DNA of 64,000 nt, from NCBI RefSeq assembly GCF_040760005.1, contig NZ_CP099760.1:4805501-4869500 (forward strand), given 5' to 3'. Position 1 is the stretch's first letter. The number at the start of each line of letters is the position of its first letter. Shown here in pieces: positions 1 through 64,000 of the stretch. The translations under genes were made by a program, and so were the position numbers. The stretch is from Pseudomonas sp. stari2. Its GTDB lineage: Bacteria > Pseudomonadota > Gammaproteobacteria > Pseudomonadales > Pseudomonadaceae. The notes under the pieces are model-generated. The model saw only the letters and a program-made list of their open reading frames with translations. It was not told the origin of the DNA and did not search any database.

Positions 1-991
1 GTGGATCCTTCACATAGTCGAGCAGGTCATTGCTCTCGTTGTAATGGATGCCCAGGCTCTGTTCCTGGATAAACGCGTTGTAACAAGCAGCGTCCAATTG
101 CAGACACGCCGCCAGCGCAATGGGCCCCAGTGGGCAATGCAGCGCCAACGCCACGTCGTAGGCTTCAGCCATGTTGGCGATCTTGCGGGTCTCGGTGATG
201 CCGCCCGCGTGGGACGCATCCGGCTGGATGATGTCGACGTAACCTTCGCTCAACACCCGTTTAAAGTCCCACCGCGAAAACAGCCGCTCGCCGAGGGCAA
301 TCGGGGTGCTGGTCAGCGGCGCCAGTTCCTTCAGCGCTTCGTAGTTTTCGCTGAGCACCGGCTCTTCGATGAACATCAGTTTGTACGGGTCGAGTTCCTT
401 CATCAGCACCTTGGCCATGGGCTTGTGCACCCGGCCATGGAAGTCGACGCCGATGCCGACGTTCGGACCCACCGCATCACGCACCGCGGCGACGTTGGCC
501 AGCGCCAGGTCGACTTTCTCGAAGGTATCGAGAAATTGCAGCTCTTCGGTGCCATTCATTTTCACGGCGGTAAAACCACGGCCCACCGCCTCTTTCGCGG
601 CTCGCGCGGTGTCCGCCGGCCGGTCGCCGCCGATCCACGAATACACGCGGATCTTGTCCCGCACCTGACCACCGAGCAGATCACTGACCGACACGCCGAG
701 CGCCTTGCCCTTGATGTCCCACAACGCCTGGTCGATGCCGGCCAGCGCACTCATGTGGATCGCGCCGCCCCGGTAGAAGCCACCGCGATACAACACGGTC
801 CAGATGTCCTCGATATTGCGTGGGTCTTTGCCGATCAGGTAGTCGGACAATTCCTCGACTGCAGCGGCGACGGTGTGGGCGCGACCCTCGACCACGGGCT
901 CGCCCCAACCGGTCACACCCTCGTCGGTCTCGACTTTCAGGAAGCACCAGCGCGGCGGGACGATGAAGGTGGTGAGTTTGGTGATTTTCAT
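1..991 (-). CDS. dgoD: D-galactonate dehydratase, 3' end beyond the window
   Basis: Enolase-superfamily enzyme (mandelate racemase subgroup) that dehydrates D-galactonate to 2-keto-3-deoxygalactonate in the cytoplasm. About 330 residues are visible of a family length near 382; the frame is open to the left edge. The N-terminus reads [20 protein letters not shown], and typical family stretches follow: VTGWGEP, a GGFYRGG segment, VKMNGTEE, the metal-ligand strand GVDFHGR and FIEEPV. The ATG at 991 follows a GAGAGA-type ribosome binding site and lies 48 bases after the dgoA stop. It is the third gene of dgoK-dgoA-dgoD, which are in pathway-consistent order. Confidence 0.95.
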
Positions 992-1039
992 CTGCTTGTC
1001 TCTCTTGTTAGATGCAGCGCACGCAGCGCCAGAAAAGTC

Positions 1040-1660
1040 TTAGCGAAGGGCTTTCCAGGCCGCCACGTAGGCCTTGGCATTGGCCGCCACTTGCTCAGTC
1101 GTCATGCCCGGTTTGAACAGCCCGGAGCCGAGGCCGAAGCCTTTGACGCCAGCGTCGATGAACGCCTGCATGTTGTCCGGCGTGATGCCGCCGACCGGCG
1201 CCAGAATCGTCCCGACCGGCAACACCGCCAGCCAGGCTTTCACCACCGCCGGGCCCATCTGCTCGGCCGGGAACAGCTTGAGAATGTCCGCGCCCTCCTC
1301 CAGTGCCGCAAAGGCTTCAGTCGGTGTGGCAACACCCGGCGACAGGTACAGCCCCGCCGCTTTTGCAGCCCGCAACACCTTGGCATCGCTGTGGGGCATG
1401 ACAATGACCTGGCCGCCAGCCTCCTTCACTGATTCGACCTGTTCCGGGGTCAGCACCGTGCCGGCACCGATCAAGCAATCGGCGGGCAGGGTCTTGCGCA
1501 GGGTGCGAATACTTTCGTACGGCGCGGGGGAATTGAGCGGTACTTCGATGACGCGAAATCCGGCGGCATACAGGACTTCTCCGACAGCGGCGGCTTCCTG
1601 CGGATGCAGGCCACGCAGAATCGCGATCAGACCGTTTTGCGCCAGTGCTTGCTTGAGCAT
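1040..1660 (-). CDS. dgoA: 2-dehydro-3-deoxy-6-phosphogalactonate aldolase
   Basis: Class I aldolase of the KDPG/KDPGal family that splits KDPGal into pyruvate and glyceraldehyde 3-phosphate. The 206 residues match the usual length. Visible are VIEVPLNSP (catalytic Glu39), the GAGTVL phosphate-site turn and DILKLFPAEQ, with K128 as the Schiff-base lysine. The ATG at 1660 is preceded by GGAGG at a good distance. Nineteen bases separate it from dgoK upstream. The PLNSP motif and the dgo neighbours favour galactonate over gluconate as the source of its substrate. Confidence 0.96.
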   Translation of the reverse strand: MLKQALAQNGLIAILRGLHPQEAAAVGEVLYAAGFRVIEVPLNSPAPYESIRTLRKTLPADCLIGAGTVLTPEQVESVKEAGGQVIVMPHSDAKVLRAAKAAGLYLSPGVATPTEAFAALEEGADILKLFPAEQMGPAVVKAWLAVLPVGTILAPVGGITPDNMQAFIDAGVKGFGLGSGLFKPGMTTEQVAANAKAYVAAWKALR

Positions 1661-1679
1661 GTCAGGCCTCCAGTCAGGG

Positions 1680-2669
1680 TTAACGGGATGAGGAATCGAT
1701 TAGTCCGGCGGCGAGCGCCAGTTGCCACAGACCACGCTCGGTGGCTTGCTCGGCCAGGGTCACACGGGCGAAACCGCAGGCGTCGAGCGCACGGCTGTAG
1801 CGGACGCACAACTGCGCGTTGCCGATGAGGATGATCGAAGGAAGCTGCACGCTGTTGCGACGACGCCGTTGCACGGAGGCCAACGCTGTCAGCTCGTGGC
1901 CGATCAGCAGGCCGGACAGATAGTCGGGTTGCGCGGTGGCAATGAGTTCACCGGTCAGACCCAGGCTGCGGGCGCTGAACAGGGTCGACAGCACGCCGAT
2001 CTCGCCTTCTGCCGACTGCGCCACCTGCACGCCGCGATCGAATGCCTCAGCGTCGAACGTCGCGCTGTGCTGCTGGGTACGGCCGAGAATGCTGTGTTCG
2101 CTGAGCACCGCGAACACTTCGCCGGTCATGAAGGTGTCGAAACGGGTGATACAGCCGTCGGCCACTTCCACCCATTTCGAATGACTGCCCGGCAGGCCGA
2201 TCAGCAGATCATTGCCCGCCTCGACCGGCAGATTCTGCAGGACGCCGAGGACCTGGGTTTCCTCGCCGCGCATCACGTTCGGCAGTGCCGAACGCTGAAT
2301 CACACCCGGCACGATATGCACATCGACACCGCGAAGGCTGCGAACGGTTTGCAGGGATTTTCCGAGATCGGCGACGTTGGCCGGCGTATCGCGGTAGGAC
2401 GCTTCGCGCCAGCCCTGAGCGCTGCCGACCATGCCGCAGGCAATCACCGGCAAGCCGGGCTGCGCATCGAGCCAGTCGCCGCACGCCTCGTCGAACGCCA
2501 GTTCAAAACCCTCGGCGCATTCACGACCGTTAATGACCCGCGGCGTCTTCGGCAACTGCATGATCCCGAACGACAGCGACCGCTGCGCCAGCACCTGCCC
2601 GCCCGCCCCAAGTTTGTAAGCACGTAGTGAGGTCGTCCCCCAATCGAGCGCGATCAATTGCGCCAGCAT
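1680..2669 (-). CDS. dgoK: 2-dehydro-3-deoxygalactonokinase
   Basis: ATP-dependent kinase that phosphorylates 2-keto-3-deoxygalactonate before DgoA cleavage. The 329-residue protein has the DgoK signature: N-terminal LIALDWGTTSLRAY (phosphate-1 loop of the actin-like ATPase fold), then GSAQGW, LLIGLPGSHSKWV and FMTGE. The ATG at 2669 has an AGGTGAAG ribosome binding site. It is the first gene of the dgo operon. A well-formed promoter and a palindromic operator lie directly upstream (2702-2766). Confidence 0.96.
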   Translation of the reverse strand: MLAQLIALDWGTTSLRAYKLGAGGQVLAQRSLSFGIMQLPKTPRVINGRECAEGFELAFDEACGDWLDAQPGLPVIACGMVGSAQGWREASYRDTPANVADLGKSLQTVRSLRGVDVHIVPGVIQRSALPNVMRGEETQVLGVLQNLPVEAGNDLLIGLPGSHSKWVEVADGCITRFDTFMTGEVFAVLSEHSILGRTQQHSATFDAEAFDRGVQVAQSAEGEIGVLSTLFSARSLGLTGELIATAQPDYLSGLLIGHELTALASVQRRRRNSVQLPSIILIGNAQLCVRYSRALDACGFARVTLAEQATERGLWQLALAAGLIDSSSR

Positions 2670-2701
2670 CGCTTCACCTGTTTTGTTATTGGCAGTGAGT
2701 G

Positions 2702-2737
2702 AGCTGGACTATAAACCCGGGCACAACAAAATCTCAA
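2702..2737 (-). promoter_or_regulatory. Promoter of the dgoKAD operon
   Basis: On the minus strand a -35 TTGAGA (2732-2737) is followed after 18 bases by a -10 TATAGT (2708-2713). Transcription would start near 2702, 33 bases before the dgoK ATG. The same -35, spacing and -10 recur at 15325-15354. Confidence 0.7.
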
Positions 2738-2751
2738 TATATAAATATCAT

Positions 2752-2766
2752 TCCCACATAATGGGA
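2752..2766. promoter_or_regulatory. Palindromic operator upstream of dgoK
   Basis: TCCCACATAATGGGA is an inverted repeat with 5-base arms, centred about 58 bases upstream of the predicted start of transcription and outside the -35. That position suits an activator. An almost identical site (TCCCACATTTTGGGA) lies at the same distance from the sugar dehydrogenase promoter at 15369-15383. The binding protein is not identified; IclR- or GntR-type proteins are possible. Confidence 0.6.
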
Positions 2767-2771
2767 TGATG

Positions 2772-2851
2772 GCAAAAAAATACCGCAGGCAGTAACAGCG
2801 TCTTCAGAGAAATTCAACTTCCCTGCAGGAACCGTCTCGGGCTGCGGTATT
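2772..2851 (-). terminator. Terminator of the GNAT gene, with an unusually large loop
   Basis: Perfect 10-base arms AATACCGCAG (2779-2788) and CTGCGGTATT (2842-2851) enclose about 53 bases. On the minus strand the stem runs straight into a T tract (2774-2780). It lies 11 bases after the stop of the acetyltransferase gene and separates it from the dgo promoter. Confidence 0.6.
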
Positions 2852-2862
2852 CCTGGCGCGGC

Positions 2863-3345
2863 TCAGTTGCCCTCGGCAAACTCGCGCAATACCTTGCCAT
2901 CCATGCGGTAACGCACCCACTCTTCCTGCGGCTGGGCGCCGAGGGATTTGTAGAATTCGATGGCCGGGGTGTTCCAGTCCAGTACGCTCCATTCGAAGCG
3001 GCCGCAGTCGTTGGCGCAGGCGATTTTCGCGAGGTGGCGCAGCAGGGTTTTGCCGGCGCCGCCGCCCCGTTGCTCAGGAGTGATATAGAGGTCTTCGAGG
3101 TACAGGCAGTTGCTGCCCAGCCAGGTCGAATAACTGAAGAAGAACACCGCGAAACCGATCGGCAAGCCGTCGCGCAGGCAGATCAGGCCATGGGCGGTGG
3201 CGCCTTCGCTGAACAGGCTGCGTTCGATGTCGGCGACGCTGGCGATAACTTCGTGACGGGCCTTTTCGAAGTCTGCAAGTTCAGTGATGAACGCGAGGAT
3301 TTGCGGAGCATCGCTGGGGGTCGCCGGGCGGATTTCGATCGTCAT
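2863..3345 (-). CDS. GNAT family N-acetyltransferase
   Basis: Cytoplasmic acetyl-CoA-dependent N-acetyltransferase of 160 residues, substrate unknown. It starts MTIEIRPATPSDA, the usual beginning of this family. The acetyl-CoA loop is visible as ITPEQRGGGAGKTLL, followed by the C-terminal VLDWNTPAIEFYKSLGA segment, which resembles spermidine/diamine acetyltransferases (SSAT type). The ATG at 3345 follows AAGG at 7 bases. An in-frame upstream extension to 3417 has no ribosome binding site and does not look like the family. The gene is monocistronic and ends at a long-stem terminator. Confidence 0.9.
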   Translation of the reverse strand: MTIEIRPATPSDAPQILAFITELADFEKARHEVIASVADIERSLFSEGATAHGLICLRDGLPIGFAVFFFSYSTWLGSNCLYLEDLYITPEQRGGGAGKTLLRHLAKIACANDCGRFEWSVLDWNTPAIEFYKSLGAQPQEEWVRYRMDGKVLREFAEGN

Positions 3346-3456
3346 GGACGGGCCTTGTCGGAAAAAGGAAAACGCCATACTAAGGCGCCGCGCCGCGCTC
3401 GTCACATGGCAATCCACGGATTAGGCTAGTGCGGCCGGTCACTCTGAAGGATATTC

Positions 3457-4104
3457 ATGAACGCATTCGAACCATTGGCCCCACTCGCCGCCGAACTGCT
3501 GCCCCACGCACTGGAACCGTCGGAGGACGGCGCCCATGACCTGTCGCACCTGCAACGGGTGTGGCACAACGCGCGCACCTTGCAGGCCGAGGAAGGTGGC
3601 GACCTTGAGGTGCTGCTCGCGGCGGTGTTGCTGCACGATTGCGTGGCGGTAGAAAAGAACTCGCCGCTACGTTCACAGGCATCACGCCTGGCAGCGGAAA
3701 AAGCGTCAACGGTGCTGGCAAACCTGAACTGGCCAGAAGAGAAAATCAGCGCCGTCATCCACGCCATCGAAGCCCACAGTTTTTCCGCCAACATCACCCC
3801 GCTCACCCTCGAAGCCCGACTGATGCAGGACGCCGACCGTCTCGATTCCCTGGGCATGCTCGGCGTCGCCCGCACCTTCTACACCGCAGGGCGCATGGGC
3901 AGCGCGCTATACGACCCGCACGATCCCGAGGCCCGGGAAAGGGACTACGACGACAAGCGATTCTGCCTCGATCATTTCCGGACCAAACTGCTGCACCTTG
4001 CCGACGGTTTCCAGACCGCTGCCGGACAACGTCTGGCACAGCTCCGTCATCAACGCCTGAAGGGTTTCATGGAGCAATTCAAGGAAGAGATCGGCATCGC
4101 CTGA
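3457..4104 (+). CDS. HD-domain phosphohydrolase (YedJ-like)
   Basis: A 215-residue metal-dependent phosphohydrolase of the HD superfamily. The expected metal ligands are present: H31 in AHDLSH, H60-D61 in LLHDC, and D125/D127 in QDADRLDSLG. The last of these resembles the E. coli YedJ group. The physiological substrate cannot be told from the sequence. The ATG follows a GAAGGATATTC ribosome binding site. It is divergent from the GNAT gene, with about 110 bases between the two start codons. Confidence 0.88.
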   Translation: MNAFEPLAPLAAELLPHALEPSEDGAHDLSHLQRVWHNARTLQAEEGGDLEVLLAAVLLHDCVAVEKNSPLRSQASRLAAEKASTVLANLNWPEEKISAVIHAIEAHSFSANITPLTLEARLMQDADRLDSLGMLGVARTFYTAGRMGSALYDPHDPEARERDYDDKRFCLDHFRTKLLHLADGFQTAAGQRLAQLRHQRLKGFMEQFKEEIGIA

Positions 4105-4215
4105 AGGCATTACTCCGGTCAATCACGATCCTGAGATCGCCAAGCTCAGACCTAAACCACAGGACTGGCGTGTTAGATAGATGACGCTCGATTTTTCCGG
4201 TCAAGGAACCGCGTC

Positions 4216-5412
4216 ATGCCTCAAGCAACACCTCAGGTCCCGGGCAAACTGTTCGGCCTGTTCTGCCTCGCCAGTTATCTGTTGTCGCTGTCTTATGGCG
4301 CGACGTTTCTGCTCTCGCTGCTGATCGGTTCTCGCGGTGGCAACGAGCACGACGCCGGCAGCGTGATCAGTGCGGCGATGCTCAGCACCTTCGTTGCGGT
4401 GCTGGTGTCCGGGCACCTGTCCGACTGGCTGGGTGCGGCGCGTTCGATTGCGCTGTTCGGGCTGTTGCTGGTGGCGGCGAGCCTCGGGTTTGCGATGACG
4501 CCGGGCTTCGGCCATCTGCTGCTGTTTTTCGGTTTGCTGCTTGGATTGGGCTGGGGCGTTTTCTATACGCTGGGGCCGATCATCGTCGCCAGCCTGGTGA
4601 GCCCGGCACAGCGGGCGAAATACTTTGCGCTGCTGTCCGGCAGCATGATGACCGGGATCGGCAGCGGCCCGCTGCTCGGGCGATCCGCCACTGCGCTGGG
4701 TTTGCCGGTGACGTCGGCGTTCTATCTGGCGGCTACGGCGAGCCTGGTCGGAGTGCTGCTGTTCTGGCGTCTCGGTGCTCGTTTGAACAGTACACAAGCC
4801 GCGTCAGCGGCAAAAATCAGCTGGCAGGCGACTGCTCGGGTGCTCAGTTCACGAGCCGTGTTTCCGATCATCATGGTCGGCCTCGGCGGTTGCGTGTTCG
4901 GGGGGCTGTCGAGTTTCCAGACCAGCTATGCCGCCGCCCGTTCGCTGGACTATTCGCTGTTCTTCCTGGGCTTCATGAGCGCCGCGATCAGCAGTCGAAT
5001 GTTGATCGCAGGCTACGTAGTCAAACGTGATCCGCTGCGGGCATCGTGTCTGCTTTCGGGGTTGATGCTGAGCTCGATCATGTTGTTCGCGTTCGGCGCG
5101 CAAAGTGGCTTCAGCTATCTGCTGGCAGCGGTGATGCTCGGTGTCGGTTATGGCCTCACCTACTCGGTGATCAACGGACTGGCGGCAAACGAAGCACCCG
5201 CCGGCACCACGTCCCAGGCATTGTTGCTGTTCAGTCTTTCTTATTTCATCGGTGTATTCGGCTTTCCGCTACTGGCAGGAAAAATCATTGTCGAACACGA
5301 CATGGCGACGCTGTTGCTGACAGTGCTGGCGGTGGCGGCGTTGAACTGGTCGATCACTGTCGGCCGTCTGCTCTGGCGACGACTCACGGTGGAAAGCGCT
5401 CTGACGAACTGA
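4216..5412 (+). CDS. Major facilitator superfamily transporter
   Basis: Inner-membrane protein of 398 residues with about twelve hydrophobic helices, in two halves split by a short polar segment near residues 190-205. Loop 2-3 carries the MFS-like stretch GHLSDWLGAARS. The substrate cannot be assigned from sequence. The ATG at 4216 follows AAGGA at 8 bases. It has no clear operon partner; the HD gene upstream ends 111 bases before. Confidence 0.85.
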   Translation: MPQATPQVPGKLFGLFCLASYLLSLSYGATFLLSLLIGSRGGNEHDAGSVISAAMLSTFVAVLVSGHLSDWLGAARSIALFGLLLVAASLGFAMTPGFGHLLLFFGLLLGLGWGVFYTLGPIIVASLVSPAQRAKYFALLSGSMMTGIGSGPLLGRSATALGLPVTSAFYLAATASLVGVLLFWRLGARLNSTQAASAAKISWQATARVLSSRAVFPIIMVGLGGCVFGGLSSFQTSYAAARSLDYSLFFLGFMSAAISSRMLIAGYVVKRDPLRASCLLSGLMLSSIMLFAFGAQSGFSYLLAAVMLGVGYGLTYSVINGLAANEAPAGTTSQALLLFSLSYFIGVFGFPLLAGKIIVEHDMATLLLTVLAVAALNWSITVGRLLWRRLTVESALTN

Positions 5413-5494
5413 ACCGTTCGTCACTCTATCGGCACCTATGCCGCGCGCGAGCAGACCAAGATCAGGTAAGGATCCCAATCACTGGAGACACACC

Positions 5495-5833
5495 ATGATC
5501 TCGTCAAGGTTGACTGCTTTCGTGTTTGCCACCCTGCTCTGCCCCATGGCGTTCGCCGCGACCGCCACGGGCACCGGCCCCACCGATCCGGTCACGCCAC
5601 CGCGCGCCCCTGCGATCAACAGCGCTCCGGGCATGAATACCGATGGCTCCGGCGTTCCGCTGATCAATCAACCGCCGGCCACAGGAACCGATCCGCGCAC
5701 CCAAGGCAATGACCCGGGTCGCCAGGGTGGTATGAACACGCCGGATTCTCCCACTACCCCAGACAACTCCGGCTCCGGTATCGGTTCGAAAACCACGACC
5801 GGTGGTTCGGGCTCCGAGGGCACCGGTCAGTAA
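5495..5833 (+). CDS. Small exported Gly/Pro/Thr-rich protein
   Basis: A 112-residue protein with a clear Sec signal peptide (MISSRLTAFVFATLLCPMAFAA, cleavage near residue 22). A low-complexity mature part follows, rich in Gly, Pro, Thr, Ser and Asp, and probably disordered and periplasmic. No domain was recognised. The ATG at 5495 is supported by CTGGAGA upstream; an in-frame extension to 5438 would bury the signal peptide. It is followed 18 bases later by a Rho-N domain protein and may share its transcript. Confidence 0.75.
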   Translation: MISSRLTAFVFATLLCPMAFAATATGTGPTDPVTPPRAPAINSAPGMNTDGSGVPLINQPPATGTDPRTQGNDPGRQGGMNTPDSPTTPDNSGSGIGSKTTTGGSGSEGTGQ

Positions 5834-5851
5834 TTCGACAGGAGAAGCACC

Positions 5852-6232
5852 ATGCCTCGTGGAAGCAAAACCAAGTACACCGCCGAGCAAAAGCGCAAGG
5901 CCGAGCACATTGAAGACAGTTACGAAAAGAAAGGTGTGTCGAAGGATGAAGCCGAAGCGCGCGCCTGGGCAACGGTGAATAAACAGTCCGGCGGCGGAGA
6001 AAAGGCCGGTGGTTCCGGACGCCGGAAACCGGCCAGCGCCAAGTCCGAAGATCGCAAGGAGTCGGCACGTCGCGCGGTGGTGAGTCGTGAAGGTCAATCG
6101 CGCAACAGCAAGGCGTCGCGCGAAGGGCAGACGGTCGAGAGCCTGCGCAAGGAAGCCCGGGACCGGAAGATTCCCGGGTGCTCCTCGATGCGTAAGGACG
6201 AACTGATAGCGGCGCTGCGCAAGGCGAGTTGA
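5852..6232 (+). CDS. Rho termination factor N-terminal-like domain protein
   Basis: A strongly basic 126-residue protein. The first half (residues 1-50) is a charged helical segment with KYTAEQKRKAEHIEDSY and GVSKDEAEARAWATVN, a pattern found in small stress or plasmid-stabilisation-like proteins of pseudomonads. The C-terminal 35 residues (VESLRKEARDRKIPG through MRKDELIAALRKA) have the SAP/Rho-N helix-extended-helix pattern, often linked to nucleic-acid binding. The precise role is unknown. AGGAG lies 9 bases before the ATG. Confidence 0.8.
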   Translation: MPRGSKTKYTAEQKRKAEHIEDSYEKKGVSKDEAEARAWATVNKQSGGGEKAGGSGRRKPASAKSEDRKESARRAVVSREGQSRNSKASREGQTVESLRKEARDRKIPGCSSMRKDELIAALRKAS

Positions 6233-6279
6233 ATCAGGCCGGGAGGTGAGTCGTCAGGCCTGTTCGTGAAAGCAATAGA

Positions 6280-7209
6280 TCAGTGATCGCAAGTCTCGCG
6301 GATCAGTGCATCGACTTCATCACCTCCCGGCGCAGTCGCCGGCCCCCAGCGAGTGACGGCCAACGCGGCTGCAGCGTTGGCGCGCCTCGCGGCTTCATCA
6401 GCCGCCCGACCTTGCGCCAGCCCGGCGACAAACACACCGGCATGGGCATCGCCGGCACCGTTGCTGTCCACAGCCTGCACCTTGAAACCCGACACATGCC
6501 GACGCTCGCCGTGCTGATGAATCCAGCAACCCTGCGGGCCGTCGCGCACCACCTTCAGCGCTTCCTGCGGCAGGTGCACAGCCAAGCGATCCAGTGCCGT
6601 TTCGATGTCCGCTGCGCCGGTAAAACGCAGCGCTTCAACGCTGTTGCTGGTCCACACATCAATGCGCGGCAACAAGGCCTGCATCATCGGTGAGTCCGGT
6701 GATTCCACCAGCGGGCCCGGATCGAACACCACATTGATCGTCTTCGGCAGCGCCAGCGTCCAGTCCAGCAACGCCTGCGCCTTGCCACTGTGCAGCAGGC
6801 TGTAGCCGCTGACGTAGACATAGTCCCCCGCCTCGGCGGCAACGCTATTCAACTCCGCCGCCGTCACTTCACCTTCAGCGCCGATGTAGGAAATGAAACT
6901 GCGCTCGGCCGACGCGTCGGTCAGCGCAACGCAAATGCCAGTGTCGCGTTTTGCAGGTTGTTCGATGCCGATGCGAATGCCTTCGGCGTTCATCGCCTGC
7001 CGCGCCAGATCGCCGAAACGGCCGTTGCCGTGGCGACCGAGGTAGACCACCGGCAAGCCGTTGCGCGCAGCGGCGGCCATCACATTGAAACCGCCGCCGG
7101 CTTCGAAACTGGCGGATTGCGCCAACACGTCACCGCCGATTTGCGGCAGCGCATCCACGGCCATGACCAGGTCGATTATGACCTGGCCGGTGTGCAACAT
7201 CTTAGGCAT
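6280..7209 (-). CDS. PfkB-family carbohydrate kinase (YegV-like)
   Basis: A 309-residue ribokinase-fold sugar kinase. The substrate-side AGGGFNVMAAAARNG motif lies at residues 37-51, and the catalytic DSNGAGDAH at 248-256 carries the base D254. The ATG at 7209 overlaps the stop of the upstream permease gene, so the two are translationally coupled; an in-frame ATG at 7200 is also possible. The neighbours (permease, ADP-ribosylglycohydrolase, GntR) match the yegTUVW set of E. coli. The likely substrate is therefore a sugar released from an imported nucleoside-like compound. That step is inference. Confidence 0.88.
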   Translation of the reverse strand: MPKMLHTGQVIIDLVMAVDALPQIGGDVLAQSASFEAGGGFNVMAAAARNGLPVVYLGRHGNGRFGDLARQAMNAEGIRIGIEQPAKRDTGICVALTDASAERSFISYIGAEGEVTAAELNSVAAEAGDYVYVSGYSLLHSGKAQALLDWTLALPKTINVVFDPGPLVESPDSPMMQALLPRIDVWTSNSVEALRFTGAADIETALDRLAVHLPQEALKVVRDGPQGCWIHQHGERRHVSGFKVQAVDSNGAGDAHAGVFVAGLAQGRAADEAARRANAAAALAVTRWGPATAPGGDEVDALIRETCDH

Positions 7210-8668
7210 GAGCATTCTCGGTTTGCGCGGCGCGGCGGTCTTTCGCCCCGCCGAGTACGAAGTAAATGCCGCCGGCCACCACAAAGGTCACGATCCAGCC
7301 GAGGCCGTTATGACCCAGCCACGAGTCGGACAGGAAGCCCTTGAACCAGACGTTCTCGGCGGTGGTGCCGATGGTGGTGAAACTGAAGCCCAGCACGATG
7401 GCAATCGCCCACGCGCCGAACGCGCGCCACTCGATGCCGCCGCTGTACCAGTAGGCGCTGCTCGGGCTGACGTCCAGCAGGTCTTTCGGGCTGTAGTAGT
7501 GACGGTGAATCAGGTCGACCACGAAGATCCCGACCCACGCAGTGATCGGCACCGCCAGCAGGGAAATGAAGGTAATGAACGGCCCGTAGAAACTGTCGGC
7601 GATCAGCATGAAGTAGATCGAACCGGCAAAGATCGCGACGATGTCGACCACCACCGCGTATACGCGTTTGACCTTCAGGCCGAGGGTCAGCGTGGTCAGG
7701 CCGGCGGAGTACACCGACAGGTTGTTCGACAGCAACAGACCGCCGAACGCAGTGATCAGGTACGGCACGGCCATCCAGGTCGGCAGCATGTCGCGGATAG
7801 CCACGATCGGGTCAGTCGCCGAGGCAAGATCGTTGTTGCCCACCGACAGCAGGCCGCCGAGGGTGATCAACAGCACCAGCGGAATCCCCGCACCAAACGC
7901 TGCCGACGCGACCAGGCGCACGGCTTTGACGCTGCGATGCTGATAGCGCGACATGTCGGCGCCGGCGTTGGCCCAGCCGATCCCGGTGCCGGCCGCCATG
8001 GTGCCGATACCGATGATCATCGCGCTCATCGGCGCCGGCGTGGCGTTGAACACCGCGCTCCAGTCGATGGTCGCGCAGAGGAAGCCGCCGACCAGAATGT
8101 TCAGCGCGCCGAACACGTAGGTCGCCCACTTCTGGATCACCAGCAAGGTGGCGTGGCCGAGGCCGGACACCGACAGAGTCAGCAGCACGAAAATCGCGAT
8201 GAAAATCAGGGTCAGCACCGGCGCGCTTTTAGCTTCCACCGGCGAGCCGAACAGGATCGAGCACAACGACAACAGCACGAACGCGGCGGTGGTGGTATTG
8301 ACGGTTTCCCAGCCCAGGCGCGACATCAGCGACACCAGCGTCGGGCCGATATTGCCGCGCACACCGAAGATCGCCCGAGACAAAGTCAGGCTCGGCGCAC
8401 GACCGCGACGGCCGGCAATCGAGATGATCCCCACCACCGCAAAAGAACCGGCGGCGCCGAGGATTGCGACGATGATCGCCTGCCAGATCGCCAAGCCGCG
8501 AAACGCTACCAGCGTGGCGCCCAGCGGCAGGCCGAGGATGGAAATATTGGCAGCAAACCAGACCCAGAACAGTTGCAGCGGATGGCCGTTGCACTCGCCT
8601 TCCGGCACCGGTTCGATGCCGCGGGTTTCCAGTTGCCCGGCGCTTTGCCCGGCGTTCAATGAACTCAT
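7202..8668 (-). CDS. NCS1-family nucleobase/nucleoside permease (CodB-like)
   Basis: Inner-membrane symporter of 488 residues with about twelve hydrophobic segments. The family start GIEPVPEGECNG leads into the first helix with FAANISILGLPLG, and helix 6 carries GIGWANAGADMSRYQHR. These resemble cytosine/purine/thiamine permeases of the NCS1 type. The ATG at 8668 follows ACAGGAGC at 7 bases; upstream in-frame ATGs lack such a site. It is the transport component of a four-gene operon with a kinase, an ADP-ribosylglycohydrolase and a GntR regulator. Confidence 0.9.
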   Translation of the reverse strand: MSSLNAGQSAGQLETRGIEPVPEGECNGHPLQLFWVWFAANISILGLPLGATLVAFRGLAIWQAIIVAILGAAGSFAVVGIISIAGRRGRAPSLTLSRAIFGVRGNIGPTLVSLMSRLGWETVNTTTAAFVLLSLCSILFGSPVEAKSAPVLTLIFIAIFVLLTLSVSGLGHATLLVIQKWATYVFGALNILVGGFLCATIDWSAVFNATPAPMSAMIIGIGTMAAGTGIGWANAGADMSRYQHRSVKAVRLVASAAFGAGIPLVLLITLGGLLSVGNNDLASATDPIVAIRDMLPTWMAVPYLITAFGGLLLSNNLSVYSAGLTTLTLGLKVKRVYAVVVDIVAIFAGSIYFMLIADSFYGPFITFISLLAVPITAWVGIFVVDLIHRHYYSPKDLLDVSPSSAYWYSGGIEWRAFGAWAIAIVLGFSFTTIGTTAENVWFKGFLSDSWLGHNGLGWIVTFVVAGGIYFVLGGAKDRRAAQTENAHA

Positions 8669-8738
8669 GAAAAATGCTCCTGTTGCCATTGTTGTGGTTG
8701 TCGGCAAGACAGTTGATTGACGTGTGGCGGGCGGCGTT

Positions 8739-9737
8739 TCAGCGCAGCGCGAGGAGTCCTTTCACCAATGGTTCCAGCTCCAGATCGTTGACGGTTTTGA
8801 CGGTTTCAATCATCGGCACCGGCCAGCTCTGTAGGCCCAGACAGGCCCCGAGCATGGCGCCGAGAATCGCGGCGATGGTGTCGGTGTCGCCCCCCAGGCT
8901 CGCGGCCATGCACAGCGCCTCGAACGGCGTCATTTCACCGACCGCGACTTGCTGCGCGAGGGCGAACGACACCACCACCGATTCCTGCGACGCCACCGAA
9001 GTGCCGATCACGTCGTACAGCAGATCCGCGAGCAACACCGGGTCACTTTCGACACTGATGCTGCGTGCCCAACTGATCCGCGACGCGATGCGTCCACCGG
9101 CCACCCAGTGCCCGTGTGCTTCTGCTTGCTGGGCGATCTGTTGACCGAGGTTCAGCGCCTCACCCAGATCCACGCCGTTGATGCCGGCAGAGACCACCGC
9201 CGCCACTGCCGCCGCACTGGAAATCCCCAGCGTGGTGTTGTGAGTGACCTGACAGGCCTGCACCACTGCCGCGATGAAGCGCTCTGGGTCAGCAACATCC
9301 GCCGCAATCCCCACCGGCGTGATGCGCATCGCCGCGCCGTTGGTAGTGCCGTAGCGCCCGGCCTCTTCCGGCGAATGACCGGCGAGGATCATCTCGATGG
9401 CACGCTTGGTCGACGGGCCGAGCAAGTCCTGCGAACCCTTGGCCTGCATCTCGGCTTCCCATTCGATCAGCCGCTGCGCCAGCACCGCCGGCTCGATCCG
9501 GCCCTTGCCTTCGACCAGCAACTCGCCGACCAGAATCGCCTGCTCGGTGTCATCGGTGATCGAGCCCTTGGGCATGTTCGCGGCAATCGGTTGCAAGGGG
9601 CCGGCGTCTTGCAGATCAGTGATCTGGCCGAAGCGCTGCCTGATGGTTTCGCGGTTCAGGGATTGCGTCGGCATCCCCAGCGCATCGCCGAGGGCCAGGC
9701 CGTAAAACGCGCCCAAGGCACGGTCGGGGGCGGTCAT
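8739..9737 (-). CDS. ADP-ribosylglycohydrolase family protein (YegU-like)
   Basis: A 332-residue all-helical, binuclear-metal glycohydrolase. The three metal motifs are present: GLALGDALG at residues 13-21, TDDTE at 61-65 and GGDTDT at 282-287. The family removes ADP-ribose from proteins or cleaves related N-glycosidic bonds. Beside a permease and a PfkB kinase, a nucleoside-like small molecule is a more likely substrate than a protein. The ATG at 9737 overlaps the GntR stop as ATGA, and the 70-base gap to the permease gene keeps them in one operon. Confidence 0.9.
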   Translation of the reverse strand: MTAPDRALGAFYGLALGDALGMPTQSLNRETIRQRFGQITDLQDAGPLQPIAANMPKGSITDDTEQAILVGELLVEGKGRIEPAVLAQRLIEWEAEMQAKGSQDLLGPSTKRAIEMILAGHSPEEAGRYGTTNGAAMRITPVGIAADVADPERFIAAVVQACQVTHNTTLGISSAAAVAAVVSAGINGVDLGEALNLGQQIAQQAEAHGHWVAGGRIASRISWARSISVESDPVLLADLLYDVIGTSVASQESVVVSFALAQQVAVGEMTPFEALCMAASLGGDTDTIAAILGAMLGACLGLQSWPVPMIETVKTVNDLELEPLVKGLLALR

Positions 9738-10447
9738 TTCGTTTCTCCAAATTGCAGGTGCAGACGGAAATGCACCGGGTCGAGCAGGCTTTCGACCTGC
9801 TCCATGAAACGGTTCTGCCGGTCGTACGTGGTGCGCAATGCCTTGAGGAACACCGTGCCTTCCGGACGCCCGAGCAATTCGGCATCGACAGCGTTGAGCG
9901 GCTCGGCGCCGATCCACTGATCGCCGCGTTCGCCGATGTAGCCGTAGGCCGCCAGGGTAATGGTCAAGGAATTGTCGATCAGACCGACCCGCGGCAGGCT
10001 TTCCAGGCCTCCGGTGGCGGGCATCAGAGAACGTTCAAGGGACACCGCCGTGCCGTCATTGGAACGGCGACGGCGGTCAAGGGTGATGAATTGGTCGGTG
10101 CCGAAGCGCGGCAGCAGATCGGGCCGGGTCACGGCTTCCAGGCGCAACACTTCGGTGTTGATCAGTGCCCCGCTGTCAGCCAGGGCCTGGGCCCAGCCGC
10201 TGCGCTGATCGAGCACCACACCGTCGAAAGTGACGATGGAACCGACCCCGCTTTGCGTGGCGATGTAATTGCGCCGTTTCAGTTCGGCCAGCGCTTCGCG
10301 CAACGTGCCACGGCTGACGTTGAATTCCTGAGCCAACTGATGCTCGCCGGGCAACAGAAAGCCGTCCTCCATGAGGCCGCTTTCGATGCGTCGGACGAGT
10401 TCGTCGACCACCCGTTGTTTCTTGTCAAATCGTACCTGTCTAATCAT
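9734..10447 (-). CDS. GntR-family regulator with UTRA ligand domain
   Basis: A 237-residue HutC/GntR-type repressor. The winged helix at residues 8-75 contains LPGEHQLAQEFNVSRGTLRE, and the C-terminal half is the UTRA effector-binding fold (LDRRRRSNDGTAVSLERSLM; RPEGTVFLKALRT). It is the first gene of the yeg-like operon and overlaps the next gene by ATGA, so autoregulation by the sugar or nucleoside is likely. The ATG at 10447 lacks a clear Shine-Dalgarno; a TTG at 10453 is an alternative. Confidence 0.9.
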   Translation of the reverse strand: MIRQVRFDKKQRVVDELVRRIESGLMEDGFLLPGEHQLAQEFNVSRGTLREALAELKRRNYIATQSGVGSIVTFDGVVLDQRSGWAQALADSGALINTEVLRLEAVTRPDLLPRFGTDQFITLDRRRRSNDGTAVSLERSLMPATGGLESLPRVGLIDNSLTITLAAYGYIGERGDQWIGAEPLNAVDAELLGRPEGTVFLKALRTTYDRQNRFMEQVESLLDPVHFRLHLQFGETK

Positions 10448-10528
10448 GTACAAAGTGATAACCGAAACGGGTTGGGACGGGCAAGGTAATTTTTGGGAAA
10501 GGTGACAAAAGGCGCGGCACTGGAGGCA

Positions 10529-10548
10529 CCCTCTCCCAAAGGAGAGGG
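10529..10548. repeat. Pseudomonas CCCTCTCC/GGAGAGGG intergenic palindrome
   Basis: CCCTCTCC (10529-10536) and GGAGAGGG (10541-10548) form a short hairpin between convergent-free minus-strand operons. A second, fuller copy is at 63703-63737. Such elements are common between genes in fluorescent pseudomonads. It lies just downstream of araH. Confidence 0.6.
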
Positions 10549-10565
10549 TTAGCAGAATATTGATC

Positions 10566-11537
10566 TCAGCGCTGTTTCAGACGGTCGATCACTACAGCCA
10601 GCAGCAGAATCGAACCCCGAATCACATACTGATAAAACGTGTCGATATTCTTCAGGTTCATCGCATTCTCGATAATCGCCAGAATCAACACCCCGGCAAT
10701 CACATGCCGGATCATCCCGATCCCGCCGCTCAGCGACACCCCGCCCAGCACGCAAGCCGAAATCACCGTCAGTTCAAACCCCTGCCCGATCATCGGCTGC
10801 CCGGAAGTCATCCGCGACGCCAGAATCACCCCCGCCAGCGCACCGATCACCCCATGCACGGCGAAGATGATGATCTTCGTGCGATCGACATTTACACCCG
10901 CGAGCAACGCCGCCTCCTGGTTGCCGCCGATGGCCATGGTGTTGCGCCCGTACGTCGTGTAGTTCAGCAACCAACCGAAAAACAGGAAGCAGACGATGGT
11001 GATAAGGATCGGTACCGGAACACCGAACAACTGGCCGTTGCCGAACACGAAGAACGACTCCTGCGACACGCCCACCGCTTTGCCGTTCGCAAAAATGTAG
11101 GCCAGGCCACGAACGATCTGCATGGTCGCCAGCGTCGTGATCAACGCATTGACCCGCAACTTGGCGATCACGATGCCGTTGATCAACCCGACGATCAGGC
11201 CCATCACCAGCGCCGCGCTGACACCGAGAAACACGCTGTTGGTGTCGCGCATCACCACCGCCGCAACCACCCCGGCACAGGCAATCACCGAACCCACCGA
11301 CAAGTCGAAATGCCCGGACGCCAGGCAGTACAACATGGTGCACGCGGCAATCCCGGTGGTGGAAATCGCCAGGCCCAGACCGCGCATGTTCAGCGGCGAG
11401 AGGAAGTTGTCGATCAACAAGGTACAGGCGAGAAAAATGCCGACCGCCGCCAGCAACATCACCCAGTCATCAAGAAAGCGCCGCATATCCAGAGGTTTGC
11501 GCGCGGTCGGCAGGGTTTCGTTTTGGGTTGTCATCAT
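10566..11537 (-). CDS. araH: Sugar ABC transporter permease (AraH type)
   Basis: Inner-membrane permease of 323 residues from the BPD_transp_2 (RbsC/AraH) family, with about ten hydrophobic helices. Visible are ASGHFDLSVGSVIACAG and the EAA-like coupling segment GGNQEAALLAGVNVDRTKI. The ATG at 11537 follows GAGAGG and starts 9 bases after the araG stop. It forms araFGH with the two upstream genes. Given the local galactose pathway enzymes, transport of D-galactose as well as L-arabinose is likely; this is inference. Confidence 0.92.
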   Translation of the reverse strand: MMTTQNETLPTARKPLDMRRFLDDWVMLLAAVGIFLACTLLIDNFLSPLNMRGLGLAISTTGIAACTMLYCLASGHFDLSVGSVIACAGVVAAVVMRDTNSVFLGVSAALVMGLIVGLINGIVIAKLRVNALITTLATMQIVRGLAYIFANGKAVGVSQESFFVFGNGQLFGVPVPILITIVCFLFFGWLLNYTTYGRNTMAIGGNQEAALLAGVNVDRTKIIIFAVHGVIGALAGVILASRMTSGQPMIGQGFELTVISACVLGGVSLSGGIGMIRHVIAGVLILAIIENAMNLKNIDTFYQYVIRGSILLLAVVIDRLKQR

Positions 11538-11546
11538 AGTCACCTC

Positions 11547-13091
11547 TCAGTTCGCCACGCCGTCAGCGCGGTGGCGCGGCAAAGCCAGTTGCAGCAGGTT
11601 GGATTCATTGGCCTGGTCGCGGCTGACTTCGCCACGCAGGGCGCCCTCGCACAGCACCAGAATGCGGTCGGAAATGCCCATCACTTCCATCAGATCGCTG
11701 GACACCACGATCACCGAAATACCGTCGGCGGCCAGGTTATGGATGATCTGGTAGATCTCGGCCTTGGCACCGATGTCGATGCCACGGGTCGGCTCGTCGA
11801 GCAGCAGGACTTTCATCGGCATCGACAGCCAGCGGCCGAGAATCGCCTTCTGCTGATTGCCGCCTGAGAGAAACTTGATCTGCTGCCCGGCGTGTGGGGT
11901 TTTCACTCTCAGGGCCTTGATCTGTTTGTCGGCGTTGCCCTTTTCCCAGATCCCGCGCAGCAGGCATCCGAGCCCGGAATTGGCGCCACGCGCACTGATG
12001 TTGATGTTCTCGGCGACGCTGGCGAGCGGGATGATGCCTTCCTTCTTGCGATCCTCCGGGCACAGTAGAATCCCGGCAGCGATCGCATCACGGGGCGAGC
12101 GCAGCTTCAGTTCATGACCGCGCAATTCAAGGCGTCCGGCGGTGTTGCGCTCCAGCCCACTGAGCAACCGGAACAGCTCGGTGCGCCCTGCCCCGACCAG
12201 TCCGAACAGGCCAAGAATCTCGCCTTTGTGCGCGTCGAAACTGATCGGCTCACGCAGGCCCGGGCCGAGCAATCCATCGACTCTCAGCGCCACCGCGCCA
12301 CGGGGGCGACCGCGATAATCGTAGATGTCCTGAATGTCGCGCCCGACCATGCAGGTCACCAGTTGATCGTGGGTCAACTGGCTCATGTCATCGAAAGTGC
12401 GCACGTAGCGACCGTCCTTGAACACCGTCACCGCGTCGCAGATGCGGAACACTTCTTCCATGCGATGGGAGACGTAGAGCACGACTTTGCCCTCGTCGCG
12501 CAGCCGACCGATGATCGCCATCAACCGGTCGATTTCCCGTGCCGAGAGGCTGCTGGTCGGTTCGTCAAAGGCAATCACATGGGCGCCACGGGACAGTGCC
12601 TTGGCGATTTCCACCAGTTGCCGCTGGCCGAGGGACAGGCGCCCGACCTTGGTTTGTGGGTCGATTTCGTCGGCCAGGCCTTTGAGACAAGCCAACGCCT
12701 GCTGGCGCAGCGCGCCGCGATTGATCAGGCCGAAGCTGGCCGGCAGGTGGCCGAGAAACAGGTTCTCCGCCACGGTCATTTCCGGCACCAGATGCAACTC
12801 CTGGTGAATCACCGCCACGCCGCTGCCGATGCTGTCGGCGGTGGACTTGAAGGCCATCGACCGCTCGCCGATCTGCAGTTCGCCGCTGCTCGGAATGTAG
12901 GCGCCGCCGAGGATTTTCAGCAGGGTCGATTTGCCGGCGCCGTTCTCGCCCATCAAGGCGTGAACCTGCCCGGGGTGAGCGACAAAACTGATGCCGTCCA
13001 GCGCCTTAACGCCCGGGAAGGTCTTGCCGATCCCGTTGAACCGCAGGCTACCGCTGGCGCTGTGTTGTTGTGTTTGTACTTGCGCGTGCAT
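11547..13091 (-). CDS. araG: Sugar ABC transporter ATP-binding protein (AraG type)
   Basis: A 514-residue ATPase with two fused nucleotide-binding domains. The first has Walker A GENGAGKST, signature LSLGQRQ and Walker B VIAFDEPTSSL. The second has a degenerate Walker A (GLVGAGRTE), signature LSGGNQQ and LLLDEPTRGID, as is usual for sugar importers of the AraG/MglA/RbsA class. The ATG at 13091 follows GAGGTGG; an in-frame extension to 13157 runs into the araF spacer and is not supported. It lies between araF and araH in one operon. Confidence 0.94.
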   Translation of the reverse strand: MHAQVQTQQHSASGSLRFNGIGKTFPGVKALDGISFVAHPGQVHALMGENGAGKSTLLKILGGAYIPSSGELQIGERSMAFKSTADSIGSGVAVIHQELHLVPEMTVAENLFLGHLPASFGLINRGALRQQALACLKGLADEIDPQTKVGRLSLGQRQLVEIAKALSRGAHVIAFDEPTSSLSAREIDRLMAIIGRLRDEGKVVLYVSHRMEEVFRICDAVTVFKDGRYVRTFDDMSQLTHDQLVTCMVGRDIQDIYDYRGRPRGAVALRVDGLLGPGLREPISFDAHKGEILGLFGLVGAGRTELFRLLSGLERNTAGRLELRGHELKLRSPRDAIAAGILLCPEDRKKEGIIPLASVAENINISARGANSGLGCLLRGIWEKGNADKQIKALRVKTPHAGQQIKFLSGGNQQKAILGRWLSMPMKVLLLDEPTRGIDIGAKAEIYQIIHNLAADGISVIVVSSDLMEVMGISDRILVLCEGALRGEVSRDQANESNLLQLALPRHRADGVAN

Positions 13092-13147
13092 TTGAACCAC
13101 CTCATCACACCGTTCAAGCGGCCCGGCTGCCCGGGCCGCCGCTGCCG

Positions 13148-14152
13148 TCAGTTCCACAGGCCGATCTTCTCCAGCTCCTGCTTGAAGTTATCGCGGGTGA
13201 TCAGGGTGACGTCGTCCATCGCGGTGTACTTCGGCGGTTCTTTGCCGGTGGTGACCCACTCGTACATCATGCTCGCGGTGTTGTAGCCCTCGATGTGCGG
13301 GCTCGGCAGCATCGAACCGTAGAAGCCGCTATTGGGCTTTTTCAGCTCGCCGATCGCGTCAGTGCCATTGATGCCGATGCCGATCACGTTGGCGGCGGCA
13401 AACCCGGCGGCTTCAGTGGCGCGCACGCCGCCCAGCACGGTGTTGTCGTTCATGCCGCCGATGATCAGGTTCTTCGCTGCGCCGGGCAGCTTGACCAGCG
13501 CCGAGTTGGTGGCGTCCATGCTGCCCGGTACGTCGAGGGTTTTCAGAGCGGCGGTCAGGATGTGCTCTTTCGGCAGGCCGGCATCCAAGAGCGCCTTCAT
13601 CGAGCCGTCGGTGCGCTTCTTGCCGGTGTCGAGTTCGTTGTAGGTGTTCACAACGGCGTAGGTGTCTTTCCAGTCCCAGTTACGTTTTTTCGCCTCGGCG
13701 GCCATGGCGGCGCCCTGCTTCTGGCCGACTTCGAACGCAGCCATGCCGAGGTACGGCACCTCTTCCATGAACTTGCCGTTGGCGTCGACGAAACGATCGT
13801 CGACGGCAATCACTTTCAGGTCATTGAGTTTGGCCTTGGCCATGATCGCCGGGCCGAGGGACACGTCCGGCGGACAAATCACAAAGCCTTTGGCGCCGTT
13901 GGCCGCGAGGCTATCGATGGCCGAGAGAGTTTTCTCGCCATCCGGCACGGCGATCTTGATCAGCTCGAAACCTTTGTCCTTGGCAGCTTTTTCAGCGAAA
14001 GCCCATTCGGTCTGGAACCACGGTTCTTCGGCCTGCTTGACCAGGAAACCGATCTTCACCGGATCGGCGGCCAGCAGCGAACTGCTCAGGCTGAACGCAG
14101 TGACCGCCAGCGCGGTACTGCACAGGGTACGAATCCCGAAACGACGTTTCAT
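13148..14152 (-). CDS. araF: Periplasmic sugar-binding protein (AraF type)
   Basis: A 334-residue periplasmic binding protein with a signal peptide (residues 1-29, hydrophobic core STALAVTAFSLSSSLLA). The mature part begins ADPVKIGFLVKQAEEPWFQTE, the AraF-type start, and carries conserved stretches IAVDDRFVDANG, PGSMDATNSAL, GGMNDNTVLGGVRATE and GIGINGTDAI. It binds L-arabinose, and in the family often D-galactose and D-fucose. The gene begins the araFGH operon. A TCATA-TATGA palindrome (14241-14253) lies upstream and resembles one before the local GntR gene. Confidence 0.94.
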   Translation of the reverse strand: MKRRFGIRTLCSTALAVTAFSLSSSLLAADPVKIGFLVKQAEEPWFQTEWAFAEKAAKDKGFELIKIAVPDGEKTLSAIDSLAANGAKGFVICPPDVSLGPAIMAKAKLNDLKVIAVDDRFVDANGKFMEEVPYLGMAAFEVGQKQGAAMAAEAKKRNWDWKDTYAVVNTYNELDTGKKRTDGSMKALLDAGLPKEHILTAALKTLDVPGSMDATNSALVKLPGAAKNLIIGGMNDNTVLGGVRATEAAGFAAANVIGIGINGTDAIGELKKPNSGFYGSMLPSPHIEGYNTASMMYEWVTTGKEPPKYTAMDDVTLITRDNFKQELEKIGLWN

Positions 14153-14240
14153 AAGCAGACTCCTTGTTATTTTTCTTGAGCGTTATTTGAAAAGCGTTGA
14201 AGCGGTCGAAGCATGTTTCTGTAAATCATCAGGACAATAG

Positions 14241-14253
14241 TCATATCGTATGA
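14241..14253. promoter_or_regulatory. Candidate GntR operator upstream of araF
   Basis: TCATATCGTATGA has 5-base inverted arms and is followed by TGATTGG. The GntR/FCD gene has ATCATATGAT followed by TGGG in its own upstream region (17044-17053). Shared arms suggest the same repressor acts on both. It lies about 90 bases before the araF start codon. Confidence 0.5.
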
Positions 14254-14295
14254 TGATTGGATTTCAGACGGACCTTTCCCTCTAAAATCCGGTTT

Positions 14296-15114
14296 TTAGT
14301 CGTGGTACATCACCGAGCGACCACCATCGATGGTGATGCACGAAGCGTTGATGAACGGTGCTTCATCACTGGCCAGGAACACGGCGGTCATCGCCACTTC
14401 GATCGGTTGGCCGATGCGTTTTGGCGGATGTAGGTCAAAGGCGCGCTGGCGTTCAGCGTGCGGGTCGGCGAAACCGTTCCAGTAATCGACGTTGAGCTGG
14501 GTTTCGATATAGCCCGGGGCGATGGCGTTGACGCGAATGCCCTTCGGCGCGTACTCGATGCCCAGCGCGCGGGTCAGACCGAGCAAGCCGTGTTTGGCCA
14601 CCGGATACGGGAAGCAACCGGGAATGATGTTCGTGGAATGGGTCGAGGCAATATTGATGATGCTGCCGATGCCCTGCTCGATCATCTGCGGCAACACGGC
14701 TTTGCAGCCATACCAGGCGCCGTCGAGGTCGATGGCGAAGCAGCGGCGCCAGTCTTCTTCGGTCATTTGCAGCGGATCGCGGAACACGTTGACCCCGGCG
14801 CAGTTGACCAGCACATCGATGCGCCCGTGCAGCTCGATGGCCAACTTGGCCATGGCGTGCAGATCCTGCTGGCGCGATACATCGGCCTTGATCGCTTGTA
14901 CATCGGCGCCCTGCTCGCGCCAGTGCGCGGCGACTTTCTCGACTTTTTCAGCCTGGATATCGCTGATCACCAGTTTCGCCTGCTGGGAGGCGAAGGTCGC
15001 AACGATAGCTTCGCCGATGCCTTGGGCGGCGCCGGTCAGCAACACAACCTTGTTTTTCAGGCGCTCGCCTTTGGGTGGTTCGGGCACCGGTGGCAGGGAC
15101 AGAGGTTCAGCCAT
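14296..15114 (-). CDS. SDR-family sugar 1-dehydrogenase (D-galactose/L-arabinose)
   Basis: A 272-residue short-chain dehydrogenase. The Rossmann motif TGAAQGIGE lies at residues 27-35, VLVNCAG at 101-107, and the catalytic Tyr170-x-x-x-Lys174 (YPVAK) follows a Ser-rich strand (INIASTHS). Beside araFGH, a lactonase and dgoKAD, the expected reaction is oxidation of D-galactose (and probably L-arabinose) to the aldonolactone with NAD(P). The ATG at 15114 has CAGGAG upstream. It is preceded by a 50-codon leader ORF, an intrinsic terminator and a dgoK-like promoter. Confidence 0.88.
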   Translation of the reverse strand: MAEPLSLPPVPEPPKGERLKNKVVLLTGAAQGIGEAIVATFASQQAKLVISDIQAEKVEKVAAHWREQGADVQAIKADVSRQQDLHAMAKLAIELHGRIDVLVNCAGVNVFRDPLQMTEEDWRRCFAIDLDGAWYGCKAVLPQMIEQGIGSIINIASTHSTNIIPGCFPYPVAKHGLLGLTRALGIEYAPKGIRVNAIAPGYIETQLNVDYWNGFADPHAERQRAFDLHPPKRIGQPIEVAMTAVFLASDEAPFINASCITIDGGRSVMYHD

Positions 15115-15117
15115 GAA

Positions 15118-15270
15118 TCAGGACTCCTGTTCGAAAGCATAAAAAAACCGGGCATCTGACGATGTCCGGTCTGGAAGGCTTTTGGAACGAAACAGGCGAG
15201 CGCCGCAGACGGCATCGGGCCGTTGCGAGACGCTGACTCCGCTAAGGAGTGCGATAGAAATTCGCTGCAT
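15118..15270 (-). CDS. 50-residue leader ORF before the sugar dehydrogenase
   Basis: ATG at 15270 follows the same AGGTGAAG ribosome binding site as dgoK, 48 bases after the predicted transcription start. The ORF ends with TGA three bases before the dehydrogenase ATG and runs across an intrinsic terminator (15141-15170). Its first residues (MQRISIALLSG) share I6-A7-L8 and G11 with the start of DgoK (MLAQLIALDWG). It is therefore either a leader peptide or the remnant of a lost dgoK copy. No domain was recognised, and translation is unproven. Confidence 0.4.
   Translation of the reverse strand: MQRISIALLSGVSVSQRPDAVCGARLFRSKSLPDRTSSDARFFYAFEQES
15141..15170 (-). terminator. Intrinsic terminator inside the dehydrogenase leader
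   Basis: On the minus strand ACCGGACATC, loop GTCA, GATGCCCGGT (one A-C mismatch) is followed by seven T residues. It lies 26 bases before the dehydrogenase start codon and inside the 50-codon leader ORF. It could end transcripts from the upstream lactonase gene or act as an attenuator. Confidence 0.7.
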
Positions 15271-15317
15271 CACTTCACCTGTTTTGTTCTTTTTAAGTGT
15301 GAGTGCGTGTTACTGCT

Positions 15318-15354
15318 GGAGCCGACTATAAACCCGACCGCCAAATAATCTCAA
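15318..15354 (-). promoter_or_regulatory. Promoter of the sugar dehydrogenase, twin of the dgoK promoter
   Basis: -35 TTGAGA (15349-15354), an 18-base spacer and -10 TATAGT (15325-15330) are all identical in form to the dgoK promoter. The blocks GACTATAAACCCG and ATCTCAATATATAA are shared exactly with 2707-2744. Confidence 0.7.
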
Positions 15355-15368
15355 TATATAATTTTGCA

Positions 15369-15383
15369 TCCCACATTTTGGGA
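15369..15383. promoter_or_regulatory. Palindromic operator, second copy
   Basis: TCCCACATTTTGGGA is centred about 58 bases upstream of the predicted dehydrogenase transcript start. It is directly next to the stop codon of the lactonase gene (15385-15387). It differs from the dgoK site only in the three central bases. Confidence 0.6.
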
Positions 15384-15384
15384 C

Positions 15385-16260
15385 TTAATCAGCGAAACGC
15401 GTACAGAGCTTTCCGGCGACATCCACTCGCAACGACAGCACGGCGCCATCCAGCGGGTGGTTCAGAGGACTTTTGGCGCTGGTGACGTACAGGGTTTTCA
15501 GGTCTTCGCCGCCGAATACGCAACTGGTGGGGCGGCTGATCGGCAGATCGATCTTGCGGTCGATTTGGCCATCCGGCGTCAGGCGCAGCAGGCAACTGCC
15601 GTCCCAGCGGGCGTTCCAGATGTAGCCCTCGGCGTCCATCGCCGAACCGTCCGGGCCACCGTTCTGATCGGCGCCGTACCAAGGCCGGGCAGTGTCGAGG
15701 TTGCCGTCGGTGTGGATGAAATAGCGATACAACGTGCCGTCGAGGCTGTCGCCGAACAACAGCGTGGTGCCGTCATCGCTCCAGAGCAGCGTGTTGGGAA
15801 TTCCCAGGCCACGCAGCAATGGCGTGACTCGTTTATCCGGATCAACCCGAAACAGGCCGCCGGAACGTCGGGTGATCGGCAGATCCTCGCCCTGCTCTCC
15901 GATGTTGTTTTGCATGGTGCCGAGCCACAACCGGCCCTGGCCATCGCAACGCGCTTCGTTGGCCCGATTGCCCGGTTGCGGGTCGGCGACGCAGAACAGC
16001 GTCAACCGTGGTTCAAGTCCGGGGGAATCCAGATCGAGTCGGTAGACGCCGCTACTCAGAGTCACCAGCGCATCGCCACTGGCGCAGGGAATGAACGCCG
16101 AGACGTGTTCCGGCATCTGCCAGATCTGCACGTTCTGCCCGATCAGCCGCAGTGCCTGCCTGCCGGCGATGTCGACCCAGTACAGCGCCTGGGTCGGCGC
16201 GTCCCAGAACGGTCCTTCGCCCAGTTGCGCCCGGTGCTCTGTCACCGCAGTCCACGTCAT
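15385..16260 (-). CDS. SMP-30/gluconolactonase-family aldonolactonase
   Basis: A 291-residue six-bladed beta-propeller lactonase. Family motifs include LGEGPFWDAPTQALYWVDI near residues 13-31 (a metal-ligand Glu), NEARCDGQGRLWLGTM, GIPNTLLWSDD and the late DAEGYIWNA/SCVFGGEDLKTLYVTSA strands. It should hydrolyse galactono- or arabinono-lactone made by the adjacent dehydrogenase, giving galactonate for DgoD. The ATG at 16260 follows a GGAGG site and lies 25 bases after the GntR stop. It is probably cotranscribed with the regulator. Confidence 0.9.
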   Translation of the reverse strand: MTWTAVTEHRAQLGEGPFWDAPTQALYWVDIAGRQALRLIGQNVQIWQMPEHVSAFIPCASGDALVTLSSGVYRLDLDSPGLEPRLTLFCVADPQPGNRANEARCDGQGRLWLGTMQNNIGEQGEDLPITRRSGGLFRVDPDKRVTPLLRGLGIPNTLLWSDDGTTLLFGDSLDGTLYRYFIHTDGNLDTARPWYGADQNGGPDGSAMDAEGYIWNARWDGSCLLRLTPDGQIDRKIDLPISRPTSCVFGGEDLKTLYVTSAKSPLNHPLDGAVLSLRVDVAGKLCTRFAD

Positions 16261-16285
16261 GCAACCTCCTGTCTTGTTGTTTTTG

Positions 16286-17002
16286 TCAGTTGGCTTTTTT
16301 GTCGGCCATTACCTGCGGGTAAAACCGCTTGATGGCCAGGTCGGCATTGTCGATCAGGGTCATGCAGGCCCACACCCCGCGCGCGGCATCCCGGGCGGCG
16401 ATGGCGTCGGCCATGTCTTTGTGAATGGGCAGTGTGCGGCGCAATTCGTCGGGGTCGGCGGCAGACACTTCGAAGGACACAGCAAGCAGCGCGCCGAGAG
16501 CCGGCACCATCTGCTCAATGAATTGATTGTGACTGGCGGCGAGAATGCACTCGTGGAAGAACTGGTCGGCGCGGTTGTAATCGATGCCGCTGTCCACCGC
16601 CCGTTCCAGCGCGTTGTAGGCCTGCCGCACGGCTTGCACCTGTTCGACGGTCGCCCGCTCACAGGCCCAGCGCACCGCCATCGGTTCGATGGTGCGGCGT
16701 AGGTCGAGCAAGTCATCGACGAAGTTTTCCGGCAGGCCGCTGCGTGACAGCCAGCCGACGACTTGTGGATCGAACAGGTTCCAGCGCTTGATAGGCAACA
16801 CCCGCGTGCCGACTTTCGGCCCGACTTCGAGCAGGCCTTTGGCGACGAGGGTCTTGATGGCTTCGCGGATCACGGTGCGACTTACACCGAGCTGTTCACC
16901 CAGCTCAGCCTCGACCTTGATCGCCTGCCCGGGTTTCACCTGGCCGGCGGCAATCCAGGCGCCCAGCCAGTCAACCGTTGATGCGTGAAAACTGCTCGAC
17001 AT
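16286..17002 (-). CDS. GntR-family regulator with FCD domain (DgoR-like)
   Basis: A 238-residue FadR-type regulator. The winged helix contains LGEQLGVSRTVIREAIKTL (about residues 32-50), followed by an all-helical FCD domain with the metal-site pattern DQFFHECIL and HKDMADAI. It resembles regulators of sugar-acid catabolism such as DgoR. It heads the lactonase transcript. ATG 17002 is preferred over an in-frame GTG at 17008; neither has a strong ribosome binding site. A perfect ATCATATGAT palindrome 42 bases upstream suggests autoregulation. Confidence 0.88.
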   Translation of the reverse strand: MSSSFHASTVDWLGAWIAAGQVKPGQAIKVEAELGEQLGVSRTVIREAIKTLVAKGLLEVGPKVGTRVLPIKRWNLFDPQVVGWLSRSGLPENFVDDLLDLRRTIEPMAVRWACERATVEQVQAVRQAYNALERAVDSGIDYNRADQFFHECILAASHNQFIEQMVPALGALLAVSFEVSAADPDELRRTLPIHKDMADAIAARDAARGVWACMTLIDNADLAIKRFYPQVMADKKAN

Positions 17003-17043
17003 GGACACCCCGAAGCCGTTCGCTGTGGGTGCCTACGCTAATC

Positions 17044-17053
17044 ATCATATGAT
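17044..17053. promoter_or_regulatory. Candidate GntR autoregulatory operator
   Basis: ATCATATGAT is a perfect 10-base palindrome in the short region upstream of the GntR/FCD gene. Related arms occur before araF (14241-14253). Confidence 0.5.
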
Positions 17054-17067
17054 TGGGAGTCAACGAC

Positions 17068-17105
17068 AAAAAACCGCAGCCTGCTTTCACAGACTGCGGT
17101 TTTTT
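17068..17105 (-). terminator. Bidirectional terminator after the DUF1285 gene
   Basis: AAAAAACCGCAG and CTGCGGTTTTTT pair around a 14-base loop. It ends the minus-strand DUF1285 transcript and insulates the GntR promoter. Confidence 0.85.
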
Positions 17106-17664
17106 AAGGTTCGAGGCCGATGGGGAAGAACTCGCCACCGCTCCAGACACCGAGCCAGCGCTGACCATCGATTTCACGGCTGACTGCCAGCTCGACCAAT
17201 TGGTAGAACACGTTGCGGTGGATCAGCGCTTCGAGGTTGGTGCGTACATGCACGTAGGGGGCAGGTTCTTGAGTGGCCGGGTCGATCTCGACGCGGATCG
17301 GATGTTCCGCGCCGGCCTCGGTGGTTTCATCGACGTTGGTGGTAAAGCGCAGCACTTGCGCCTCACCCTCGCCTTCCACCTCGACGGCAATCGCCACGAA
17401 GGGCGCGTTGTCGACCTTGATCCCGACCTTCTCCACCGGCGTGATCAGGAAATAATCATCGCCATCGCGGCGGATGATGGTGGAGAACAGCTTGACCATC
17501 GGCTTGCGCCCGATCGGCGTACCCAGGTAGTACCAGGTGCCGTCGCGGGCGATACGCATGTCGATGTCGCCGCAGAAATCCGGGTTCCACAAGTGCACCG
17601 GCGGCAAGCCTTTGGTTTTGGGGATTTGCCCCAGCAGGTCATTGGCTTTTTGCGGGCCACTCAT
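17104..17664 (-). CDS. DUF1285 family protein
   Basis: A 186-residue conserved cytoplasmic protein of unknown function, in the DUF1285 family. Recognisable stretches are [37 protein letters not shown], and [18 protein letters not shown]. The whole protein has a two-domain beta-rich look and no signal peptide. It starts 15 bases after the stop of the DUF4823 lipoprotein gene and probably shares its transcript. No catalytic residues can be named. Confidence 0.88.
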
Positions 17665-17679
17665 GGCGTACTCCTTGAA

Positions 17680-18285
17680 TTACTGGTCCCCGACGCCCAG
17701 CAGGCTGCGCGCATATTGCGCAAGCGGTGGGCCGATCAGGTCTTCGGGCTTGTTGTCGTGGAACGTCAGTAAACCGCCACGACTCTTGATCCGTGCAGTA
17801 TCAATCAAATACTGGGTGCTGGTCTCGATCAACATGATCTGAATCACGCCGCCGTCGATACCGAGGCGATCCACGGCTTCCTGATCCAGCCACTCATCGG
17901 AGTTGCCGATGCGGTCGTCGGCCTTGGCGAAACGGGTGTACAGCAGGTAGTGGGCACCGGCGTCGCGGGCTTCGCCCATCGCCTGGTCGAGGCCCTCCGG
18001 CGCACGGGCCCGGCGGACCATCGGGAAGTATTCGACGAAACCTTTGAAGGCCTCTTCAGCGACTACGTTGGGACGCGGGTAAGAACCACCCGGCGGTGCG
18101 AACGAACCCTGCGCGATGTAGATAAACGAATCCGGCTGAATGCGGAAATTGTTTACGCGGCGGCTGTCGCTGTGATCCAGCAGGCCCGCGTCGCTCATCT
18201 GGTAGCGAGTCCCTTCGGCCATGTCACTGACAGTCATACAGCCGCCCAGCGCCAAAACGGCCAGCAGCAAAACCAGGCTACGCAT
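17680..18285 (-). CDS. DUF4823 family lipoprotein
   Basis: A 201-residue lipoprotein. The signal sequence ends in the lipobox LGGC, with the lipidated Cys at residue 16. The residue after it is Met, not Asp, so outer-membrane sorting is expected. The mature part contains VAEEAFKGFVEYFPMVRRA and a YLLYTRFAKADDRIG segment typical of DUF4823. The function is unknown. It heads a two-gene unit with the DUF1285 gene. Confidence 0.85.
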   Translation of the reverse strand: MRSLVLLLAVLALGGCMTVSDMAEGTRYQMSDAGLLDHSDSRRVNNFRIQPDSFIYIAQGSFAPPGGSYPRPNVVAEEAFKGFVEYFPMVRRARAPEGLDQAMGEARDAGAHYLLYTRFAKADDRIGNSDEWLDQEAVDRLGIDGGVIQIMLIETSTQYLIDTARIKSRGGLLTFHDNKPEDLIGPPLAQYARSLLGVGDQ

Positions 18286-18405
18286 CCTAATCCTCCAGAA
18301 GCCGGTGACGGAAAACCGGCGAATGGCCGTAGGATGCAGCTTTTGCGCCAGTCCATGGAAATGTGCAGGTATCCGGTTTGAAATAGAGTTTTGGTGACGA
18401 GAGAT

Positions 18406-19374
18406 TTAGCCGCCGATGATCTTCATGACGGTGGCGCCACCGGAGAATGCGACTTCCTGCTTGTCACCCAAGGCCTTGACCAGCAATCGTTGCAATGCCG
18501 GCAGCGCCTCGTGGCGCGGCTTGTCGAGCAAGTCACCGACATAGTGGCGGTTGCTCGATGACAAGCAGCCATGCAGCCATCCGGTCGACGACAGGCGCAG
18601 GCGCGAGCAGGTTCGGCAGAACGGTACGCTTTCGTTGGCGATCACGCCGAAATTGCCGAGACCGGGAATCGCGTAGCGAACAGCCGTGGCGTCTACCGGT
18701 GCATCGGTTTGCGCGTACTCGTAACGCTCGCCAATCAGTTCCAGCAGTTGTTGCAGGCTGACGAACTGTTGCAGGAAGGCGTTGGAGTCTTTGGCCAGGT
18801 GGCCCATGCGCATCAGCTCGATAAAACGCAGCTCGTAGCCTTGCTCAAGGCAGTAATCGAGCAATGGCATGACCTGGTCGAGGTTCTGCCCGCGCAGCGG
18901 CACCATGTTGACCTTGATCTTCATGCCCGCCGCTTTGGCTCGATCCATCCCGTCGAGCACCGTTGCCAGATCGCCCCCACGGGCAATGCTGCGGAACGCG
19001 CCGGCGTCCAGGGTATCGAGGGAAACGTTGATCCGGCGTATACCGGCATCCACCAGCAACGGCAGTTTTTTTGCGAGCAACTGGCCGTTGGTGGTCAGGC
19101 TGATGTCTTCCAGCCCCATCTTGCCGACGGCGCTCATGAAGGATTCGAGTTTGGGACTGACCAGCGGCTCACCGCCTGTGATGCGCAGGCGCTCAATGCC
19201 GGCGGCTTCGATCAGATAGGCCACGCCGCGTGCCATGGCCTCGGCCGACAGTTCATCCTGCGCAGCCACCAGCCGCTTGCCGTTGGGCACGCAGTAGGTA
19301 CAAGCGTAATTGCAGGCTGAAGTCAGACTGATCCGCAAATTGCGAAAACGCCTGCCTTGACGGTCAACGATCAT
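18406..19374 (-). CDS. moaA: GTP 3',8-cyclase, molybdenum cofactor synthesis
   Basis: Radical-SAM enzyme of 322 residues that converts GTP to 3',8-cyclo-GTP, the first step of molybdopterin synthesis. The N-terminal 4Fe-4S cluster is C21-x3-C25-x2-C28 (CNYACTYC), and the C-terminal GTP-site cluster is C253, C256 and C270. The protein ends in the Gly-Gly tail needed for activity. It stands alone here, without other moa genes. A perfect 12-base inverted repeat lies in its likely leader. Its product serves the molybdenum hydroxylase encoded at 39572-42360. Confidence 0.96.
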   Translation of the reverse strand: MIVDRQGRRFRNLRISLTSACNYACTYCVPNGKRLVAAQDELSAEAMARGVAYLIEAAGIERLRITGGEPLVSPKLESFMSAVGKMGLEDISLTTNGQLLAKKLPLLVDAGIRRINVSLDTLDAGAFRSIARGGDLATVLDGMDRAKAAGMKIKVNMVPLRGQNLDQVMPLLDYCLEQGYELRFIELMRMGHLAKDSNAFLQQFVSLQQLLELIGERYEYAQTDAPVDATAVRYAIPGLGNFGVIANESVPFCRTCSRLRLSSTGWLHGCLSSSNRHYVGDLLDKPRHEALPALQRLLVKALGDKQEVAFSGGATVMKIIGG

Positions 19375-19403
19375 GAAGCACTCCGGCGATGGAAAATCGA
19401 GCG

Positions 19404-19435
19404 GCTAAAACTTGACTCACAATTCAAGTTTTAGC
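19404..19435. repeat. Perfect inverted repeat upstream of moaA
   Basis: GCTAAAACTTGA (19404-19415) and TCAAGTTTTAGC (19424-19435) are perfect 12-base arms around an 8-base loop, 30 bases upstream of the moaA start codon. There is no T tract beyond it on either strand, so it is not a typical terminator. It may be an operator or a leader hairpin. Confidence 0.6.
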
Positions 19436-19512
19436 AAGCCCTATGCCTGAGTATATTCCTGCGGTACTGCGCCATGTAGCGAAAAACACGGCGCATAAGG
19501 CGACTGAATGAT

Positions 19513-20151
19513 TCAGCTGCTTGGCGTTTCAGGGTCGCGCTTGCGCTTGTTGCCCATGCGCACGCCGATGTCCATCAGGAACTGGAAGAAACCTTCCTGA
19601 TCTTCCAGCACATTGCTCCAGAACGGCGAGTGATACAGCGCCACTGCGCCGTGCACCAGCGCCCAGGATGCGCAGTAATGGAAGTATGGCGGCACGTCTT
19701 CGAGCTTGCCTTCGCTGATGCGGCCCTTGATGAGCAGGGTCAGGCGTTCGAAGTTCGAGGCGCGGATCTTGTGCAGCTCCTCGACCATCTCAGGCACCTG
19801 ATTGCCCTTGACCACCTTCTCTTCCAGGCGATCGAACAGGCGATAGCGCTGCGGGTCGCGCATGCGGAATTCAAAGTAGGCACGGGACAGGGCTTCCTTG
19901 TCCTTGTCGACATCGGCCGAATGCAACAGCTCGTTCAAGTCGCGCTCGTAATCGAGCATCAAGCGCAGATAGATTTCCGCCTTGGACTTGAAGTGCTTGT
20001 AGATCGTGCCTTTGCCGATACCCACGGCATCAGCAATCATCTCGACGGTGACACTGTCTTCACCTTGTTCGAGGAACAGCTTGAGCGCGGTATCGAGAAT
20101 TTCTTGCTCGCGGCGACGAAACTCACGGACCTTACGAGGTTCTTTGTGCAT
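19513..20151 (-). CDS. TetR/AcrR-family regulator
   Basis: A 212-residue regulator (P. aeruginosa PA2958 position). The helix-turn-helix VEMIADAVGIGKGTIYKHF lies near residues 36-54, followed by an all-helical ligand/dimer domain. The tail is charged (KRKRDPETPSS). It has no obvious divergent target: upstream lies only the rgsA small RNA, and downstream is moaA. The target and inducer are unknown. The ATG at 20151 is the only start consistent with the family's N-terminus. Confidence 0.9.
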   Translation of the reverse strand: MHKEPRKVREFRRREQEILDTALKLFLEQGEDSVTVEMIADAVGIGKGTIYKHFKSKAEIYLRLMLDYERDLNELLHSADVDKDKEALSRAYFEFRMRDPQRYRLFDRLEEKVVKGNQVPEMVEELHKIRASNFERLTLLIKGRISEGKLEDVPPYFHYCASWALVHGAVALYHSPFWSNVLEDQEGFFQFLMDIGVRMGNKRKRDPETPSS

Positions 20152-20366
20152 AAGAAAAGGTCTGTAGGGGTCAAAATTCGAAGCCGCGTATTATGCCTAA
20201 CTTGCGCAAAAATGCACGGATCATCCGACCATATCTGTGTTTCTTGTTCATTTCACGAACGTTTCGGGGGCAATGAGAACATAACCGAAGCGAACGTATT
20301 CCAAATTTGTTTAAAAACCCCGACCGGCCAACTGGACTGAACGCCAGACTGATCAATACTTGAACT

Positions 20367-20483
20367 GTCGGGCGACATCTCCCCCAAGTGTCGCGCCGGT
20401 AAAGGTACCAAGGGACCGCGTGCCTTTGTTTTACTCCTAATGGTCTTAACCCGGATTCACCCCCCAGAACCCGGGTTTTTTTT
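20367..20483 (+). ncRNA. rgsA: RgsA small RNA
   Basis: The gap between the TetR (PA2958-like) and tatD (PA2959-like) genes is where the stress-related small RNA RgsA (P16) is encoded in Pseudomonas. The sequence fits: an RpoS-like -10 element CAATACT (20354-20360), then about 117 bases, then a terminator AACCCGG...CCGGGTT (20448-20477) with eight T residues. RgsA is known to be controlled by GacA and RpoS. The start at 20367 is estimated from the -10; the GacA upstream site was not found by eye. The remainder of 20152-20366 holds no other feature that I could see. Confidence 0.8.
20448..20483 (+). terminator. Terminator of rgsA
   Basis: Arms AACCCGG (20448-20454) and CCGGGTT (20471-20477) are followed by T residues to 20483. 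It lies 10 bases beyond the convergent tatD-type gene stop. Confidence 0.85.
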
Positions 20484-20492
20484 GCCTGCGAT

Positions 20493-21278
20493 TCAGGCTT
20501 TTACGTGCGCCAGCGGAAACAGTCGCTTGAAGTTCTCCGTGGTCTGCTCGGCAAAGCGCTCGTAATTCTCGCCTCGCAGCATCGCCAGAAACTCTGCCAC
20601 TTCCCGCACGTATTGCGGCAGGTTCGGCTTGCCGCGATACGGGATCGGTGCCAGGTACGGCGAATCGGTTTCCACCAGCAGACGATCAGCCGGAACCTTG
20701 CTCGCCACGTCGCGCAGCGCATCGGCATTGCGGAAGGTGACGATACCCGACAGGGAAATGTAATAACCCATGTCCAGCGCTGCCTTGGCCATGTCCCAGT
20801 CTTCGGTGAAGCAATGCAGCACACCGGCCTGGGGCAGCGCGGCTTCGCGCAACAGTTCAAGCGTGTCCGCGCGGGCACCACGGGTGTGGATGATTACCGG
20901 TTTGCCAGTCTGTTGCGCGGCCTGCAGATGGAGACGGAACGATTCCTGCTGCAGTTCGGCGGCTTCCGGCTCGTAGTGGTAGTCCAGACCGGTTTCGCCG
21001 ATCGCCACCACTTTCGGGTGATTGAGCTCGTGCAGCAGCCAGTCCAGCGCCGGCGCGGCGCCCGGCTGCACATCCAGCGGATGCACGCCAACCGAGCAAT
21101 CGACGTCGTCGTAACGCTCGGCCAGGGCTTTGACGTCGGCGGCGTTATCGGCGCTGACGCCAATGCACAGGAAGTGCCCGACTCCGCGCTGGCGGGCCGC
21201 ATCCAGCGCGGCATCCAGGGAACCGTCGTGAACGGCGAGGTCGAGGCGATCAAGGTGACAATGGGAATCTACGAGCAT
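20493..21278 (-). CDS. TatD-family metal-dependent deoxyribonuclease
   Basis: A 261-residue TIM-barrel hydrolase of the TatD family. Metal ligands are visible: DSHCHLD near residues 4-10, GETGLDYH at 95-102 (Glu), the VIIHTRGA His, LHCFTED, and ETDSPYLAP near 205. It is likely a 3'-5' exonuclease acting in DNA or RNA repair or turnover. It is the last gene of the holB-pilZ-tatD part of the minus-strand operon; 15 bases separate it from pilZ. Confidence 0.93.
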   Translation of the reverse strand: MLVDSHCHLDRLDLAVHDGSLDAALDAARQRGVGHFLCIGVSADNAADVKALAERYDDVDCSVGVHPLDVQPGAAPALDWLLHELNHPKVVAIGETGLDYHYEPEAAELQQESFRLHLQAAQQTGKPVIIHTRGARADTLELLREAALPQAGVLHCFTEDWDMAKAALDMGYYISLSGIVTFRNADALRDVASKVPADRLLVETDSPYLAPIPYRGKPNLPQYVREVAEFLAMLRGENYERFAEQTTENFKRLFPLAHVKA

Positions 21279-21293
21279 AAAAAGGACTGCAAC

Positions 21294-21650
21294 TTACATC
21301 GTATGAGTGGGACGGTCGGACTTGAGGGCTCCGGCCAGATGAGTTTCGATGCGACTGCGCGCGGTGTTGTCGCCATCGTTGAATTGCACGCCGACGCCGG
21401 CCGCGCGGTTGCCCTGGGCGCCTTTGGGGGTGATCCAGGCGACTTTGCCGGCCACTGGAATCTTCTCCGCCTCATCCATCAGATTCAGCAACATGAACAC
21501 CTCGTCGCCCAACTTGTAGCTCTTGTTGGTCGGGATGAACAGGCCACCGTTCCTGATGAACGGCATGTACGCGGCGTAAAGGACAGACTTGTCCTTGATG
21601 GTCAGGGACAAGATGCCGTTGCGCGGCCCCGGGCTGACGGGTTCATTCAT
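21294..21650 (-). CDS. pilZ: PilZ domain protein
   Basis: A 118-residue stand-alone PilZ-fold protein in the position of P. aeruginosa pilZ (PA2960), needed there for type IV pilus assembly. The sequence shows GILSLTIKDKSVLYAAYMPF, GGLFIPTNKSYKLGDEVFML and VAWITPKGAQGNRAAGVGVQF. The c-di-GMP-binding RxxxR motif of other PilZ proteins is not evident, in line with the non-binding PilZ class. The ATG at 21650 has a strong GGAGG; an in-frame GTG at 21662 overlaps it. Confidence 0.94.
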   Translation of the reverse strand: MNEPVSPGPRNGILSLTIKDKSVLYAAYMPFIRNGGLFIPTNKSYKLGDEVFMLLNLMDEAEKIPVAGKVAWITPKGAQGNRAAGVGVQFNDGDNTARSRIETHLAGALKSDRPTHTM

Positions 21651-21692
21651 GTTGACCTCCACTGCTGATGTTCAGAGTCTAGGTACACATTC

Positions 21693-23310
<1,618 letters not shown>

Positions 23311-23320
23311 TTAATCAAAG

Positions 23321-24502
23321 TCATTGCGCAGTTTGCGGTGCGGCCGCTTCTGTTTCCGGAATCGGCGCGGGCTCTTGGGCAGGAACCGGCGGCAACGACT
23401 CTGGTGCAGTGTCGGGTGATGCGGCAGGAACCGCTTCCCCGGTTGTCGGAGCGGCTTCGGACGTCGAAGCCGGCGCCGGACTCGAACGGTAATCCGCGCG
23501 CCGCTTGAGCTGGTACTCACGCACCGCACTGTTGTGTGCATCGAGGTCATCGGAGAACACGTGGCTGCCATCGCCCCGGGCGACAAAGTAGAGGCTGGTG
23601 CCTTCCACCGGGTTCAACGCGGCGTGAATCGCCTCGCGGCCAACCATCGCAATCGGCGTCGGCGGCAGCCCCGGAATCACATAAGTGTTGTACGGCGTGG
23701 CTTCCTTGAGATGAGCACGAGTCAGCTTGCCGTTGTAGCGATCACCCAGACCGTAGATCACCGTCGGGTCGGTCTGCAGCTGCATGCCCAGCGCCATGCG
23801 ACGCACGAACACGCCGGCAATCTGGCCACGCTCTTGGGGAACGCCGGTTTCCTTCTCAACCAGTGACGCCATGATCAGCGCCTGGTAAGGCTCGGTGTAG
23901 GGCACATCGGTGGCGCGGGTTTCCCATTCCTTGGCCAGCACTTCATCGAGGCGGTCGAACGCCTTTTTCAGCAGCTCGGTATCGGAGGCCCCGCGTACGA
24001 AACGGTAGGTATCTGGGAAGAATCGACCTTCGGGAAACACGCCCTTGTGGCCGATTTTGCTCATCACATCGCTGTCGCTCAGACCGGTCAGGGTCTGCTC
24101 GATCTTTTCATCTTTCGCCAGTGCGGCGCGTACCTGATGGAAATTCCAGCCTTCAACGAGTGTCAGGCTGTACTGAACCACTTCGCCACGCTTCCACAGA
24201 TCGATCAGGCCTTTGACGGTCATGCCCGGCTGCATGCGGTACTCGCCCTTATGGATCGGAGTGCCTGCAAGGTTGTAGCGCCAGTAAATGCGTAGCCAGA
24301 AAGCGTCCTTGATCACGCCATCGGCTTCAAGTCCAAGAATAGTGCGGGTCGGCGTGGATCCCTTGGGCACATCCAGCAGTTCTTCCTGCGTGATGTTCAG
24401 GGGCTGTTCCAGCGCCGAATGAATCTTCCAGGCGCTGGCGCCCAGCAACAGCCCTGCCAGAACCAGTCCGGTTTCCAGCAGCAGCAAAAGTTTACGTCTC
24501 AC
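23321..24502 (-). CDS. mltG: Endolytic murein transglycosylase MltG
   Basis: A 393-residue inner-membrane glycan-strand lyase that sets peptidoglycan chain length. One N-terminal membrane helix (residues 4-25) precedes the YceG domain. The catalytic Glu lies in ASLVEKETGVPQERG, and further family stretches are LQTDPTVIYGLG and YNTYVIPGLPPTPI. The last 60 residues are a Pro/Ala/Glu-rich tail that is likely disordered and longer than in enterobacterial homologues. The start is a GTG three bases after the pabC stop, so translation is probably coupled. Confidence 0.94.
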   Translation of the reverse strand: MRRKLLLLLETGLVLAGLLLGASAWKIHSALEQPLNITQEELLDVPKGSTPTRTILGLEADGVIKDAFWLRIYWRYNLAGTPIHKGEYRMQPGMTVKGLIDLWKRGEVVQYSLTLVEGWNFHQVRAALAKDEKIEQTLTGLSDSDVMSKIGHKGVFPEGRFFPDTYRFVRGASDTELLKKAFDRLDEVLAKEWETRATDVPYTEPYQALIMASLVEKETGVPQERGQIAGVFVRRMALGMQLQTDPTVIYGLGDRYNGKLTRAHLKEATPYNTYVIPGLPPTPIAMVGREAIHAALNPVEGTSLYFVARGDGSHVFSDDLDAHNSAVREYQLKRRADYRSSPAPASTSEAAPTTGEAVPAASPDTAPESLPPVPAQEPAPIPETEAAAPQTAQ

Positions 24503-24505
24503 GAA

Positions 24506-25321
24506 TCAGGCATCCAGTAGCGTGCGGGCAATGGTTTGCAGTTTACGGGTGAGCGGCCCAACCGGCCAGCTCAGTGCAGCGTACGCGCGTACCGGCCAGA
24601 CGCCATACACGCTGTTGCAGACAAAGACTTCATCAGCCCATTGCAGCTGATCGAGGCTGATATCGGTGATTTGCACGGGGATACCCGATGACGCTGCCTG
24701 AAACAATAATTCGGCGCGCATCACACCGGCCACGCCGCAGCGTTTCAGATCCGCCGTGACCAGCACGCCATCACGTACCAGAAACAGGTTGCTGAACACG
24801 CCTTCGATCACACGGCCTGCCTGGTCGAGCATCAAGCCTTCGGCGTGCTCGCTGTCTTGCCATTCGGCGCGAGCGAGGACTTGTTCCAGACGATTGAGGT
24901 GCTTGAGACCTGCCAGCAAGGGCTGGACAGATAAACGCGTCGTACATGGAAACAGGCGAACGCCTTGCTCGCCATGAACGGCAGGATAAGCAGCGGGAGG
25001 ATTGCCTTGCAGAATGCGTCGGCCAGGCGCCGAAGGATCCGGCGCATAACCGCGCAAACCGTCGCCACGGGTGAGGATGAGCTTGAGCACACCCTCGCCC
25101 ATGGCCGCTGCATAGGCTTGCAGCTCGCTACGGATCAGCTCGATATCCACCGCGATGGCCAGGCGTGAACAACCTTCGGCCAGTCGCGTCAGGTGTCGCT
25201 CCAGCAGCAAAGGCTGGCCGTTACGCACGGCAATGGTCTCGAACAGACCGTCGCCGTAAGCCAGGCCGCGATCTTTCAGCGACAGAGTGTCAGCCGGTTG
25301 ACCGTCGACCCAGCAGTCCAT
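24506..25321 (-). CDS. pabC: Aminodeoxychorismate lyase
   Basis: A PLP-dependent fold-IV enzyme of 271 residues that converts 4-amino-4-deoxychorismate to p-aminobenzoate for folate. It begins [20 protein letters not shown], with the family motif YGDGLFETI near residue 22. The PLP Lys is in GLKHLNRLEQVLAR, and the Glu of VIEGVFSNLF and the late VFVCNSVYGVWPV are also present. The ATG at 25321 overlaps the fabF stop as TGATG. An in-frame extension to 25441 inside fabF is rejected. Confidence 0.94.
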   Translation of the reverse strand: MDCWVDGQPADTLSLKDRGLAYGDGLFETIAVRNGQPLLLERHLTRLAEGCSRLAIAVDIELIRSELQAYAAAMGEGVLKLILTRGDGLRGYAPDPSAPGRRILQGNPPAAYPAVHGEQGVRLFPCTTRLSVQPLLAGLKHLNRLEQVLARAEWQDSEHAEGLMLDQAGRVIEGVFSNLFLVRDGVLVTADLKRCGVAGVMRAELLFQAASSGIPVQITDISLDQLQWADEVFVCNSVYGVWPVRAYAALSWPVGPLTRKLQTIARTLLDA

Positions 25322-26565
25322 CAGCCGGCGAACCGACGGAACGCCAACGTGCCGTTGGTGCCGCCAAACCCGAACGAGTTGGACAGTACGACATCGATGT
25401 CCATGTTGCGCGCGGTGTGCGGTACGAAGTCGAGGTCGCAACCTTCGTCCGGCTCGTCGAGGTTGATGGTCGGCGGTGCCACCTGGCTGTTGATCGCCAG
25501 CACGCTGAAGATCGCCTCCACCGCGCCCGCTGCACCCAACAGGTGACCGGTCATGGACTTGGTGGAGCTGACCGCCAGTTTGTAGGCGTGATCACCGAAC
25601 ACCGACTTGATCGCATTGGCTTCGGCGAGGTCACCGGCCGGCGTCGAAGTGCCGTGGGCGTTGATGTATTGCACTTGATCAACATTGATCTTCGCATCGC
25701 GCAGCGCATTGGTGATGCAGCGTGCAGCACCGGCGCCGTCGGCAGGTGGCGACGTCATGTGGAACGCATCGCCACTGGTGCCGAAACCGATCAACTCGGC
25801 GTAAATGGTCGCGCCACGGGCCTTGGCGTGCTCGAGTTCTTCGAGCACCAGGGCGCCAGCGCCGTCGGACAGTACGAAGCCGTCACGGCCCTTGTCCCAT
25901 GGACGGCTGGCGCGGGTCGGTTCGTCGTTGCGGGTCGACAGTGCGCGGGAGGCGCCGAAGCCGCCCATGCCCAGACCGCAAGCAGCCATCTCGGCACCGC
26001 CGGCAATCATCACGTCGGCTTCGTCGTACATGATGTTGCGCGCCGCCATGCCGATGCAGTGCGTACCGGTGGTACACGCTGTGGCGATGGCGTAGTTAGG
26101 CCCCTGTGCACCCAGGTGGATGGACAGGAAACCGGAAATCATATTGATGATCGAGCCAGGCACAAAGAACGGAGAAATCCGGCGCGGACCGGTCTCGTGC
26201 AGGGTGCGGCTGGTTTCTTCGATGTTGGTCAGACCGCCGATACCTGAACCCATGGCCACGCCAATGCGTTCACGGTTGGCATCGGTGACTTCCAGACCGG
26301 CATTGCGCACAGCTTGAAAGCCTGCCGCCAGACCGTACTGAATGAACAGGTCAAGCTTGCGCGCTTCCTTGACCGACAGGTATTCCTCGACATTGAAGCC
26401 CTTTACCGAGCCGCCAAAGCGGGTGGAATAGGCAGAAAGGTCGGTGTGTTCGATCAGACCAATGCCACTGCGGCCAGCCAGAATGCCCTGCCAACTGCTC
26501 GGCACATCCGTGCCCAGTGGCGACAACATACCCATACCGGTGACTACGACGCGTCTACGCGACAC
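25321..26565 (-). CDS. fabF: 3-oxoacyl-ACP synthase II
   Basis: A 414-residue condensing enzyme for chain elongation in fatty acid synthesis. It has the active-site Cys in [14 protein letters not shown] context ([14 protein letters not shown]), the catalytic His residues in [11 protein letters not shown] and [15 protein letters not shown], and the start [17 protein letters not shown]. The start is a GTG at 26565 with AAGGAG 6 bases before; this gives the normal family length, whereas an ATG at 26598 overlaps the leader. A terminator-like hairpin separates it from acpP. Confidence 0.96.
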
Positions 26566-26609
26566 AGCACTCTCCTTTTTCAAATGACGACTTTGCATCA
26601 GGCCTAAAG

Positions 26610-26645
26610 AAAAAACCGCACGCCATGATGGCAGTGCGGTTTTTC
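26610..26645 (-). terminator. Hairpin between acpP and fabF (partial terminator)
   Basis: AAAAACCGCAC and GTGCGGTTTTTT pair around an inner CCAT/ATGG stem. It lies just after the acpP stop. Read-through must occur for fabF, so it probably lowers fabF relative to the very abundant acpP. Confidence 0.8.
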
Positions 26646-26673
26646 CATGACAGCAAGCAACGATTACAAACTA

Positions 26674-26910
26674 TTACGCCTGGTGGCTAGTAACGTAGTC
26701 GATTGCAGCTTGTACAGTAGTGATCTTCTCAGCTTCTTCGTCAGGGATTTCGGTCTCGAATTCCTCTTCCAGAGCCATCACCAGCTCAACGGTGTCAAGG
26801 GAGTCGGCACCCAGGTCTTCTACGAAGGAAGCAGTGTTGACCACTTCTTCTTCTTTAACACCCAGTTGCTCGGCAACGATTTTCTTGACGCGCTCTTCGA
26901 TGGTGCTCAT
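26674..26910 (-). CDS. acpP: Acyl carrier protein
   Basis: A 78-residue acidic carrier protein for fatty acid synthesis. The phosphopantetheine Ser is in [18 protein letters not shown] (Ser37). The length and charge are standard. The gene has its own promoter (26963-26990) and a GAG/AAGG-type ribosome binding site. It lies between fabG and fabF, as in other gammaproteobacteria, and carries intermediates for FabD, FabG, FabF and PlsX encoded alongside. Confidence 0.98.
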
Positions 26911-26962
26911 ACCTTGTTTTCACTCCTAATGGACAAATTCAGGCAGCTGGCCAGTGGGTAAG

Positions 26963-26990
26963 TGTATAGAAAGACTTTTCAGCTTTTCAA
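26963..26990 (-). promoter_or_regulatory. Promoter of acpP
   Basis: On the minus strand -35 TTGAAA (26985-26990), a 16-base spacer and -10 TATACA (26963-26968) place transcription start near 26956, with a leader of about 46 bases. The 196-base gap after fabG contains no gene. Confidence 0.65.
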
Positions 26991-27106
26991 CTGAAAGCTT
27001 CACTCCTCAAACCCTGCGACCCTCTGCCTATAAATAGATTGCAGCTTTATAACGGATTTTAGACAGCTCGTATGACATTTTTTTGAAGCAATCCGTCACA
27101 TTTGAA

Positions 27107-27850
27107 TTACATGTACATCCCGCCGTTAACCGGGATTGTAGCCCCGGTCACGTATGCCGCACCGTCGGAAGCAAGAAAAGCGACCACGGAAGCGATCTCT
27201 TGAGCTTGTCCCAGACGGCCCAGCGGAATCTGCGTCTGCAAGGCTTCACGCTGTGCTTCAGGCAGCTCGCGAGTCATATCGGTGTCGATGAACCCTGGGG
27301 TTACCGAGTTGACCGTAATCGAACGCGAACCGACTTCACGCGCCATGGCACGGCTGAAACCTTCCAGACCGGCCTTGGCGGCTGCATAGTTTACTTGGCC
27401 AGCGTTACCCATGGCACCCACCACCGAGCCAATACTGATAATTCGACCCCAACGCGCCTTGGTCATGCCGCGCAGAACGCCCTTGGACAGGCGATACAGA
27501 CTGTTCAGGTTGGTATCGATCACGTCATACCACTCGTCGTCTTTCATGCGCATCATCAGATTATCGCGGGTGATGCCGGCATTGTTGACCAGGATCGCTA
27601 CCGGAGCACCGAACTGCTCCTGGATGCTCGCGAGCACTTTGGTGACCGATTCGTCGCTGGTGACGTTCAGTTCGAAACCTGCACCCTGAATGCCATTCTC
27701 TTTCAGGGTCGCAGCAATGCGCTCGGCGCCTGAAGCGGAAGTCGCGGTGCCGACAACAATGGCGCCCTGACGACCCAGTTCCAGTGCGATAGCCTGGCCG
27801 ATACCACGGCTTGCGCCGGTGACCAGTGCAACTTTACCTTGCAGACTCAT
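27107..27850 (-). CDS. fabG: 3-oxoacyl-ACP reductase
   Basis: A 247-residue NADPH-dependent SDR that reduces 3-oxoacyl-ACP. It has the Rossmann motif TGASRGIGQ at residues 13-21, NNAGITRDNLMMRM, the catalytic Ser in SIGSVVGAMGNAGQ, and YAAAK with Tyr151-Lys155. The C-terminus (YVTGATIPVNGGMYM) is typical. The start lies 16 bases after the fabD stop within the fabD-fabG unit. Confidence 0.97.
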   Translation of the reverse strand: MSLQGKVALVTGASRGIGQAIALELGRQGAIVVGTATSASGAERIAATLKENGIQGAGFELNVTSDESVTKVLASIQEQFGAPVAILVNNAGITRDNLMMRMKDDEWYDVIDTNLNSLYRLSKGVLRGMTKARWGRIISIGSVVGAMGNAGQVNYAAAKAGLEGFSRAMAREVGSRSITVNSVTPGFIDTDMTRELPEAQREALQTQIPLGRLGQAQEIASVVAFLASDGAAYVTGATIPVNGGMYM

Positions 27851-27866
27851 GCAAGTTTCTCCTGAT

Positions 27867-28805
27867 TCAGACAGCCGCTGCGCGAGCAGCAGCGAAAGCG
27901 TCTGGGGTATTGAGGTTGGAAGTCGATACGCCTTCGGCGCAACGTTTGTTCAGACCGGCCAGCACTTTGCCGGGGCCGCACTCGACCAGATTGGTCGCGC
28001 CTTTCGCTGCCAGAGTCTGTACGGACTCGACCCAGCGAACCGGCTTGTAGAGTTGCTCCAGCAGGTCACGCTTGAGGGTTTCCAGATCCGCCGGCACCTG
28101 AGCGCTGACGTTCTGTACCACAGGGATCTGCGGCGCCTGCCAGTCGATGGCAGCAATGGACTCGGCGAAACGCTCGGCAGCCGGACGCATCAGTTCGCAG
28201 TGCGACGGCACGCTGACTGGCAGCGGCATGGCACGCTTGGCGCCACGAGCCTTGCAGCCTTCGATGGCGCGCTCCACAGCAGCCTTGGCACCAGCGATCA
28301 CCACCTGGCCCGGGGAGTTGAAGTTCACCGCGCTGACCACTTCGCCTTGCGCCGCTTCGGCACAGGCCGCCAGCACATCGGCGTCTTCCAGACCGAGGAT
28401 GGCAGCCATGCCGCCCTGCCCGGCCGGAACAGCCTCCTGCATAAGCTGGCCACGGCGCTCGACGAGTTTTACCGCGTCCGCCAGGCTCAGGCTGCCGGCA
28501 GCAACCAGTGCGCTGTATTCACCCAGGCTGTGACCGGCAACAAATGCCGGGCGCGCACCACCTTCAGCCAGCCACAGGCGCCACAGGGCGATCGAAGCGG
28601 CCAGAATGGCCGGTTGGGTTTTGTCGGTTTGGTTGAGCAGCTCCTCCGGGCCCTGCTGGGTCAGCGCCCACAGGTCGTAGCCCAGAGCTTCGGATGCTTC
28701 TTTGAAAGTTTCGAGGATCAGCGGATGTTGCGCGCCCAGCTCGGCCAGCATGCCGAGGGACTGCGAACCCTGTCCTGGAAAGACGAATGCGAGGGAAGCA
28801 GACAT
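27867..28805 (-). CDS. fabD: Malonyl-CoA:ACP transacylase
   Basis: A 312-residue acyltransferase that loads malonyl groups onto AcpP. It has FPGQGSQSLGM (oxyanion loop), the nucleophile Ser in GHSLGEYSAL near residue 92, Arg in VERRGQLMQ, and the catalytic His in VPSHCELM near 201. Family length is normal. The 125-base spacer to plsX upstream contains no recognisable gene. Confidence 0.97.
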   Translation of the reverse strand: MSASLAFVFPGQGSQSLGMLAELGAQHPLILETFKEASEALGYDLWALTQQGPEELLNQTDKTQPAILAASIALWRLWLAEGGARPAFVAGHSLGEYSALVAAGSLSLADAVKLVERRGQLMQEAVPAGQGGMAAILGLEDADVLAACAEAAQGEVVSAVNFNSPGQVVIAGAKAAVERAIEGCKARGAKRAMPLPVSVPSHCELMRPAAERFAESIAAIDWQAPQIPVVQNVSAQVPADLETLKRDLLEQLYKPVRWVESVQTLAAKGATNLVECGPGKVLAGLNKRCAEGVSTSNLNTPDAFAAARAAAV

Positions 28806-28930
28806 GTAACAAGCCCCTAATGATCTTGTCGTCGGAAAAATGGCATCCCGCTAGAGGGACGCAAGAAACTGACAGTTGGATGGCCCTTTGAACCGGGCGG
28901 TCACATTTAAGCATTGTCCGACGAAAACGC

Positions 28931-29941
28931 CTAAGACAACAAATCCTCCAGACGGCCGTGCAGGCGCTCAGGAAGATTCTCCTGAATCTCGATCAGTGCT
29001 CGCTGAATGGCGCTCTGAAACCCCTGAACCCCGGCCGAACCGTGACTTTTCACCACAATCCCCTGCAAACCGAGGAAGCTTGCGCCGTTGTGTCGCGCAG
29101 GCGCCAGATCAGCCTGAAGGCGCTTCATCAATGGCAGCGCCAGAGCGCCGACAACACGGGAAGCGAGATTTTTTTTGAACAGCGCCTCGATGCGCGCGGC
29201 GATCATTGTCGCCAGGCCTTCACTGGATTTCAGCAGGATATTGCCGACGAAACCGTCACAAACCACCACATCCGCCTCGCCGCGATACAAGCCGTCGCCC
29301 TCGATAAAACCGATGTAATTGATGCCTCTGGCGGCCTGCAACAAAGTCGCAGCAAGCTTGACCTGCTGATTGCCCTTGATGTCCTCGGTGCCGATATTCA
29401 GCAGCGCAACCCGCGGACGGGCAATGCCCAGCGTTTGTGCCGCCACAGACCCCATCACAGCAAACTGCAATAAATGCTCGGCACTGCAATCAACGTTGGC
29501 GCCCAGATCGAGCAACTGGCAGTAGCCCTTCTGCGTAGGAATCGCGGCAACCATGGCCGGACGATCAATCCCCGGCAGGGTCTTGAGCACAAATCGCGAT
29601 AGCGCCATCAACGCACCGGTATTCCCGGCACTGACACAGGCCTGGACCTTGCCATCACGCAGCAATTCGAGAGCGACACGCATCGACGAATCCGGCTTGC
29701 CACGCAAAGCCTGGGCAGGCTTTTCGTCCATGGTGATGACTTCGGACGCAGGAACGATCGTCAGGCGCGCGCGATCGGCAGCCGACTGGCCGGTGATCAG
29801 TTCTTCAAGAAGGGAGGGTTGACCGACAAGGGTCAGGTGCAGCGAGGGCGTAGCAGAAAGGCAAGCAAGGCTGGCCTGAACAATGCTGCGGGGACCGAAG
29901 TCCCCGCCCATTGCGTCAATCGCGATGACTTGAGCGGACAA
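28931..29941 (-). CDS. plsX: Phosphate acyltransferase PlsX
   Basis: A 336-residue peripheral membrane enzyme that makes acyl-phosphate from acyl-ACP for phospholipid synthesis. The N-terminus [12 protein letters not shown] is diagnostic. Other stretches are [39 protein letters not shown] and [17 protein letters not shown]. It starts four bases after the rpmF stop, which indicates cotranscription with rpmF and yceD. Confidence 0.96.
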
Positions 29942-29945
29942 GTGA

Positions 29946-30128
29946 TTACTCGTCAGCGCCCTTGTCGATCACTTTACGGCCACGGTATACGCCTTCTGGC
30001 GATACGTGGTGACGCAGGTGAACTTCACCAGTGGTTTTTTCTACAGACAGGGTGCTAGCCTCGAGAGCGTCGTGCGAACGGCGCATGTCACGGGCAGAGC
30101 GGGATTTTTTGTTCTGCTGAACAGCCAT
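29946..30128 (-). CDS. rpmF: 50S ribosomal protein L32
   Basis: A 60-residue basic ribosomal protein beginning [20 protein letters not shown], with the mid-segment [19 protein letters not shown] ([19 protein letters not shown]). No zinc cysteines are present, as in other Pseudomonas L32. It lies in the conserved yceD-rpmF-plsX arrangement. Confidence 0.97.
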
Positions 30129-30141
30129 AATTGATTAACTC

Positions 30142-30669
30142 CTAAACGTTTGGGTCACGCTTTAACTGCGCCAATACACTGAACGGGTTGGACCGCGTTA
30201 CCTCGTCCTCGCTCGGTTCGGGCTCATCTGCTCCCGCCGGCTGCTGGCATTCTTCCGGATGATGAGCAGGCACAATAGGCAAGGCGAGCAGAAGCTCTTC
30301 CTCGACCAGTGACTGCAGATCCAAAGGATCTTCGCCCAGTTCCAGCACGTCATAACCTTTCGGTAACGACTGGGTATTCGCACCCTCCTTCACTACAGCG
30401 TAACTGCATTCGCTGTGGATCGGCAGGGTGACCAGCTCAAGACAACGCTGGCAAACCATTTTGACTTCGGTGTCGATAAAGCTGTGAATCACCACAGATT
30501 TACGTTCATCTCGTTCAAAAACGAATTTAGCCTGCACCGTACCGACATCGTCGGAAAGCGGGTCGCAGAGTCTCTTCAAATCGGCCAGCAGCAGTTCACC
30601 TTGAAGGGTGGTGCCACGGTCAGCCAATTTGCGCGGGTCAACGTGAGGTGGAATCGGGTCATTCAACAT
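30142..30669 (-). CDS. yceD: YceD/DUF177 protein (23S rRNA accumulation)
   Basis: A 175-residue DUF177 protein that in E. coli affects 23S rRNA levels. A CQRCLELVTLPI segment is present, with a CxxC pair around residue 70. The ATG at 30669 starts MLNDPIPPHVDPRKLADRG, as in other pseudomonads. It lies only 10 bases after a near-consensus -10, so the mRNA may be leaderless or nearly so, and no Shine-Dalgarno is visible. It is the first gene of the yceD-rpmF-plsX unit. Confidence 0.92.
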   Translation of the reverse strand: MLNDPIPPHVDPRKLADRGTTLQGELLLADLKRLCDPLSDDVGTVQAKFVFERDERKSVVIHSFIDTEVKMVCQRCLELVTLPIHSECSYAVVKEGANTQSLPKGYDVLELGEDPLDLQSLVEEELLLALPIVPAHHPEECQQPAGADEPEPSEDEVTRSNPFSVLAQLKRDPNV

Positions 30670-30678
30670 AGGCGCAGC

Positions 30679-30706
30679 ATTATAGGGATGCACCCACCCA
30701 TGTCAA
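30679..30706 (-). promoter_or_regulatory. Near-perfect sigma-70 promoter of yceD-rpmF-plsX
   Basis: Consensus -35 TTGACA (30701-30706), a 16-base spacer and consensus -10 TATAAT (30679-30684). Transcription should start at about 30670-30672, one to three bases before the yceD ATG. Confidence 0.8.
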
Positions 30707-30775
30707 AGGAAATTGTGCCCTGTCCGTCACTTGCGCGGCTCCGCTAGAATCTGTCGCCTGCCTCTGGAGATGCGA

Positions 30776-31354
30776 ATGCTGCCTTTATTACTCGCTTCAA
30801 GCTCGACCTATCGTCGAAAATTGCTCAGCCGCCTGCGCCTGCCGTTCGTCTGCAGCTCACCGGATATCGATGAAAGCCATCGCCCGAACGAGTCCGCAAT
30901 CGAGCTGGTCAAACGCCTCGCCGAACAGAAAGCCCGGGCACTGGCCGACAGCCACCCCGCCCATCTGATCATCGGCTCCGACCAGGTTGCCGTACTCGGC
31001 GAGCGAATCATCGGCAAGCCGCACACCTTTGAAAACGCCCGCGAACAACTGATGGCCGCCAGCGGCGCCAGCGTGACTTTCCTCACCGGCGTGGCCCTGC
31101 TCAACAGCCAGACAGGCCGCTGCCAGGTCGACTGCGTGCCTTTCACCGTGCACATGCGCGTACTGGATCAGATCCGCGTCGAGCGCTACCTGCACGCAGA
31201 GCAGCCCTACGACTGTGCTGGCAGCTTCAAGGCCGAAGGACTGGGCGTAAGCCTGTTCCAATCCACCGAGGGGTCCGACGCCACCAGCCTGATTGGCCTG
31301 CCACTGATTCGCCTGATCGACATGCTGCTGGCCGAAGGCGTACAGATTCCATGA
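30776..31354 (+). CDS. maf: Maf-family nucleotide pyrophosphatase
   Basis: A 192-residue nucleoside-triphosphate pyrophosphatase of the Maf family (YceF-like), which hydrolyses modified or canonical NTPs. Visible are LLLASSSTYRRKLL at the start, SPDIDESHRPNESA, IIGSDQVAV (catalytic Asp), GKPHTFENAREQL, and a C-terminal EGSDATSLIGLPL. The ATG at 30776 follows CTGGAG; an ATG two codons earlier is possible. It is divergent from yceD. Confidence 0.93.
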   Translation: MLPLLLASSSTYRRKLLSRLRLPFVCSSPDIDESHRPNESAIELVKRLAEQKARALADSHPAHLIIGSDQVAVLGERIIGKPHTFENAREQLMAASGASVTFLTGVALLNSQTGRCQVDCVPFTVHMRVLDQIRVERYLHAEQPYDCAGSFKAEGLGVSLFQSTEGSDATSLIGLPLIRLIDMLLAEGVQIP

Positions 31355-31359
31355 CCCAC

Positions 31360-31386
31360 AAAAAACCGGCCCTCGGGCCGGTTTTT
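31360..31386. terminator. Bidirectional terminator between maf and sppA
   Basis: AAAAACCGGCC, loop CTCG, GGCCGGTTTTT serves the convergent maf (+) and sppA (-) transcripts. Confidence 0.9.
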
Positions 31387-31400
31387 CTTGCAGCATTCGA

Positions 31401-32390
31401 TCAGCGCAACGACGGGCCGTTGAAACCCATCCACATTGCCAGTTTCTCGGCAACGCTGGCGCCGAGCTTCTTCGAGAAGCGGTCGAACGGCGATTCCTGA
31501 ACGGTGAAGTCCACCAGTTCCTTTTCGCCAATCACGTCACGCGCCACCGAACTGGCATTGCCCAGCCCATCGATCAGCCCCAGCGGCAGCGCCTGCTCGC
31601 CAGACCAGACCAGCCCGGAGAACAACTCCGGATGCTCTTTATCCTTCAGGCGATCACCACGCCCCTGCTTCACGCTGTTGATGAACTGCTTGTGCGTGGT
31701 ATCCAGCACACTTTGCCAGAACGCCGTCTCTTCCGGCTTCTGCGGCTGGAACGGATCGAGGAACGACTTGTGCTCGCCGGAAGTGTAGGTGCGACGCTCG
31801 ACGCCCAGCTTCTCCATGGTGCCGACAAAGCCGTAACCGGCTGCTGTCACACCAATAGAACCGACCAGGCTCGCCTTGTCGGCGTAGATCTGATCCGCAG
31901 CACTGGCAATGTAATAGGCACCGGAGGCACCGAGATCGGAAATCACCGCATACACCTTGGTATCCGGATGCAGGCCGCGCAGGCGCTTGATCTCGTCATA
32001 CACATAACCCGACTGCACCGGACTGCCACCCGGGCTATTGATACGCAGGATCACGCCCTTGACCTTTTTGTCTTCGAACGCCGCCCGCAGACTGCCGACG
32101 ATGTTGTCGGCACTGGCCGGCTCCTTGTCGGCAATCATGCCGGTGACGTCGATCAACGCGGTGTAGTTCGGACCACGCGTGGCGCTTTTTTCCATGTCCA
32201 TCAACGGCGTGAACAGGATCAGCGCAACAAACAGATAAACAAACGTCAGCAGTTTGAAGAAGATTCCCCAACGCCTGGAGCGACGCTGCTCTTGCACACC
32301 GGCCAGCAGAGTCTTTTCCAGTAGCTTCCAGCTTTTCGCGTCACCGTCGTCGGCAGTTGCCTTGGCCGGTGCTTTCCATTCGTCGGTCAT
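31401..32390 (-). CDS. sppA: Signal peptide peptidase SppA (36 kDa type)
   Basis: A 329-residue membrane serine protease of family S49. One transmembrane helix lies near residues 50-72. The protease core contains VILRINSPGGSPVQSGYVYDE, the catalytic Ser in LVGSIGVTAAGYG and the catalytic Lys in the preceding YADKASL. It degrades signal peptides left in the inner membrane. The ATG at 32390 is preferred over a GTG at 32399. It lies 24 bases after the HAD hydrolase gene. Confidence 0.92.
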   Translation of the reverse strand: MTDEWKAPAKATADDGDAKSWKLLEKTLLAGVQEQRRSRRWGIFFKLLTFVYLFVALILFTPLMDMEKSATRGPNYTALIDVTGMIADKEPASADNIVGSLRAAFEDKKVKGVILRINSPGGSPVQSGYVYDEIKRLRGLHPDTKVYAVISDLGASGAYYIASAADQIYADKASLVGSIGVTAAGYGFVGTMEKLGVERRTYTSGEHKSFLDPFQPQKPEETAFWQSVLDTTHKQFINSVKQGRGDRLKDKEHPELFSGLVWSGEQALPLGLIDGLGNASSVARDVIGEKELVDFTVQESPFDRFSKKLGASVAEKLAMWMGFNGPSLR

Positions 32391-32414
32391 GCCATCCACC
32401 CCAGCAAAAACGTA

Positions 32415-33077
32415 TTAAGCCCGCTGAGCCAGCCAGGCATGCAATTCAGAAAACCGGTCAATCGACAGTCGCGGTTCAAACTGCTGCAGCGACTCGATCG
32501 ATTGCGCACCGTAACTGACCGCCACCGAGTCCATCCCTGCATTGCGCGCCATCAACAGATCGAAGGATGAATCGCCGACCATCAGCGCCTGTTCAGCACG
32601 CACACCGCAATGCGCAAGGATCTGCTCCAGCATCAGAGGGTGTGGCTTGCTCGCCGTTTCATCGGCAGCACGGGTGATATCGAAATAATCTTCCCAGTCA
32701 TTGGCCTTAAGCACCCGATCCAGCCCGCGGCGATTCTTGCCGGTCGCGACCGCCAAGTGGTAACCCTGCTCGCGAAAGGACGCCATCGACTCCACTACGC
32801 CTTCGAACAACGGCGAAGGCACGGCTTCCGCGGCGATGTAGTGATCCGCGTAATACTCGCGAAACAAGGTCATTTCGGCATCGCTGATGTCCGGATACAA
32901 GGTGCGGATCGCTTCGGGCAAGCCCAGACCGATGATGCCTTTGACGGCAAAATCATCACGCAACTCGAAACCTGATCGCTCGGATGCCGAGTGCATCGCC
33001 TCGACAATCCGATGAATGGAATCGGCCAGCGTACCGTCCCAATCAAAAATCAGCAGCTTGTAATCAGATGGGCGCAC
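32415..33077 (-). CDS. HAD-family hydrolase (phosphoglycolate phosphatase-like)
   Basis: A 220-residue HAD phosphatase. Motif I is [10 protein letters not shown] (nucleophile Asp), motif II is [13 protein letters not shown], and motifs III/IV are [10 protein letters not shown] and [16 protein letters not shown]. The alpha-helical C1 cap places it near Gph/YjjG-type phosphatases. The substrate is not certain; the genomic position is that of PA2974. The start is a GTG at 33077 that overlaps the rluC end by 14 bases. Confidence 0.9.
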
Positions 33078-34026
33078 TCAATCGCTCCACAGTCTTGGCC
33101 CACATTTCATCGACCGGCGCCTGCAACTTGAGTTCACCGCCATCGGGCAACGGCACGGTCAGCATGTAGGCGTGCAGGAACAGGCGCTTGCCGCCCAGAT
33201 CACGGATTTCCTTACTGAAACTGTCATCACCGTATTTGGTGTCACCGGCAATGCAGTGCCCGGCGTGCAACGTATGGACGCGGATCTGGTGCGTACGACC
33301 GGTGATCGGCTTGGCTTCGATTAGAGTGGCAAAATCGCCAAAGCGACGCAGGACCTTGAACACGGTTACAGACTCCTTGCCCTCGTCCTCGTCGACCTCA
33401 ACCATGCGCTCGCCGGAGCGCAGATTGCTCTTGCCGAGCGCCGCACGGACTTGCTTGATCGAGGTCGCCCAGTTGCCGCGAACCAGTGCCATGTAGCGCT
33501 TATCGACACCGTCACCACGCAACGCGGCATGCAAGTGACGCAACATGCTGCGCTTCTTGGCGATCATCAGCAGGCCGGAGGTGTCACGATCGAGACGGTG
33601 AACCAGCTCGAGCTCCTTGGCATCGGGGCGCAACTGACGAAAGGCTTCGATAACGCCGTAATTCAAGCCACTGCCACCGTGAACCGCAATGCCGGCGGGC
33701 TTGTTGATCACGATCAGGGCTTTGTCTTCGTAGACAATCGAGGCCTCCAGGCGCTGCAACAGCCCCTGGGCAAGCGGCACTGGCTCATCGCGTTCAGGCA
33801 CGCGCACCGGCGGCACGCGCACGATATCGCCGGCCTGCAGCTTGTATTCGGGCTTGATCCGACCCTTGTTAACTCGCACTTCGCCTTTGCGCAAAATGCG
33901 GTAAATCAAGGTCTTGGGCACGCCTTTGAGCCGGGCGAGGAGGAAATTGTCGATTCGTTGGCCGGCATATTCCGGCGAGACCTCAAGCAATTGAACGCCT
34001 GGAGTCGAAGGGGCAGTAGTCGTCAT
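33064..34026 (-). CDS. rluC: 23S rRNA pseudouridine synthase RluC
   Basis: A 320-residue RluA-family synthase modifying 23S rRNA (positions 955, 2504 and 2580 in E. coli). The N-terminal S4 RNA-binding domain ([21 protein letters not shown], residues about 20-75) precedes the catalytic domain with [12 protein letters not shown], in which the Asp is the nucleophile. The ATG at 34026 has no clear Shine-Dalgarno. An in-frame upstream extension of 73 codons runs through the divergent rne promoter and is rejected. Confidence 0.95.
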
Positions 34027-34054
34027 GACGCGGATGATAACAATTTTTATGGAA

Positions 34055-34083
34055 TTGAAGCACTTAATCATTGCTGCTATAGT
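34055..34083 (+). promoter_or_regulatory. Promoter of rne
   Basis: -35 TTGAAG (34055-34060), a 17-base spacer and -10 TATAGT (34078-34083). The predicted start is near 34090, leaving a leader of about 635 bases before the rne ATG. Confidence 0.7.
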
Positions 34084-34089
34084 CGCGAA

Positions 34090-34723
34090 CGCCGCCAAAA
34101 GCGGCCTGGACAGCGGAACCACGGTCAAAAACCGGCCCTGACCAACGCAATTCACCAGGACGCGAGGCCGTCCTACGGGGCTTTCGCTACGTAACGGTGG
34201 AGTTTGCAGCTGTAACAAGCGCAGGTGACATGAGGCCTGAATCACGCCGCAAAGCAGAGTTCTGACTCGCCACGCGAGCCATATTCACGGCCAGTTCACA
34301 AAGTGCAGTCAGCCGCGGATGACCCCGAGCGAAAGCGCCGGAAACACCGCCTGAATTAGCCATGATGCGTGACCTCCCCTTTCGGAGCTCACGGTAAATG
34401 CCAACCCGCTGCGGATTCTGCGCGCGGCAGCACCCGAATTATCAGGGATACGTGTAGGGTGGAGATGCACAACCGCTGGACTGTGTAGCAACAGGCTTTA
34501 TCAAGACGCTTCATCTCGTCCACAGCCACGGTTGATTCCTCCTCCTGACTGAGTGCTTAAGTAGCCACAGCAAGCAGGACGCGTACGTCGCGATAACGGC
34601 CCAATTGGCCGGACATCGCTGGACACGGGAATGGCCAACCACTCCCGACGCACCTGACACCGACCGTGAGAAATCGTGTGTGCCGAACGCCGTTTCCGGC
34701 AGCCCGGAAACCGACGGTACTAC
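34090..34723 (+). promoter_or_regulatory. Long 5' leader of rne, probable autoregulatory RNA
   Basis: About 635 bases without a credible gene on either strand separate the rne promoter from its start codon. Pseudomonads are known to carry a conserved structured RNA (rne-II type) upstream of rne, and in E. coli the rne leader lets RNase E control its own mRNA. Directly before the start a perfect 8-base hairpin (GTTTCCGG 34692-34699, CCGGAAAC 34704-34711) ends 12 bases short of the ATG. There is no clear Shine-Dalgarno. The stretch is rich in other short inverted repeats. Confidence 0.65.
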
Positions 34724-37700
34724 ATGAAAAGAATGCTGATTAACGCAACTCAACCCGAAGAGTTGCGTGTTGCACTGGTAGATGGCCAGCGCCTCTACGA
34801 CCTGGACATCGAATCCGGTGCACGCGAGCAGAAAAAGGCCAACATCTATAAAGGCCGCATCACTCGCATCGAACCAAGCCTTGAGGCTGCCTTTGTCGAT
34901 TTCGGCTCCGAGCGCCACGGCTTCCTGCCCCTCAAAGAAATCTCCCGCGAATACTTCAAGAAAGCCCCCGAAGGCCGCGTCAACATCAAGGACGTCCTGA
35001 GCGAAGGCCAGGAAGTCATCGTTCAGGTCGAAAAAGAAGAACGTGGCAACAAGGGTGCAGCCCTGACCACCTTCATCAGCCTGGCCGGTCGTTACCTCGT
35101 TCTGATGCCGAACAACCCGCGTGCCGGCGGCATCTCCCGTCGCATCGAAGGCGAAGAGCGCAACGAACTGCGCGAAGCGCTGAACGGCCTGGTCGCTCCA
35201 GCCGACATGGGTCTGATCGTGCGCACTGCCGGCCTGGGCCGCAGCAGCGAAGAAATGCAGTGGGACCTCGATTACCTGCTGCAACTCTGGACCGCTATCA
35301 AGGAAGCCTCCCTGGATCGTTCCGCGCCGTTCCTGATCTACCAGGAAAGCAACGTCATCATCCGCGCCATCCGCGATTACCTGCGCCAGGACATCGGCGA
35401 AGTGCTGATCGACAGCGTTGAAGCCCAGGACGAAGCCCTGACCTTCATCCGCCAGGTGATGCCGCAGTACGCCAGCAAGATCAAGCTGTACGAAGACAGC
35501 GTTCCGCTGTTCAACCGTTTCCAGATCGAAAGCCAGATCGAAACCGCTTTCCAGCGCGTCGTCGAACTGCCTTCCGGCGGCTCCATCGTCATCGATCCGA
35601 CCGAAGCCCTGGTGTCCATCGACATCAACTCGGCGCGCGCCACCAAAGGCAGCGACATCGAAGAAACCGCCCTGCAGACCAACCTTGAAGCGGCCGAAGA
35701 AATCGCCCGTCAGTTGCGCCTGCGCGACATCGGCGGCCTGATCGTCATCGACTTCATCGACATGACCCCTGCCAAGAACCAGCGCGCCGTGGAAGAGAAA
35801 GTCCGCGAATGCCTGGAAGCCGACCGCGCCCGCGTGCAGATCGGCCGCATCTCGCGCTTCGGCCTGCTGGAAATGTCCCGTCAGCGCCTGCGTCCTTCGC
35901 TCGGCGAAAGCAGCGGCATCGTCTGCCCGCGCTGCAGCGGCACCGGCATCATCCGTGACGTCGAATCGCTGTCCCTGGCGATCCTGCGCCTGATCGAAGA
36001 AGAAGCCCTGAAGGACCGCACCGCCGAAGTTCGCGCACAAGTGCCGATCCCGGTGGCCGCGTTCCTGCTCAACGAAAAACGCAACTCGATCACCAAGATC
36101 GAACTGCGCACCCGCGCCCGCATCGTCATCCTGCCGAACGACCACCTCGAAACCCCGCATTTCGAAGTTCAGCGTCTGCGTGACGACAGCCCGGAAGCCG
36201 CGACCAACCAGTCCAGCTACGAAATCGCTGCCGCTGCTGCCGAAGTCGAAGACGTCCAGCCAGCCGCCGCGACCCGCACCCTGGTTCGCCAGGAAGCTGC
36301 GGTCAAGACCGCTCCGGCCCGCGCCAACGCTCCGGTTCCGACCGAAGTTGCCGCACCGGCGCCAGCGCCTGCTCCGGTTGCCGCGCCAGAACCAAGCCTG
36401 TTCAAAGGCCTGGTGAAGTCGCTGGTCAGCCTGTTCGCCACCAAAGAAGAGCCTGTTGCTCCGGTTGTGGTTGAAAAACCTGCCGCCGAGCGTCCGGCCC
36501 GCAACGAAGAGCGTCGCAACGGTCGTCAGCAGAGCCGCAACCGTAACGGTCGCCGCGATGAAGAACGCAAGCCGCGTGAAGAGCGTGCTCCACGTGAGGA
36601 ACGCGCACCGCGTGAGCCACGTGAAGAGCGCCAGCCTCGTGAAGCCCGTGAACTGCGCGAGCCACGCGAGTCCCGTGACGAAGCACCGGCAGCCCGCGAA
36701 GAACGCGCACCACGCGCCCCTCGTGAAGAACGTGCTCCACGTGCTCCACGTGAAGATCGCAAGCCGCGTGGCGAGCGTGAAGAACGCGTACGCGAACTGC
36801 GTGAACCTCTGGATGCTGCGCCAGCCGCTGCTACCGCCGTTGCCGCCACCGCTGAAGAGCGCCCAGCCCGTCAGCCGCGTGAAGAACGCGCGCCACGCCC
36901 ACCGCGTGAAGAGCGTCAACCGCGTGCCGAGCAAGCCGCTGCTGCCGTGGCTGAAGAAGAAATCACCACCAGCGAAGAGCAACTGCCGGAAGACGGTTCG
37001 GAGAACGCCGAGGGCGATCGTCCACGCCGCCGCTCCCGTGGTCAGCGTCGTCGCAGCAACCGTCGCGAGCGTCAGCGCGATGCCAACGGCAACGTGATCG
37101 AAGGTTCGGAAGAGTCCACCGAGAACGCTGGAGCCGCCGAGCCAAGCACTGCCGATCTGGCTGCCGGCCTGGCCGTTACTGCCGCTGTTGCCAGCACCGT
37201 GATCAGCGCTCCGGCCGAAGCTCAGGCCCACGAGCAAGCTGAACGCGCTACCGCTGCAACGCTGGAAACCGCTCCAGTTGAAGCGCCGGTGGTTGAAGCC
37301 ACCACTCCGGTAGAAGTGGTGGCTGCTCCGGAAGTCGAAGTGGCGCCGGTTCGCGAAGCTCAGCCTAAGGTTGAAGTCGCTGCCGAACCTGCTTTCGTCG
37401 CCCCCGAGCCTGTTGCAGTGGCAGAGCCGGTTGTCGAGACCGTCGCTGAAACCGTGACCGAAACCGTGCGTGAAGTTCGCGAAGAACAGACCGCCTTCAA
37501 CTGGGTCGCCGAGCCGGCCGTCGCTGAAACACCAGCGCCAGTGGTTGAAGCGCCTGTCGTGGAAGAAGCCAAGGCCGCTGAACCAGTGGTTGTCGCTGAA
37601 CCGGCACCTGCCGTTGAAGCGCCGGTCGTGGAAGCGCCAGTCGCTGCGCCTGCTCCGGTCAGCGCCCTGACGCCAAGTGGCCGCGCCCCGAACGACCCGC

Positions 37701-37933
37701 GCGAAGTGCGTCGTCGCAAGCGTGAAGAAGAGCGTCTGCAGAAGGAAGCCGAACTGGCTGCCGCTGCCGCCGCTGCTCCAGCCGTTGCCGAAGTGGTCGA
37801 GGCAGCCCCTGCCCCGGTCGCGGAAGAAGCTGCCGTAGAAGTGATTGCCGAAGCACCGCGCTCCGTACAGGAAGCGGTCGAGCACCATGAACAGGCCCAG
37901 GAAAAAGAACACGAACCTAAACCTCTCGTCTGA
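34724..37933 (+). CDS. rne: Ribonuclease E
   Basis: A 1069-residue endoribonuclease, the core of the RNA degradosome. The S1 domain is at about residues 38-120 ([18 protein letters not shown]). The catalytic Asp pair is D300 (VSIDINSA) and D343 (VIDFIDM), and the zinc link is CPRC at 401-404. After residue 520 the C-terminal half is disordered: an Arg/Glu/Pro repeat zone (many REERAPR-type units, residues 600-740), an acidic EEITTSEEQ patch, [18 protein letters not shown], then an Ala/Val/Glu/Pro tail with [18 protein letters not shown] near 989. These are the usual RNA- and partner-binding parts. The ATG at 34724 is the family start. Confidence 0.97.
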
Positions 37934-37946
37934 TTCCGACCGCCAA

Positions 37947-37985
37947 TAAAAAGCCCCGCCTGGTGATCCAGGCGGGGCTTTTTTA
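37947..37985. terminator. Strong bidirectional terminator after rne
   Basis: AAAAAGCCCCGCCTGG and CCAGGCGGGGCTTTTTT form a long GC stem with a TGAT loop. It is shared by rne (+) and the molybdenum-hydroxylase operon (-). Confidence 0.93.
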
Positions 37986-38001
37986 TACCTCGAGGTTTGT
38001 A

Positions 38002-38598
38002 TCAGGCCGGCGGAAAAACCAACGCCTGGGGCACATCGATATCCCACAGCACACCGGGATCATCAACCGCCACTTCCACTACCCGCCCCTGCTTGAACAA
38101 AGGTCTGGCCCCGCGATCACCGGACAATGCCATCAACCCCGGCCCAAACGAGCGACCAAATCCGACCGGATGCCCAAACTCGCCACCCTGCACCGGCACA
38201 CTGACCGCATCGTCGGCAATCGCCGCCACCACCCGCTCAATACTCGACGGCAGGATGAACGGCATATCGCCCAGCACAATCAACCAGCCATCCAGATCCG
38301 GGCAAGCGGCAACGCCCGCCGCAATGCTGTCGCCCATCCCCGTGGACTCGATCGAGACAATGTCACACCCGTAAGCCTGCGCCATACGCATCGCCTGCGG
38401 CCGCACCTCGGTCGTCACCAGCACTCGCTTGTCGAGACTCACCGGCAGGTTCACCAACGTCTGCTCGATCACCGAGCGCGCAGCCCCGTCGCGCCCCGTG
38501 CAATCGGCCAACAACTTGTCCTTGTCGGCGCCAGCCACTTCGCGAAAGCGGCTGCCCTCGCCTGCCGCCAGCACAATCACGCCAATGGATCGACTCAT
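38002..38598 (-). CDS. MobA-like nucleotidyltransferase (MocA type)
   Basis: A 198-residue NTP transferase with the N-terminal motif VIVLAAGEGSRF, then DKLLAD (Lys of the pyrophosphorylase loop), VLGDMPFI and the C-terminal VLWDIDVP. By its place after a molybdenum hydroxylase and XdhC it most likely makes molybdopterin cytosine dinucleotide (MocA activity). The ATG overlaps the xdhC stop as ATGA. It is the last gene of a four-gene operon. Confidence 0.88.
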   Translation of the reverse strand: MSRSIGVIVLAAGEGSRFREVAGADKDKLLADCTGRDGAARSVIEQTLVNLPVSLDKRVLVTTEVRPQAMRMAQAYGCDIVSIESTGMGDSIAAGVAACPDLDGWLIVLGDMPFILPSSIERVVAAIADDAVSVPVQGGEFGHPVGFGRSFGPGLMALSGDRGARPLFKQGRVVEVAVDDPGVLWDIDVPQALVFPPA

Positions 38599-39572
38599 GC
38601 GCGCTCTGCCTTCTTCTGCTTCAACTCGACACCATTCTTGATCGCGACGATTTCCGCCAGCAATGACAACGCGATTTCCGCCGGGGAATGACTGCCGATG
38701 GGCAGACCGATCGGCCCGTGCAATCGAGCGATGGCCGCTTGCGACAAGCCTAGCTCAGCCAGGTATTCCCGGCGCTTGAGACTGTTGACGCGCGAGCCCA
38801 GGGCGCCGACGTAAAAGGCCCTGGAATCCAGCGCCGTCAGCAGCGCCATGTCGTCCAGACGCGGATCGTGAGTCAAGGCAACGATGGCGGTGCGTTCGTC
38901 GGTCTGAATGTTCAGCACCGCCTCATCCGGCATGCCCGGGACAAAGCGGCCATGCTGCTCTTCCCAGTCATACACGAATTCGGTGCGGGGATCGCAGATC
39001 AGCACTTCGAAATCCAGCAATCGCGCCATCTCGGCCACGTAGCGCGACAACTGTCCTGCACCGATCAGCAGCAGACGCCAGCGCGGGCCGTAGATGGCGC
39101 GCAAGGTCTTGCCGTCGAAAACCAATGCATCCGTTTTGCTCGCCGGCGAAAGAATCACTTCACCGCTTTCGAGGTTCAGCTCACGAGCAACGATTTCGTG
39201 AGCCTCACAACGAGCCAACAACTCGGCGACCCATGCCGTGTCGCCGACACGCTCTTCGGTGAGGCGTAAAGTGCCGCCGCAAGGCAGGCCGAACCGCGCC
39301 GCCTCATCCCGCGTCACGCCATAGGTGATCAACTGTACTGGCGGCCCGTCGGCGGGAATCCGTCCGTCATGCAGCCGGGCGATCAGATCGTCCTCGACAC
39401 AGCCGCCGGACACCGAACCGATCACCACACCATCCTCGCGCAACGCCAGCATCGCGCCGGGGGCCCGGGGCGCAGTGCCCCAGGTCTGCACCACACTGAA
39501 CAGCACCACCCGCTGCCCGGCGCGGCGCCATTCCAGGACGCTGCGCAGGACATTGAGATCGGCGCTGTCCAT
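38595..39572 (-). CDS. XdhC/CoxI-family molybdenum cofactor maturation factor
   Basis: A 325-residue accessory protein. The XdhC/CoxI N-terminal domain has TWGTAPRAPGAMLAL, SVSGGCVEDDL and FGLPCGGTLRL, and the C-terminal Rossmann-like domain has LLIGAGQLSRYVAEMA, DPRTEF and GALGSRVNSLKR. In related systems it binds and sulfurates the cofactor before insertion. The ATG at 39572 overlaps the stop of the large subunit as TGATG. A 30-codon in-frame extension upstream lies inside that gene and is rejected. Confidence 0.9.
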   Translation of the reverse strand: MDSADLNVLRSVLEWRRAGQRVVLFSVVQTWGTAPRAPGAMLALREDGVVIGSVSGGCVEDDLIARLHDGRIPADGPPVQLITYGVTRDEAARFGLPCGGTLRLTEERVGDTAWVAELLARCEAHEIVARELNLESGEVILSPASKTDALVFDGKTLRAIYGPRWRLLLIGAGQLSRYVAEMARLLDFEVLICDPRTEFVYDWEEQHGRFVPGMPDEAVLNIQTDERTAIVALTHDPRLDDMALLTALDSRAFYVGALGSRVNSLKRREYLAELGLSQAAIARLHGPIGLPIGSHSPAEIALSLLAEIVAIKNGVELKQKKAERA

Positions 39573-41893
39573 CACGCTTGCGCCTTTTGCCAGCCCTGCA
39601 ACTGGTAACGCACCGGCAGGCTGCGGATGCGCTGGCCGGTCGCAGCGAAGATCGCATTGCACAGCGCTGGCGCAATCGGCGGCACGCCCGGCTCACCGAC
39701 GCCGCCCAGCGGCACCTCGCCCGGCGGCGTCACCAGATGCACCGCGACTTCCTTCGGCGCCAGCGACATGCGCGCCACTTCATACATATGGAAGTTGTCC
39801 TGCTGCACCTTGCCGTCCTTGAAGCTGATCTCGCCCCAGACGGCATTGCCCAGGCCCATCACACACGCACCTTCGAACTGCGAACGAATGCGCTCCGGGT
39901 TGATCTGCGGCCCGCAATCCACGGCGATATCGGCCTTGTGCACGATCAGCGTGCCGTCGTCCTTGACCTCGACTTCGATCACCGCCGCCACATAAGTGAC
40001 GAAGCTGTAATGCACTGCCAGGCCGAGACCACGGCCCTTGGGCAACTGGCGCCCCCAACCCGCAGCCTTGGCCGCGGTTTCCAGCACGGTACGCATGCGT
40101 CCGGTGTCGATTGGATAACGCTCGGGGGATTCGCCGTAGTTCCACTCTTCGCTGAGCGTGCGCGGGTCGATCTGTCGATCCGGGCCGAGCAATTTGATCT
40201 GGTACTTGAGCGGGTCTTCCTTGGCCTTGTGCGCCAGTTCGTCGACAAAGCTCTGAATCGCGAAGCCATGGGGAATGTTCGACACCGAGCGATACCAGCC
40301 GACCCGCGTGTGTACCGTGGCTTCTGGGTTTTCCAGACGTACGTTGGGAATCGCGTAGGCCATGTTGGTGAAGCCCATGCCCAGCTCGAACGCGGCTTCG
40401 TGATTCATGTTGGGCGCAAAGAGCGCGGTGATGCTCGGCGCCACCGTGCGATGCAGCCAGGCAGACGGCAAACCGTCCTTGCCCACGCCGGCCTTGAGGT
40501 ACTCGGCCGATACTGTGTGGAAATACGAATTGTGGATGTCGTCTTCGCGCGTCCATTGGACCCGCACAGCCTTGCCGGGAAACTCTTTGGCGAGAATGGC
40601 AGCTTCGACAACAAAATCCGGTTTGGACTTGCGACCGAAACCTCCGCCGAGCAGGGTCACGTTGAAGGTCACATTATCGAACGGCAGACCGAGGCGTTCG
40701 GCGATCCGCTCACGGGTGACCTGCGGTGCCTGACTCGGCGCCCAAGCCTCGCACACACCCTCTTTATAGCGTGCGATGGCCACCATCGGCTCCATCGGCG
40801 CCTGTGCCAGATGCGGCAAATAGTAAGAGGCCTCCAGGGTGCTGGCAGCGCTGCCGATGGCCTTTTCGATGTCGCCGGTGTTGCGCACGACCTTGCCCGG
40901 TTTCAGCGAAGCGGCTTCCAGTTCCTTGCGGTAGGCGATCGAGTCGTAACTGGCGTTCAGGCCATCGTCCCACTCGATTTTCAGCGCCTCGCGGCCCTTG
41001 AGCGCCGCCCATGTGTTGCTGGCCACCACGGCAACGCCACCCAGCGGCTGGAATTCCGAAGGCAATGGCCGGGGTTCGATCTGGATGACTTTCAGCACGC
41101 CCGGCACCTTCAGCGCGGCGCTGTCGTCCACTGACTTGACCTTGCCGCCGTACACCGCAGGGCGAGCGATCACGGCGTACAGCATGCCGTCGAAATGCAC
41201 ATCGGCCCCATACACGGCGCGTCCATTGACGATGTCATTGCCATCGATGGCCTTGGTGCCTTCCTTGCCGATGTAGCGGAATTCCGACGGCTGCTTGAGC
41301 CGCAGGCTGTCACGCCCCGGAACCGGCAACGCACTGGCTGCAGCGGCGAGCTCGCCGTATCCCAGCTCACGCCCGGAAGGCTGGTGAATGACTTTGTGCA
41401 GTTGCGCGCGGCACTCGCCGACCGGCACCTTCCACTGTGCGGCGGCTGCCTGCTCCAGCATCGTCCGGGCAGCGGCGCCGCAACGACGCATCGGCTCGTA
41501 CCAGTGACGCATGCTGCGCGAGCCGTCGGTGTCCTGGTTGCCGAAACGCACTTCATCGCCCGGCGCCTGTTGCACTTTGACGTGAGCCCAATCGGCCTCA
41601 AGTTCATCGGCGACCACCATGGTCAGACTGGTGCGCACGCCCTGGCCCATTTCCGAGCGGTTGCAGACCACGGTCACCGTGCCGTCGGCGGCAATACTGA
41701 CGTAAACCTTCGGATCATCGATCCAGCCGTTGGGCATGCCATCGGCACCGAATTTCTTCGGCTTGTCTTCGGCCAATGCATCCTGCCAGCCCCAACTCGC
41801 GGCCAGCACCAGCGCGCCGGTTGCGCCGACACCCTTGAGGAAGCCCCGGCGGCTCAGATTGCTCAGAGCGAAATCGTTCGGTAGACGGCTCAT
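39572..41893 (-). CDS. Xanthine-oxidase-family aldehyde dehydrogenase, Mo subunit
   Basis: A 773-residue molybdopterin-binding subunit of the isoquinoline 1-oxidoreductase (IorB)/aldehyde dehydrogenase type. A twin-arginine signal is visible at the N-terminus ([15 protein letters not shown]), so the folded enzyme should be exported to the periplasm. Core stretches include [19 protein letters not shown], the [14 protein letters not shown] cofactor region, and the C-terminal [17 protein letters not shown], with the catalytic Glu in GVGEPG. It pairs with the 2Fe-2S subunit upstream. No cytochrome c partner is seen in the window. The substrate is not known. Confidence 0.92.
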
Positions 41894-42360
41894 GCCTTGG
41901 CCTCCTTCAAGTGGGTGGAGGCCTGGCGGATGGCGGTCTTGATTCGGTTGTAGGTGCCGCAGCGGCAGATGTTGCCGACCATCGCCTCTTCGATCTGCTC
42001 GTCGCTCGGGTTAGGGTTGGTCTTGAGCAACGCGGTGGCGGACATGATCTGCCCGCCCTGACAGAAACCGCACTGAGCCACGGCGGTGTCGAGCCAGGCT
42101 TGTTGGACGATCTGGCCAATCGGATCGGCGTGCAGGTTGTCGATGGTCGTTACATTCTGCCCGGCCACCGAACCGATCGGCGTGATGCAGCTACGCACCG
42201 GCAATCCGTCGATATGAATGGTGCAGGCGCCGCACAGGCCCATGCCGCAGCCGAATTTGGTGCCGTTGTAACCGGCGACGTCACGGATTGCCCACAACAG
42301 AGGCATGTCCTCGGTGACATCGAGTGGATGGTCTTGGCCATTGAGTTTCAGGGTAATCAT
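41890..42360 (-). CDS. 2Fe-2S subunit of the molybdenum hydroxylase
   Basis: A 156-residue IorA-type iron-sulfur subunit. The plant-ferredoxin cluster is in KFGCGMGLCGACTIHIDG with a later Cys in RSCITP. The second cluster is in VAQCGFCQGGQIMSA and GNICRCGTYNRI. The start overlaps the large subunit by ATGA downstream. The ATG at 42360 is preferred; a GTG at 42366 is in frame. It is the first gene of the operon; moaA at 18406 supplies the cofactor pathway. Confidence 0.94.
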   Translation of the reverse strand: MITLKLNGQDHPLDVTEDMPLLWAIRDVAGYNGTKFGCGMGLCGACTIHIDGLPVRSCITPIGSVAGQNVTTIDNLHADPIGQIVQQAWLDTAVAQCGFCQGGQIMSATALLKTNPNPSDEQIEEAMVGNICRCGTYNRIKTAIRQASTHLKEAKA

Positions 42361-42540
42361 GGGCACGCCCGCATATTCATGGAGGTTATGGGGTCGAGCA
42401 ATCTGCCGCCGGAAATCAGCGGTGGGTTCACGCAGATCGACTCAGGCTAATGAGGCTCTCTTGTGCCGACGAAAACGTCTGCACCGGCCTTTGGTGGAGC
42501 AAAGGGTTTATCGTTAGCTGGCTAAGTTAACCCGGGATTA

Positions 42541-42583
42541 ACAAAAAAGCCCTGCACTTTTTAAATAGTGCAGGGCTTTGGAT
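42541..42583 (-). terminator. Terminator after murB
   Basis: GCCCTGCACT and AGTGCAGGGC pair around an AT-rich loop. On the minus strand the stem is followed by TTTTTT. It ends the murB-side operon. Confidence 0.88.
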
Positions 42584-42603
42584 TGCGCCTTGAAAGCGTA
42601 GCC

Positions 42604-43623
42604 TCAATAACGGTTAGGCTCCATTTCTAGCTCGACATTGAAACGTTCTGCAATGTCTTTCTGGATACGTTGGGCCAGATCGAGCAGTTGTAGCCCGGTT
42701 GCCGCGCCGTAATTGACCAGCACCAGCGCCTGCAATTTATGCACGCCGGCATCGGCCTCACGGAAACCTTTCCAGCCCGCTCGCTCGATCAACCAACCCG
42801 CCGCCAGCTTCATCTGCCCGTCCGGTTGAGCATAGGCCACCAGATCCGGGTGCTGCGCCTTGATCTGCGCAACCACCGCCGCTGACACCAACGGGTTTTT
42901 GAAGAAGCTGCCGGCATTGCCCAGCACGGCCGGGTCCGGCAGTTTCTCGCTGCGGATGCTGCAAATCGCGTGGCTGACATCCGTCGGCGTTGGCTGCTCG
43001 ATGCCCTGTTCGGTCAGGCGCTGACGCACCGGGCCGTATTCCAGTTGCAGATGCGCGACACGATCAAGCTTGAAGCGCACTCGCAGAATCAACCAACGAC
43101 CCGGTTGCTGCTTGAACACGCTGTCGCGGTAGGCGAAGTTGCACTCTTCCAGGCTGAAGTCGCGCAACTCGCCGGTCTGGCGATCCAGCGCCGTCAGGCC
43201 GGCAAACACGTCCTTGATCTCGACGCCGTAGGCACCAATGTTCTGCATCGGCGCGGCGCCGACGGTGCCGGGGATCAGGCTGAGGTTTTCCAGCCCCGAA
43301 AAACCCAGTGCCAGCGTGTGCTGGACGAACGGGTGCCACGGCTCGCCAGCTTCTGCTTCGATCACCACGCGGTCGCCGTCATCGCTGATGACACGAATGC
43401 CACGACTGGCCATGCGCAGCACCAGTGCCGAAATGTCCGCTGTCAGCAACAGATTGCTGCCGCCACCGATAACCAGCAATGGCACATCGTGGGCGGTCGC
43501 ATAAGCCAGGGCTTCGCGCACATCACCGTCGTTGTGGGCTTCGGCAAACAGTTGCGCGCGAACGTCGACGCCAAAGGTGTTGAACGGTTTCAGGGAAACC
43601 TGAGGGTGTACCTGCAAACTCAT
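42604..43623 (-). CDS. murB: UDP-N-acetylenolpyruvoylglucosamine reductase
   Basis: A 339-residue FAD enzyme of peptidoglycan precursor synthesis (type I MurB). FAD-binding stretches LLVIGGGSNLLL and GLENLSLIPGTVGAAPMQNIGAYG are visible, and the catalytic Ser is in NAGSFFKNP. It overlaps the phosphatase gene by 4 bases. It is the last gene of the exbB-exbD-lpxK-trm112-kdsB-ptp-murB series. Confidence 0.96.
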   Translation of the reverse strand: MSLQVHPQVSLKPFNTFGVDVRAQLFAEAHNDGDVREALAYATAHDVPLLVIGGGSNLLLTADISALVLRMASRGIRVISDDGDRVVIEAEAGEPWHPFVQHTLALGFSGLENLSLIPGTVGAAPMQNIGAYGVEIKDVFAGLTALDRQTGELRDFSLEECNFAYRDSVFKQQPGRWLILRVRFKLDRVAHLQLEYGPVRQRLTEQGIEQPTPTDVSHAICSIRSEKLPDPAVLGNAGSFFKNPLVSAAVVAQIKAQHPDLVAYAQPDGQMKLAAGWLIERAGWKGFREADAGVHKLQALVLVNYGAATGLQLLDLAQRIQKDIAERFNVELEMEPNRY

Positions 43624-44084
43624 AACCGGCTCTTCACTTCGATCAGCAACCGGTCGCAGGCGCGCTCGATCAGATCCAGCACCTGCTCGAAACCCTGATC
43701 GCCGTCGTAATACGGATCCGGCACTTCATCGACTTCGCCTTCATAGCGACGCAGGAACAAATCCAGCTCGGCCTTGCCGGTGGACGGTTGCAAGGCCTTG
43801 AGGTTGCGCAGGTTGCTGTTGTCCATGGCGAGGATCAGGTCGTAACTGGCGAAATCAGCGCGGCTGACCTGCTGGGCGCGTTGCGCCGACAGATCATAAC
43901 CGCGCAGCTTGGCCGCTGCCTGACTGCGCTTGTCCGGCGGATTGCCGACGTGCCAGTCGCCGGTGCCGGCGGAAGCCACCTCAACCTGTTCCGCCAGCCC
44001 CGCTTCTCGCAACTTGGCGCGCATCACGCCTTCGGCAGTGGGCGAACGGCAGATGTTGCCCAGGCACACGAACAGAACGCGCAT
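43620..44084 (-). CDS. Low-molecular-weight protein tyrosine phosphatase
   Basis: A 154-residue phosphatase with the P-loop VCLGNICRSP (nucleophile Cys7, Arg13) and the general-acid loop DEVPDPYYDG. The family acts on phosphotyrosine, often on exopolysaccharide kinases, but no such kinase is near. The start ATG directly abuts the kdsB stop. Confidence 0.93.
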   Translation of the reverse strand: MRVLFVCLGNICRSPTAEGVMRAKLREAGLAEQVEVASAGTGDWHVGNPPDKRSQAAAKLRGYDLSAQRAQQVSRADFASYDLILAMDNSNLRNLKALQPSTGKAELDLFLRRYEGEVDEVPDPYYDGDQGFEQVLDLIERACDRLLIEVKSRL

Positions 44085-44848
44085 CAGGCCTCCAGCAGGC
44101 GACGGACGCGCTCGAGGTCTTCGGCGGTGTCGACTCCGGTTGGCGGCGCGATCAATGCGTCAGCCACGTGAATCCGCACGCCGTGCCACAGGGCACGCAA
44201 TTGCTCGAGGGATTCGGTGTTTTCCAGCCAGCACGGGCCCCAGCTCACGAAGTCCTGAAGGAAACCGGCGCGGTAGGCATAGATGCCGATGTGGCGGCGA
44301 TACGGCACGCCTTCTGGCAGCACGTCGCGGCTCTTGGCGAACGCATCGCGGGCCCATGGCAGGGTCGCGCGACTGAAAGTCAGCGCCAGACCGTTGAGGT
44401 CGCTGACAACCTTGACCACGTTCGGGTTGAACAGGGTTTCCACGTCCTCGATCGGCTCGGCCAGGGTGGCCATGCGCGCTTCGGTGTGGGCCGCAAGGTT
44501 GGCGGCGACCTGGTCGATCACGCTTGGCGGGATCAGCGGTTCGTCACCCTGCACGTTGACCACGATGGCATCCGACTCAAGGCCCAGCTTCGCGGCGACT
44601 TCGGCCAGACGGTCGGTGCCGGAGTTGTGATCTTCACGGGTCAGCACCACTTCGGCGCCGAAAGCCTTGCAGGCTTCGACGATGCGCGCATCGTCGGTAG
44701 CCACGACCACGCGACTGGCGCTGCTTTTGCTCGCCTGCTCCCAGACGTGCTGGATCATCGGCTTGCCGGCGATATCCAGCAGCGGTTTACCCGGCAGGCG
44801 GGTCGAGGCGTAGCGCGACGGGATGACAACGGTGAAGGCGGTGGTCAT
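44084..44848 (-). CDS. kdsB: CMP-Kdo synthetase (3-deoxy-manno-octulosonate cytidylyltransferase)
   Basis: A 254-residue enzyme that activates Kdo for lipopolysaccharide inner core. Motifs: [48 protein letters not shown] and [15 protein letters not shown]. It overlaps the Trm112-like gene by ATGA. Confidence 0.97.
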
Positions 44849-45030
44849 TTATCCAGACGCTCGTCGGTGGTCAGGGTGCGGGCTTCGCTTTCCAGCATGA
44901 CCGGGATGCCGTCACGGATCGGGTACGCCAGGCCGGCGCCCTTGCTGATCAGTTCGGTCTTGTCGGCGCTGAGCTTGAGCGGGCCTTTGCAGACCGGGCA
45001 GGCGAGGATGTCGAGCAATTTGGTGTCCAT
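44845..45030 (-). CDS. Trm112/YcaR-like small zinc-ribbon protein
   Basis: A 61-residue protein of the Trm112 family ([13 protein letters not shown], with one Cxx[12 protein letters not shown]). It sits between lpxK and kdsB as ycaR does in E. coli. The exact role is unknown. The ATG at 45030 has AGGGA 6 bases before; an ATG two codons earlier is too close to the site. Confidence 0.93.
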
Positions 45031-45054
45031 GAACATTCCCTGGATAAAAACGGT

Positions 45055-46065
45055 TTAAGGCAAAAGACGATCCGGCAACAGGCGCATCAGCTGCGTGTCG
45101 AACCAGGCCACGAAGGCCGGCGACGGCACGGCATCGACTGCTAGGTACCACCAGTCGGCGGCAGCGAAGGCGCGGCACTTCACCGCGTCCTTTTCAGTCA
45201 TCACCACTGGCAATGACGGCGTGAAACTCAAGGCCTGCACGCTATATTCGGCGTGGTCGGCAAACGCGTGGGGCACAGGTCGCCAGTCTAGCGCTTCGAG
45301 GGTATTGAAGAAACGTTGCGGATTGCCGATCCCGGCCACCGCGTGCACGGCCTGACCGGACGAAAAATGATCGAGCGGACGGCGTTCGCCGCTGCGCAGA
45401 TTGACCAGCGCCGACGGTTTGAGGCGGAAAGCGAATCCGCCGTCGCGATCCTCAAGGGCGCCGTTGAACAGCACCCCGTCAACGCTTTGCAGGCGCTCGG
45501 CCGGTTCGCGCAGGGGGCCGGCGGGCAGGCAACGCTGGTTGCCAAGGCCACGGGCGGCGTCGATCAGCACCAGTTCCAGATCCCGCGCGAGGCGATAATG
45601 CTGCATGCCGTCGTCGGACAGGATCAGGTCCAGCGGCTCGCTGTCCAGCAGGGCTCTGACGGCGGCACTGCGATCGGGATCGATCATTAGCGGTACGCCG
45701 GTGCGCTGCACGATCAGCAAAGGTTCGTCGCCGGCGATGTCGGCAGTCTGATCAGACTCGACTCGCCATGGCAGCTGCACCGGTTTGGCGCCGTAGCCGC
45801 GACTGACCACACCGACCCGCAGCCCGTGGCGTCGGCAGTGCTCGATCAGCCACAGGATCATCGGGGTCTTGCCGGTACCGCCAACGGTGATATTGCCGAC
45901 CACGATCACCGGCACCGGCGACTGATAAATCTCACCTTCGCCGTCGAGAAAACGCTGGCGCTTGCCGGCCACGACGCAACGGTACAGCCACTCCAGCGGC
46001 CGCAACAGCGTCAGGGCCGGATGCCCCTGATACCAAGCGGCGAGCAGACGATCGGACATGGCCAT
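45055..46065 (-). CDS. lpxK: Tetraacyldisaccharide 4'-kinase
   Basis: A 336-residue inner-membrane-associated kinase of lipid A synthesis. The P-loop is in [18 protein letters not shown], and [22 protein letters not shown] and [13 protein letters not shown] are typical. The ATG at 46065 overlaps the exbD stop as TGATG and gives the N-terminus of the P. aeruginosa homologue. Confidence 0.96.
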
Positions 46066-46493
46066 CAGGATTTGGGCGCCGCCTCGACCGTGGTCATGCG
46101 CAAATGGCTGAAACCGAGCTTGCCGGCCGCGTCCATGGCGGTGATCACGGATTGATGCTGGGTCTTGCCATCGGCACTGATCGACAACGGCATGTTGGTG
46201 TCACCGTTGGCTTCCTTCTGCATGGCTTCCATCAGGGTCGCCAGGTCGTTCTTCGGCAAAATCTTGTTGTTCACCGAGAACACACCTTCAGCGCTGATGG
46301 CAACGTCCAGTTGCTTGACCTGCTGATCCTCGGCCGGCGAACCGCTGACTGCTTCCGGCAGATCGACGCGCAACTGGGTTTCGCGGGTGAAGGTGGTGGT
46401 CACGACGAAAAACAGCAGCAGAATGAACACCACGTCGATCAGCGACGCGAGGTTGATATCGATGGTTTCCCGGGGCTTGCGACGGAATTTCAC
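46065..46493 (-). CDS. ExbD/TolR-family biopolymer transport protein
   Basis: A 142-residue protein with one transmembrane helix (residues 13-35) holding the key Asp in [17 protein letters not shown], followed by a periplasmic domain. It works with the upstream ExbB/TolQ-like protein as a proton-driven motor. Next to lpxK and comEC, as here, the pair may serve envelope maintenance and not TonB import; that is inference. Confidence 0.93.
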
Positions 46494-47125
46494 GCTTTGC
46501 CCCCGGCCAGATCGACGTCACGGTCGCCCTGCACCACTTCCACCAGTTTGATTGCTTCCTGCTCCATGCCGACCACCAGTTCATCGATGCGGCGTTGCAG
46601 GAAACGGTGGAAGAACACGGACGGGATACCGACCATCAAGCCCGCCGCAGTGGTGATCAGCGCCTTGGAGATACCACCGGCGAGCACCGAGGCGTTGGTG
46701 GTCATGCCGGAACCGGTGAAAGCGCTGAAAATATCGATCATGCCCAGTACCGTACCCAGCAGCCCCAGCAACGGCGACATGGCGGCGATGGTGCCCAGCG
46801 CATTGACGTAGCGTTCCAGCTCGTGGATGACCCGGGCGGCGGCTTCTTCAATGCACTCTTTCATGATCTCGCGACCATGCTTGGAGTTGGCCAGGCCCGC
46901 GGCGAGGATTTCACCCAGCGGCGAATTGGCGCGCAATTCCTTGAGTTTTTCCTTGTTGAGCTGCTTGTCCTTGATCCAGACCCAGACCTGACCCAGCAGA
47001 TGCTCGGGGGTGACGCGACTGGCGCGCAGCGTCCACAGGCGCTCGGCGACGATCGCCATGGCGGCAATGGAACTCAGAATGATCGGCAACATCATCCAGC
47101 CGCCGGATTTGACCAATTCCCACAC
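46490..47125 (-). CDS. ExbB/TolQ/MotA-family proton channel protein
   Basis: A 211-residue inner-membrane protein with three hydrophobic helices. It starts with GTG at 47125 (VWELVKSGGWMMLPIIL), preceded by a strong GAGGGGG site. The conserved LGTIAAMSPLLGLLGTVLGM and ALITTAAGLMVGIPSVFF form the channel lining. The start overlaps nothing, and exbD follows with a 4-base overlap. In-frame codons up to 47218 run into the comEC end and lack a start site. Confidence 0.93.
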   Translation of the reverse strand: MWELVKSGGWMMLPIILSSIAAMAIVAERLWTLRASRVTPEHLLGQVWVWIKDKQLNKEKLKELRANSPLGEILAAGLANSKHGREIMKECIEEAAARVIHELERYVNALGTIAAMSPLLGLLGTVLGMIDIFSAFTGSGMTTNASVLAGGISKALITTAAGLMVGIPSVFFHRFLQRRIDELVVGMEQEAIKLVEVVQGDRDVDLAGGKA

Positions 47126-47214
47126 AGTGACAGCCCCCTCGAAAAAGTGCGCCACTTTACCATACCGGTTCGCGATAAAGACCCGTCGCCCCGACGACCG
47201 TGCGCTGCCTGTGC

Positions 47215-49457
47215 TCAACGGTACTCTGCCCCCGGCAGCGGCGGGTCGCGCCAGAACCGACGCTGCTGACGCATCGACCGGGCCGGCTGGAATCTGCCCA
47301 GTTGCAGATGAATGGCCCCCTGCTCGGCGCTGTCATGAATGCGCAAACCCAACTTGCGGTAACGGGCGATGACCGTCGGATGCGGATGCCCGAACGAGTT
47401 GCCCTGCCCCCGGGAGACCAGCACGTCTCGGGGCTGCAAAACCTTGAGCAACGCCATTGAGGAAGAACTGCGGCTGCCATGGTGCGGGGCTTGTAGCCAC
47501 TGGGTCGGGACCGCCAGGGCGCTGTTGAGCAAATCCCGTTCGGCAGCGGTGTCGATATCGCCGGTCAGCAGCAACCGCTCGCCGTTGGCTTCGACCTGCA
47601 GGACACAGGAACGCTGGTTGCTGTCGTGGGCATCGGCCCATTGCCATAGATGAAAGGCAACGCCGTCCCACTGCCATTGCCGACCACTTTCACAGGTTTC
47701 TGCGTTCAGCGCTTCGGGGAGACCCGGCGGATCGCCGCTGATCACCCGGCTGACCGGCAAGCCGTTTGCCACCGCCAAGGCGCCACCGGCGTGGTCGGCG
47801 TCAGCATGGCTGAGCAGCATCAGGTCGAGTCGCTCCACACCCAGTTTGTACAAGGCCGGCAACACCACCCGCTCACCCACATCGAAGTCACCGAAACGCG
47901 GGCCGCTGTCGTACAGCAATGTGTGATGGCGGGTGCGGATCAAAATCGCCAGCCCTTGGCCGACGTCGAGTTGCCAGACATCCGCCACGCCTTCGGCCTG
48001 CCGCTCCCGGGGCGCAAATGCCAGCACCAGCAACAACGGCCAGCCCAAGGGACGCAACGGAACGCCTCGGGGCAGCAATATCAGCACAGCACCGATGCAG
48101 CCCAGCGCCAGTACCCAACCCGGCATCGATGCCGCAACCCACGCCGGCCAGTGCCCGGCAATCAGGGCCAGAGCCCGGAACAATCCATCGACCAACCCGC
48201 CGGCAATCCACAACAGCCCTTCGCCGACATAGGGAATCGGCAACAACAAAGTGCCCAGCAATGCCGGCGGCAGCACCGCAAAACTGATCCACGGCACCGC
48301 CAACAGATTGGCCAATGGCCCGCTGAGGCTGATCGGCAACCCCAGAATCAGCAACACCGGGCACAAACCGATCGCGATCAGCCATTGCGCTCGCGTCCAG
48401 GTCTGCCACCAGCGCCAAGGCCCCAGACGACTACCGAACGTGAAAATCAGCACCGCCACCGCCGTGAAAGACAACCAAAATCCCGGGCGTAGACTGGCCA
48501 GCGGGTCCATCAGCAGCACACCATTGAAAGCCAGCAACAACGGCCACCAGGCACCGAGATGGCGAAAGCGCAATCGCCACAGCAACACCAGCGCAACCAT
48601 CACGCAGGCCCGCCGCACCGGCACATCGAACCCGGCCAGCAGGCCATAACCCAACGCCGCAGCGAACGCCAGACCACAGGCCCACGGCAGCCATGGCCAA
48701 CGCAATGGCCACACACCGAATCGCGCCAGCCCGGCGATCAGTCCATACATCACCGCCGCCAGCAGACCGATGTGCTGCCCGGAAATCACCAGCAGGTGCA
48801 CGGTGCCGGTGTCCTGCAGGATCTGCCAGTCCTCGCGACTGAGCCCCGAGCCATCACCCAGCACCAGTGCCGCCAGCGCTGCGCCCCGTCCCTGAGTGTC
48901 CACATCCAGCAGACGCTGACGGATGCTGTCGCGCCATGCCCATTGCGCCGCCGCCAGCCGGTCGCCATCCTTCACCGTACCGTTGGCACCGATGCGTTGC
49001 GCCAACAACCAGGCCTCGTAATCGAAGGCATCGGGATTGAGCAGCCCGCCGGGACGTTTGAGTTTGACCGCCAGCCGCCAGCGCTCACCGCTGTTGACCG
49101 GCGGCCCGGAGTACCAGGCCAGACGCATCAGCGACGGCAGTTTCTCGTGCCGCGAACGTGCATCGGCCAGTTCGAAGCGTACAACTCCATCACCATTCTG
49201 CGGCAGGCCAACCACCTGCCCTTCGACCCAGCGCGTCTCGCCGTCCAGCTTCGATGGCAATCGATCATCCAGCGCCCACTGTGCGCCGATGCACGACCAC
49301 GCGAAGCCGAACAGCAAGAATGCCAGCGGGTAACTGCGAAACGGCAGCAGCATCAGCGCCCCGACCGGCAGCAAAACCATCCACCCGACCGGCGGCAACG
49401 CCGGCAAAAAACCGGAACCAGCAGACCGACCGCCAGCGCGATCATCCCTGTGCGCAT
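47215..49457 (-). CDS. comEC: DNA internalisation protein ComEC/Rec2, apparent 1-base frameshift near the start
   Basis: Polytopic membrane protein of about 745 residues for DNA uptake. A DUF4131 region, the competence domain (LVISGQHIGLLAAVMYGLIAG) and a C-terminal metallo-beta-lactamase-like domain (MLLSHADADHAGGALAV; LQAPHHGSRSSSS) are all present. The expected start, ATG 49457 with AAGGA before it, gives MRTGMIALAVGLLVP and then leaves frame at a run of six T residues (plus-strand A run 49406-49411). The rest, from FLPALPPVGWM onward, is in a different frame. One extra base in the run would restore a normal ComEC. It is either a genuine inactivation or phase-type change, or a sequence error. 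Confidence 0.85.
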
Positions 49458-49611
49458 ACGCTCGTCCTTGATTACGACTTTCCAGAAAAGTCTCCCCTCT
49501 CAAGGCATAGCGGGTGTTGGTCGCGGCCGCCGTTATCAATTGTCACAAAGTCTGAATGGGCGGTTTGTAGAATCCAGACATACTTGCCGCCTTAACCGAC
49601 CGAGAAGCCTT

Positions 49612-50130
49612 ATGCCCCGGCGCTTATTCAAACGTTACATGCCCGATCCGACGAGCATCAGGGAACACAAATCCTTACGCTTTCTCGGCACGTTGCTGCA
49701 TGACCCGAACCTCTGGCATCTCAACCGTCACTCGGTTGCCCGGGCCATGGCCGTTGGCCTGTTCGCGGCGTTTCTACCGATTCCGGCACAAATGCTGGTG
49801 GCGGCGGCATTGGCGGTCACAGTGCGCGGCAACATGCCGATTGCCGTCAGCCTGGTCTGGCTGACCAATCCGATCACCATGCCGGCCGTGTTCTTCTGCA
49901 CCTATCAAGCGGGGGCGTGGTTGATGGATGTTCCCGCACGCACGCTCCCCGACGAATTGACCTGGGAATGGATCAGCGGTGAACTCTCGACCTTGTGGCA
50001 ACCCTTCCTGCTGGGTTCGGTTGTGGTCGGACTGGCGCTGGGCGCTCTCGCCTACTGCGTGGTGATGATGTACTGGCGCTGGTGGGTGGCCCGGCAATGG
50101 GCTCGGCGCAAGAAAAGTCGCCAGTCGTGA
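49612..50130 (+). CDS. DUF2062 membrane protein
   Basis: A 172-residue inner-membrane protein of family DUF2062. It starts MPRRLFKRYMPDPTSIREHK, followed by AVGLFAAFLPIPAQML, VSLVWLTNPITMPAVFFCTYQAG and a last hydrophobic helix. The function is unknown. It is divergent from comEC, as in P. aeruginosa (PA2985). A long in-frame extension upstream is the shadow of comEC and is rejected. Confidence 0.9.
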   Translation: MPRRLFKRYMPDPTSIREHKSLRFLGTLLHDPNLWHLNRHSVARAMAVGLFAAFLPIPAQMLVAAALAVTVRGNMPIAVSLVWLTNPITMPAVFFCTYQAGAWLMDVPARTLPDELTWEWISGELSTLWQPFLLGSVVVGLALGALAYCVVMMYWRWWVARQWARRKKSRQS

Positions 50131-50132
50131 AT

Positions 50133-50166
50133 GCAAAACGGCCGCCACTGTGGGAGGCCGTTTTGC
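50133..50166. terminator. Terminator between DUF2062 and the ABC-2 operon
   Basis: GCAAAACGGCC and GGCCGTTTTGC form a symmetric stem with a 12-base loop between convergent genes. Confidence 0.75.
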
Positions 50167-50184
50167 ATTGCAGCACAGGGCGAA

Positions 50185-50964
50185 TCAGGTACGCATGCCG
50201 CGGCCGCTCACCAGCAACCGCGCACAACCGAAGTACAGCACTACGGTCGCCACCAGCATGAAGGTGATCGCGATACCGATGCGAATGTCCGAAACGCCCA
50301 GGATCCCGTAACGGAAGGCGTTGACCATGTGCAGCACCGGGTTGGCAAGCGACACGGTCTGCCAGAACGGCGGCAGCAAGGTGATCGAGTAGAACACGCC
50401 ACCGAGGTAAGTCAGCGGGGTCAGCACGAACGTCGGGATGATCGAAATATCATCGAAGTTGCGTGCAAACACGGCGTTGATGAAGCCCAGCAACGAGAAA
50501 ATCGTCGCCGTCAGCACCACCACCAGAACGGTGACGCCCAGGTGATGCACCTGCAGGCTGGTGAAGAACAACGACAGAATCGTCACGATCACACCCACCA
50601 TAAGGCCTCGCAGGACGCCACCGAGGGTATAGCCGATAAGGATCGTGTGCGGCGACACCGGCGACACCATCAGCTCTTCGATGGAGCGCTGGAACTTGCT
50701 GCCAAAGAAACTCGACACCACGTTGCCGTAGGAGTTGGTGATCACCGACATCATGATCAGCCCCGGCACGATGTACTCCATGTAACTGAAGCCACCCATG
50801 CCGCCGATCTGCTTGCCGATCAGGTTGCCGAAGATCACGAAGTACAGAACCATGGTGATCGCCGGCGGCAGCAGGGTCTGCGGCCAGATCCGCGTGAAGC
50901 GCCGGACTTCGCGGTAAACGATGGTATTGAGGGCGACGAGGTTGGGGCGCAGCTCGGAACTCAT
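50185..50964 (-). CDS. ABC-2 type transporter permease (YadH-like)
   Basis: A 259-residue inner-membrane permease with six hydrophobic helices. It contains YMEYIVPGLIMMSVITNSYGNVVSSFFG, the ERSIEELM-like QRSIEELMVSPVSP and PLTYLGGVFYSITLLPP, typical of the ABC-2/YadH group of exporters. The substrate is unknown. It overlaps the ATPase gene by ATGA. Confidence 0.92.
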   Translation of the reverse strand: MSSELRPNLVALNTIVYREVRRFTRIWPQTLLPPAITMVLYFVIFGNLIGKQIGGMGGFSYMEYIVPGLIMMSVITNSYGNVVSSFFGSKFQRSIEELMVSPVSPHTILIGYTLGGVLRGLMVGVIVTILSLFFTSLQVHHLGVTVLVVVLTATIFSLLGFINAVFARNFDDISIIPTFVLTPLTYLGGVFYSITLLPPFWQTVSLANPVLHMVNAFRYGILGVSDIRIGIAITFMLVATVVLYFGCARLLVSGRGMRT

Positions 50965-51893
50965 ACCGCCACCTTCGACAGATTTTTCTCCACCAGGGAC
51001 ACGAACAGCTCCTCGAGGCGATTGGTTTTATTGCGCAGGCTCAGCACTTCGATGTTCTGCAGGGCCAGTTGGCCGAACAGCGCAGTGATGCCCATGGACT
51101 TGTCGACCTGGACTTCCAGGGTATGCGCATCCACCAGACGGGCCGGGTAGCCGGCCAGTTGCGGTGCAACCGCCAGATCGTTCTTCAGGTCGAGCAGGAA
51201 GGTTTCCACATGCAGTTGCCCGAGCAACTGACGCATGCTGGTGTTCTCGACGATGGTGCCGTGGTCAATGATGCCGATGTTGCGGCACAGCTGCTCAGCC
51301 TCTTCCAGGTAATGCGTGGTGAGGATGATGGTGATGCCTTTCTGGTTCAGTTCGGTGAGGAACGTCCACATCGAGCGACGCAGCTCGATATCCACGCCGG
51401 CCGTCGGTTCGTCGAGGATCAGCAGACGTGGCTCGTGCACTAGCGCCCGAGCGATCATCAAGCGACGCTTCATGCCGCCGGACAACGAACGCGACGGCAC
51501 ATCGCGCTTGTCCCACAGGCCGAGCTGGGTCAGGTACTGCTCGGCGCGTTCCTTGGCGATTTTCGCCGGAATACCGTAGTACCCGGCCTGGGTTACGACG
51601 ATGTCGAAGGTCTTTTCGAACTGGTTGAAGTTGAATTCCTGGGGCACCACGCCGATCGAGCGCTTGAGCGCCGCCGGGTTCTTGTCCAGGTCGTGGCCGA
51701 AGATATTCACCGTGCCACTGGTCTTGTTGACCAGGGTCGAGAGAATGCCGATGGTCGTGGATTTGCCGGCGCCGTTGGGGCCGAGCAAGGCGAAGAAGTC
51801 ACCTTCAGCGACGTCCAGATCGATACCACTCAAGGCCTGGAACCCGTTGCCGTAGGTTTTGGTTAGCTGCCGGATGGACAGAGCGGAACTCAT
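50961..51893 (-). CDS. ABC transporter ATP-binding protein (YadG-like)
   Basis: A 310-residue ATPase with Walker A GPNGAGKST near residue 37, signature LSGGMKRRLMIARAL, Walker B LLILDEPTAGVD and the H-loop TTHYLEEAE. The C-terminal 80 residues are a DUF4162-like domain found in ABC-2 exporters. It works with the adjacent permease; the exported substrate is unknown. Confidence 0.93.
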   Translation of the reverse strand: MSSALSIRQLTKTYGNGFQALSGIDLDVAEGDFFALLGPNGAGKSTTIGILSTLVNKTSGTVNIFGHDLDKNPAALKRSIGVVPQEFNFNQFEKTFDIVVTQAGYYGIPAKIAKERAEQYLTQLGLWDKRDVPSRSLSGGMKRRLMIARALVHEPRLLILDEPTAGVDIELRRSMWTFLTELNQKGITIILTTHYLEEAEQLCRNIGIIDHGTIVENTSMRQLLGQLHVETFLLDLKNDLAVAPQLAGYPARLVDAHTLEVQVDKSMGITALFGQLALQNIEVLSLRNKTNRLEELFVSLVEKNLSKVAV

Positions 51894-52024
51894 ATCGGAT
51901 TACGCACCAAGAAGAGAAAAAGGACTGAATGACGGCGGGCGGCGAGGGAGACAACCGCGGCGCACAAGCGCAATGGTGCTTGCCGCCGCCGCACAAGTAC
52001 AGTCAAGTGTGTCGATAGTAGGTA

Positions 52025-52648
52025 TTAAGTCAACGCGGTCATGACGGCTTTGCGATACGCCGGACGCTGCTTCAGTCGCGCGTACCAGGCCTCCAGATGC
52101 GGCATCGGCGCGCGCTCGATCGGCATCTCGAACCAGGCATAAATGAAACTGCCAAGCGGAATGTCGCCCATGCCGATTTCACTGCCGGACAGGTACGGCT
52201 GGTTTTTCAGGGCCTGATCGGCCATCGCCAGCAAGCCCTCGCATTCCTTGATCGCGGCATGGATCGCCGGCCAGTCCTGCTTGTCCGCCGGGGTGCGCAG
52301 AACGCCCCAGAACACCGTGCGGAAAGGGCCTGCAAAACTGGAAGTCGTCCAGTCCATCCACTTGTCAGCGGTGGCGCGGGTCTGCGGATCCGCCGGGTAC
52401 CACGCGGTATCGGCCGCATGTTTTGCCAGCAGGTAACGCACGATGACATTGGATTCCCACAGCACAAAACCGTCGTCCTGTATCACCGGCACCCGCCCGT
52501 TCGGGTTCATTGCCCGGTACTCCGGTGTGTCGACCACACCAAACGCACCACCGGCATCAATGGCCTCGTAGGCCAGCCCGAGCTCTTCGGCAGCCCACAA
52601 CGGTTTTCTGACATTCGACGAATTCTTGCGACCCCAGATCTTCAGCAT
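52025..52648 (-). CDS. Glutathione S-transferase family protein
   Basis: A 207-residue GST. The thioredoxin-like N-terminal domain has KIWGRKNSSNVRKPLWAAEE (catalytic Ser in the SSN position), PVIQDDGFVLWESNVIVRYL (cis-Pro and glutathione-binding ES), followed by an all-helical C-terminal domain. The substrate is unknown. The start at 52648 follows AGAGG. An in-frame extension to 52804 overlaps the next gene and is not supported. Confidence 0.92.
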   Translation of the reverse strand: MLKIWGRKNSSNVRKPLWAAEELGLAYEAIDAGGAFGVVDTPEYRAMNPNGRVPVIQDDGFVLWESNVIVRYLLAKHAADTAWYPADPQTRATADKWMDWTTSSFAGPFRTVFWGVLRTPADKQDWPAIHAAIKECEGLLAMADQALKNQPYLSGSEIGMGDIPLGSFIYAWFEMPIERAPMPHLEAWYARLKQRPAYRKAVMTALT

Positions 52649-52691
52649 GACCGCCTCTTTTCCAGTAAATGGGCAGGCAGCATACGCCGGA

Positions 52692-53351
52692 TCAGAGGCT
52701 GCCGACATCACCGCGCATGTCACTGGACAACGGTTTCTGCTGATCGTTGAACAGGTGCGGATAACATTTCTGCAGATGTTCGAAGAAAAAGGATTCCGGT
52801 ACATCGGCGAACTGACCGTGATCGACCAGGTACTCCATCAGCAGCGCGCCATCACTGTTGTAAGGGTGAAAAACGCTGTCGTTCATGCCGTCGAATTCCA
52901 GCGGTGCAACGTTGAACATTTCGCAGAGCTTCTGGTTGAACGCGGGTGTGGCTTTCACCCAGCGATCATTGAGAAACAGCTCGGTATAACCATGCATGGC
53001 GAACACCTCGCTTCTCAGCAGCTCAAGCAGACGCGGCGTCGACAGATGATTTTTCACATCCGCCAAACCAATTCGTGCGGGGATCCCGCAATGGCGCGCG
53101 CAAGCGGCGAGCAGCGTGGCCTTGGGCACGCAATAACTCTCACCCGCCGCCAGCGCGTAACTGCCGCGCAAGGTCTGCGGGTCGCGGCTGAAGGTGTACA
53201 TGTTGTAACGCACCGCCTCGCGCACGGCGTAATAAAGACTGATCGCCTGCGCGCGCAGGTCGCGACTGGCACCACGGTGCTGCTCGGCGAACTCCACCAC
53301 CGAGGGGTGGTCACTATCGATGAAGCGGCCGGGGCTCAGATACTCGTGCAT
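52692..53351 (-). CDS. Transglutaminase-like superfamily protein
   Basis: A 219-residue protein with the transglutaminase-like fold. The catalytic Cys is in GESYCVPKATLLAACARHCG, and the His is in AMHGYTELFLNDRWVKATP. The usual third-residue Asp motif (LDPT) appears here as TPAFN, so activity is uncertain. The ATG at 53351 has AGGAG upstream. There are 43 bases between it and the GST gene downstream. The biological role is unknown. Confidence 0.88.
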   Translation of the reverse strand: MHEYLSPGRFIDSDHPSVVEFAEQHRGASRDLRAQAISLYYAVREAVRYNMYTFSRDPQTLRGSYALAAGESYCVPKATLLAACARHCGIPARIGLADVKNHLSTPRLLELLRSEVFAMHGYTELFLNDRWVKATPAFNQKLCEMFNVAPLEFDGMNDSVFHPYNSDGALLMEYLVDHGQFADVPESFFFEHLQKCYPHLFNDQQKPLSSDMRGDVGSL

Positions 53352-53599
53352 GACGACATTCTCCTGATTGAGCCTCGAGTCTAGCGAGAGGTTCAGCACA
53401 GAGATAACGACGTTTCGGCCAAACATGCACGCAAAGACGCGGAAGCTGCGAACGATTTCCCACGCGTGTTGCCCACCGAACCTACAAAAGACATCCGGGG
53501 TTTCCCACGATTTCAATCACCTTGCTCTGACCGCCCCGTTTTGCAGATGCCGTCTAAGCTCTGGAGGGTCGGTTCGCCTTGGTTCACGGAGGATTAAAT

Positions 53600-56047
53600 A
53601 TGCTGTTGTTGTGGATACTGGTTCTGATCGTCGGCGTGGCGTATCTGGCCCACCGGCGCATCACCCCGCTGCCTGCACTGGGCATCATTGCCGCTTACCT
53701 GTTGGCGATGGGGATTTTCAGCCACGCGCCGGGCTGGCTGCTGCTGATTTTCTGGGTCGTGCTGGCCCTGGTGGCCGCCCCGCTGCTGTTGCCTGACCTG
53801 CGCCGCAAACACTTCACCGCGCCGCTGTTCAGTTGGTTCCAGAAAACCCTGCCACCGATGTCGCAGACCGAACGCGACGCGATCGATGCCGGCACGGTGT
53901 GGTGGGACGGCGAACTATTCAGCGGGCGCCCGGACTGGGACAAGCTGCTGTCCTATCCAAAAGCGCAACTGAGCGACGAAGAACAAGCGTTCATCGACGG
54001 CCCGACCGAAGAGCTCTGCGCCATGGTCACCGACTGGCAGATCGGCCAGTCGATGGACCTGCCGCCAGAAGCCTGGACGCACATCAAGGAACACGGTTTC
54101 TTCGCCCTGATCATTCCCAAGGAGTTCGGCGGCAAGGGTTTCTCCGCCTACGCTCACTCCCAGGTGGCGATGAAACTGGCGACCCGCAGCGGCGACCTCG
54201 CCTCCACCGTGATGGTGCCCAACTCCCTCGGCCCGGCCGAACTGCTGCTGCACTACGGCACCGACGAACAGCGCAATCATTACTTGCCACGACTGGCCCG
54301 GGGTGACGATATTCCATGCTTCGCGTTGACCGGCCCGCTCGCTGGTTCCGACGCCGGCGCCATGCCCGACACCGGGATCATCTGCAAGGGTGAATGGGAA
54401 GGCCAGGAAACCCTCGGCCTGCGCCTGAACTGGGAAAAACGCTACATCACCCTCGGTCCCGTTGCGACCTTGCTCGGTCTCGCCTTCAAGGCCTATGACC
54501 CGGATCACCTGCTCGGCGATAAAGAAGACCTGGGCATCAGTCTGGCGCTGATCCCGACCGACACCCCCGGCGTGGAAATCGGCCGTCGCCACCTGCCACT
54601 GGGCGCAGCGTTCATGAACGGCCCCAACTCCGGCAAGGACGTGTTCATCCCGCTGGACTTCCTCATCGGCGGCCAGGACATGCTCGGCAAGGGATGGATG
54701 ATGCTGATGAATTGCCTGTCGGTCGGGCGTTCTATCTCGCTGCCGGCGGTAGGTACCGGTGCGGCCAAGTTCACCAGTCTGGTGACCGGGCAATACGCGC
54801 AGATCCGTGAGCAGTTCAATGTTCCGCTGTCGGCGTTCGAAGGCATTCAGGAAGCCATGGCACGCATCGGCGGCAACGCGTGGATGATGGACGCCGCCCG
54901 GATGCTGACCGCCAACGCGGTGGATCTGGGCGAGAAGCCCTCGGTGCTGTCGGCGATCCTCAAGTACCACCTCACCGAACGCGGCCGCGAGTGCATCAGC
55001 CACGCCATGGATGTGCATGGCGGCAAGGCGATCATCATGGGCCCGAACAACTATCTGGGCCGCAGCTGGAACGGCGCGCCGATCTTCATCACCGTGGAAG
55101 GCGCGAACATTCTTTCGCGCAACCTGATGATCTTCGGCCAGGGCGCGATCCGCTGCCATCCGTTCGTGCTCAAGGAAATGGCTCTCGCCGGTCGCGAGGA
55201 CAAGGATCAGGCACTCAAGGAGTTCGATGGCCTGCTGCTCAAACACATCGGATTTGCCGTGAGCAACGCCGCCAGCACGCTGGTGCTGAACCTTGGTTTC
55301 GGCCACTTCGAACACGCGCCGGGAGACAAGCTCAGCCAGGGTTATTTCCGCGCGCTCAACCGTCAGGCTGCCGCGTTTGCCATGCTCGCCGACCTGAGCA
55401 TGATGTTGCTGGGCGGAGAACTGAAACGACGCGAGCGGCTGTCGGCCCGTCTGGGCGATGTGCTGAGCAACCTGTATCTCGCCTCGGCGGCGCTCAAGCG
55501 TTATCACGACCTCGATTCCCCGGCGTACATGGAGCCGCTGTTCAGATGGGCGATGGAAGAAAGCCTCGGCCAGTCGGAAAAGGCCCTGGATGAACTGCTG
55601 ACCAACTTCCCGAACCGGGTTTTCGGCTGCCTGTTGCGGGTGATCGTGTTCCCGTTCGGTCGTCGTCACAAAGGCCCGTCGGACAGACTCGGTGCCGAAG
55701 TGGCTGGCGTCATCGGTCGGGCCAAGGGCGATCCGGCGCTGGAAGAACTGCTCGCCGGCTGCTATCGCCCGCAATCGGCGGACGATGCGGTCGGTGCACT
55801 GCAACACGCCTGCGATCAGTTGAACGCTGCGCAACCGTTGCACAAAAAGCTGCATTCATCGCTCAAGAGCGGCCAGGTCAAACCGGTCGCCGGCGAACAC
55901 GCCATCGATGCAGCACTTGAAGCCGGGGTGTTGCAGGCGGTGGAAGCCCAGACCCTGCGTAATGCCGAAGCGGCGCGGCGTAAGGTGATCGATGTCGATG
56001 ACTTCGACAAAGAGGAACTGAAACCGGCGGAAGGGAAAGTCCGCTGA
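53600..56047 (+). CDS. fadE: Acyl-CoA dehydrogenase FadE
   Basis: An 815-residue membrane-associated acyl-CoA dehydrogenase for the first oxidation step of fatty acid degradation, of the same length as E. coli FadE. The N-terminus has two hydrophobic helices (residues 2-65). The dehydrogenase core contains FALIIPKEFGGKGFSAYA, FALTGPLAGSDAG and RSISLPAVGTGAAKF, and a DUF1974 C-terminal domain follows. The ATG at 53600 has a perfect GGAGG. It is the P. aeruginosa PA2815 counterpart. Confidence 0.95.
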   Translation: MLLLWILVLIVGVAYLAHRRITPLPALGIIAAYLLAMGIFSHAPGWLLLIFWVVLALVAAPLLLPDLRRKHFTAPLFSWFQKTLPPMSQTERDAIDAGTVWWDGELFSGRPDWDKLLSYPKAQLSDEEQAFIDGPTEELCAMVTDWQIGQSMDLPPEAWTHIKEHGFFALIIPKEFGGKGFSAYAHSQVAMKLATRSGDLASTVMVPNSLGPAELLLHYGTDEQRNHYLPRLARGDDIPCFALTGPLAGSDAGAMPDTGIICKGEWEGQETLGLRLNWEKRYITLGPVATLLGLAFKAYDPDHLLGDKEDLGISLALIPTDTPGVEIGRRHLPLGAAFMNGPNSGKDVFIPLDFLIGGQDMLGKGWMMLMNCLSVGRSISLPAVGTGAAKFTSLVTGQYAQIREQFNVPLSAFEGIQEAMARIGGNAWMMDAARMLTANAVDLGEKPSVLSAILKYHLTERGRECISHAMDVHGGKAIIMGPNNYLGRSWNGAPIFITVEGANILSRNLMIFGQGAIRCHPFVLKEMALAGREDKDQALKEFDGLLLKHIGFAVSNAASTLVLNLGFGHFEHAPGDKLSQGYFRALNRQAAAFAMLADLSMMLLGGELKRRERLSARLGDVLSNLYLASAALKRYHDLDSPAYMEPLFRWAMEESLGQSEKALDELLTNFPNRVFGCLLRVIVFPFGRRHKGPSDRLGAEVAGVIGRAKGDPALEELLAGCYRPQSADDAVGALQHACDQLNAAQPLHKKLHSSLKSGQVKPVAGEHAIDAALEAGVLQAVEAQTLRNAEAARRKVIDVDDFDKEELKPAEGKVR

Positions 56048-56062
56048 TCCCTTCAATCAGTG

Positions 56063-56102
56063 AAAAACGGGCGCAGGGGCTTTATACTCCCGCGCCCGTT
56101 TT
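56063..56102. terminator. Inverted repeat that combines terminator and promoter
   Basis: AAAACGGGCGC and GCGCCCGTTTT pair around a 17-base loop that contains TATACT, a good -10. It can end the fadE transcript and provide a start for the small gene at 56122. Confidence 0.55.
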
Positions 56103-56121
56103 GCTCTTGAGGACTTATCTC

Positions 56122-56529
56122 GTGTCCAACGTCGTTGCCGATCATCTGGTTTTGCTCGACCACCTGCGCAGTATCCTGGTCGCCGTAGGTGAGGCCGATC
56201 AGGTTCCCGAAGAAAGCCATGCCCTGTTCCTGGAGCGTTTCGACGAACTGCTGGCGTCACTGCCGATCGAGCCGATCGAAAGCCAATACCTGGGCCAGGA
56301 CATCCTGACTCAAGTGATTACCCGCTATCCGCAAATTGCCCACCTGATCCCGCGGGATCTGCTGTGGTTCTTCGCAGGCGACTGCCTGCACTACCTGTCC
56401 GATGAAGAAATCGACATGTATCAGGCACTGGAAGAACGCCGTTACGAAGCCGAACAGAACGACGAGCCGTTCGACTGGAATCAGGAAAAACAGCTGCTGG
56501 CGATGTCCGCCCAGGACAGCAAGCACTGA
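56122..56529 (+). CDS. Conserved small acidic protein (PA2816/17-like)
   Basis: A 135-residue acidic cytoplasmic protein, conserved in pseudomonads after fadE, of unknown function. It shows MDLLHYL-like helices (DLLWFFAGDCLHYLSDEEIDMYQALEERR) but no known domain. The start is GTG at 56122 with GAGGA upstream. It ends in front of a strong bidirectional terminator. Confidence 0.8.
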   Translation: MSNVVADHLVLLDHLRSILVAVGEADQVPEESHALFLERFDELLASLPIEPIESQYLGQDILTQVITRYPQIAHLIPRDLLWFFAGDCLHYLSDEEIDMYQALEERRYEAEQNDEPFDWNQEKQLLAMSAQDSKH

Positions 56530-56544
56530 TTTTCGCCCGGTAAA

Positions 56545-56580
56545 GAAAAGGCCCGCATGGTGATCCATGCGGGCCTTTTT
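56545..56580. terminator. Bidirectional terminator
   Basis: AAGGCCCGCATGG and CCATGCGGGCCTT pair around TGAT with T tracts on both strands. It lies between convergent genes (small acidic protein and LysR). Confidence 0.92.
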
Positions 56581-56587
56581 CATGCGG

Positions 56588-57583
56588 TTAAAGCAGCCCT
56601 TCACTCTCGGGCAATTCGTACTCGGCCAAGGCTTTTGAACCGGTGGGTTTTCCGGGCCTGCTCAATGTCGGCTCTTTCTCCAGGCACTCCACCAGATAGT
56701 CGATGAACACCCGCAGCTTCGGTGGCAGGTAGCGCGTTGGTGAATGCAGCAACCACAATCCGCCATGGTAGGACGCCAGGAATGTCCAGTCCGGCAGAAC
56801 CTGCACGACCAGCCCCTGTTCCAGGGCATAGCGAGCCGTGAAATACGGCAGGCTGCCGATTCCGATGTGCTGCAACACAGCGCCCAGACGCACGCCGGTG
56901 TGATTGGCGGCATACCGGCCACGCACGCCGACCGTCACTGCCTTACTGCCCTTCTTGAATTTCCAGCGCGCATCGCTCGGGGTTTCGCCCAGGTAGATGC
57001 AGCTGTGATTGAGCAAGTCATGGGGATGAGTCGGTGCGCCATGTTCGGCCAGATACTGCGGCGTCGCGCAGAGCAAATGGTCGATGGTCAACAACTGCCG
57101 TCCAACCAACCCCGCCGGCGGCCGCTCAGTGATACGAATCGCCAGATCGACATGATCGTCGATCAGATCCACCTGGCGGTCTTCCAGCAGCAACTCCACA
57201 TCGACCTTCGGATAACGGCGTAGAAATTCCGGCATATGCGGATGAATCACGAAGCGTCCGACCGCTTTCGGCACACTGACCCGCACCAGTCCTTCGGCTT
57301 CGTGGGTGAACTGGCCGCTGATCTCCATCACTGACCTTGCGGCGCTGACCATCTCCTGGCAGCGCTTGAATACCTCTTCACCGCCATCGCTCAAGCGCAA
57401 TTTGCGCGTGGTGCGTTGCAGCAGCCGCGTGGCCAATGCCTTTTCCAGCCGGGAAATACTGCGGCTGACCGCCGAGGGCGACGAACCCAATTGACGAGCG
57501 GCCTCGGAAAAGCTGCCGGTCTCCACGACCTTGACGAAAATCGCCATTTCACCGAGCAACGGCAGAGGAAGATTTATGCTCAC
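56588..57583 (-). CDS. LysR-family transcriptional regulator
   Basis: A 331-residue LysR regulator. The helix-turn-helix is at residues about 20-50 (FSEAARQLGSSPSAVSRSISRLE), followed by a two-lobed substrate-binding domain. It resembles the DsdR/AaeR-like subgroup with an extended C-terminus. It is divergent from the AlaX-like gene, with 90 bases between start codons, so it probably controls the alaX-oxygenase-exporter cassette and itself. Confidence 0.92.
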   Translation of the reverse strand: MSINLPLPLLGEMAIFVKVVETGSFSEAARQLGSSPSAVSRSISRLEKALATRLLQRTTRKLRLSDGGEEVFKRCQEMVSAARSVMEISGQFTHEAEGLVRVSVPKAVGRFVIHPHMPEFLRRYPKVDVELLLEDRQVDLIDDHVDLAIRITERPPAGLVGRQLLTIDHLLCATPQYLAEHGAPTHPHDLLNHSCIYLGETPSDARWKFKKGSKAVTVGVRGRYAANHTGVRLGAVLQHIGIGSLPYFTARYALEQGLVVQVLPDWTFLASYHGGLWLLHSPTRYLPPKLRVFIDYLVECLEKEPTLSRPGKPTGSKALAEYELPESEGLL

Positions 57584-57673
57584 AGCGCAACAGTCCTTTG
57601 ATGTTTGAACGGATTATCACGTTATTGCACGATTCATATAATTAAAAAAGAAACTTTAATAAGGGCATGGAAT

Positions 57674-58300
57674 ATGACGCTTCGCCTCTTTTTCCATAGT
57701 GATGACCTCAAGGCCAATGTGGAAGTCCTCGACTGCACGCCCCACGAGAACGAATTCGCTGTTGTGTTGCGAGCCACGCTTTTTCATCCTCAGGGCGGCG
57801 GCCAGCCCTGCGACACTGGTTGGATCGGCGATAGCCAGGTTCTGCGCGTCGTACAGGATCCAGACCGAATTGTTCACTACGTCAGCCAGCCGGTACCACT
57901 GGGCATGACCCAGATTCGCGTCGATGAAGAACGTCGCCGCTTCAATACCCGCATGCACTCTGCCGGGCATTTGATTGGTCACTTTGTCCAGGCCATGGGC
58001 TGGATGCCGATCAAGGCACACCACTGGCCGGACGAAGGTCGGGTGCAATTCAAGCCAGGGGAATCGGCGCAGGAAGTCGATGCGCATACCGTTCAATACG
58101 GCATCGGGCAATGGATCGAACACGATCTGCCCCGCCTGACGTCCCTGCGCGAAGGCGCGCGGGAAATCGGCTTCGGTGAACTGCCAGCCTACGGTTGCGG
58201 TGGCACCCATGTACGCAGCCTGAAGGATCTGGGCACAGTCACGATCGCGTCCCTTTCGCAGAAGAAAGGCACGTTGTCCGTCCACTACAGCGTGGATTGA
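57674..58300 (+). CDS. AlaX-like alanyl-tRNA editing protein
   Basis: A 208-residue free-standing editing domain related to the AlaRS editing/C-terminal region. The four zinc ligands are present: H95 and H99 (HSAGH) and C175 and H179 (CGGTH). FHPQGGGQPCDTG at residues 37-49 is the substrate-side motif. AlaX proteins hydrolyse mischarged tRNA, usually Ser- or Gly-tRNA(Ala). With an oxygenase and an amino-acid exporter next to it, it may clear tRNA charged with the modified product. The ATG at 57674 follows AAGGGC. Confidence 0.9.
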   Translation: MTLRLFFHSDDLKANVEVLDCTPHENEFAVVLRATLFHPQGGGQPCDTGWIGDSQVLRVVQDPDRIVHYVSQPVPLGMTQIRVDEERRRFNTRMHSAGHLIGHFVQAMGWMPIKAHHWPDEGRVQFKPGESAQEVDAHTVQYGIGQWIEHDLPRLTSLREGAREIGFGELPAYGCGGTHVRSLKDLGTVTIASLSQKKGTLSVHYSVD

Positions 58301-58390
58301 GGATTTCGGGCGCTGCCAGATGCAGCGTCCGACGCCGGGGGAACCGCGCTCGCCGGTTCCGTTGACTACTCGTTAGATGGACCTGAAACC

Positions 58391-59161
58391 ATGATGCTTG
58401 ACGTCGAGCGTCTCGATGAGACGTGCATAAAAAAACTGGCCAACGAAGAAGTCCTCGCCATCCGCGTCAAAGGCTTTTTGCCTGAAGACCAGGCGATCCG
58501 GATTGGCGACAAGATCCTCGAGCCCGGCTTCGAGGGTTATATCAACGCGCCCAGCATTGGCCGCATCGGCATGGCGTTCTATGAGGCGGAAAACCAGCCG
58601 TTGCTGATCGAGGATTACTTCGAACGCGCCACCAGCAACATCGCCGAACTGCGCAACCGCTGCGCACCCTACTCGTCGCCGGTCGACACCCTGCGCTGCA
58701 TGCTCGACGAATCCTGGCCGGCGGGTGCCCATCTGGAAAACCTCTACGGTCGCAAGATGTATGTCGGTCTGTCACGGGTGGTCAAACCCGGCGTCTGCTT
58801 CCTGGCCCACCACGACATCTTCGCCAAGGACGCGCCGGAGAGTTTCCAGGCTCACAGCCTGGAGGCGCAATTCGCCTGCAACGTCTATCTGAACATGCCG
58901 ACCGAGGGTGGCGCGTTGCAGATGTGGGAAGACGACATTTCACCGGACCGGTTCGACGAGATGCGCGGCGACAGCTACGGCATCGATCCGGCGCTGCTCG
59001 GCCCGCCAGCCCTCGAAGTACGCCCGGAACCGGGGGATTTCATCATGTTCAATTCGCGTCGTATGCACTCGGTAACGCCGGGTGTGGCCGATCCGCGCTT
59101 GAGCCTTTCGTTTTTTGTCGGCTATCGCGGCAACGCTTCACCCCTGACTTTCTGGAGCTGA
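58391..59161 (+). CDS. 2OG-Fe(II) oxygenase
   Basis: A 256-residue non-heme iron dioxygenase. The iron facial triad is H140-x-D142 (in AHHDIF) and H226 (RMHSVTPG), and R236 (PRLSLSFF) is placed to bind 2-oxoglutarate. The Asp is kept, which points to a hydroxylase and not a halogenase (halogenases have Gly or Ala there). The genes on either side are an AlaX editor and a LysE exporter, so a free amino acid is a plausible substrate. That assignment is inference. Start ATG 58391 or the following ATG; the Shine-Dalgarno is weak. Confidence 0.88.
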   Translation: MMLDVERLDETCIKKLANEEVLAIRVKGFLPEDQAIRIGDKILEPGFEGYINAPSIGRIGMAFYEAENQPLLIEDYFERATSNIAELRNRCAPYSSPVDTLRCMLDESWPAGAHLENLYGRKMYVGLSRVVKPGVCFLAHHDIFAKDAPESFQAHSLEAQFACNVYLNMPTEGGALQMWEDDISPDRFDEMRGDSYGIDPALLGPPALEVRPEPGDFIMFNSRRMHSVTPGVADPRLSLSFFVGYRGNASPLTFWS

Positions 59162-59162
59162 A

Positions 59163-59801
59163 ATGACATCGAATTACCTGGGCGAGTTTCTGGCGCTGGC
59201 CACCATCCACTTTCTGGCCGTGGTTGCTCCCGGCCCGGACTTTGCCGTGACCATCCGCCAGAGTGTGCGATTCGGTCGACTGGTCGGCATCTGCACGGCA
59301 CTGGGCATCGGCGCGGGGATTTCCGTACACGTGCTGTACACCCTGCTGGGCGTCGGTGCCTTGATGCACACCACGCCCTGGCTACTGACAGTGGCCAAGG
59401 TCGTGGGCGGCGCCTACATCTTTTACCTGGGCATCAGCCTGATCCGCAGCAAACCCAAGACAACGCTGGAAGGTGAAAAGACCAGCGACGAGCCACTGGT
59501 CGAACAATCGCTGTTCAAGGCGTTTACCACCGGTTTCCTGACCAACGCCACCAATCCCAAGGCCACGCTGTTTTTCCTGGCGATCTTCACCACGATCATC
59601 AGCGCCAGCACGCCGCTGGAAATTCAGGCCCTGTACGGACTGTGGATGTGCGGAGTCAATGCATTGTGGTTTGTGATCGTTGCGCTGTTCTTTTCAAGCA
59701 GCAAAGTGCGGCTGCTGTTCATGCGCATGGGGCACTGGTTCGAGCGCAGCATGGGGGTGATTTTGATCCTGTTTGCCGGGCGACTGGTGCTGTCGATGTA
59801 A
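59163..59801 (+). CDS. LysE/RhtB-family amino acid exporter
   Basis: A 212-residue inner-membrane exporter with six predicted helices. The family motif is VVAPGPDFAVTIRQSVRFG at residues 20-38, and FLTNATNPKATLFFLAIF is also typical. Members export amino acids or homoserine lactones. The ATG lies two bases after the oxygenase stop, so the two are translationally coupled and the exporter probably carries the oxygenase product. Confidence 0.93.
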   Translation: MTSNYLGEFLALATIHFLAVVAPGPDFAVTIRQSVRFGRLVGICTALGIGAGISVHVLYTLLGVGALMHTTPWLLTVAKVVGGAYIFYLGISLIRSKPKTTLEGEKTSDEPLVEQSLFKAFTTGFLTNATNPKATLFFLAIFTTIISASTPLEIQALYGLWMCGVNALWFVIVALFFSSSKVRLLFMRMGHWFERSMGVILILFAGRLVLSM

Positions 59802-59816
59802 GCATGCGGATCGGAG

Positions 59817-59849
59817 AAGCCCGGCCCAGACAGATTGGACGGGCTTTTT
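59817..59849 (+). terminator. Terminator after the LysE exporter
   Basis: AAGCCCG (59817-59823) and CGGGCTT (59840-59846) with a T tract on the plus strand. Confidence 0.75.
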
Positions 59850-59996
59850 CGATTCTGCGCCGCTTTTGCGTTTCTGTGCGACGCGTCCCACTTCGGGGGC
59901 TCCCCTATCGCTTGCTTGTGGTGTTAGTTTGCGAAACCGTCTGACGCATCGATCAGACACTTCCTACTCACTGCCTGCAAAGGAATGCCCTTAGCA

Positions 59997-61736
59997 ATGG
60001 ACTTTTCACTCAAGCAACTGGCCGCATCAACCCTGATTCTGGCCAGCCTTTCGTCCGTGACACTGCCCGCCCACGCCAACATCACACCGCAGCAAAGCGC
60101 GACCATCCTCAAGACATTCAGCGATGCAAAGGTCAGTGATTTCCGTCAGTTCCTCGGCGAAGTGGCCAAGAGCGACCTGAGCAAGACCGACGACCTGCGC
60201 CCGTCCATCAGTGCGTTTCTCGACAACAAGACACTGACCGCTGAACAGCAAAACGAGATCTATCGCCTGCTGGGCCTCTACACCCGGGCGAAATACGGCA
60301 AGGCCGCTCTCGAAACCCTGCGCGAACTGGTCGAGATCCCGACTGATCGCAAAGAGGGTGTCGCCCAGCACGAGAATCCTGAATTCATCAAGATCGCCGC
60401 CAAGATCAAGGACCTGGCCGAGTCCTTTGGTTTGAACTACCGAAACGTCGACAACCGCGTTTACGAAATCTCCCTCGACGGCAGCGGCAAGGAAGTCGTG
60501 GGCATTCACGCGCACGCCGACGTGGTGCCAGTGACACCGGAAAACTGGGTGCTGAAGGACGGTACCAAACTCGACCCGTTCAAGGTCACATTGATCGGCG
60601 ACCGCATGTATGGCCGTGGCACCGAGGACGACAAGAACGGGATCGTGGTGACGCTGTATGCCATGAAGGTAATCAAGGAAGAAAAGCTGCCGCTGGCCCG
60701 CAATTTCAAACTACTGGTGGACACCACCGAAGAAACCACCGGCGACGCGATTCCTTACTACTTCGAGCGCAACCCGACGCCGGAGTACAACCTGGCGCTG
60801 GATGGCGGCTACCCGGTTGTGATCGCCGAGAAAGGCTACGGCACGGTCATGGCCAAATTTGCCAAGCGCAAGGCCGAGGGCAAAGGTGCGGAACTGATCT
60901 CGATGACCGGCGGCATGGCGACCAACCAGATTCCATCGGTTTCGCTCGTCACTCTGGTGACAGACAAGCCTGCCGAGCTGGCCGCCAGTCTGCAAAAGGC
61001 CGGTAACGAATACGCCAAACAACATGGCGGCGACTTCGAAGTGAATGCCAAGGTCGATGGCAAGGACGTGAAACTCAGCGTTACCGGCGTTTCCGCGCAC
61101 TCTTCAGAGCCTGAGTCCGGCGTCAACCCGGTCGCCCGCATGCTGGACTTCATCCACAGTGTGGATGGCAAGATCGCGCTCAAACACAACCACATCACCG
61201 ATGCCGCCCGTTACGCCGCCGACAACTGGGGCCTGGACTACAAGGGTGGCAAGCTGGGCGTCGGTTTCGCCGATGACTTCATGGGCCCGCTGACCACCTC
61301 GCTGACCTATGTCGGGATGGATGACAAAACCTTCAAACTCGCGGTCAACCTGCGTGTGCCGAAGGGCAAGTCGCCGCAAGTGCTCAAAACCGAAATCGCC
61401 GACAAACTGGCGGCCTGGAGCAAGAAAACCCACGTCGCGGTCAACTTCGATTACTCGATCGCCGAGCCGATGTACCGCAACCCTGAAGGCGAATGGGTCA
61501 AGGCGCTACTGGCCGTGTCCACCGAAAACCTGGGCATGAAACACGAGTTCGGCACCTCTGCCGGCGCCACCTCGGTGCATGAGCTGCCCAACGGTGTGCA
61601 ATTCGGTCTGGCCCGACCTGAGGTCAAATACACCGGTCACACAGACGGCGAGTTCAAGACCGTTGACCAGTTCCTGCTGGACCTGCAGATCGTTACTGAA
61701 ATGATGGGCCGCATCGGGCAACTGCCGAAGCTCTGA
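59997..61736 (+). CDS. M20-family metallopeptidase, exported
   Basis: A 579-residue dipeptidase-like zinc peptidase. A Sec signal peptide is visible (residues 1-27, ending PAHA). Metal motifs follow: GIHAHADVVPV (His, Asp), EDDKNGIV (bridging Asp), the catalytic Glu pair in TTEETTGDA and a late GATSVHELPNG His. The protein is periplasmic, probably acting on dipeptides or small acylated amino acids. ATG 59997 is preferred; an ATG at 59985 sits too close to AAGGA. Confidence 0.88.
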   Translation: MDFSLKQLAASTLILASLSSVTLPAHANITPQQSATILKTFSDAKVSDFRQFLGEVAKSDLSKTDDLRPSISAFLDNKTLTAEQQNEIYRLLGLYTRAKYGKAALETLRELVEIPTDRKEGVAQHENPEFIKIAAKIKDLAESFGLNYRNVDNRVYEISLDGSGKEVVGIHAHADVVPVTPENWVLKDGTKLDPFKVTLIGDRMYGRGTEDDKNGIVVTLYAMKVIKEEKLPLARNFKLLVDTTEETTGDAIPYYFERNPTPEYNLALDGGYPVVIAEKGYGTVMAKFAKRKAEGKGAELISMTGGMATNQIPSVSLVTLVTDKPAELAASLQKAGNEYAKQHGGDFEVNAKVDGKDVKLSVTGVSAHSSEPESGVNPVARMLDFIHSVDGKIALKHNHITDAARYAADNWGLDYKGGKLGVGFADDFMGPLTTSLTYVGMDDKTFKLAVNLRVPKGKSPQVLKTEIADKLAAWSKKTHVAVNFDYSIAEPMYRNPEGEWVKALLAVSTENLGMKHEFGTSAGATSVHELPNGVQFGLARPEVKYTGHTDGEFKTVDQFLLDLQIVTEMMGRIGQLPKL

Positions 61737-61769
61737 TCGCGACACTGGCCCACCACCTTGGCGGGCCAA

Positions 61770-61798
61770 CAAAAAAAGGACCGTGAGGTCCTTTTTTG
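61770..61798 (+). terminator. Terminator after the M20 peptidase
   Basis: AAAAAAGGACC, loop GTGA, GGTCCTTTTTT. Confidence 0.9.
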
Positions 61799-61822
61799 TT
61801 GCGCGACAAATAACGCACAAAC

Positions 61823-61855
61823 AAAAACGCCGCTCATCACTGAGCGGCGTTTTTG
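61823..61855 (-). terminator. Terminator of the tRNA-Glu/tRNA-Gly cluster
   Basis: AAAAACGCCGCTC, loop ATCACT, GAGCGGCGTTTTT. It is placed to end the minus-strand tRNA transcript. A decayed copy is at 62037-62069. Confidence 0.88.
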
Positions 61856-61862
61856 TTGAATA

Positions 61863-61938
<76 letters not shown>

Positions 61939-61940
61939 AA

Positions 61941-62016
61941 TGGCGTCCCCTAGGGGACTCGAACCCCTGTTACCGCCGTGAAAGGGCGGTGTCCTAGGCC
62001 ACTAGACGAAGGGGAC
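61941..62016 (-). tRNA. tRNA-Glu (TTC), copy 1
   Basis: Seventy-six bases with encoded CCA. The acceptor is GTCCCCT and the anticodon loop contains TTC (CTTTCAC). Confidence 0.97.
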
Positions 62017-62036
62017 AGGCTACAACTTTCACTAAT

Positions 62037-62069
62037 AAAAACGCCGCTCATTGCGGAGCGGCGCTTCTT
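62037..62069 (-). repeat. Decayed copy of the tRNA-cluster terminator
   Basis: AAAAACGCCGCTC and GAGCGGCG match the terminator at 61823-61855, but the downstream half reads CTTCTT in place of a T run. The stem is kept while the tract is lost on one side. It marks the boundary of a duplicated tRNA unit. Confidence 0.75.
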
Positions 62070-62074
62070 GAATT

Positions 62075-62150
<76 letters not shown>

Positions 62151-62153
62151 AAA

Positions 62154-62229
62154 TGGCGTCCCCTAGGGGACTCGAACCCCTGTTACCGCCGTGAAAGGGC
62201 GGTGTCCTAGGCCACTAGACGAAGGGGAC
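62154..62229 (-). tRNA. tRNA-Glu (TTC), copy 2
   Basis: Identical to copy 1, anticodon TTC, encoded CCA. Confidence 0.97.
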
Positions 62230-62333
62230 ACGCTACCCGGAACACATGGTGTGTGTTTCGGTGCCCAGATCCGCATCCGAAGACTTGGTTCTGGATTCAC
62301 TCAGCACCGCCCGAAGGCACTGCCGTTTAAAAT

Positions 62334-62409
<76 letters not shown>

Positions 62410-62411
62410 AT

Positions 62412-62487
62412 TGGCGTCCCCTAGGGGACTCGAACCCCTGTTACCGCCGTGAAAGGGCGGTGTCCTAGGCCACTAGACGAAGGGGAC
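62412..62487 (-). tRNA. tRNA-Glu (TTC), copy 3
   Basis: Identical to the other copies. It is the first tRNA after the promoter at 62549-62577. Confidence 0.97.
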
Positions 62488-62548
62488 ACACTACAACATT
62501 CACTCCCTGCCGCGTTTCGCTGTGTGCTTTACGCTGCAAGTGGCGCGC

Positions 62549-62577
62549 ATTCTATGGATGGATTGGAAGGTCGTCAA
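62549..62577 (-). promoter_or_regulatory. Promoter of the tRNA cluster
   Basis: -35 TTGACG (62572-62577), a 17-base spacer and -10 TAGAAT (62549-62554), followed by a GC-rich discriminator (GCGCGCC) typical of stringently controlled stable-RNA promoters. In the rest of 62578-62862 I see only a possible -10 (TATAGT, 62690-62695) for the gene at 62863. Confidence 0.75.
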
Positions 62578-62862
62578 CCCCCTGATATAAATTTATTTAA
62601 ATCAATGACTTCGCCCTGCTTTACGCGCCGATTCGGACTTTTCCGTCGCCCGACGATTGACGCCTATATTCCGACACTCGCCAAGGCGCTATAGTCCACG
62701 GCACAGGTGATGGCAATCTGTACCCCAAGGGCCAGCATTTATATAAGCAGGCTTGCGGCCGATACAGATGAAGCTTCGCTGATCCAACCCGTCGAGCGGC
62801 GCTAGGCTCCTATATGCCGAGCTACTACACTCGCACGCGAACCCTATAAAGAGGTCTTACCG

Positions 62863-63633
62863 GTGACACCACTCATGATCACCCTGCTAGTCATAGCCGG
62901 GATCGCAATCTTGATCGCCATTGGCTACATGAACCATGTGGTGGAAAACACCAAACTGGAGAAGGCCCGCACCAAGGTCGAACTCAACGACCGCCTGCGC
63001 CGTTGCGGCGAACTGACCGAAACCTTCCCCGGCCAGTTCATGACCCCTGCCCTCAAGCTGCTGATGACCCGCCTGGAACTGAACGTCTGCCAGCGTCTGC
63101 TGAATCTGGAAAAAACCAGTGCCACCACCAAGGCCCGCATCACCGAACTGAGCACCCTCGTCGCCCAGGGCGAATCGATCCCGGTCAACAATCCGCCAGC
63201 CCCGATACAGACCGAAGCCAAGGCCAAAGACGTCCGCTTCCTCCTCGAAGCCCTCCACGGCCAGATCACCCGCGCCGCCCAGGACGGTTTCCTGCCACCG
63301 AACGAAGCCAAGCACTGGATTCGCGAAGTACGCCATATTCTGGTGTTGCTGCACATCGAGTTCTTCAACAACCTCGGCCAGCACGCCCTGCAACAAAACC
63401 AGCCAGGCCAGGCCCGTCTCGCGTTTGAACGCGGCGTGCAATACCTGCGCAAACAGCAGGACCCGCAGATCTACGCCGAACAACTCCAATACCTGGAAAA
63501 ACTCCTGGCCCGCGCCAACGCCCAGGTCATGGACAAGATCGCTCCGGTCGAAGGCGAAGAAAACCAGCTGACTGCCGGCCTCAAGGATGTCGAGGCAGAT
63601 GCGGACTGGAAAAAGAAAGTGATTTACGACTGA
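62863..63633 (+). CDS. Membrane-anchored conserved hypothetical protein
   Basis: A 256-residue protein with a single N-terminal membrane helix (residues 4-24, ITLLVIAGIAILIAIGY) and a largely helical, charged cytoplasmic part. A TPR-like stretch is suggested by QPGQARLAFERGVQYLRKQ. It is conserved beside the Gly/Glu tRNA genes in pseudomonads. The function is unknown. The GTG at 62863 has AGAGG 8 bases upstream; an ATG at 62875 is possible. Confidence 0.85.
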   Translation: MTPLMITLLVIAGIAILIAIGYMNHVVENTKLEKARTKVELNDRLRRCGELTETFPGQFMTPALKLLMTRLELNVCQRLLNLEKTSATTKARITELSTLVAQGESIPVNNPPAPIQTEAKAKDVRFLLEALHGQITRAAQDGFLPPNEAKHWIREVRHILVLLHIEFFNNLGQHALQQNQPGQARLAFERGVQYLRKQQDPQIYAEQLQYLEKLLARANAQVMDKIAPVEGEENQLTAGLKDVEADADWKKKVIYD

Positions 63634-63649
63634 GTGTAGTCAGAGAGAG

Positions 63650-63673
63650 AAGCCACCGAGAGGTGGCTTTTTT
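63650..63673 (+). terminator. Terminator after the hypothetical gene
   Basis: AAGCCACC, short loop, GGTGGCTT followed by TTTTA. Confidence 0.85.
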
Positions 63674-63700
63674 ATTGGCTTCAAAGCAGAAGATCAAAAG

Positions 63701-63738
63701 CCCCCCTCACCCTAACCCTCTCCCTAAGGGAGAGGGGA
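63701..63738. repeat. Pseudomonas CCCTCTCCC/GGGAGAGGG intergenic repeat
   Basis: CCCTCACCCTAACCCTCTCC leads into an inverted repeat with GGGAGAGG. It is a fuller copy of the element at 10529-10548 and belongs to the common intergenic repeats of fluorescent pseudomonads. Confidence 0.7.
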
Positions 63739-63796
63739 CTGACCGAGTTGTTTGGGAGAGGTACGCCGACGTGAAATACCGAGTTGAACTCGGGTT

Positions 63797-64000
63797 TTAA
63801 AACGTGTGCAACTCGACTCCTGCTGCTGCACCTTCTTCTGCTTCTTCTGCTTCTTCTGCTTCCTCTGCCCTTCTGCCCTTCTGCCCTGGCTTAGGCTTTG
63901 GCTCTACACCACTCAACACGATGAGCGTTAGCTCGAGTACCGCTTTTGACGTACCGGCCCCATCGGAAGGCTGAGTGGAGGGATTTATCCGGGGGTGGGC
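63797..64000 (-). other. Open frame entering from the right edge, with a 9-base tandem repeat
   Basis: A minus-strand frame of 67 codons is open to the window edge and ends in TAA at 63797. It includes VLELTLIVLSGVEPKPKPGQ and a run of three to four Ala-Glu-Glu units from a tandem CTTCTTCTG repeat (63829-63865), next to an 8-base CCCTTCTG repeat. It could be the tail of a small gene or simply repeat-rich intergenic DNA. No family was recognised. Confidence 0.3.

Follow-up and report, generated by a model that had tools for sequence, protein, structure and literature searches.

What would a bacterium gain from keeping a tRNA-editing protein, an oxygenase and an amino acid exporter side by side, opposite a single divergent regulator? 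The question is raised by a locus of Pseudomonas sp. stari2 within the window analysed here, a DNA stretch of 64,000 nucleotides, in which a LysR gene on the reverse strand is followed by genes for AlaX, an oxygenase and LysE on the forward strand. A sequence-only reading had described this layout and taken the last three genes for one pathway, and the coordinates and strands of all four genes at 56588-59801 are reconfirmed here (Table 1). The same reading had the exporter starting right behind the oxygenase, and a single base indeed separates the oxygenase stop (59161) from the LysE ATG (59163). The AlaX start adopted is the ATG common to its homologues, giving 208 aa (the mechanical ORF begins at TTG 57605). 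Identical four-gene content, order and strands are found in all 80 genome loci kept from the 150 relatives found, all of them Pseudomonas at 90-98% identity, and the arrangement is therefore more than chance.

Table 1. Positions, in window coordinates, of the four genes and two intergenic regions of the cassette
Feature	Position	Strand	Basis
LysR-family regulator	56588..57583	-	GTG start; divergent from operon; Pfam HTH_1 and LysR_substrate
Putative divergent promoter/operator region, 90 bp	57584..57673	.	Conservation
AlaX-type aminoacyl-tRNA deacylase (predicted), HxxGH subtype	57674..58300	+	208 aa; profile match and invariant motif residues
AlaX-oxygenase gap with predicted hairpin	58301..58390	+	Fold prediction, weak
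Fe(II)/2-oxoglutarate oxygenase, WelO5-like group, hydroxylase-type HxD triad	58391..59161	+	
LysE/RhtB-family amino acid exporter (predicted)	59163..59801	+	PF01810

By its motifs and homology, the first protein of the operon is a member of the AlaX trans-editing family with predicted deacylase activity. The HxxxH and CxxxH sites that had been called intact are present as HSAGH (H95, H99) and CGGTH (C175, H179), and H95, G98, H99, C175 and H179 are unvarying in 28 of 28 aligned rows. Its Pfam scores fall short of the cut-offs (21.6 and 20.9 bits), and with 68 bits against a cut-off of 300 in the NCBIfam model it is not an AlaXM equivalog. The solved AlaX-M of Pyrococcus horikoshii (2e1b) matches it at E=3e-12, or E=1.6e-35 by profile, and shares its fold family, zinc motifs and GGGQ motif, but carries Leu before the second zinc-site His where the cassette protein has Gly. 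The cassette-type AlaX proteins make up a single clade that has this Gly (HxxGH), which was not found in 25 generic AlaX/AlaRS loci; among the AlaX matches of the class survey, the motif was read in those with fetched loci. The equivalent of G98 in E. coli AlaRS is presumably T567, a position that was reportedly once mutated to Gly, although nothing on this mutation turned up in the open-licence literature. Replacement of Leu or Thr by Gly98 probably widens the editing pocket of AlaX. Members of the clade also occur in two SyrB2-type halogenase operons, accompanied by a thioesterase or an exporter.

The second protein belongs, as judged from its HxD...H iron triad and 2OG-binding Arg, to the Fe(II)/2OG oxygenase superfamily, and it scores 36.7 bits against Pfam 2OG-FeII_Oxy_3 (cut-off 27). 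The triad H140, D142 and H226 and the residue R236, previously reported as complete, are unvarying in all 30 aligned sequences, which were chosen from 120 matches listed. Its nearest solved relatives by sequence profile and fold are the WelO5 halogenases and SadA, at about 17% identity. In WelO5-type halogenases the Asp ligand is replaced by Gly (Gly166 in WelO5, as deduced from the G166D entry 5iqu), which makes room for the halide, whereas the cassette oxygenase retains it as D142. A BesD-type halogenase was also considered as nearest kin but found no support, BesD being absent from the 17 profile matches and from the best 50 rows of either fold list. An oxygenase of S. cattleyicolor suspected to be BesD has the motif HYD and thus looks like a hydroxylase-type relative; AlaX is absent within 5 kb of it. 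No match to the cassette oxygenase was found at E<=1e-5 among 50,697 phage records.

The third protein is a LysE/RhtB family member (120 bits against PF01810, cut-off 25.6) with predicted export function. Its best NCBIfam model is homoserine/threonine efflux (TIGR00949), at 147 bits below the cut-off of 183.95, which places it outside that subfamily. Both Pfam domains of the regulator score far above cut-off. LysR adjoins AlaX in all 80 close loci, and a LysR 57-65% identical to it does so in Klebsiella, Acinetobacter and Chimaeribacter.

How the genes depend on each other is seen most clearly within Pseudomonas. Among 149 sampled genomes, the close oxygenase is found in 36, about a quarter, all of which (36/36) also carry AlaX; the oxygenase never occurs without it. 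AlaX itself is patchy (66 genomes), and 30 of its 66 carriers do not have the close oxygenase. In 28 of these 30, AlaX occupies the same locus and is accompanied by the same LysR, and in oxygenase-less Pseudomonas it is under purifying selection (median dN/dS 0.13, 153 pairs). As carriers and non-carriers fall partly into different clades, the 36 and the 30 genomes are non-independent events. The dependence of the oxygenase on AlaX thus runs one way, an immunity-like asymmetry, and because AlaX is frequently retained in the absence of the oxygenase, whether LysE is there or not, it looks like an immunity gene. This one-way dependence, the HxxGH clade and the presence of clade members in two SyrB2-type halogenase operons are new here.

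Beyond the close Pseudomonas set, the survey of co-occurrence that the sequence-only reading had proposed finds the trio in genera and families other than its own, one instance being a mobilizable Acinetobacter plasmid of 6.4 kb. The oxygenase-AlaX pair extends to Actinomycetota at about 30% identity. The outcome that this reading had named as its refutation, co-occurrence confined to close relatives, is thus not what is seen; yet AlaX is absent from 21 of 31 oxygenase loci. It adjoins the oxygenase in 5 of 5 loci that are at least 55% identical and in 5 of the 26 below that level, and an exporter adjoins 7 of these 10 AlaX-oxygenase loci. The count of 31 leaves out L088 (a broken extra copy in a Photobacterium strain already represented), H4 (a plasmid sized as H2 and listed under Achromobacter), H13 (a second S. 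cattleyicolor megaplasmid record), H9, H14 and H15, and around locus G624 the stretch read was 3.6 kb. AlaX and oxygenase distances are correlated over the 10 loci (rho 0.57; 2 of 5000 permutations as high). The notion of a single pathway therefore holds in part: distant-genus co-occurrence, AlaX-oxygenase co-divergence and the AlaX-halogenase operons speak for linkage, but AlaX, so often kept without the oxygenase, looks like more than a pathway helper.

The explanation that we favour, although we regard its truth as evenly balanced, is that the cassette is a producer-plus-immunity unit in which the oxygenase would form a Ser/Thr-like amino acid and AlaX and LysE would shield the cell from it. 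The oxygenase would hydroxylate an amino acid, presumably free, to the Ser/Thr-like product, which an aminoacyl-tRNA synthetase may attach to a tRNA with toxic effect; AlaX would hydrolyse the mischarged aminoacyl-tRNA, LysE would expel the free amino acid and LysR would tune expression. Related bacteria in which the oxygenase was lost or never present would retain LysR-AlaX, in some cases together with LysE, and so be immune to neighbours that produce the compound. The one-way dependence, the purifying selection on AlaX, its co-divergence with the oxygenase and the SyrB2-type operons with the same AlaX clade all argue for this explanation, and a precedent is described in Streptomyces cattleya, where the deacylase FthB and the transporter FthC manage 4-fluorothreonine toxicity (PMC7162832). 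Several findings count against it. A free amino acid is the substrate of neither of the closest structurally solved oxygenases, WelO5 taking an alkaloid and SadA an N-substituted amino acid, and AlaX is missing from most oxygenase loci beyond the close Pseudomonas set. Furthermore, Pantoea, A. venetianus and Cupriavidus carry an AlaX of the clade with no LysR orthologue, LysE or oxygenase, and LysE also pairs with a generic AlaX without HxxGH in Priestia.

Among known systems, FthB/FthC resembles the cassette as a trans-acting aminoacyl-tRNA deacylase with a transporter in a toxic-amino-acid locus (PMC7162832), and a similar set (candidate modifying enzyme, tRNA deacylase and exporter in a conserved locus) recurs in every one of the 80 close loci as well as in other families. 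The two differ in that the fluorothreonine biosynthetic enzyme is a transaldolase and that FthB, compared here by description, is termed ProXp-ST1-related and not AlaX in a review (PMC11295145). An AlaX on pSCAT of S. cattleyicolor was suspected to be FthB; six of the eight ORFs of its region that were run against Pfam gave matches (TetR, LysE, ricin-type lectin, tRNA_SAD, which is AlaX itself, methyltransferase and SpoIIE), and no transaldolase was found among the eight. The AMB cluster of P. aeruginosa likewise combines a LysE-type transporter (AmbA) and Fe/2OG oxygenases in the making of a toxic non-protein amino acid, but needs peptide synthetases, and its abstract text does not name AlaX (PMC4357302). 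In the open-licence literature, no paper was found on the three-gene combination or on AlaX-linked self-resistance; a single paper on fluorothreonine transaldolase surfaced instead.

The main rival, which we hold to be rather unlikely, is that the cassette detoxifies an amino acid of external origin, from a plant or microbe: LysR would sense it, AlaX clear it from tRNA, LysE expel it and the oxygenase inactivate it. The LysR-AlaX and LysR-AlaX-LysE sets without oxygenase would then be simpler resistance sets, and a small mobilizable plasmid carrying the trio suits a resistance cassette equally well. CtdA, a standalone editing protein that confers tolerance to the plant antimetabolite canavanine in Pseudomonas canavaninivorans, is described as a canavanyl-tRNA(Arg) deacylase of the B3/4 family (PMC10018355) and offers a precedent, though it differs from AlaX in family, tRNA and the plant origin of its amino acid. 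Against detoxification, the sister AlaX proteins of the SyrB2-type operons are found with enzymes producing a modified amino acid, and none of the four genes was identified as serving transport or catabolism of an external compound. Ordinary proof-reading, in which AlaX would be a general Ser/Gly-tRNA(Ala) editor with accidental neighbours, appears improbable. AlaX proteins known so far, AlaX-M included, are described as acting on Ser- and Gly-tRNA(Ala) (PMC11295145), and many clade members have no oxygenase; however, the patchy distribution, the clade-specific HxxGH motif, the links to oxygenase and halogenases and the co-divergence with the oxygenase all speak against it. Very improbable, finally, is that tRNA serves as carrier, the oxygenase hydroxylating a tRNA-esterified amino acid and AlaX releasing the product like the thioesterase of SyrB2-type pathways: cyclodipeptide synthases, which use aminoacyl-tRNA, adjoin 9 of 10 Pseudomonas paralogue oxygenase loci (33-37%), so that the oxygenase group is twice partnered with aminoacyl-tRNA-handling enzymes and these sisters might be a second use of the trick, but AlaX persists at loci devoid of the oxygenase, and a cyclodipeptide synthase neighbour more simply points to hydroxylation of the cyclodipeptide.

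If the producer-plus-immunity explanation is true, an AlaX subclass annotated as general Ser-tRNA(Ala) deacylase would instead serve specifically as immunity to non-protein amino acids and could be told by HxxGH and its neighbours, and it would point to an unknown small amino acid in roughly one in four of the Pseudomonas genomes sampled (36 of 149). AlaX neighbourhoods would then be a route to finding toxic amino acids. Strains with both oxygenase and AlaX, with AlaX only and without AlaX exist within one genus, which makes antagonism directly testable.

As to the non-coding parts of the locus, an Rfam search over 56000-60300 returned eight matches at E<=1, none reaching the gathering score; six of the eight cluster around 56519-56630, where the upstream gene ends. 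The hairpin predicted between AlaX and the oxygenase (-37.2 kcal/mol, z -1.75) is weak, 11 of 200 shuffles folding as well. The divergent region contains a -10-like TATAAT at 57637-57642 and a TTATC that overlaps a -35-like hexamer. Because the promoter scan found one site where 1.1 are expected by chance, support for this putative promoter comes from conservation and not from the scan: across 13 aligned loci, some with the oxygenase and some lacking it, both TTATC and the ATA.T within the -10 are unvarying.

The four genes, strands and catalytic residues described in the sequence-only reading were all borne out when the window was re-read, the domains were assigned and the oxygenase was aligned. 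The AlaX protein is 208 amino acids long counted from the ATG at 57674, a single base lies between the oxygenase stop and the LysE start, and the genome around the window (one contig, 6.31 Mb) holds a single copy each of oxygenase and AlaX (search at E<=1e-3). Pseudomonas bananamidigenes, P. koreensis, P. pharyngis and P. sputi are among the closest named carriers by oxygenase locus (97-98%), so the host is probably a fluorescens-group Pseudomonas.

The arrangement LysR|AlaX-oxygenase-LysE is kept in 80/80 of the best 80 of 150 genome loci encoding a relative, all Pseudomonas at 90-98% identity. In even samples (own and query genomes counted) the oxygenase is rare, occurring in 4 of 369 genomes of a class sample, 8 of 398 of a phylum sample (profile search) and 2 of 197 in the order of genome G645. 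The earlier reading depended on co-occurrence outside close relatives, and there AlaX directly adjoins the oxygenase in 10 of the 31 distinct loci read with their flanks beyond the close Pseudomonas set; no AlaX was found at the remaining 21. By oxygenase identity, AlaX adjoins in 5/5 loci at 55% or above and in 5/26 more distant ones. An exporter lies next to seven of the ten pairs (LysE in six, MFS in Embleya), and because gene order varies, being mostly AlaX-oxygenase-LysE and in genome G914 oxygenase-AlaX-LysE, the cassette is not one frozen block. The genes annotated on the 6362-bp plasmid of Acinetobacter johnsonii are the trio and mobC only. AlaX and oxygenase distances correlate over 10 loci with a Spearman coefficient of 0.57, a value reached in 2 of 5000 permutations, and at 0.67 over 12 loci with two more Pseudomonas added. 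Among the 368 class genomes other than the window's own, clade AlaX (membership set by a gap in score) occurs in five, oxygenase in three and both in two, with a hypergeometric P of 4e-4 that ignores kinship of the genomes.

Features, operons and loci compared
Feature	Position	Content
GC-rich hairpin, AlaX-oxygenase gap	58301-58390	not significant in shuffling test
G279 operon		carrier protein, SyrB2-type halogenase, AlaX, thioesterase
Salmonella enterica plasmid NZ_CP030220 operon (annotation)		adenylation domain, carrier, chlorinating enzyme, hypothetical protein (the AlaX), DMT transporter, alpha/beta hydrolase
AlaX of NZ_CP030220 (locus L194)	4001-4543	annotated hypothetical; conjugative plasmid
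AlaX of S. cattleyicolor pSCAT (locus L193)	5001-5621	HxxGH and CAGTH; near LysE and TetR genes
Oxygenase with adjoining AlaX (n=10)		G263, G645, G705, Acinetobacter johnsonii 6362-bp plasmid, Photobacterium GJ3, G914, G296, Undibacterium YM2, Caballeronia NK8, Embleya NBC_00896
Oxygenase without AlaX (n=21)		G004, S. cattleyicolor, Dolichospermum, Azospirillum, Streptomyces NBC_00445, 11 Pseudomonas paralogues, second copy in G645, G529, G726, G475, G624

The AlaX clade (support 100/99) carries HxxGH in all 66 tree rows. The motif is missing from all 25 comparison sequences, which are the Priestia AlaX and 24 generic AlaX/AlaRS loci from the survey of the class. Among the alignments listed, the solved proteins (AlaX, AlaRS and kin) show Leu, Thr or Gln in place of this glycine; as it sits directly before a metal-site His, loss of the side chain could make room for a larger acyl group. 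In the rows from the Salmonella plasmid, G279, Embleya and S. cattleyicolor, four in all, Asn takes the place of the Thr that lies three residues ahead of HPQGGGQ, a hint that the amino acid differs.

AlaX is also kept without the oxygenase. Of 149 sampled Pseudomonas genomes, 36 hold a close oxygenase (at least 88% identity) and 66 hold AlaX (E<=1e-25), every one of the 36 oxygenase carriers among them; two of the other 30 (G806, G843) have a 29-35% paralogue elsewhere in the genome. All 30 oxygenase-less loci were read, and 28 are in the same chromosomal place as the cassette, as they share the LysR orthologue and the window's upstream flank (acyl-CoA dehydrogenase, PA2817 family). An orthologous LysE (74-89%) adjoins AlaX in five of these 28, and a divergent one (31-32%) at the two loci elsewhere (G877, G822). 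Two of the 30 AlaX look broken (in-frame stop in G850, two pieces in G775), with GGGQ, HxxGH and CxGTH intact in the remaining 28. For AlaX, pairwise dN/dS has a median of 0.13 in an 18-member oxygenase-less clade (153 pairs) and 0.12 among carriers (105 pairs). Most oxygenase-less Pseudomonas rows group in their own clades of the AlaX tree, so that the counts of 36 and 30 are not independent events. The oxygenase-less rows of G783 and G784/G868 fall inside the carrier clade, which is well supported (96/94), with their own exact places weakly supported (91/81 and 82/57), which reads as oxygenase loss with AlaX kept.

Outside Pseudomonas, a second A. johnsonii plasmid has LysR|AlaX-LysE but no oxygenase, and Chimaeribacter and Klebsiella LysR|AlaX alone, with LysR 57-65% identical to the window's; clade AlaX in Pantoea, A. 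venetianus and Cupriavidus has no LysR orthologue, LysE or oxygenase beside it. A LysE is likewise found next to generic AlaX that lacks HxxGH, in Priestia and, weakly, in genome G202 (E=2e-7). Such stand-alone clade AlaX and LysE beside generic AlaX count against a simple story.

Two clade AlaX, in G279 and on Salmonella plasmid NZ_CP030220, belong to operons that handle a carrier-bound amino acid. The G279 halogenase matches SyrB2 in the PDB (E=2.6e-125) and has the HQA motif; SyrB2 chlorinates carrier-bound threonine. By repeating the logic with a non-homologous exporter and another oxygenase family, these operons give the strongest indirect support for AlaX acting here as a guard against some modified amino acid of Ser/Thr-like form.

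The best reading of the cassette is production plus self-immunity, in which the oxygenase would form an amino-acid product and AlaX and LysE would give self-immunity. FthB and FthC do this job for 4-fluorothreonine (PMC7162832), and AMB resembles the cassette in pairing an oxygenase with an exporter (PMC4357302). AlaX proteins remove Ser mischarged to tRNA(Ala) (PMC11295145), and ThrRS accepts the larger hydroxynorvaline, said there not to occur naturally (PMC3158927), which makes a beta-hydroxy amino acid plausible but unproven as the product. The rival explanation, detoxification, in which the oxygenase cassette acts against an external toxic amino acid, accounts for most of the facts behind production plus self-immunity, and the two are separable by experiment only.

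Among Pseudomonas oxygenase paralogues (33-37%), a cyclodipeptide synthase and an MFS transporter adjoin in 9 of 10 loci (L133-L140, L142), possibly an undescribed cyclodipeptide pathway; the L133 synthase matches a PDB CDPS (E=3e-57), and this locus also has a TonB receptor, a substrate-binding protein and a luciferase-like monooxygenase. In Photobacterium sp. GJ3 (L087, L088) the trio lies on two replicons, with the oxygenase split over at least two frames on both; this strain may be without a working oxygenase, or the frames may be assembly errors. S. cattleyicolor, host of L193, is an organism known for toxic threonine analogues. At locus L258 (genome G166), where an oxygenase of this family is absent, clade AlaX has a LysE-family gene and an FAD-linked oxidase as neighbours.
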